The notes beneath the pieces were generated by a model that was not told the origin of the DNA, made no database searches, and worked only from the letters and a program-made list of their open reading frames with translations. The position numbers and the translations under genes are program-made. A stretch of 21,515 nt of DNA from a virus. Positions 1 through 21,515 of this stretch are shown one piece after another (within the stretch, counting starts at the first letter, position 1; the number at the start of each line of letters is the position of its first letter). Location: positions 1 to 21,515 of IMG/VR virus record IMGVR_UViG_3300005528_000232. One strand, written 5' to 3'.

Positions 1-3000
1 TTCAGGTTGCTGCCCAGCGTGACGCCCGAGATCGTGCTTGCCGCCAACTTACTGACAGCGATCGCGGCCGCCGCATCAATATCAGCATTGACGACACTGG
101 CCGCAGTCAACGTGTTGGCCCCGGTACGCTTGACAACACCAGTCGTCGATAGGCCGGTAATCGTGTCGCGGCTGATCGATCCGCCCAGGCTGGTCGATGT
201 CCCGGCGATCGTGATCGCACTTGCGGCCAGTTTGCTGATCGAGATCGCCGCACTGGCATTGATATCCGCATCGACGATAACCCCGGCGGCGATGGCCGTT
301 GTGATCGAGGTCGACCCACTGCCCGTCACATCACCCGACAATGTGATCGTCTGATTGGCGGTCAGGTAGGTGTTCGTGTCCACAGACAGCGTACCATCCC
401 CGGCCGATGTCTTCACGAAGCCATTGCTCGTCAGGTTCGAGATCTTCGAGACCGTCAGGACGTTCGGGATATCATCATCAACCAGACTCCGGAAGGTCGG
501 AGCCGCATCCACTCCAGCTGATGGACCGGCAAAGATGCTATTCTTGACCTGCGTGGCAAGTGTTCCGGTCAACGTGCCTGATGATGTAACCGGCGATCCG
601 CTGACAGTGAAGATCGAGGGTAGGCTCAAGCCAACGCTTGTAACAGTGCCACCGCCGCCACCCGTGATCGTGGTCCACGACAAGACACCATTGCCATCGG
701 TCGTCAGTGCCTGACCATTGGTCCCATCATCGGTCGGCAAGGTGAAGACGAGGTTCGCGCCAGCCGCCCCGGCCTTGATTGTGGTCGTGTTCGAGTTGGT
801 CGCATTGCGAAGGATCAGTTCGCCCGTCAGACTTGCACTATTGCCCAGGTCGAGCGAAGTCCCAAGATACAGAGTGCGCGGCTTGACTGCCGTCGTCCCG
901 ATGTCCTGCGTGTTGTTCCCGTCGTATGGACGCCAATGCTTGTCCGTGTTGACGCCCCACGCGGCCGTATTGTTCTGGTAGATGACGAATGGATGATTCG
1001 TCTGTGATCCGACGATAGCCTGGTCAGGTGAGAGACCTGCGATCGTTCCCATTCGAGCCGTCACGCTGTTGGTCGTGTCCGTGACATAGATCGCCGGATT
1101 CGCGCCAGCCTTGGAAACGGTCAGGGCCTTTGCGCCATCGTCCCAGGTGAAGTTCGCACTTCCGGTCAGAACGTTCGATCCGTCGCCGAATCCGATTCGC
1201 GTAGCCGTCAGGCTGACCGATGCCGCATCGATGCGCCGCTCTGTCACTCCATCGGACACCCAGTAAAGACCAGTCTGACCTCCGGCATCCTTTGCAAAGA
1301 GAAAGCCCGTATTGGCCGGGGCCGTCACCGGCGATGACTGCTCTTCCATCGCCAGATGCCCGGACAGCTTCTGATACCCGGCGTGAGTCATTGCGTAGTT
1401 CTGACTGCCAGTGATCCGGCTTCCCGAGATGCCCGGAATGGTCGCCGATGCCGCGCCGTTCGTATCGTAGAAGGTCGAGAACTCACGATGGCCAAGCTGG
1501 ATAAACGGCATCCCGTCTGAGTGCACGGCCTGACCGTTCGTGTACGATGCCCCCATCGTCTGCACACCGGAGAGCGCGTCAAAGATACCAGCCTGATCCG
1601 TTGTCACATAGTCAAATTTGATCGGCGTGACGGTTCCACTTGTCGGCGCGATGACCTGGGTCGAGAAGAAGTTCGCATAACTCCCCGCCTTGCATCTGAT
1701 CCCGTAATCGGTGAATGCTTCGACGTTGCATCCGATCAGATTGACCCGGCAGTAATTGTCCGTGCCGTCCTCAGCTGTGTTATTACCGAAGAGTCCCCAG
1801 GTCGCCGGATTGCCACCGTCGATACCGTTGCATCCGATCATCGTGACAGATCCGGATCTCACTCGATATGCCGCCTTGTTGTCGGCGACGTTGTGGACGT
1901 AGCATCGAATGAGCGTGGTATCGTTGCTGCCCCATAGGTCGATACCGTGACCCAGGGCGGTGGACTGCTGATCTACGTCGAGGGCCTCGAGTAGGATCGT
2001 AAAAGCCGCATTCGCGCCTGACTCGGTCTTGACCGCCGACCCGCCAACATCGTTGAACCGGAGATTGCGAAGCGTGAGATTGAAGACGCCATTGCCGCCA
2101 GTGTCGCGGACTCTGATGCCGTGATTCAACGCTCCGGTCGATGTGCCAACAAAGCCGAAGTTTTCGATCGTGACAGTGTGACTAGTCGCGGTCGTCGTGT
2201 CGATGACGATGATCGGCTCAGGATGGATCGAATGAAATGTCGTTCGCCCTGGCCCGTCGCCTTTCAGGATGACGCGATTCTTGGAATCGAAGACCAAAGG
2301 CGATGCCCAGTAATCACCGGCGGGAACGTATAGCGGCTTGCCAGCCGTGTAAGCATCGTCGAACGCTTCGAGGATTGCGGCCGTATCGTCGTGATAAACG
2401 GTCTGAGACGTGACGCTGGTTCCGGCGGCGTTGGCAAGCGTGAACGTCGATCCGCTGATTGCGCTAACCGTCGTCACGAGATCCACAAAGGGAGTGACCG
2501 TCGCGCCGTTTGTATGACTCGCCGGTGATGTGCCATTGTAGGCCCGGATGACGTTCTGTAGCTGAGTCGATGTCTTGCCGTGGTAATAGACGATCTCATT
2601 ATTGATCTTTGCCATCCCCGATGCGGCAAAGTTGGTCGTGCTGGCAAGAGTGATCGTCGTAACGCTCGAGTTGATCGAGCCGTTCAAGGTCGAGGTCCCG
2701 GCGACCGTTCCAGCGCCGATGACTCTGATTCCGTGGCCGACCTTCCATCCAGTCGCACTGGCAACGGTCAGCGACGATGAGCCGCTCGAGATCGTGCCGG
2801 TCGTCAGTGTGAGGTCGGCCGCGACTCGGTATTTCGGCGATGCCGCATTCACCCAGTCCGGAGTGATAGAAGTGACAACCGTTCGATCATTAGCGGAATC
2901 GTCGGTGACGGCGAACGAATCATCGAAGGCCGTGATCATCCTCTGTTGCGTGTAGTCACTGCCAATCTGGACGAGCTGATATGTCGCTGGCGATCCGAGA

Positions 3001-3692
3001 CCGCTGACCCGGCCGATGCTGGCCGCTGAATCACGTGCCGGGAATCCTCCGAATCGATGCTGGTTGCTTCGACCACTACACCCGCCTGAATCCGTGTAGA
3101 GCTTGTTACACGTGGTCAGACCACCGCTATACCCGCATTCGGTCCCCTTGAAGACCCAAGGACACTTCGACCCGACTCGGCGATTGGAGAGCGTCGGAGC
3201 AAGGTTTACATCGGTCGCAACGTCAAGCTCGAGGTACTCTTCCGTGTACCTGGCCCCGGTGACGGTGCCAAACAGGAAGATCAGATCCGTCTCGACGGGC
3301 GATGCGCTGACCTCGCCGATCAGGATCTTTCGGATCGTCACCTTCGATCCGATGAACATATCCGATCCGGATGCTTCCGTCCGGCCGGCTGATGTCACGT
3401 AGTCAATTGCGAAATCGTCGCGGAATCCGAGATCCCCGTTCTGGAGACGGATCGTCACTCGGCCCTGACCATTGCCGAGTTGACTCACGATCGAGCCGAC
3501 CGACTTCAATCTTGGGACATAGACATCAGGCGATATTAGGCGATAGGTCGTCTCCTGAGTGGCATAGTAAAACGTATCATACGTCCCACCGCCGGCAGGG
3601 CGCTCGATTGTGACCGCTTCAATGACCTCCGGCATCTGCCCCTGATCACTGCTGAGAGTCACCCAGTTTGTAAAAGCCCCTGTTCTCGCCAT
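1..3692 (-). CDS. Giant tail-tip/tail-fibre protein with gpL-like N-terminus and pectate-lyase-like beta-helix (C-terminus beyond window)
   Basis: A single frame stays open from the ATG at 3692 to the left edge: 1,230 codons and no stop. AGGGAG lies 9 bases before the ATG, which is 3 bases after the tape-measure stop. Residues 1-220 look like a lambda gpL-type tail-tip protein: C177, C186, C195 and C205 followed by NQHRFGGFP, the region that binds an Fe-S cluster in gpL relatives. Residues about 430-700 open like pectate-lyase-3 proteins (DDTAAILEAF, LYVPAGDY, ILKGDGPGRTTF) and continue with beta-helix-like repeats, suggesting host-glycan binding or cleavage. Residues about 766-1110 carry common fibre stem motifs (GTVTSVGLSLPSIFTVSGSP at 1015-1034), and 1120-1230 are ADI(N/D)A-SKLAAS repeats. 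The protein probably sits at the tail tip and recognises the host. The domain calls are from motif recognition; the enzymatic activity is inferred. Confidence 0.88.
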   Translation of the reverse strand, partial: MARTGAFTNWVTLSSDQGQMPEVIEAVTIERPAGGGTYDTFYYATQETTYRLISPDVYVPRLKSVGSIVSQLGNGQGRVTIRLQNGDLGFRDDFAIDYVTSAGRTEASGSDMFIGSKVTIRKILIGEVSASPVETDLIFLFGTVTGARYTEEYLELDVATDVNLAPTLSNRRVGSKCPWVFKGTECGYSGGLTTCNKLYTDSGGCSGRSNQHRFGGFPARDSAASIGRVSGLGSPATYQLVQIGSDYTQQRMITAFDDSFAVTDDSANDRTVVTSITPDWVNAASPKYRVAADLTLTTGTISSGSSSLTVASATGWKVGHGIRVIGAGTVAGTSTLNGSINSSVTTITLASTTNFAASGMAKINNEIVYYHGKTSTQLQNVIRAYNGTSPASHTNGATVTPFVDLVTTVSAISGSTFTLANAAGTSVTSQTVYHDDTAAILEAFDDAYTAGKPLYVPAGDYWASPLVFDSKNRVILKGDGPGRTTFHSIHPEPIIVIDTTTATSHTVTIENFGFVGTSTGALNHGIRVRDTGGNGVFNLTLRNLRFNDVGGSAVKTESGANAAFTILLEALDVDQQSTALGHGIDLWGSNDTTLIRCYVHNVADNKAAYRVRSGSVTMIGCNGIDGGNPATWGLFGNNTAEDGTDNYCRVNLIGCNVEAFTDYGIRCKAGSYANFFSTQVIAPTSGTVTPIKFDYVTTDQAGIFDALSGVQTMGASYTNGQAVHSDGMPFIQLGHREFSTFYDTNGAASATIPGISGSRITGSQNYAMTHAGYQKLSGHLAMEEQSSPVTAPANTGFLFAKDAGGQTGLYWVSDGVTERRIDAASVSLTATRIGFGDGSNVLTGSANFTWDDGAKALTVSKAGANPAIYVTDTTNSVTARMGTIAGLSPDQAIVGSQTNHPFVIYQNNTAAWGVNTDKHWRPYDGNNTQDIGTTAVKPRTLYLGTSLDLGNSASLTGELILRNATNSNTTTIKAGAAGANLVFTLPTDDGTNGQALTTDGNGVLSWTTITGGGGGTVTSVGLSLPSIFTVSGSPVTSSGTLTGTLATQVKNSIFAGPSAGVDAAPTFRSLVDDDIPNVLTVSKISNLTSNGFVKTSAGDGTLSVDTNTYLTANQTITLSGDVTGSGSTSITTAIAAGVIVDADINASAAISISKLAASAITIAGTSTSLGGSISRDTITGLSTTGVVKRTGANTLTAASVVNADIDAAAAIAVSKLAASTISGVTLGSNL
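36..272 (-). repeat. Fibre-stem repeat (two visible copies)
   Basis: Two copies of an 18-residue unit are encoded at 272-219 (DADINASAAISISKLAAS) and 89-36 (NADIDAAAAIAVSKLAAS). They are separated by a spacer with SLGGSISRDTITGLS and VVKRTGANTLTAAS. The second copy is followed by ISGVTLGSNL at the window edge, so more copies may follow outside. Units of this kind are common in phage fibre stems, where they are thought to form trimeric shaft segments. Confidence 0.7.
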
Positions 3693-3695
3693 CTG

Positions 3696-6600
3696 CTACA
3701 ACTCCCTATTCAATCGAGCCCTCTTGAGGGTCGCCAGGACTGCACGCTGGCCAACGCTGGTATTCTGAGCCGATGCCACGATCCTCGATGCATCATCCTT
3801 TCCGACAACGAGATTGACCACAAGTTCGATCGGAGCAGACTCTTGTGGCGCCGTTCGCGTCGGGGTGAACGCTGGCATTATACCACCCAGAGCGAAGGCC
3901 GGCAGGCCTGCCGAGATGCCCGGTCCCTGCGGTACGCCAACTGCCCGGAAGATCCCCGGCCCGGCGATCGATTGGATCGCTGACTGCTGATTGCGAGTCA
4001 GTACCATCTCGCCCGGTCGAACCATCGCCATCACGGAATCATATCCGCGATCTGTGCCCGGCACGATACCACCCGTAGCGAACTCTGGGACGAGTCGAGA
4101 CTGGATATCGTTGACCTTCGCGCCGGTCTTCGCGGCCGGAACGACGGTCGATTCGAAGAGGTTCCGGAGGTCCCTGACCTGGTTGGTCAGACGCGACTCG
4201 CGGACGCTCTTGGTCTTAAGCGTCTGGATCTGTGAAACGAACGTCGCCAGGATCTGAGTTTCGAAGATCTGCCGGGCCTGCTCGAGTGTGACACTGCCGG
4301 AGCGCGTCTGATCTCGAAGCTGGCTGATCTGGTTGATAGCATCCTGAAGCCAAACGCCTGACTGTTCTTCATCGGAACGGCGCTGCCGGGAACGGCCGAG
4401 GAGGAATGAGCCGGCCAGCAGCGCCCCGCCGACCACCGCAGTGATCGGATTCGAGAAGAGTGGAGCAAGGAAGCCAAGGCCCGAGAGAGCCCCGCCTGCC
4501 GCTAATGCCGCAGGGGCCGCGGTGATACCGATGCCAAGCGCCGCGCCTCCTATACCACCCAAGACCTGACCAAGTCTGGATTGTCCACCAAGTCCCGCGC
4601 CAAGCTGCACGCCGAGCAATGGAGCGATCCCAGCCAGCGCGCCACCTGATCCGGCAGCGCGACCGAAGCCGAACCCCCGGAAGAGTCCGGATAGTCCCGC
4701 GAATGCGCCGACGGTCGCCGATCGGCCGAAGATGCCAGCCGCACCCGCTGCGCCGATTCCGGCCGTATTGGCGATCGGCAATCCGCCAGCGATCCCGATC
4801 GGAGATGCCGCGCCACCGAAGCCGCCTCCAATGATCGGAAATCCGCCACCGAAGCCGGGAGTCAGGAATCCGCCGCCACCGCCGAAGATTGACCCAAGAC
4901 CGCCGGAAATGACGCCGCCTATACCACCGCCAGCCCCGCCAACTGAAACGCCAGCCACGCCCCGCCCAGCGCCACCAATCGCCCCGGTAATACTCCCAAA
5001 AAGCTGACCGAAGACACGTTGAAGGCCCAGTCCGAGAAGGTCGCGGAAGAACGTGGTGAATGACTGCTTGAGGTTGTCGAGGAGTCCCTTGACGTTGCCG
5101 AAGCTCCGAGAAAGATTCTGACCAAGGCGCTCGAATGCGTCGCCCGTGCTTTCGACCTCGCTGTTGAATCCGCGCATAAAGCGCTGAGCCGCTGTCAGCT
5201 CTACGCCCAGGTTGCGAATCGATGCGATCTCGAGCTCGATCTCTGCCCTTCGTTGTGGCGTGATCTCTGACATCGCCTGTTCGGCCTCGAGCATCGCAAT
5301 GCGAATATCACGCTCCTGTCTAAGAAGCGCGTTGATCTGTTGCCGGGCTTCGGCCTGAGTCAGTGCGCCCAGGTCGAGTTGATTCTCGATCTCGAGCTGT
5401 TGCCGCCGGATGTTGACGAGTTCGACCGACTGAGCAATTTGGATCTCACGTTCGCGATTGATGCGATCTCGAGCCGCTTGGACTCGCGGGTCGACTAGCT
5501 CGACGACCTGCTCTTGTGGCGTCTTGGTCGGGTCGAACGCCGGGAGATTCCGGGCCTCACGGATGCCAGCTTGCAAGCGCTGGAGATCCTCGAGCTGCTG
5601 CTTTGCGTTCGTGAAGTCCGCGCCGACCGGCAAGGACAACTCGCGGCGAAGGTCCACCAGATCCTGAAGGACCTTCCGCTTCTTCTCGGCTTCATCGATC
5701 TGAACGAGGATCTGGAACTCTTTCGACGATGCGCGATCGAAGATGGCCAGCTCTCGATTCAGCTCAGCGAGTCGGGACTGGTATTGCTGGAGGAGGGTGA
5801 TTTGCTTCGATGCTTCTGCCCTGGCCGCTTCTGGTCTGGCTCCGGTCCCGCTGGCTGGCGTTGGCGTGGTCGGTAGTCCGGTCAGCAGATTGACGCCACG
5901 AGTGGACAATGGTCCGCCACGCTGCGCCGCTTCTCGCTGACCAGCGATGACCGACTGAGTGTCGATAAACCGACCGCCGCGCCTTGTTACCGGCTGACCG
6001 TCAAGGCCCGTGAAGATGCCTTGCGACTCCTGCACCTTGCGAAGCGAAAGATCAATCTGATCGGTCGCTGATTGGACAGCCGTTCGATACTGATACCATC
6101 CGATAGCTCCGGCTGCGAGAATGCCGCCAATGCCGAGGATGACCGGATTGAGACTGGTCAAAGCGATGGTGAGACTTGCCGGACCGGTGAGCAGTGCGAT
6201 CACGCTTGTCAGCAAGGAAAGCATTGAACTCAGACCAGTCAGTACCGGGCCGAATGCCGCCGCGAACAGACCGAAGACCACGATGGTCTCCTGCACCCCC
6301 GGAGGCAATGCCGCGAACTTGTCGAGTAGCTCAATCAGCTTCGGGATGAGCCGATCAAGGACAGGCTGTAATGTGCGAAGGAGCGATTCACCCAGCGGGG
6401 CCAGTGCGGTCAGAATCTGATCCTTGGTCTTGGCGAACCGACCAGCGATCGACTCTTGCACGTTGGCGAAGCGTGGATCTGTCGCAATGGCCGTAGCGAG
6501 TCCGTCAACGTATGCCGCCATCGTCAGCTTCCCGGATTCCTTTAACTGCCGGAGCTTGTTGGCGTCCTTGGTCCCGAATGCCTGCTCGAGCAGCTGTTCA

Positions 6601-7196
6601 AAGATCGGCACCTGACCGAGGGCCTCTTTAACGTCTGATCGCTCGAATCCTTGGGTAAAGATCTGCTGGATGTTCCGGGCGAATCCTTCCACGTCTGGAA
6701 TCGTGAAGACCGCATTCAGCCGCCCGATGGATTTGATGATGTTATTGATTGACTGGTCGGTGACGGTGCCGAGCGCCTTGAACTGGCTGAAAAGCGTCGT
6801 GGCGAATCGCGTCGTAACACCTGGCGTCTCTTGTGCGATCCGTCGGAACTCCTCGAGCTTCTTATTCGCGGCATCGACTGACCCGGTGAGTGCGGCCAGT
6901 GTCTGACGGGACTTGTCGATATCGGCCGCAGCCTTTAGAGCCGTCGCCCCTAGCCCGGCCAGTGGGAGACTCACCTTCAAGGACAACTGCTGGCCTACGT
7001 TGGAGAATGCCTGTTGGATCGACTGGAGAGAGCTGGTCAGCCCTCGAGAGAAGGCATCGCCAGCACTCCGACCGGCCGCGCCAGCTTGCGGCACAATCCC
7101 ATCAAGGGCGGAGCGTATGGCGGTCGCCAACTGTTGCGCGGATCGTTGCGCGTCTCCCGTATCCAGACCAACCGCGATAACTATTGGTGCCGCCAT
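3696..7196 (-). CDS. Tape measure protein
   Basis: At 1,166 residues this is the tail-length ruler and a substrate of the tail chaperones. The N-terminal part (about 75-270) matches the phage tape-measure N-terminal domain, with AALTGSVDAANKKLEEFRRI and a following helical bundle. Hydrophobic segments lie around 300-370 (ETIVVFGLFAAAFGPVLTG, NPVILGIGGILAAGAIG). A long charged alpha-helical/coiled-coil region covers about 455-720, and a strikingly Gly-rich stretch about 735-870. The C-terminus has the familiar FATGGIVPGTDRGYDSVMA...PGEMVLTRNQQSAI motif. At roughly 1.5 angstroms per residue it would predict a tail near 175 nm (inference). The start follows the previous TAG by 4 bases with GGAGGG upstream. 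Size, position before the tail-tip gene and motifs make the call firm. Confidence 0.95.
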   Translation of the reverse strand: MAAPIVIAVGLDTGDAQRSAQQLATAIRSALDGIVPQAGAAGRSAGDAFSRGLTSSLQSIQQAFSNVGQQLSLKVSLPLAGLGATALKAAADIDKSRQTLAALTGSVDAANKKLEEFRRIAQETPGVTTRFATTLFSQFKALGTVTDQSINNIIKSIGRLNAVFTIPDVEGFARNIQQIFTQGFERSDVKEALGQVPIFEQLLEQAFGTKDANKLRQLKESGKLTMAAYVDGLATAIATDPRFANVQESIAGRFAKTKDQILTALAPLGESLLRTLQPVLDRLIPKLIELLDKFAALPPGVQETIVVFGLFAAAFGPVLTGLSSMLSLLTSVIALLTGPASLTIALTSLNPVILGIGGILAAGAIGWYQYRTAVQSATDQIDLSLRKVQESQGIFTGLDGQPVTRRGGRFIDTQSVIAGQREAAQRGGPLSTRGVNLLTGLPTTPTPASGTGARPEAARAEASKQITLLQQYQSRLAELNRELAIFDRASSKEFQILVQIDEAEKKRKVLQDLVDLRRELSLPVGADFTNAKQQLEDLQRLQAGIREARNLPAFDPTKTPQEQVVELVDPRVQAARDRINREREIQIAQSVELVNIRRQQLEIENQLDLGALTQAEARQQINALLRQERDIRIAMLEAEQAMSEITPQRRAEIELEIASIRNLGVELTAAQRFMRGFNSEVESTGDAFERLGQNLSRSFGNVKGLLDNLKQSFTTFFRDLLGLGLQRVFGQLFGSITGAIGGAGRGVAGVSVGGAGGGIGGVISGGLGSIFGGGGGFLTPGFGGGFPIIGGGFGGAASPIGIAGGLPIANTAGIGAAGAAGIFGRSATVGAFAGLSGLFRGFGFGRAAGSGGALAGIAPLLGVQLGAGLGGQSRLGQVLGGIGGAALGIGITAAPAALAAGGALSGLGFLAPLFSNPITAVVGGALLAGSFLLGRSRQRRSDEEQSGVWLQDAINQISQLRDQTRSGSVTLEQARQIFETQILATFVSQIQTLKTKSVRESRLTNQVRDLRNLFESTVVPAAKTGAKVNDIQSRLVPEFATGGIVPGTDRGYDSVMAMVRPGEMVLTRNQQSAIQSIAGPGIFRAVGVPQGPGISAGLPAFALGGIMPAFTPTRTAPQESAPIELVVNLVVGKDDASRIVASAQNTSVGQRAVLATLKRARLNREL

Positions 7197-7200
7197 TCGC

Positions 7201-7668
7201 CTACCCTCCCATCCGGCTCTTCATTCGAGCCTGTAATGCCGCCTGTTCACTCTGCTGCTGCTGCTTGCGCTGTTCCCGTTCCTGATCCTTCTGGCGTGCC
7301 CGTTCCAGTGAACGGATGCACGACCATTGATAGGCGGTCAGGCTGTCGGGATAGGCAAAGGTCCCGCCGCACGCCTTGATCTCATCCAGAGAGATCGCTT
7401 CCGCGATTGCGTCCGCCAGTCGACGAGGCTGCTGGCCCGGCTTCGTCTCCTTCTTGGCGCATCCGCCACAAATCTCTTCAACCGGCGCGTCAGGATACTT
7501 TGCCAATGGTCCGATGACCTGACAGACATCTTCACCCGGACAGGGCTGACTTCCAACTTTTCGCGATGCCTGTATCTGTCCATCGAACCATTCCTCCAGC
7601 GCGTTCGTCAGTCCAAGAGTGATGCCTCGAGCGCATTCATCAGGGTCTGAATGATGATCCGCTTCCAC
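7201..7668 (-). CDS. Tail assembly chaperone candidate, downstream overlapping ORF with Cys4 motif
   Basis: This frame encodes up to 155 residues and overlaps the preceding gene by 61 bases, in its -1 frame. The position between tail-tube and tape-measure genes is that of the lambda G/GT or HK97 gp13/14 pair, where the second frame is reached by -1 slippage. Here the only start codon in the overlap is GTG (7668-7666), with no clear Shine-Dalgarno, and I find no X-XXY-YYZ slippery heptamer in the possible shift zone. C43, C49, C67 and C70 (CPGEDVC and CGGC) could form a zinc site. The C-terminus is a charged Gln/Arg-rich helix (ERARQKDQEREQRKQQQQ). That the region is coding is well supported by its fit between its neighbours; its mode of expression is unresolved. 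Confidence 0.7.
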   Translation of the reverse strand: MEADHHSDPDECARGITLGLTNALEEWFDGQIQASRKVGSQPCPGEDVCQVIGPLAKYPDAPVEEICGGCAKKETKPGQQPRRLADAIAEAISLDEIKACGGTFAYPDSLTAYQWSCIRSLERARQKDQEREQRKQQQQSEQAALQARMKSRMGG

Positions 7669-8354
7669 GTCGGATCAATCGCCGCGATGAATGCCCCCCG
7701 CTCCAACTGCGAGAATGGCTTGTCTTTCACCGTGCCGCCTTCGATATCCGTGACGAGAAGATCATACATCTCGACGTATGCCTTGAGATCAGCGCCGATC
7801 TTCGTTCGCGGTCGTTTGGCGCCACGGATGAAGCTGACCTTCGATGCCGTCCGTTTGAACTTGGCTCGTTCGGATTCTGTCGGCTCACGAAGGATGTGAT
7901 CGATCGTGTACAGTGGCTTGTCTTGGTCCGGGCCGACAAGCTGACGGATCGTCCAGCTATTCGCCCCCAGGCTGACCTCATCATCGTCGCCGACAACCTG
8001 AGCCGATCCGGCGTACATCGCCAAGACGGCCGTCTTCTTGTGCCCGGCTCTCATCGTCAACTTCTCGCCTTCGGTCAGTGCGCGAAAGTCCGGGATGCCC
8101 TTGTAGCCCTTCACCTGGAGAATGATCTTATCCCAGAGTGAACAGGTCGCCTGCTCGTCGTCTGTGACGATCCGCTCCTCCCGATTGTTCTCTTCGACGA
8201 TCTCGAGGTTGATGGCCTTCTCGCGGTCGAGTAGTTCGACCAGCGTTGGCTTGCGAAGGCGATGGGTGACTATGACTGGATTCTCTCCGCCCGGACGGGC
8301 GTTGATCTGGACATCGACGCTTGGCGCGTCAAATGGATATGCGTTGTCGTTCAA
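7608..8354 (-). CDS. Tail assembly chaperone candidate (upstream ORF, TTG start)
   Basis: A 248-residue protein begins at a TTG codon. The choice is set by a perfect TAGGAGG five bases upstream, and no in-frame ATG lies near. It sits between the tail-tube/zinc-ribbon genes and the tape measure, the standard locus for tail assembly chaperones that coat the tape measure during tail assembly. The sequence is mixed alpha/beta with the segment RLRKPTLVELLDREKAINLE near the start and acidic residues throughout. I do not recognise a specific family motif, so the function is from context. It ends with TGA inside the overlap with the next frame. Confidence 0.65.
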   Translation of the reverse strand: MNDNAYPFDAPSVDVQINARPGGENPVIVTHRLRKPTLVELLDREKAINLEIVEENNREERIVTDDEQATCSLWDKIILQVKGYKGIPDFRALTEGEKLTMRAGHKKTAVLAMYAGSAQVVGDDDEVSLGANSWTIRQLVGPDQDKPLYTIDHILREPTESERAKFKRTASKVSFIRGAKRPRTKIGADLKAYVEMYDLLVTDIEGGTVKDKPFSQLERGAFIAAIDPTWKRIIIQTLMNALEASLLD

Positions 8355-8359
8355 TGGTT

Positions 8360-8366
8360 CCTCCTA
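8360..8366 (-). promoter_or_regulatory. Ribosome binding site fixing a TTG start
   Basis: TAGGAGG on the minus strand is complementary to the 16S rRNA 3' end and sits five bases before TTG at 8354. Its first three bases are also the TAG stop of the zinc-ribbon gene, so termination and initiation are coupled. Confidence 0.75.
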
Positions 8367-8594
8367 CCATTTGTCGATCGGACACCTGAGACGGCCGATC
8401 CTCGTCTTTGTGCGGACATCTGAGCCAAACCATTGCGGACATCCGCACTCGCCGCAATAGTAGCCCGTTCGCGTTTCAATAATCGACGGGCAGGACTGAC
8501 AGATCGCCAGTCGTCCGCGCTGGATGTGTGTGGCTGATTCACCGTAGCGGACCAGCCACCACATAGCACGGAGAAAGGATATCAGGCGCAACAC
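8364..8594 (-). CDS. Small zinc-ribbon protein (CxxC...CxxCxC...CPIDKW)
   Basis: This is a 76-residue protein. The C-terminal half reads CQSCPSII, then GYYCGECGCPQWF, a basic linker and CPIDKW at the very end. This spacing of CxxC, CxxCxC and CP-x2-KW is a recurrent pattern in small phage proteins and is expected to bind zinc. The N-terminus is Trp-rich (AMWWLVRYG) and may pack against a partner. The start is probably the GTG at 8594, which overlaps the previous gene by 13 bases; an ATG at residue 11 lacks a ribosome site. Function is unknown. Its place between tail tube and chaperone suggests a role in tail assembly or simply a passenger gene. Confidence 0.75.
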   Translation of the reverse strand: MLRLISFLRAMWWLVRYGESATHIQRGRLAICQSCPSIIETRTGYYCGECGCPQWFGSDVRTKTRIGRLRCPIDKW

Positions 8595-8878
8595 GGCCGG
8601 GGCCCTTCGACCTTGCCAAGCTCTCCGCCGATGATCTCCTCGATCTCACGGCGACTCATCTTTTTGCCTTCCGGCAGTAGCGTGGCATCGCCCCGAATCA
8701 GGGCCGATCGTCTCACCCGGTAATAGGCGGACTTCGTTGGCCCATCCATCACCTCGACGCCGACCGTGAAGTCGAAGATGTCGCCAGTCGTGATCGGTTC
8801 ACTCGTCGAGGAGACCGTGGCCGACGGGGTCGCCGTCGGCTCTACAGTCGCATCCGTCTTGATCGGATCTTTAGGCAT
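8582..8878 (-). CDS. Hypothetical protein after the tail tube
   Basis: A 98-residue protein starts at the ATG at 8878, which overlaps the tail-tube stop by eight bases. An in-frame start further upstream is possible but lies deep inside the tail-tube gene. The first about 30 residues are low-complexity Thr/Ser/Pro (EPTATPSATVSSTSEP). The rest is a compact acidic domain with TGDIFDFTVGVEVMDGPTK and a helical RREIEEIIGGELGKVEG tail ending in two cysteines. I do not recognise a family. Small proteins in this position are often tail-tube accessory or decorating proteins, which is inference only. Confidence 0.7.
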   Translation of the reverse strand: MPKDPIKTDATVEPTATPSATVSSTSEPITTGDIFDFTVGVEVMDGPTKSAYYRVRRSALIRGDATLLPEGKKMSRREIEEIIGGELGKVEGPRPCCA

Positions 8879-9947
8879 ATGAGGTGGTCTCCTGATTGAT
8901 AACCTCGGCCTTAATAGCTCCACCGGACGTCGAGTCATACATACCTACCAGATTGATGGTGATCGCCGCGTCGCCGTCGCTGTCGGTCGGGTCGACACTG
9001 GTGATCCGCGCCTTCGGAATGATGTAGTTGATTGTGTAGTTGTAGCCCGTGCCGGCCAGTGCGGTCGACTTGGCCTTGAAGGTCACATCCGTCAGCTCCT
9101 GACCGGTGACGTATCGCTCCCACGGAACAACCGTTGAGTCGAGCAGGATGACCAGCTGAGCCGTCACGGTTCGCGATCCCCGGAGCAGCTTGCCAGCAAA
9201 GGCCGGAGTCGTGGTCGTGGAATCATAGGTCAGGGTCTGAGTGCTATCGCCAGGGCAACGATCGTTCAGCCGGAGATTATTGGCAACCTCGACCGACCAG
9301 CTCCGGAGCGTGCATCCTGAGCCCGAGAAGGTCGTCGTACCATCGGCATCGGTCCAGTAAACCTCGACGCCAGCCCCGGTCAAACAGGCCGCGAGATCCA
9401 TCGTCGAGGGTAGTGAGGTCAGCCCGTGCGGAGTCGTGAACTTACCGGAACCGACCAGATCCGCCGAGTACTGTGGACGATCCGCTCGATTCTGCGACAT
9501 CCGGAACCGGTCGACCACGACGCCAGCGAAGCGATAGCTTGCCCCGCCCAGCTCCGCCGCCATCGAGAAGGATGGATACTGGCGACCACTCGAGATTGAG
9601 AGCATATTGCACGAATGCTTGTAGGCGGTCGTCGCGCCCTGCTGAGCCGTCGTCACCGTACCACCCAAGGCGCGGAGAGCAAGACGGCCAGCGATCCCAT
9701 AGTTGATATCATCGGTGAAGGTCGCGGCCGGATGGCTGATGTAGTTCGCACACCACTGCGTCGCGAACTCGTGACCGTTGCCAGGGACTCCGGCATCGTT
9801 CAGAAACTCGATCTGCGGAAGCAGGAAAGACGCCTGCTGACTGCGGATCTTCGCGTAATTGCTGCCAGTGGCAGATCCGTCATTGTATGCGGCCTCCACT
9901 GTCTTCGTGACGTATAGAGCAACGTCATTACTCAAATATTGCGGCAT
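8871..9947 (-). CDS. Major tail (tube) protein
   Basis: A 358-residue protein rich in beta-strand, Thr, Ser and Gly, as expected for siphovirus tail tube proteins. It begins MPQYLSNDVALYVTKT and its C-terminal part (ITSVDPTDSDGDAAITINLV) resembles the last strands of tube proteins. An AAGGAGG lies four bases before the ATG and overlaps the stop of the tail-terminator gene, predicting strong translation. It follows the neck genes and precedes the chaperone/tape-measure block, which fits tube protein and no other tail component of this size. The family assignment rests on context and composition more than on a signature motif. Confidence 0.8.
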   Translation of the reverse strand: MPQYLSNDVALYVTKTVEAAYNDGSATGSNYAKIRSQQASFLLPQIEFLNDAGVPGNGHEFATQWCANYISHPAATFTDDINYGIAGRLALRALGGTVTTAQQGATTAYKHSCNMLSISSGRQYPSFSMAAELGGASYRFAGVVVDRFRMSQNRADRPQYSADLVGSGKFTTPHGLTSLPSTMDLAACLTGAGVEVYWTDADGTTTFSGSGCTLRSWSVEVANNLRLNDRCPGDSTQTLTYDSTTTTPAFAGKLLRGSRTVTAQLVILLDSTVVPWERYVTGQELTDVTFKAKSTALAGTGYNYTINYIIPKARITSVDPTDSDGDAAITINLVGMYDSTSGGAIKAEVINQETTSYA

Positions 9948-9956
9948 AGTGCCTCC

Positions 9957-10418
9957 TTAGCAAGGGTCAATGGTAATTGAGCCTACGGCGAAATGCAGAA
10001 GCTCGCCGCCATAAACATTCAGATCAATGGTCCATCGAATCGGCTGTCGTCGCTTGAGCTCATTCGGGACCGTCGCGATATCGTCGAGAGCCGCTGTGAT
10101 CAGATCGAGCTCCGTGTTAAACGTCAGATCCGAGTTCGCGGTCCTGTTGCCGGTCTGGTAGTAGTGAAGGGCCCAGATGTCATAGGACCAGCTCCGGTCA
10201 ACGCATCGCATCGCCTTCTCGACGCCTTCGTCCTGAGCTCGCGTGATCACATATCCGTGTACTCGGTCGCTGTCCAAAGATGAGCGCATCAGGCCGGGCC
10301 ACATATCCTGCTTCACGCCAAGGACCCACCAAGGGTAAACGACGGCCAGCGGTGCGGCAGTCGCGATGATGCCCTCGAGCGCTGTCCTGATTTGCTGATC
10401 CGAGTAGGTCGTCGACAT
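9957..10418 (-). CDS. Tail terminator / tail completion protein candidate
   Basis: A 153-residue protein starts with ATG overlapping the previous stop by one base (TAATG). The sequence shows the alpha/beta pattern of tail-terminator-type proteins: an N-terminal helix (DQQIRTALEGIIA), a central strand-rich part with many aromatic residues, a helix (NTELDLITAALDDI), and final strands (LLHFAVGSITIDPC). In long-tailed phages the gene directly upstream of the tail tube usually encodes the ring that caps the tube and joins it to the neck. The assignment is by position and shape, not by a diagnostic motif. Confidence 0.6.
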   Translation of the reverse strand: MSTTYSDQQIRTALEGIIATAAPLAVVYPWWVLGVKQDMWPGLMRSSLDSDRVHGYVITRAQDEGVEKAMRCVDRSWSYDIWALHYYQTGNRTANSDLTFNTELDLITAALDDIATVPNELKRRQPIRWTIDLNVYGGELLHFAVGSITIDPC

Positions 10419-10834
10419 TACCGATTCATCCTCACTCGTGTCTGTCCGAGTATCCCGGCGAACTGTGTTCTGACCTTATCAATCGCTGGCGTCACATACG
10501 GACGCGGCTGCATAAAGCGAGTGCCATATTCCAGATAGGCCGCATAGTCGGCATTGATCGAGATCCGGGCCGATGTCAGCGTCGGCATATCCATATTGAT
10601 CGAATTGGTCAAAGTCCCCATATCGACCGCCGGCGCCTCACCTGGAGCAGATGCGATGTGAATCGCCGTCCGTCCTCGACGATAGGCGCGGCCAGTCTTC
10701 GGAAGCGACATCAGCCGCTTCATCTCGCTGACGATACCACTGGCCATCGCCCGGATTACCGGAGACGCTTGGCCTTGCAAGTCATCCACGACCTGCGAAT
10801 CAACTTCGACTTCAAAGCGTAGCGGATCAGCCAT
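10418..10834 (-). CDS. HK97 gp10-like neck/tail completion protein
   Basis: A 138-residue protein with the hallmark near its C-terminus: AAYLEYGTRFMQPRPYVTPA, the EYGT...RPYV-PA pattern of HK97 gp10-like proteins. N-terminal segment is an alpha/beta domain (LRFEVEVDSQVVDDLQGQ) followed by a basic middle part (GRAYRRGRTAIHIASAPGEA). Proteins of this family act in the head-tail interface or tail completion. The ATG at 10834 overlaps the upstream gene by eight bases, with GGAG seven bases away. Confidence 0.8.
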   Translation of the reverse strand: MADPLRFEVEVDSQVVDDLQGQASPVIRAMASGIVSEMKRLMSLPKTGRAYRRGRTAIHIASAPGEAPAVDMGTLTNSINMDMPTLTSARISINADYAAYLEYGTRFMQPRPYVTPAIDKVRTQFAGILGQTRVRMNR

Positions 10835-11195
10835 TGTCCGGCTCCGTACTATTCTCGGCGGGATCGCACGTGATCACCCAGCCGCTGCCCATCTGCTGCA
10901 TCGGTCTCACGCTGCTGATCCGGTACGACTGCGCCCGGCCATTCGCGTCGATGACGACCTTGGCCCCGGTATGCAAATTTCGATCAAGCGTGACCGGCGT
11001 TACTTCGCTACTCATCCAGATCCGGACGGAAGTGGCTTCATCGCCAGACTGCCGTTGCGCGTGCCATCCGTTACGCGTGGTGAAGACCTCGACCTCGCCA
11101 TCCGTTGGAGTCATCCGGTAGAAGGTCAGACTGGCCGACGCGCCAAACAAGGCACCGCGCATCACATTCAAGGCTGACGCGTTCAGAAGGTTCAT
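10827..11195 (-). CDS. Head closure (stopper) protein candidate
   Basis: A 122-residue protein. The ATG at 11195 overlaps the previous stop as ATGA, the classic coupling arrangement, and is preferred over a GTG further upstream. Sequence is beta-rich (ASLTFYRMTP, VRIWMSSEVTP, AKVVIDANGRAQSYRISSVR) with no recognisable motif. The gene lies between the DnaT-like adaptor and the gp10-like protein, where HK97-like phages place the head-closure protein that blocks the portal channel after packaging. The functional call is from position. Confidence 0.55.
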   Translation of the reverse strand: MNLLNASALNVMRGALFGASASLTFYRMTPTDGEVEVFTTRNGWHAQRQSGDEATSVRIWMSSEVTPVTLDRNLHTGAKVVIDANGRAQSYRISSVRPMQQMGSGWVITCDPAENSTEPDNG

Positions 11196-11737
11196 CCCCG
11201 GACCAGCCTTCCTGAATTGCACAGACCGCTGATCAGCTGCGACACGGCGACCGGAAGCCCGGCCTCTTTCGCCGATGGCGCATACTCGATCGATACTCCA
11301 TCCGCCTGAAACTTGCTGATGCGCTGGCCCTCGTTGGTCTCGAATCCCTCGAGGTATGCAATCGCCAGCTCACATTGTGCATCCTTCACGACATCCGGGA
11401 TCTCGGTTGACTCGTAGTACTCTCCCCAGAATCCCATCGAGAAATCGTTCAAACGCTGATTGGCCGTGCCGGTCAGTGCGCTGTCTTTCTTCGGGACTTC
11501 GTAGCGCGGCCAGGCCAAGGCCTGAGTCCCGTCAACCTTTGACCCGCGCCAGTTCTCGCGGTTCAGCCGTCGCGCCGCCATCATCAATGCCCGGATCTTG
11601 TTGTCGACCGTGGCCGCGTCAAAGGCATCCGCGTTGATCCGGTTCTGATCGCGATAATTGGCAAACTCGGCCAGTGTCACATAGGACGTACTGGCCGAGC
11701 CTCCCACTGTAGTTATGATGTCGCTTGTGTTCGGCAT
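11192..11737 (-). CDS. DnaT-like head-tail adaptor
   Basis: A 181-residue protein of the phage DnaT-like family, usually found in the neck gene block. The signature is an N-terminal SYVTLAEFANYRDQNR, a helix IRALMMAARRLNRENWRGSK and then QALAWPRYEVP. The C-terminus includes VVKDAQCELAIAYLEGF and a region ISKFQADGVSIEYAP. Despite its family name, its neighbours point to an adaptor ring between portal and tail rather than to replication. The ATG at 11737 has only a weak ribosome site. Confidence 0.75.
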   Translation of the reverse strand: MPNTSDIITTVGGSASTSYVTLAEFANYRDQNRINADAFDAATVDNKIRALMMAARRLNRENWRGSKVDGTQALAWPRYEVPKKDSALTGTANQRLNDFSMGFWGEYYESTEIPDVVKDAQCELAIAYLEGFETNEGQRISKFQADGVSIEYAPSAKEAGLPVAVSQLISGLCNSGRLVRG

Positions 11738-11747
11738 CGATTACCAC

Positions 11748-11963
11748 TCACCCCTTCGGCTTTGGCCTCGGTTTCGGTTTACCATATCCCATCTCTGGAT
11801 CACCTCCCTCTGCCTCATTTGGCTTGAAGGAAGAGGCAGGATCGAGCACACGCCAACCCGCCGCCTGCATCGACTCCGCCTCTTCGGGGTGGACATCTGC
11901 CGTGGTCGGCCCGCCTGGATGGGCTGGCTCTTCACGGTACATTGGTACCAACTTGACTGACAT
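11748..11963 (-). CDS. Small hypothetical protein following the coat gene
   Basis: A 71-residue protein starting at the ATG at 11963 with a purine-rich AGGGGGAG just upstream; an earlier in-frame ATG lies within an intergenic hairpin and lacks a ribosome site. It contains ADVHPEEAESMQAAGWRV, a short motif of the type seen in small phage proteins, and ends in a Pro/Lys tail (GKPKPRPKPKG). It follows the coat gene after a strong hairpin. Function is not recognised; position would allow a small capsid-associated protein. Confidence 0.65.
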   Translation of the reverse strand: MSVKLVPMYREEPAHPGGPTTADVHPEEAESMQAAGWRVLDPASSFKPNEAEGGDPEMGYGKPKPRPKPKG

Positions 11964-11982
11964 ACTCCCCCTCTGCGGATCA

Positions 11983-12000
11983 GGGGCCATTGCTGGCCCC
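11983..12000 (-). other. Intergenic hairpin after the coat gene
   Basis: GGGGCCA and TGGCCCC form a perfect 7-bp stem around a 4-base loop, starting 9 bases after the coat protein stop codon. No T-tract follows on the minus strand, so this is not a standard terminator. It could slow 3' exonucleases and stabilise the coat mRNA, or damp expression of the downstream neck genes. Confidence 0.6.
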
Positions 12001-12009
12001 GTATCCCAT

Positions 12010-13173
12010 TTACCCGATGAGCGTCGCGATGTGATTCGGCTTCACAGCCTTCACACCCCACGCCATACCGACCTCATACGAGATCTGCCGATACTGGCGA
12101 TAGAGCGCGACCTGGAAGGTCAGGTTCGACACCGGATCAGTGATCTCGGTCACATCGTCCGCACCGTCACCGCCGGCCGGCATCGCCGGAGCACGAGTGA
12201 TCAGGTGGAGAGCGTTGCGGTGGAAGGCGACGTTCGGCGTGTAGCTGTTGCCGACCGCGATCGTGTCGTTATCGACCCACGCGACCCGATTGCCGGGACC
12301 GCCGATCGAGAAGACACTCGAAGCCAGAGCCGAGTTGACGACGTACTTGTTGGCGTCGCGTCCGGCCTGCGAGTTGGTGATGATGTCACCGGCCAGAATG
12401 GTCCCTGACCCGGTATCAACCGCGAACGACGTTGAACCGACCGCATATCCGGCGCCCAGGTTCAGCTGATAGCTTGCACCTGATCCCTTCGTGTGGACGG
12501 TCACGCCGGCGGAGTTGTGAAGGTTGAGCCCCATCACTTCGCCGATCATACCCATTCGCAGGAACTCGGCCGTACCGGCCTCATTGACCTTGAAGAGGAC
12601 CGACTGCTTACCGCGAAGATTGGCCATCGCCGCGCCGCCGAGAACGAGGTGAAGGTCGGTCTGAGGCGATCCGTTGTCATCGAGGATCTGACGAACACCC
12701 GCGAAGTCGGAGAGATCGCCAGCCGTGCCGAAGGGTGTAGTTCCCGCCGTACCGTAAGCACGTGACGCGCCCTTATAGGCAGCGGCCCAGAGATCGGCCT
12801 CGATCTCATTGACGAGAGTCCGCATCGCCTGAGTGAACTGGTCGCGAAGGACGTTGGCAAGCTGCGGACGGTCGCCGTTCGAGATGCTGGTCTGCTCCTC
12901 CCCGGTCCAATTGAATGAGACCTTACGCGACTTGCTGATCGTCATCGAGCCGCTGCCGACCGTCATATCGGTACCGCTAGACGGAGTAGCAGCTGGAGTG
13001 ATGTCGGCCGCAGTCATCGAGGGCACGACCGGATAGGTGATGGTCTGATTGAGTCCGGCTCGCTCCGCAGTTGAATTGCGGAAGGTTGCCGGAATGAAAC
13101 CAGTGAGCTCACGGGAAACGGTATCCGCCGCCTCGTAGATCACCGGCAAGATGGAGGAAAGTGTATTAGCCAT
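12010..13173 (-). CDS. Major capsid protein, P22 coat-like
   Basis: A 387-residue protein resembling the P22 coat (gp5) family. The N-terminus (LPVIYEAADTVSRELTGFIP) and the RKVSFNWTGEEQ segment near 83-94 fit the N-arm/E-loop region. A Gly/Ser/Thr-rich section at about 225-310 with a GSTSFAVDTGSGTILAGDII turn resembles the inserted domain of P22-type coats. NVAFHRNALHLITRAP at 314-329 is the family's most recognisable stretch. AGGAG stands seven to eight bases before the ATG, directly after the scaffold stop, as expected for a highly expressed shell protein. It would co-assemble with the neighbouring scaffold protein. Confidence 0.9.
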   Translation of the reverse strand: MANTLSSILPVIYEAADTVSRELTGFIPATFRNSTAERAGLNQTITYPVVPSMTAADITPAATPSSGTDMTVGSGSMTISKSRKVSFNWTGEEQTSISNGDRPQLANVLRDQFTQAMRTLVNEIEADLWAAAYKGASRAYGTAGTTPFGTAGDLSDFAGVRQILDDNGSPQTDLHLVLGGAAMANLRGKQSVLFKVNEAGTAEFLRMGMIGEVMGLNLHNSAGVTVHTKGSGASYQLNLGAGYAVGSTSFAVDTGSGTILAGDIITNSQAGRDANKYVVNSALASSVFSIGGPGNRVAWVDNDTIAVGNSYTPNVAFHRNALHLITRAPAMPAGGDGADDVTEITDPVSNLTFQVALYRQYRQISYEVGMAWGVKAVKPNHIATLIG

Positions 13174-13188
13174 TCGGTTCTCCTGATC

Positions 13189-13974
13189 TTACTGATCTGT
13201 GATTGACCCGCCTCCTCTGATGAATTCCATCCGCTGAGTGGGAGAGAGTGCATCGAAGGACTTGCGGCTCATTGCTTTGGCGTTGCCGCCCGCTTTGTTG
13301 CCGTTTTGCGCTCCGGAACCTCCCGTCCCTGACGCCTCAAAAGCTCTACCGAAAATCGGATCATTGCGCATCTCCTCGATCAGATTCTTGATCGTGAAAG
13401 GAGTGCCTTTGACATCGGCGATTCGGGGCTGACCTTGAGGGTCGAGCACTCTGACCGTGTAATCGCCGTCTTCTTCAAAAATCTTTACCCGCTGCATCAC
13501 GTGCGGGAGTAGCAGGGCCGGAGTACCCTTGAGCTCGGTTATCGCCGCCGTGGCTTGAGCTTCAATCAGGGATCGCTCGAGCGCGTTCTGCATCAATGCC
13601 AGCTTGGCGTCGCGCTCCGAGATCTCCGCGTCGTACTGGCCCTTGTACTTCGACAAGTCGGCCTGTAGCTGCTTTTTAAGCTGATCCTCGCGAGTCGCCC
13701 AGTCGCCGGCCTTCTGTGCCTGGCGTGCCTCGAGCTCTTCGCGTTCCGCAATCAGCTTCTGATACTGTTCGACATCAATCCCCTCGAATCCCTTGAGCCG
13801 CTTTTCGGCTTCCGCCTTCTGCTTGCGCTCTGTCTCGAGAGCCTTTTTCAATCCGCCGACCTCGTGCGCGAGTTCCGCCTGAAACACGAACTTCCCGTCC
13901 TGCTCAAGCAATGAATGGCGCAACCATTCAGGCGCATCGTCTCTGCTGTCAAATACCTGTTCGATTGGTGGCAT
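13189..13974 (-). CDS. Capsid scaffold protein
   Basis: A 261-residue, highly charged protein located between portal and coat genes. Residues about 40-120 form a long coiled coil (KKALETERKQKAEAEKRLKG and following Glu/Lys/Gln heptads). The C-terminal third has DYTVRVLDPQGQPRIADVKG, a helix NLIEEMRNDPIFGRAFE, a Gly-rich linker and a basic end. This matches scaffolds that template procapsids of P22-like coats. Two ATGs are adjacent: the first (13977) lies only one base after GGAGG, so the second (13974) is the better-spaced start. Confidence 0.8.
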   Translation of the reverse strand: MPPIEQVFDSRDDAPEWLRHSLLEQDGKFVFQAELAHEVGGLKKALETERKQKAEAEKRLKGFEGIDVEQYQKLIAEREELEARQAQKAGDWATREDQLKKQLQADLSKYKGQYDAEISERDAKLALMQNALERSLIEAQATAAITELKGTPALLLPHVMQRVKIFEEDGDYTVRVLDPQGQPRIADVKGTPFTIKNLIEEMRNDPIFGRAFEASGTGGSGAQNGNKAGGNAKAMSRKSFDALSPTQRMEFIRGGGSITDQ

Positions 13975-13995
13975 CATCCCTCCCGGATGGTGAAA

Positions 13996-14041
13996 GCGGC
14001 ATCCCGCCGCGTGTTGTGATTACCCTGCCACAAGTAGCAGG
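13996..14041 (-). other. Two small hairpins in the portal-scaffold gap
   Basis: The 79-82 base gap between portal and scaffold holds GCGGC-ATCCC-GCCGC (13996-14010) and CCTGC-8-GCAGG (14024-14041), both short perfect stems. No T-tract follows on the minus strand. They may tune translation or stability of the scaffold/coat messenger; they may also be chance. Confidence 0.35.
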
Positions 14042-14056
14042 AAAACTTTTTCGGGA

Positions 14057-15478
14057 TTACCCGGCCTGACCACGATTGAACGCGTCAATCAGCTGTCCGC
14101 CGATGTTGGCCGCGTCGGCCTCGATGTTGAGTTTTTCTTGCTGCGGGTCAAAGTCTTCTGGTAGCTTGCCGGCCGCTTGGAAGACCGAATAGATCGTATC
14201 GAGCGAGAATACCTTATTCGCGCCTTCGATCCAGACGCGCATCTCTTCCGGGGTCAGCGTCAGATCGGCCATCGTTGAGCCCAGCGCGATACTGCCAGCC
14301 TCGAGCCCCTCATAGGCGGCCGTATACTGGAGCGCAAGCTCGAGCGCGTCTTGCAGTGATCGGGCAGCGGTAGCCAAGTCCGACTCTTCCTTGATCCCCT
14401 CGAGAAGTGTCTCGGTAGCGGTCTGTGCCGTTGGCTTGTTGCCGGCCAGCAAGGACAAGCCAAGCACGGACATCTGCTTTTCGAGATGCTCGATGTCGGC
14501 CTTGGCGGCACCAAGGGCGGCGCCGGTCGTCTCAGCGAAATCAACGATCCCGTTCTGGCTGTCCACGTCGAAGAACGTATATGGTCCGATGGCTTCGACC
14601 TTGCGATTGATGTCGCGGCCACGGAACCATAGGATCGGCCGGCTGGCAATATGCAGGTAGGTGGATAGGTCGGAGTACTTCTGGTAGTGAGCCAGGTTGA
14701 CCAGCGCCAAGTCGAGGAGTGGCGGCTTGCTGGCCATCGGACCAGTCTTCCGCGAATAGCAGACTGACACCGGGATGTAGGGTAGTCCGGTCGTCCCTTC
14801 GGCCTCGAGTATGTATACCGTGTTGCCGGCTGCGTCTTCCTCTTCTCGGAACAGCTGCCAGCTACCTGGGCGGAGGACTCGATATCGCTCGACCTCTTCT
14901 TGCCCGTACTCGCCGTCCGGCTCGTATGACTCTTCCTCGAGGACAAGCAACGTCAGCATCTGCTGGCCGTTGATGGTCTCGTGACGCCAGTTGACGATCT
15001 GATCGGCATCATACATCACCCAGTAAGGACGACGATTCAAGGCGCGTTCATCGGCAAGGGTCGCCCCGGCAGGAAGGGCCGGCGGCATATCGACATAGAT
15101 CAGGGCGTGGCCATACTTGACAGCCGACGTGAACAGCTCTTTCGAGAAGACCGCGCCGTGAGTCCCAGCGTTGTCGATATTCTCCCACAGTTCAAACAAT
15201 CGATCCGGATTGTCTCGAGCAAGCTCTGGGTCTTTGCGGAAGACCATTCCGACCAGTCCGTGAAGGGTCCGCTCGAAAGCGTTGAAGAAGATTGCCCGAC
15301 GAAGCCGGATCGCAAAGTCACGCTGATCTTCTGCCGGTTCAAGTGGAAGCCATTGCGCTCCACCGTCCCGCAGTTCGAGCGTACCACCGGCGACCGCTTC
15401 GACGATGTCCCATCGACGCTCCATCTCGTCGTGCTCGTCGCGGTGATAGTTTGGCTTGTTCGGGTCTTTTTCGTTCAC
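14057..15478 (-). CDS. Portal protein (DUF4055 type)
   Basis: A 473-residue protein of the DUF4055 portal group. Recognisable parts are YHRDEHDEMERRWDIVEAV near the start, FFNAFERTLHGLVGMVFRKD, AVKYGHALIYVDMPP, and the helical LLDLALVNLAHYQKYSDLST stretch, followed by SRPILWFRG. Portals form the dodecameric ring at the head vertex and dock the terminase. The only plausible start is GTG at 15478; no clear Shine-Dalgarno precedes it, which is odd for an essential structural gene. The scaffold and coat genes follow directly, consistent with the call. Confidence 0.88.
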   Translation of the reverse strand: MNEKDPNKPNYHRDEHDEMERRWDIVEAVAGGTLELRDGGAQWLPLEPAEDQRDFAIRLRRAIFFNAFERTLHGLVGMVFRKDPELARDNPDRLFELWENIDNAGTHGAVFSKELFTSAVKYGHALIYVDMPPALPAGATLADERALNRRPYWVMYDADQIVNWRHETINGQQMLTLLVLEEESYEPDGEYGQEEVERYRVLRPGSWQLFREEEDAAGNTVYILEAEGTTGLPYIPVSVCYSRKTGPMASKPPLLDLALVNLAHYQKYSDLSTYLHIASRPILWFRGRDINRKVEAIGPYTFFDVDSQNGIVDFAETTGAALGAAKADIEHLEKQMSVLGLSLLAGNKPTAQTATETLLEGIKEESDLATAARSLQDALELALQYTAAYEGLEAGSIALGSTMADLTLTPEEMRVWIEGANKVFSLDTIYSVFQAAGKLPEDFDPQQEKLNIEADAANIGGQLIDAFNRGQAG

Positions 15479-15517
15479 GGAGTCAGGGTATAACCAAAGT
15501 CTGGAAATTATTTTTTC

Positions 15518-15931
15518 TTACAATAGATTGTGAGTCCGCAACGATTCGCCGATCTGATGCGCGATAGCGCCCAGGGCATCGCAGAAGCGCTCCTCGTCAG
15601 CATTGGCGGCATCGGGATCGACAGGGTTGTCCACGTCGAGCCCTTGCCGCCTTGCCCATTCCAGAGCCGCGTGACTGGCCTCGTGGCTGATCGTATCCTG
15701 CCCGAGATCGCGCTGGTTGAAGTGAATCTCGCCAAGGTTGCGCGGTCGTCGCCGGACAGGCCATAGCACACACGCGATGACCTGGCTGACATTCAGCGCC
15801 GGATGAGCCGCCTTGATATGCTCACGCATCAATCGCCTTGTAGACCAGACGTGGACCGTATACCACTGCGACTCACCTTCAGGATAGACACGGAATGAAC
15901 ATATCACCCCAGGATAGACCGCCTTCGCCAT
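15518..15931 (-). CDS. Small HExxH zinc metallopeptidase-like protein
   Basis: A 137-residue protein with ISHEASHAALEWA, giving an H83-E84-x-x-H87 zinc-binding motif on a predicted helix, and a downstream ADEERFCDALGAIAHQI in which Glu113 or Glu114 could be the third ligand. This is the layout of small phage-encoded minigluzincin-like peptidases. An N-terminal beta-rich half contains several basic residues. Its ATG overlaps the previous stop by one base (TAATG) and has GGAGGGG upstream. It stands between the phosphoesterase and the portal. A role in head processing is conceivable but unsupported; peptidase activity itself is inferred from the motif. Confidence 0.72.
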   Translation of the reverse strand: MAKAVYPGVICSFRVYPEGESQWYTVHVWSTRRLMREHIKAAHPALNVSQVIACVLWPVRRRPRNLGEIHFNQRDLGQDTISHEASHAALEWARRQGLDVDNPVDPDAANADEERFCDALGAIAHQIGESLRTHNLL

Positions 15932-17229
15932 TATGCATCCCCTCCCATTCTGACCACGGCCTGAGATCCGGCAACTGCCGAGTAATCCTCGTCAGTTGAG
16001 GCGACGTGGATCGGCGCCTGAATCGTCACCCCGTGCTTAGCGTCGGTAATCCAGAACGCTTGCCGTGGCGGCTCGTAGTGGAAGTTCGAGATGTACGCAT
16101 ACTCGTCGTACCCCTTGAGGCTTCCATTCACGATCAGATTCCGGATAAAGGACAGCTGATGCCAGTGCCCCATCACAAGGTAGTCATATGGTCGGCTGAC
16201 CGCCTGTTCGCGCTGGCGTTTCCTGGCGTCGCCAATCATCAGCGGGGAGAGCAGTCCGGCGATACCAGACCCGCCCCGGAACTGGTCGCCGTGGGTGAGC
16301 AGGTATCGGGTATTGTAGACCATGTAAGGCTGATCGGCGGCTTCGCTGATCGCGAAGCTGATGCCCTTCTCGGTCGATAAGAGCTTGGCGAGTAGATGGT
16401 AGAAGAAGTAGTCGAAGTTATCTTGCGCTCGATTCTTGGCGTGCGGCTTGCGCTGGCGTCGGCCGTGATTGCCAACCACGCAGGGCAGGAAGACGCGCCC
16501 GAATACGTCGCGAAGATGTCGGATGCCAGCGGCCATCGGCTCCGACCAGTAGAGCAGCGATTCGAAGATCGTCGCCGCGTTGGTCTCGACCAGCTCCTCG
16601 TGAATGATGCCTGAGAAGAGATCGCCGCCCAGGGGCAGGACCATTCCTTCGTAGGTCAGGCCGTGCAGGTAGTCGCGGGACAGCTCGACGACGTTATCGA
16701 AGAAGTTCCGGAGTCGCTTCTCGGCGATCTCCCGATTGTACGCGTTGACGTAGTTGACCTGAGCCGGATAGACGACCTCATCGAGGTGAAGGTCGGAGAG
16801 GATCGCGGTCGGGATGGCGGATGTATCACCTTTACGGGGCGACTTGCTGATCCATCGCGGTATCTCGCTCTTGGTCTCCCGGACCATCTTGGCGAACTCC
16901 TCCGCCTGGCGGAGCCGATCACGCTCCTGGAGGAGCAGGTCACGTTCACGGCGAAGCGAGCTGGATTGTCGTCGCAGGTCGGTGGCGGTCGCGGTCTCAC
17001 CGTTGTCAGCGTCGGTCTTGGCGCGGATCACGGCCGGGGAAGGATCGGTCGGACTGGGCAGTCCGGCGATATGGGCGAGCTGACCCGTCCGCCACTTGTG
17101 CGCGTACTTGAGGATGGCGTTGTAGCTTCGCCCAGTGTTCTGTGCAGCGTGTGTGTAGTTGCCATCGGACGCTAGCAGTTCAGCGATGATGGCGCGGATC
17201 TGATCGTCGGTCAGAGCCTTCATTGGCAT
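15931..17229 (-). CDS. HTH/coiled-coil/calcineurin-like metallophosphoesterase fusion
   Basis: A 432-residue protein with three parts. Residues 5-48 resemble a helix-turn-helix (DDQIRAIIAELLASDGNYTH, then AAQNTGRSYNAILKYAHKW). Residues about 85-120 are a charged coiled coil. Residues 138-400 carry the five metallophosphoesterase motifs: SDLHLD (D146, H148), GGDLFSG (D203), GNHGR (N254, H255), THGD (H313) and GHWH (H355, H357). Such enzymes use two metal ions to cut phosphodiesters or phosphomonoesters. The HTH suggests DNA as partner or substrate. AGGAGG lies seven bases before the ATG. It is separated from the terminase by the plus-strand cassette. Fold call is strong; substrate unknown. Confidence 0.85.
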   Translation of the reverse strand: MPMKALTDDQIRAIIAELLASDGNYTHAAQNTGRSYNAILKYAHKWRTGQLAHIAGLPSPTDPSPAVIRAKTDADNGETATATDLRRQSSSLRRERDLLLQERDRLRQAEEFAKMVRETKSEIPRWISKSPRKGDTSAIPTAILSDLHLDEVVYPAQVNYVNAYNREIAEKRLRNFFDNVVELSRDYLHGLTYEGMVLPLGGDLFSGIIHEELVETNAATIFESLLYWSEPMAAGIRHLRDVFGRVFLPCVVGNHGRRQRKPHAKNRAQDNFDYFFYHLLAKLLSTEKGISFAISEAADQPYMVYNTRYLLTHGDQFRGGSGIAGLLSPLMIGDARKRQREQAVSRPYDYLVMGHWHQLSFIRNLIVNGSLKGYDEYAYISNFHYEPPRQAFWITDAKHGVTIQAPIHVASTDEDYSAVAGSQAVVRMGGDA

Positions 17230-17287
17230 AGCGTTACCTCCTGGCCCTGAGCCTACGAAATATTTACAAAAAAAGATTCTAGGGGCA

Positions 17288-17316
17288 TTGACTAATCCGA
17301 TGGTTTAGAGTACTAT
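17288..17316 (+). promoter_or_regulatory. Sigma70-type promoter of the plus-strand cassette
   Basis: TTGACT (17288-17293) and TACTAT (17311-17316) are separated by exactly 17 bases, close to the TTGACA/TATAAT consensus. Transcription would start near 17323 and run into the two small plus-strand genes, against the direction of the late operon. No comparably good promoter is visible on the minus strand of this gap. Confidence 0.8.
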
Positions 17317-17326
17317 GTATTCACGG

Positions 17327-17356
17327 TGAGGGAAGAAGCCCTCAGATCTTTAACAA
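17327..17356 (+). promoter_or_regulatory. Leader hairpin followed by boxA-like element
   Basis: TGAGGG-AAGAAG-CCCTCA (17327-17344) forms a perfect 6-bp stem immediately after the predicted transcription start. It is followed by AGATCTTTAACAA (17344-17356), which matches the E. coli rRNA boxA TGCTCTTTAACAA at 11 of 13 positions. The hairpin-then-boxA order resembles the boxB-boxA order of rRNA leaders, where NusB/S10 binding reduces premature termination. The similarity is visible; the function is inferred. Confidence 0.45.
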
Positions 17357-17372
17357 CCAACAGGAGAGCACA

Positions 17373-17621
17373 ATGAAACACGATATGATCATCACCACCA
17401 CCGGCCTTTCAGTTCCGACCTTCGAAGAGTTGAGCATCAGACCTCTTGAGAGTCTCTGGATCGACCTGAACAAGCTGGCAACGGACGGATCGGCCAAGGT
17501 GAGACAGGCGGCGAATCTGATGATTGAGACCGCGAACTTCTTCGGTGATCAGACCATCACAGTCGACTTCATCTGGCAGCTGTACAAGGATGAGGTTGCT
17601 GAGTCGGGATTGAAATCGTAA
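17373..17621 (+). CDS. Small plus-strand cassette gene 1 (hypothetical)
   Basis: An 82-residue protein preceded by AGGAG six bases upstream of its ATG, about 50 bases after the predicted transcription start. It is acidic and mostly helical, with PTFEELSIRPLESLWIDLNK, a middle helix VRQAANLMIETANFF and a final FIWQLYKDEVAES. No family is recognised and no signal peptide, transmembrane segment or metal motif is seen. It reads opposite to all flanking structural genes and is followed by a hairpin terminator, so it is expressed on its own schedule. Candidates include a host-directed or immunity-like moron product; this is speculation. Confidence 0.78.
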   Translation: MKHDMIITTTGLSVPTFEELSIRPLESLWIDLNKLATDGSAKVRQAANLMIETANFFGDQTITVDFIWQLYKDEVAESGLKS

Positions 17622-17626
17622 ACAAC

Positions 17627-17656
17627 GAGGGGCCGGGCGACTGGCCCCTTCTCTTT
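17627..17656 (+). terminator. Intrinsic terminator between the two cassette genes
   Basis: GGGGCC (17629-17634) and GGCCCC (17643-17648) form a GC-only stem, extendable by an A-T pair, around an 8-base loop. TTCTCTTTT follows. The interrupted T-tract suggests incomplete termination. It starts right after the stop of the first gene and ends about 15 bases before the start of the second, so it could set the ratio of the two proteins. Confidence 0.65.
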
Positions 17657-17670
17657 TGTCTGGAGTACTT

Positions 17671-17979
17671 ATGGATCAAAACAACATCGACAACTACATC
17701 TCGTTTATCAAAGCGTTCCTCGATGCGGCCGACCATCGCAGTCCTGCCGCTTCGATCCTGTTCCCTGAGACCGCCGAGAAGATCCGCGTACTGGTCGAGC
17801 GTCTCGAGGTCCTCGAGTTGGCTGATCGGAAGAGACGCGACCACCTGCGCGGCATCGCGGCGCGTGGCGGCCGGAAGGGCGGGACCGCCAAGACCGACCG
17901 GAAACGGGCGGCCAGTCGGGCCAACATCCTCGAGGGTCGGCAATCTGGGCGTCGGCCTACGTCTGGACAGCCGGACTAG
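17671..17979 (+). CDS. Small plus-strand cassette gene 2, basic KGG-type C-terminus
   Basis: A 102-residue protein starting at the ATG at 17671, with GGAG five bases upstream; an in-frame TTG five codons earlier lies in the terminator T-tract and is unlikely. The N-terminal two thirds are helical (NIDNYISFIKAFLDAADH, EKIRVLVERLEVLELADRKR). The C-terminus is strongly basic: RGGRKGGTAKTDRKRAASRA, then GRQSGRRP. Gly-Gly-Lys/Arg-rich tails of this sort occur in small phage and plasmid proteins and suggest nucleic-acid binding. It could be a regulator, but no defined DNA-binding fold is recognised. A strong terminator follows. Confidence 0.75.
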   Translation: MDQNNIDNYISFIKAFLDAADHRSPAASILFPETAEKIRVLVERLEVLELADRKRRDHLRGIAARGGRKGGTAKTDRKRAASRANILEGRQSGRRPTSGQPD

Positions 17980-18047
17980 GCGAAGGTATACTGACCTTGC
18001 TAGTGCAGTGCTTCATTGTTGTTAACTCCGTTGATACTTTCCTTCAC

Positions 18048-18079
18048 GGGCGGTCTGTCTGACCGCCCTTTTCTTTTCC
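18048..18079 (+). terminator. Strong intrinsic terminator of the plus-strand cassette
   Basis: GGGCGGTC (18048-18055) and GACCGCCC (18061-18068) make a perfect 8-bp stem with a TGTCT loop, followed by TTTTCTTTTCC. The T-tract lies only on the plus-strand side, so it acts on the cassette and protects the convergent terminase gene from antisense transcription. On the minus strand no T-tract follows, so late transcripts can probably read through. Confidence 0.88.
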
Positions 18080-18085
18080 TGATCG

Positions 18086-19489
18086 CTACCGGAGGAGCTT
18101 GCCTTGGGTCGACTGGCTGGCCAGTGTGAGCTCGTTGAACGCATCCGCTGCCGCGTCAACCTGGTCATCGTTTCGGCCTTGTGGAAACTGGCGTAGCTCC
18201 TCGATGAAGTCGCCATTCCACGAGCCCCGCACAAGGCGGACGTTACCGGCGTTGACCTGCGCCGCGAGTCCGGATGCTCGAGTCGCCTTGTCGCCGCTGA
18301 TCCGTTCCGACCGGATCGAGTATCCCGCCAGCATACGAGTCAGCCGGAGAGCCTGATCGACTCCCGCTTGTCCGGGATCTTGAGCGAGTCGGATCTTCAC
18401 GGCTGGCCCGTCGAGTTCGGCGACCTGACGGAGATGCCCGTCTCTTTCGTCTGGTGCCCACTGGCCACGTCGGACGTCGGTGATCCACCATATCCCCTGC
18501 CCATCAACACCAAGGCGCACTCCGGCCGAGAAGTCGCCCTTGCCGGATGTCGCCGCCAAGTCCCATCCACGGCACTGCCGGAGGTCAGCTGGCGCGGCGT
18601 CGCTGATCCCGAGATTCGCGATCTTAAAGAAGCTGCCCTCTCGAGGTGTCGGGTTTTGCTGGTATAGCGATTCAAATCCGTAAGAGTCACCTGATCCGCT
18701 CTGTACCGTCCGGATGCGGTGAAGCGACTCCTCGTCGAAGCGACCTGGCCATAACGCCTGACCGGGATGCCGGCCGAGTAGGTCGCCCTCTTCCGCCAGG
18801 GCTGGCAAGCGTAGGATCGTCCATCGGTTCGGCTCGGATGCGATGGCTCGAGCGGCGAGGTCATCGTGATGCCAGCGGGTCAACGTGAGTATCACGGCGC
18901 CGCCCGGCTCAAGGCGGGTGTAGAGATCGTCGGTGTACCAGTCCCAGATCTTCTCCCGGTACACTTCGGATTCGGCCTCTTCGCGCTTCTTGATCGGATC
19001 GTCGATCAGGATCAGATCGAATCCGTATCCGGTCGGAGGTGTGCCGACTCCGCGACCGACCAGACTTCCGCCGGCGGTCGTCTCCCATTCGTCCGCTCCG
19101 GTCTTGTCGGTCATCGAGATCCGGCCCTTGGCGACGTTGCGGCTCTTCCGGCTGAATTTGTGCGCGACTCGTTCGTTGTACCCAGTGACCAGAATGCGCG
19201 ATAGCGGATTACGCTCGAGCCGATAGACGGGATAGCGGATGGTCACGGTCTCGGTCTTGGCATGGCGTGGCGGCATAAAGATCGCCAGACGGTCGATCTC
19301 GCCTCGCGTCACGGCGTCGAGGTGTTGCGCGATCAGTCGGAGATGCGGAACGTCGAAGGTCCAGTTCGGCGGCGCCACGGATGGAAGGAAGTCGATGTAC
19401 CGGGTAGCGGCTCGACGACGGGCCAGCTCGCGCCGGGCCAGCTCAGCGGCCGCTTGTGCTTGCGATGACTGTGGCTGGATGTTCGCCAT
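18086..19489 (-). CDS. Terminase large subunit
   Basis: A 467-residue packaging motor with an N-terminal ATPase and a C-terminal nuclease. The ATPase has an atypical Walker A at 73-80 (PPRHAKTE), Walker B LILIDDP at 159-165, and a coupling-type LTLTRWHHDD at 201-210. The RNase H-like nuclease shows GWDLAAT (D310), DPGQAG (D371) and GRNDDQVDAAADA (438-450), giving the acidic metal-binding residues. It cuts concatemeric DNA and pumps it through the portal. The ATG overlaps the small-subunit gene by 47 bases, with GAGG seven bases upstream. Confidence 0.95.
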   Translation of the reverse strand: MANIQPQSSQAQAAAELARRELARRRAATRYIDFLPSVAPPNWTFDVPHLRLIAQHLDAVTRGEIDRLAIFMPPRHAKTETVTIRYPVYRLERNPLSRILVTGYNERVAHKFSRKSRNVAKGRISMTDKTGADEWETTAGGSLVGRGVGTPPTGYGFDLILIDDPIKKREEAESEVYREKIWDWYTDDLYTRLEPGGAVILTLTRWHHDDLAARAIASEPNRWTILRLPALAEEGDLLGRHPGQALWPGRFDEESLHRIRTVQSGSGDSYGFESLYQQNPTPREGSFFKIANLGISDAAPADLRQCRGWDLAATSGKGDFSAGVRLGVDGQGIWWITDVRRGQWAPDERDGHLRQVAELDGPAVKIRLAQDPGQAGVDQALRLTRMLAGYSIRSERISGDKATRASGLAAQVNAGNVRLVRGSWNGDFIEELRQFPQGRNDDQVDAAADAFNELTLASQSTQGKLLR

Positions 19490-19916
19490 TCGCGATCCTC
19501 TGGAGCTGTTCGTCGGTTAGGTCAGCATAGTTGACCGCCATCGTTGTCGTCGTCACATCCTGACGATCCCGGTAAAGATCCGGACGGCGAGTTTTAAGCA
19601 GGAAGATGGCCAGGGTATCAGACATCTCACGGGCTCGACGATAAGCGGCTTCCTCGAGACCATCCATTGCGTTAGCGAGTGCGGCTTCCCATTTAGCGCG
19701 GAATTCTGGATGAGCTTCGCGACGCTTGTACGCCGTACCGCGATCGATCCCGGCTCCGGATGCGGCAGCGGCCACGGAGAAAGTCGATTCCAGCAACGTC
19801 AGGAAGCGATCTTCCCAGTCTGGCTTTTTAGGTGTGGAATCGGTGGAGGGCCTGCTAGAGGCTTTGACTGGCTTCGATGGTTTGACTGTCTTTGCGGTCT
19901 TTGTACTCTTTGGCAT
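19443..19916 (-). CDS. Terminase small subunit
   Basis: A 157-residue DNA-recognition subunit. A Lys/Ser/Pro-rich N-terminal tail (about 30 residues) precedes a helix-turn-helix: DRFLTLLESTFSVAAAASGA then GIDRGTAYKRREAHPEF. A helical oligomerisation part follows (EEAAYRRAREMSD) with KTRRPDLYRDRQDV, typical of small terminases. The ATG at 19916 is preferred over a TTG two codons upstream, because GAGGAG is eight bases from the ATG and only two from the TTG. It overlaps the large-subunit gene, as is usual for this pair. Confidence 0.85.
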   Translation of the reverse strand: MPKSTKTAKTVKPSKPVKASSRPSTDSTPKKPDWEDRFLTLLESTFSVAAAASGAGIDRGTAYKRREAHPEFRAKWEAALANAMDGLEEAAYRRAREMSDTLAIFLLKTRRPDLYRDRQDVTTTTMAVNYADLTDEQLQRIANGEHPATVIASTSGR

Positions 19917-19953
19917 ATTCAACGCTCCTCATCCCGATCGGCGTCGGCGATGT

Positions 19954-19970
19954 CGCGACTTCCCGTCGCG
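19954..19970 (-). other. Intergenic hairpin before the terminase small subunit
   Basis: CGCGAC-5-GTCGCG forms a perfect 6-bp stem in the 60-base gap between the minor head gene and the terminase small subunit. There is no T-tract on either strand, so it is not a terminator. It could be a regulatory stem or a recognition site near the terminase, but either role is speculative. Confidence 0.4.
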
Positions 19971-19976
19971 GATCTG

Positions 19977-21128
19977 TTATTTACGGGGGACTCCTCCCAG
20001 TGGATTCGTCAGGTTTAATGGTTGTGGCGGTTCCGGCCTTGGCAATCCGAAGAGCTGTTCGACTGAGAAGGTATCAGTCGGCTGGTTGTATCCGGGGAAC
20101 TGGCCTTGCTTGAGGATCGCCTTCTTGGTCGAAAGCTGGTAGTACGGTCGCCCCCATTGCGGCGAGTTCTGGCGGCCGACAAAGTCGAGCAACGTGGCGC
20201 GGCCGTCCTCGTATGCCTTCATCGCAACATTGCTGCCCAGGATGGCGCGTTGGATCTCGGTTGGCTGCGTGGCGAACCATTCCTCACCCTTCTGGAACTC
20301 GACCGACTGACCGCGCAAGAGCGGGGCCTGCGTGCATCGGCAACGAGGATGACTCTCCATCCGCTCATCGAGACTGTGAACCGATCCGGCCAAGGCAAGG
20401 CAACTCGCGCACGTCCGGCGGCTGAAGCTGGCGACCCAGACCCATCCTTGAAGGATGTCACGGTTCTGGTTAAAGGTTCGGGTTGTGGCTTCGCGATAGG
20501 CGCGGATGGTCTCGGTTCTGGCGATGGTCAGGGCTCGAGTCATATTGCCGCCCAAGGCATCGCGCATCATTCGCGCCGTTCGGGTTGCGCCATATCCGTT
20601 GGTGATGGCTTCGGTCAAAGCATTGGCGACGGCGTGTCCGGCCAGTCCGGGGAGCTTGCCGAGAAGCGTATTGAGCGGCGATCCATCAGCGAGAAATCCA
20701 ACTATTGATTCGGTCGCAGCCTTGGGAAGTTGGCTAAAGCTGACCGTGAGTTGCGCATTCTCAGCGGCCATCTCGACCAGCTTGCCAGTATTGGCGACGG
20801 CATCACGGATGGCGGCGCTTTGATTGCGAATGATGGCGGACTCGACCTGACCGGCGATACGGCCGATCTCTTCGGCGATCTGCCGCTGAAGAGTCTGATA
20901 TCGATCGATCTGGAATGCCCAGGATGGAGAGACGTATTCACCGGCGGCGCGGGCCCGTTCGATCCGGTCCGTCAGCCGTCTAATGTTCGCTTCCATCTTT
21001 CGGAAGCTTCGAGCATATGCCCGGACGATCGCTTCCGATGCCGTGTCGTCACGAGAGATCAGCGCATCCTTGAACCGGACCGCTGACTGGTATATCTCTC
21101 CTGGCGTTGGCTGTTTGATGGGCGGCAT
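19977..21128 (-). CDS. Minor head protein, SPP1 gp7 / Mu F-like
   Basis: A 383-residue protein. The diagnostic domain lies at about 195-270: TIARTETIRAYREATTRTF, then W-V-W-x-ASFSRRTCASC (C240, C243) and ESHPRCRC (H260, C263, C265), the head-morphogenesis family core. The N-terminal 130 residues are helical and charged (RLTDRIERARA). A C-terminal part includes EEWFATQPTEIQRAILGS and RATLLDFVGRQ, also common in this family. Such proteins bind the portal and enter the procapsid. There is no good Shine-Dalgarno; the ATG follows the previous stop by six bases, suggesting coupling. Its place upstream of the terminase rather than after the portal is unusual. Confidence 0.9.
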   Translation of the reverse strand: MPPIKQPTPGEIYQSAVRFKDALISRDDTASEAIVRAYARSFRKMEANIRRLTDRIERARAAGEYVSPSWAFQIDRYQTLQRQIAEEIGRIAGQVESAIIRNQSAAIRDAVANTGKLVEMAAENAQLTVSFSQLPKAATESIVGFLADGSPLNTLLGKLPGLAGHAVANALTEAITNGYGATRTARMMRDALGGNMTRALTIARTETIRAYREATTRTFNQNRDILQGWVWVASFSRRTCASCLALAGSVHSLDERMESHPRCRCTQAPLLRGQSVEFQKGEEWFATQPTEIQRAILGSNVAMKAYEDGRATLLDFVGRQNSPQWGRPYYQLSTKKAILKQGQFPGYNQPTDTFSVEQLFGLPRPEPPQPLNLTNPLGGVPRK

Positions 21129-21134
21129 AGGGTA

Positions 21135-21425
21135 CTAGTTGAAAGCGGATTCGCGAACGTCGAAGGTTGTCTCATTGGCACTGGCATATAGACCAGTCCC
21201 GATGAAGCGGACATTGTATCGCCCTTCGGCAGTTGGCGTGTAGGTCAGCGAGTAGTCGCCGACGGAGTCCTTGACCAGTTCGGCGTCAGATCCGTAGGTA
21301 TAAGAGAGCGTGACGCCGAGAGGAGTCTTGATACTGGCCGTGACGATTGACGGATCAACATCCGTCCCGCCGTTCTTGAAGTTGGCGGATAGTCGGATGA
21401 TATTGCCAAGCGCGTACTCTGCCAT
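21135..21425 (-). CDS. Small Ig-like structural protein
   Basis: A 96-residue beta-rich protein from the ATG at 21425, which has GGAGGGG five bases upstream. It reads like a single Ig-type domain: an opening ALGNIIRLSANFKNGGTDVD, DP-S-I-V, then TPLGVTLSYTYG, GDYSLTYTPTAEGRYNVRF and a closing TTFDVRESAF. Short proteins of this pattern recur near phage head genes and are probably decoration or structural domains. The same frame is open to the right edge (21515), so the domain may instead be the end of a longer protein starting outside the window. Confidence 0.7.
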   Translation of the reverse strand: MAEYALGNIIRLSANFKNGGTDVDPSIVTASIKTPLGVTLSYTYGSDAELVKDSVGDYSLTYTPTAEGRYNVRFIGTGLYASANETTFDVRESAFN

Positions 21426-21515
21426 CTTTACCCCTCCCTCATTTTTGTGGGTCAGCGTGCAGACGTTGACCACAGACGTTGAGAGCGTGACGACTGCCCC
21501 GGTCAGGGTAAACAG

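Follow-up and report, generated by a model that had tools for sequence, protein, structure and literature searches.

A lambda gpL-type tail tip protein with a predicted tailspike-like adhesin on its C-terminus in uncultured siphophages

Can a subunit of the siphophage tail tip ring carry a complete host-binding fibre on its own polypeptide chain? The question is raised by a 21.5-kb linear virus record from an uncultured tailed phage (21,515 nt; "the window" below is this whole stretch of DNA), whose minus strand encodes a siphovirus head and tail module with terminase, head protein, portal, scaffold, capsid, connectors, tail proteins and tape measure. Immediately after the tape measure gene (3696–7196, minus strand; PF20155, E 4e-10; PHROG 1533, E 3e-21) comes an ORF that is preceded by GGAG, starts with ATG at 3692 and runs without a stop to the left edge of the window (1–3692, minus strand), where it is incomplete at 1230 aa. 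The original prediction was that this ORF joins a gpL-like cysteine cluster to a receptor-binding protein with a beta-helix and a fibre stem. The complete frame is found in a near-identical contig, L002 (L002:8001–13493), which differs from the window by one base in the 3692 downstream of the start and by one in the 8000 upstream of it. There the ORF is 1830 aa long, compared with about 200–300 aa for a standalone gpL, and the fusion gene sits between the tape measure gene and the gene of a J-like hub. Two other ORFs of this region may be recorded here: a 76-aa ORF among the tail genes of the window (8364–8594, minus strand), which has clustered cysteines (ICQSCPS...YYCGECGC) and matches PHROG 13558, of unknown function, and an ORF that follows the tail tip genes of L002 but is read in the opposite direction (L002:15967–16650, minus strand), which by eye only resembles flavin-dependent thymidylate synthase (ThyX).

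The fusion is a single open frame in ten contigs (the window and nine others) from different metagenomes, and thus is no assembly artefact. Although the window and its relatives exist as metagenomic contigs only, a chimera that joined two genes during assembly is so improbable that we reject it, since eight lineages from different samples have the same join and a conserved linker while their gpL parts are 44–69% identical to that of the window.

The first ~218 residues of the protein are a genuine relative of lambda gpL. A likeness to gpL had been proposed for the first ~220 residues, and it extends over the whole domain in profile–profile, PDB profile and fold searches, including the beta-sandwich that holds none of the cysteines. 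The profiles were built from gpL relatives that degenerate DNA patterns for C-x-W-x-[FY]-[KR]-G-x-E-C-G-Y retrieved from IMG/VR; among the 57 proteins aligned, 47 match PF05100 (Phage_tail_L). The profile of the fused clade aligns with that of standalone gpLs over 187 columns (P 99.8%, E 1.1e-29), and the profile of all 57 sequences finds lambda gpL in the PDB (8iyk_L, E 2e-29). Residues 1–170 (3183–3692, minus strand) form hub domain I (HDI), the N-terminal tail-tube-like beta-sandwich of the gpL type, as judged from hhalign, AF2 and Foldseek. Compared with standalone gpLs by itself, this part still gives P 90.8 and E 1.2e-6, with shuffled and reversed controls below P 1%; in the split-domain comparisons as a whole the shuffled and reversed controls were all below P 3%. 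HDI is modelled with pLDDT mostly above 90, and the top Foldseek match of the AlphaFold model is again 8iyk_L (E 2e-7, at a moderate TM-score of 0.46), followed at lower ranks mainly by tip, hub and baseplate proteins of T5, DT57C, JBD30, RcGTA, Sf11, T1, E217 and R4C.

With the whole protein alone, matches to Pfam, NCBIfam and single PDB sequences are weak, and profiles were used instead. The full protein has lambda gpL as its sole match among PDB sequences, over the cysteine cluster and with E 0.56; a PF05100 search matched none of six fused records; and TIGR01600 scores the fusion protein at 14.7 bits, against a cut-off of 70.75. Weak single-sequence scores and a miss by the curated families are what one would cite for an N-terminus that is not gpL at all and a cluster that is an unrelated zinc or disulfide motif. 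We reject this as very improbable: the controlled profile matches and the fold matches to gpL cover both domains, the same cysteine spacing occurs in standalone gpLs, and the gene directly follows the tape measure gene. The miss is read as a limit of PF05100 and TIGR01600, because the 57-sequence profile does reach lambda gpL with the E-value given above.

The cysteine pattern predicted for this ORF, C177-x8-C186-x8-C195-x9-C205, is present exactly, and NQHRFGGFP is found at residues 210–218; the original end point at position 3059 truncates the motif, since GGFP finishes at 3039. The Fe-S-type domain comprises residues 171–218 (3039–3182, minus strand; KCPWVFKGTECGYSGGLTTCNKLYTDSGGCSGRSNQHRFGGFP) and on its own gives E 1e-24 in hhalign. 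The codons of its putative ligands 1 to 4 lie on the minus strand at 3162–3164 (Cys177), 3135–3137 (Cys186), 3108–3110 (Cys195) and 3078–3080 (Cys205). Four cysteines within 29 residues are reached in 26 of 5000 shuffles of the fusion protein, so that the clustering by itself is just moderately unlikely. That the cluster is nevertheless beyond chance follows from conservation: no other stretch of the family is as conserved as the cysteine segment, and C205 and F214/G215/G216 are invariant or nearly so across the 57 gpL proteins, although the DNA search pattern, which forces cysteines 1–3 and the W/G/E/G/Y positions, leaves C205 and FGG free. The C-terminal gpL-type domain thus has four conserved cysteines, the motif C-x-W-x-[FY]-[KR]-G-x-E-C-G-Y and the GGF(P) ending.

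Lambda gpL has the same plan, an HDI beta-sandwich followed by a C-terminal four-cysteine Fe-S domain that closes in GGF(P), with C-x8-C inside C-x-W-x-[YF]-[KR]-G-x-E-C-G-Y-x-G and a gene located between tape measure and J. The cluster cysteines of lambda gpL are 173, 182, 205 and 212 (PMC10721106), so the first spacing is identical while the later ones differ, x22/x6 in lambda and x8/x9 here; the loop between the second and third cysteines is 22 residues in lambda and 8 in the fusion. The x8-x8-x9 spacing of the fusion recurs identically in the standalone gpL of L133. According to work by others that is cited in PMC10721106, the gpL cysteines hold a 4Fe-4S cluster. By analogy, residues 171–218, a segment with an AF2 pLDDT of only about 55–68, should bind a 4Fe-4S cluster via Cys177/186/195/205. 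Two features depart from lambda: its gpL is 232 aa long and stops after the Fe-S domain, whereas the fusion in L002 adds more than 1600 residues, and at the fusion locus L follows the tape measure gene without an intervening M gene.

What follows the Fe-S-type domain is, as predicted, a beta-helix and a fibre stem, borne out by the single 1830-aa frame in L002, by AF2 and Foldseek, and by PF12708 in the homologue L005. The chain first passes through a linker domain conserved in the clade (residues 219–284; 2841–3038, minus strand; IGxVSGLGxxATYQLIQxGSxYxxQRxITxFDDSFxVTDDSxNDRTVV in the fused-clade alignment), which AF2 models with low confidence. Residues 292–434 (2391–2819, minus strand) make up one or more small beta modules, 'GTISSGSSSLTVAS...GIRVIGAG...TTVSAISGSTFTLA', and over residues 333–419 the identity to 'tail tube B' of Pelagibacter phages Skadi is 40%. 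Residues 435–752 (1437–2390, minus strand) are predicted by AF2 and Foldseek to fold as a right-handed beta-helix of the pectate-lyase/tailspike type, with pLDDT mostly 75–97 and PDB matches to GH87 glucanases, K1 capsule lyase, AlgE epimerases and many phage tailspikes. Pfam gives no match to the beta-helix of the window itself; the homologue L005 matches PF12708 (E 1.5e-25) and tail spike PHROGs. A repetitive fibre stem occupies residues 753 to at least 1230 (1–1436, minus strand) and runs past the window. The contig L007 has, in place of a beta-helix, DUF5907 repeats in its stem and a C-terminus of the tail-fibre type.

One gene need not mean one working protein. Tail proteins are sometimes processed, and standalone gpLs end exactly where the linker starts, as might be expected if proteolysis or an internal start parted the product into an ordinary gpL and a fibre that attaches separately. 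We find this improbable: a simple scan of residues 150–420 found no internal in-frame start with a Shine–Dalgarno sequence, the linker is kept across the clade, and all lineages stay fused though separate genes would suffice.

The fused form is confined to one clade. We surveyed ~210 gpL loci in IMG/VR, among the matches listed, which are a sample rather than a census. The number of residues after the first cysteine is 41–371 at the non-fused loci, leaving aside ORFs ended by a contig edge, compared with 667–1654 at the fused ones, and the long extension is carried by a single clade of eight lineages. A motif specific to the clade retrieved nine IMG/VR contigs, 9/9 of them fused. The same motif has no match in GTDB species genomes, a scan of genome contigs with the gpL domain found no relative, no cultured phage record covers the fusion, and no gpL–fibre fusion was found in the open-access literature. 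In the tree, the fused set lies entirely on one side of a branch with support 93/96; the fusion arose once, in a single clade. In the closest row outside the fused set, L183, gpL is a standalone protein of 240 aa and the genes run TMP, L, J-like gene, further tail gene, which makes the addition of an adhesin onto an existing gpL the likely history; the placement of L183 is itself unsure because of its long branch.

Clade members keep the gpL part and swap the adhesin at a sharp junction. Specifically, L004 and L006 are 93% identical in DNA across gpL, linker and module, and identity falls to the random level from about residue 350–385, a break that coincides with the start of the beta-helix.

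We consider it very likely that the protein is a tip hub subunit of the lambda gpL family that carries a complete trimeric-fibre-type adhesin, made of linker, beta modules, beta-helix and stem, on its C-terminus. In such an arrangement gpL would act as a covalent socket for exchangeable adhesins, with members retaining the socket and exchanging the adhesin by recombination. The last ring of the lambda tail consists of three gpL and three gpJ, with the Fe-S domain on the outer surface (PMC10721106), and we infer a similar geometry here: the Fe-S domain would sit on the outside of the tip and the chain would run outward from it into the fibre. An outward exit is not guaranteed, given that the C-terminus of the gpL counterpart in JBD30 is buried (PMC11445458). 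A beta-helix fibre needs three chains, and three copies of gpL would provide them, so neither an adaptor protein nor a docking site for side fibres would be required. The beta-helix may bind, and possibly depolymerise, a surface polysaccharide of the host. When lambda binds LamB, its 4Fe-4S domain undergoes a rigid-body rotation away from the axis (PMC11101478); because this domain rotates off the tail axis as the tip opens, stem, linker and Fe-S domain could relay a binding event to the hub.

The J-like hub gene that follows the fusion encodes 452 aa in L002 and matches lambda gpJ over residues 121–484 only (P 87%, E 4.5e-6); it also matches the PHROG central tail fibre J, and a search of its profile against the PDB gave no direct match. 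Lambda gpJ is 1132 aa long and beyond its hub has FNIII, fibre and receptor-binding parts, so the hub here seems to be without a central fibre. In L002, L006 and L007 there is no other large gene between the fusion and J. In L163 the fusion and the J-like gene are separated by a further fibre-like gene of 1139 aa, and the fused adhesin thus need not be the sole adhesin. In L005 the J-like gene (L005:12316–13703) is apparently split into two overlapping frames (251 and 246 aa), by a frameshift or a sequencing error.

The beta-helix might just clear capsule or decorate the tip, leaving irreversible binding and triggering to the J-like hub or another fibre. This alternative leaves the fusion itself untouched, bearing on the role of the adhesin alone, and is a possibility that we take seriously without favouring it. 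A saccharide can be the primary receptor on which a siphophage tailspike acts, as O-antigen is for Sf11 (PMC12724387), and the fibre-like gene of L163 would be a candidate for another fibre; however, the J-like protein matches just the hub part of gpJ, and three contigs have no other large gene at this place. The opposite assignment is that the receptor role has moved from gpJ to gpL, with the J-like protein a bare 452-aa hub, the gpL fibre the main adhesin, and binding passed to a rotating 4Fe-4S domain so that the tail opens. We put this forward tentatively and think it rather doubtful; if it were true, the Fe-S domain would couple the adhesin mechanically to the hub, and this would point to a role for the cluster.

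The gene after J (112–183 aa) looks gpM/Dit-like by eye, but the scores gave no support for gpM (PF05939 E 0.058, hhalign P 1%); its PDB matches to Tako8 and to haemagglutinin/sortase are off-topic and were treated as chance. In two contigs it contains a ~70-residue module, 'GSITSGQATLTVASA...TTVSSIAGSVLTLAANASTTV' (L002:15358–15906, L006:4891–5439), which is absent from L005:13803–14141 and L163:8463–8801. Modules of this kind are also present in the gpL fusion, in certain gpL inserts (L062 is an example) and, among Pelagibacter phages Skadi, in 'tail tube B', and the module looks like a mobile tail-decoration module.

A gpL that carries its own adhesin may be set beside several known arrangements. 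Sf11, likewise a siphophage, has tailspikes of the beta-helix type (Sf6/P22-like) at its tail tip, but binds them non-covalently, as six trimers, through a helix of its distal tail protein that serves as adaptor (PMC12724387). The gpL counterpart in the upper baseplate of JBD30, gp50, likewise has four metal-binding cysteines (147, 156, 238 and 245), but its C-terminus lies in the baseplate core and receptor binding is left to separate trimeric proteins that dock on the hub (PMC11445458). Hub fusions are already known from the single-chain hubs T5 pb3 and LSH1 gp25, the latter with gpL-like and gpJ-like hub domains and an antireceptor domain in one chain. Their adhesin follows HDIV, as in gpJ, whereas our phage has the gpJ-like domains in a separate gene; the authors of the LSH1 study term the gpL C-terminal region hypervariable. 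A parallel in function is found in RcGTA g13 and the hub of roseophage R4C, which combine gpL-type attachment and a four-cysteine ion-binding domain with sugar recognition on the hub. Sugar recognition on the tail tip ring is therefore not unprecedented. There the oligosaccharide-binding domain lies within the Fe-S domain (RcGTA 168–249; R4C 162–243) and the fibres are separate proteins docked on the megatron, whereas the fusion phage has a beta-helix fibre behind the Fe-S domain. Sugar-binding inserts in gpL-type hubs are thus already known, and it is a whole tailspike on the gpL C-terminus that appears to be new, a step from inserted domains to an entire tailspike or fibre at the C-terminus.

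For siphophages this would add another way of mounting an adhesin on the tip, a covalent C-terminal extension of gpL in place of docking to the distal tail protein or hub, or of gpJ/BHP. With the gpL socket kept and the adhesin swapped at a sharp junction, host range may change without an adaptor. Since standard family models miss fused gpLs, annotation is liable to label such proteins as tail fibres or as unknown. The function of the lambda Fe-S cluster is still to be characterised (PMC10721106), and an Fe-S domain that bears a fibre is a natural system for asking whether it is a mechanical or a stabilising element.

Other gpLs of the survey carry additions between the second and third cysteines. 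Inserts of about 300 residues with 'DGNLVLY'-type repeats occur at this place in L118, L033, L060, L050, L051, L055, L020 and L130, and match Pfam B_lectin (mannose-binding) with E 5e-7 in L118 and E 2e-4 in L055, both below the curated cut-off; the site of these lectin-like inserts is that of the oligosaccharide-binding domain in RcGTA and R4C. In L092, L105 and L045 the same loop holds long alanine/glutamate-rich inserts that are probably helical.
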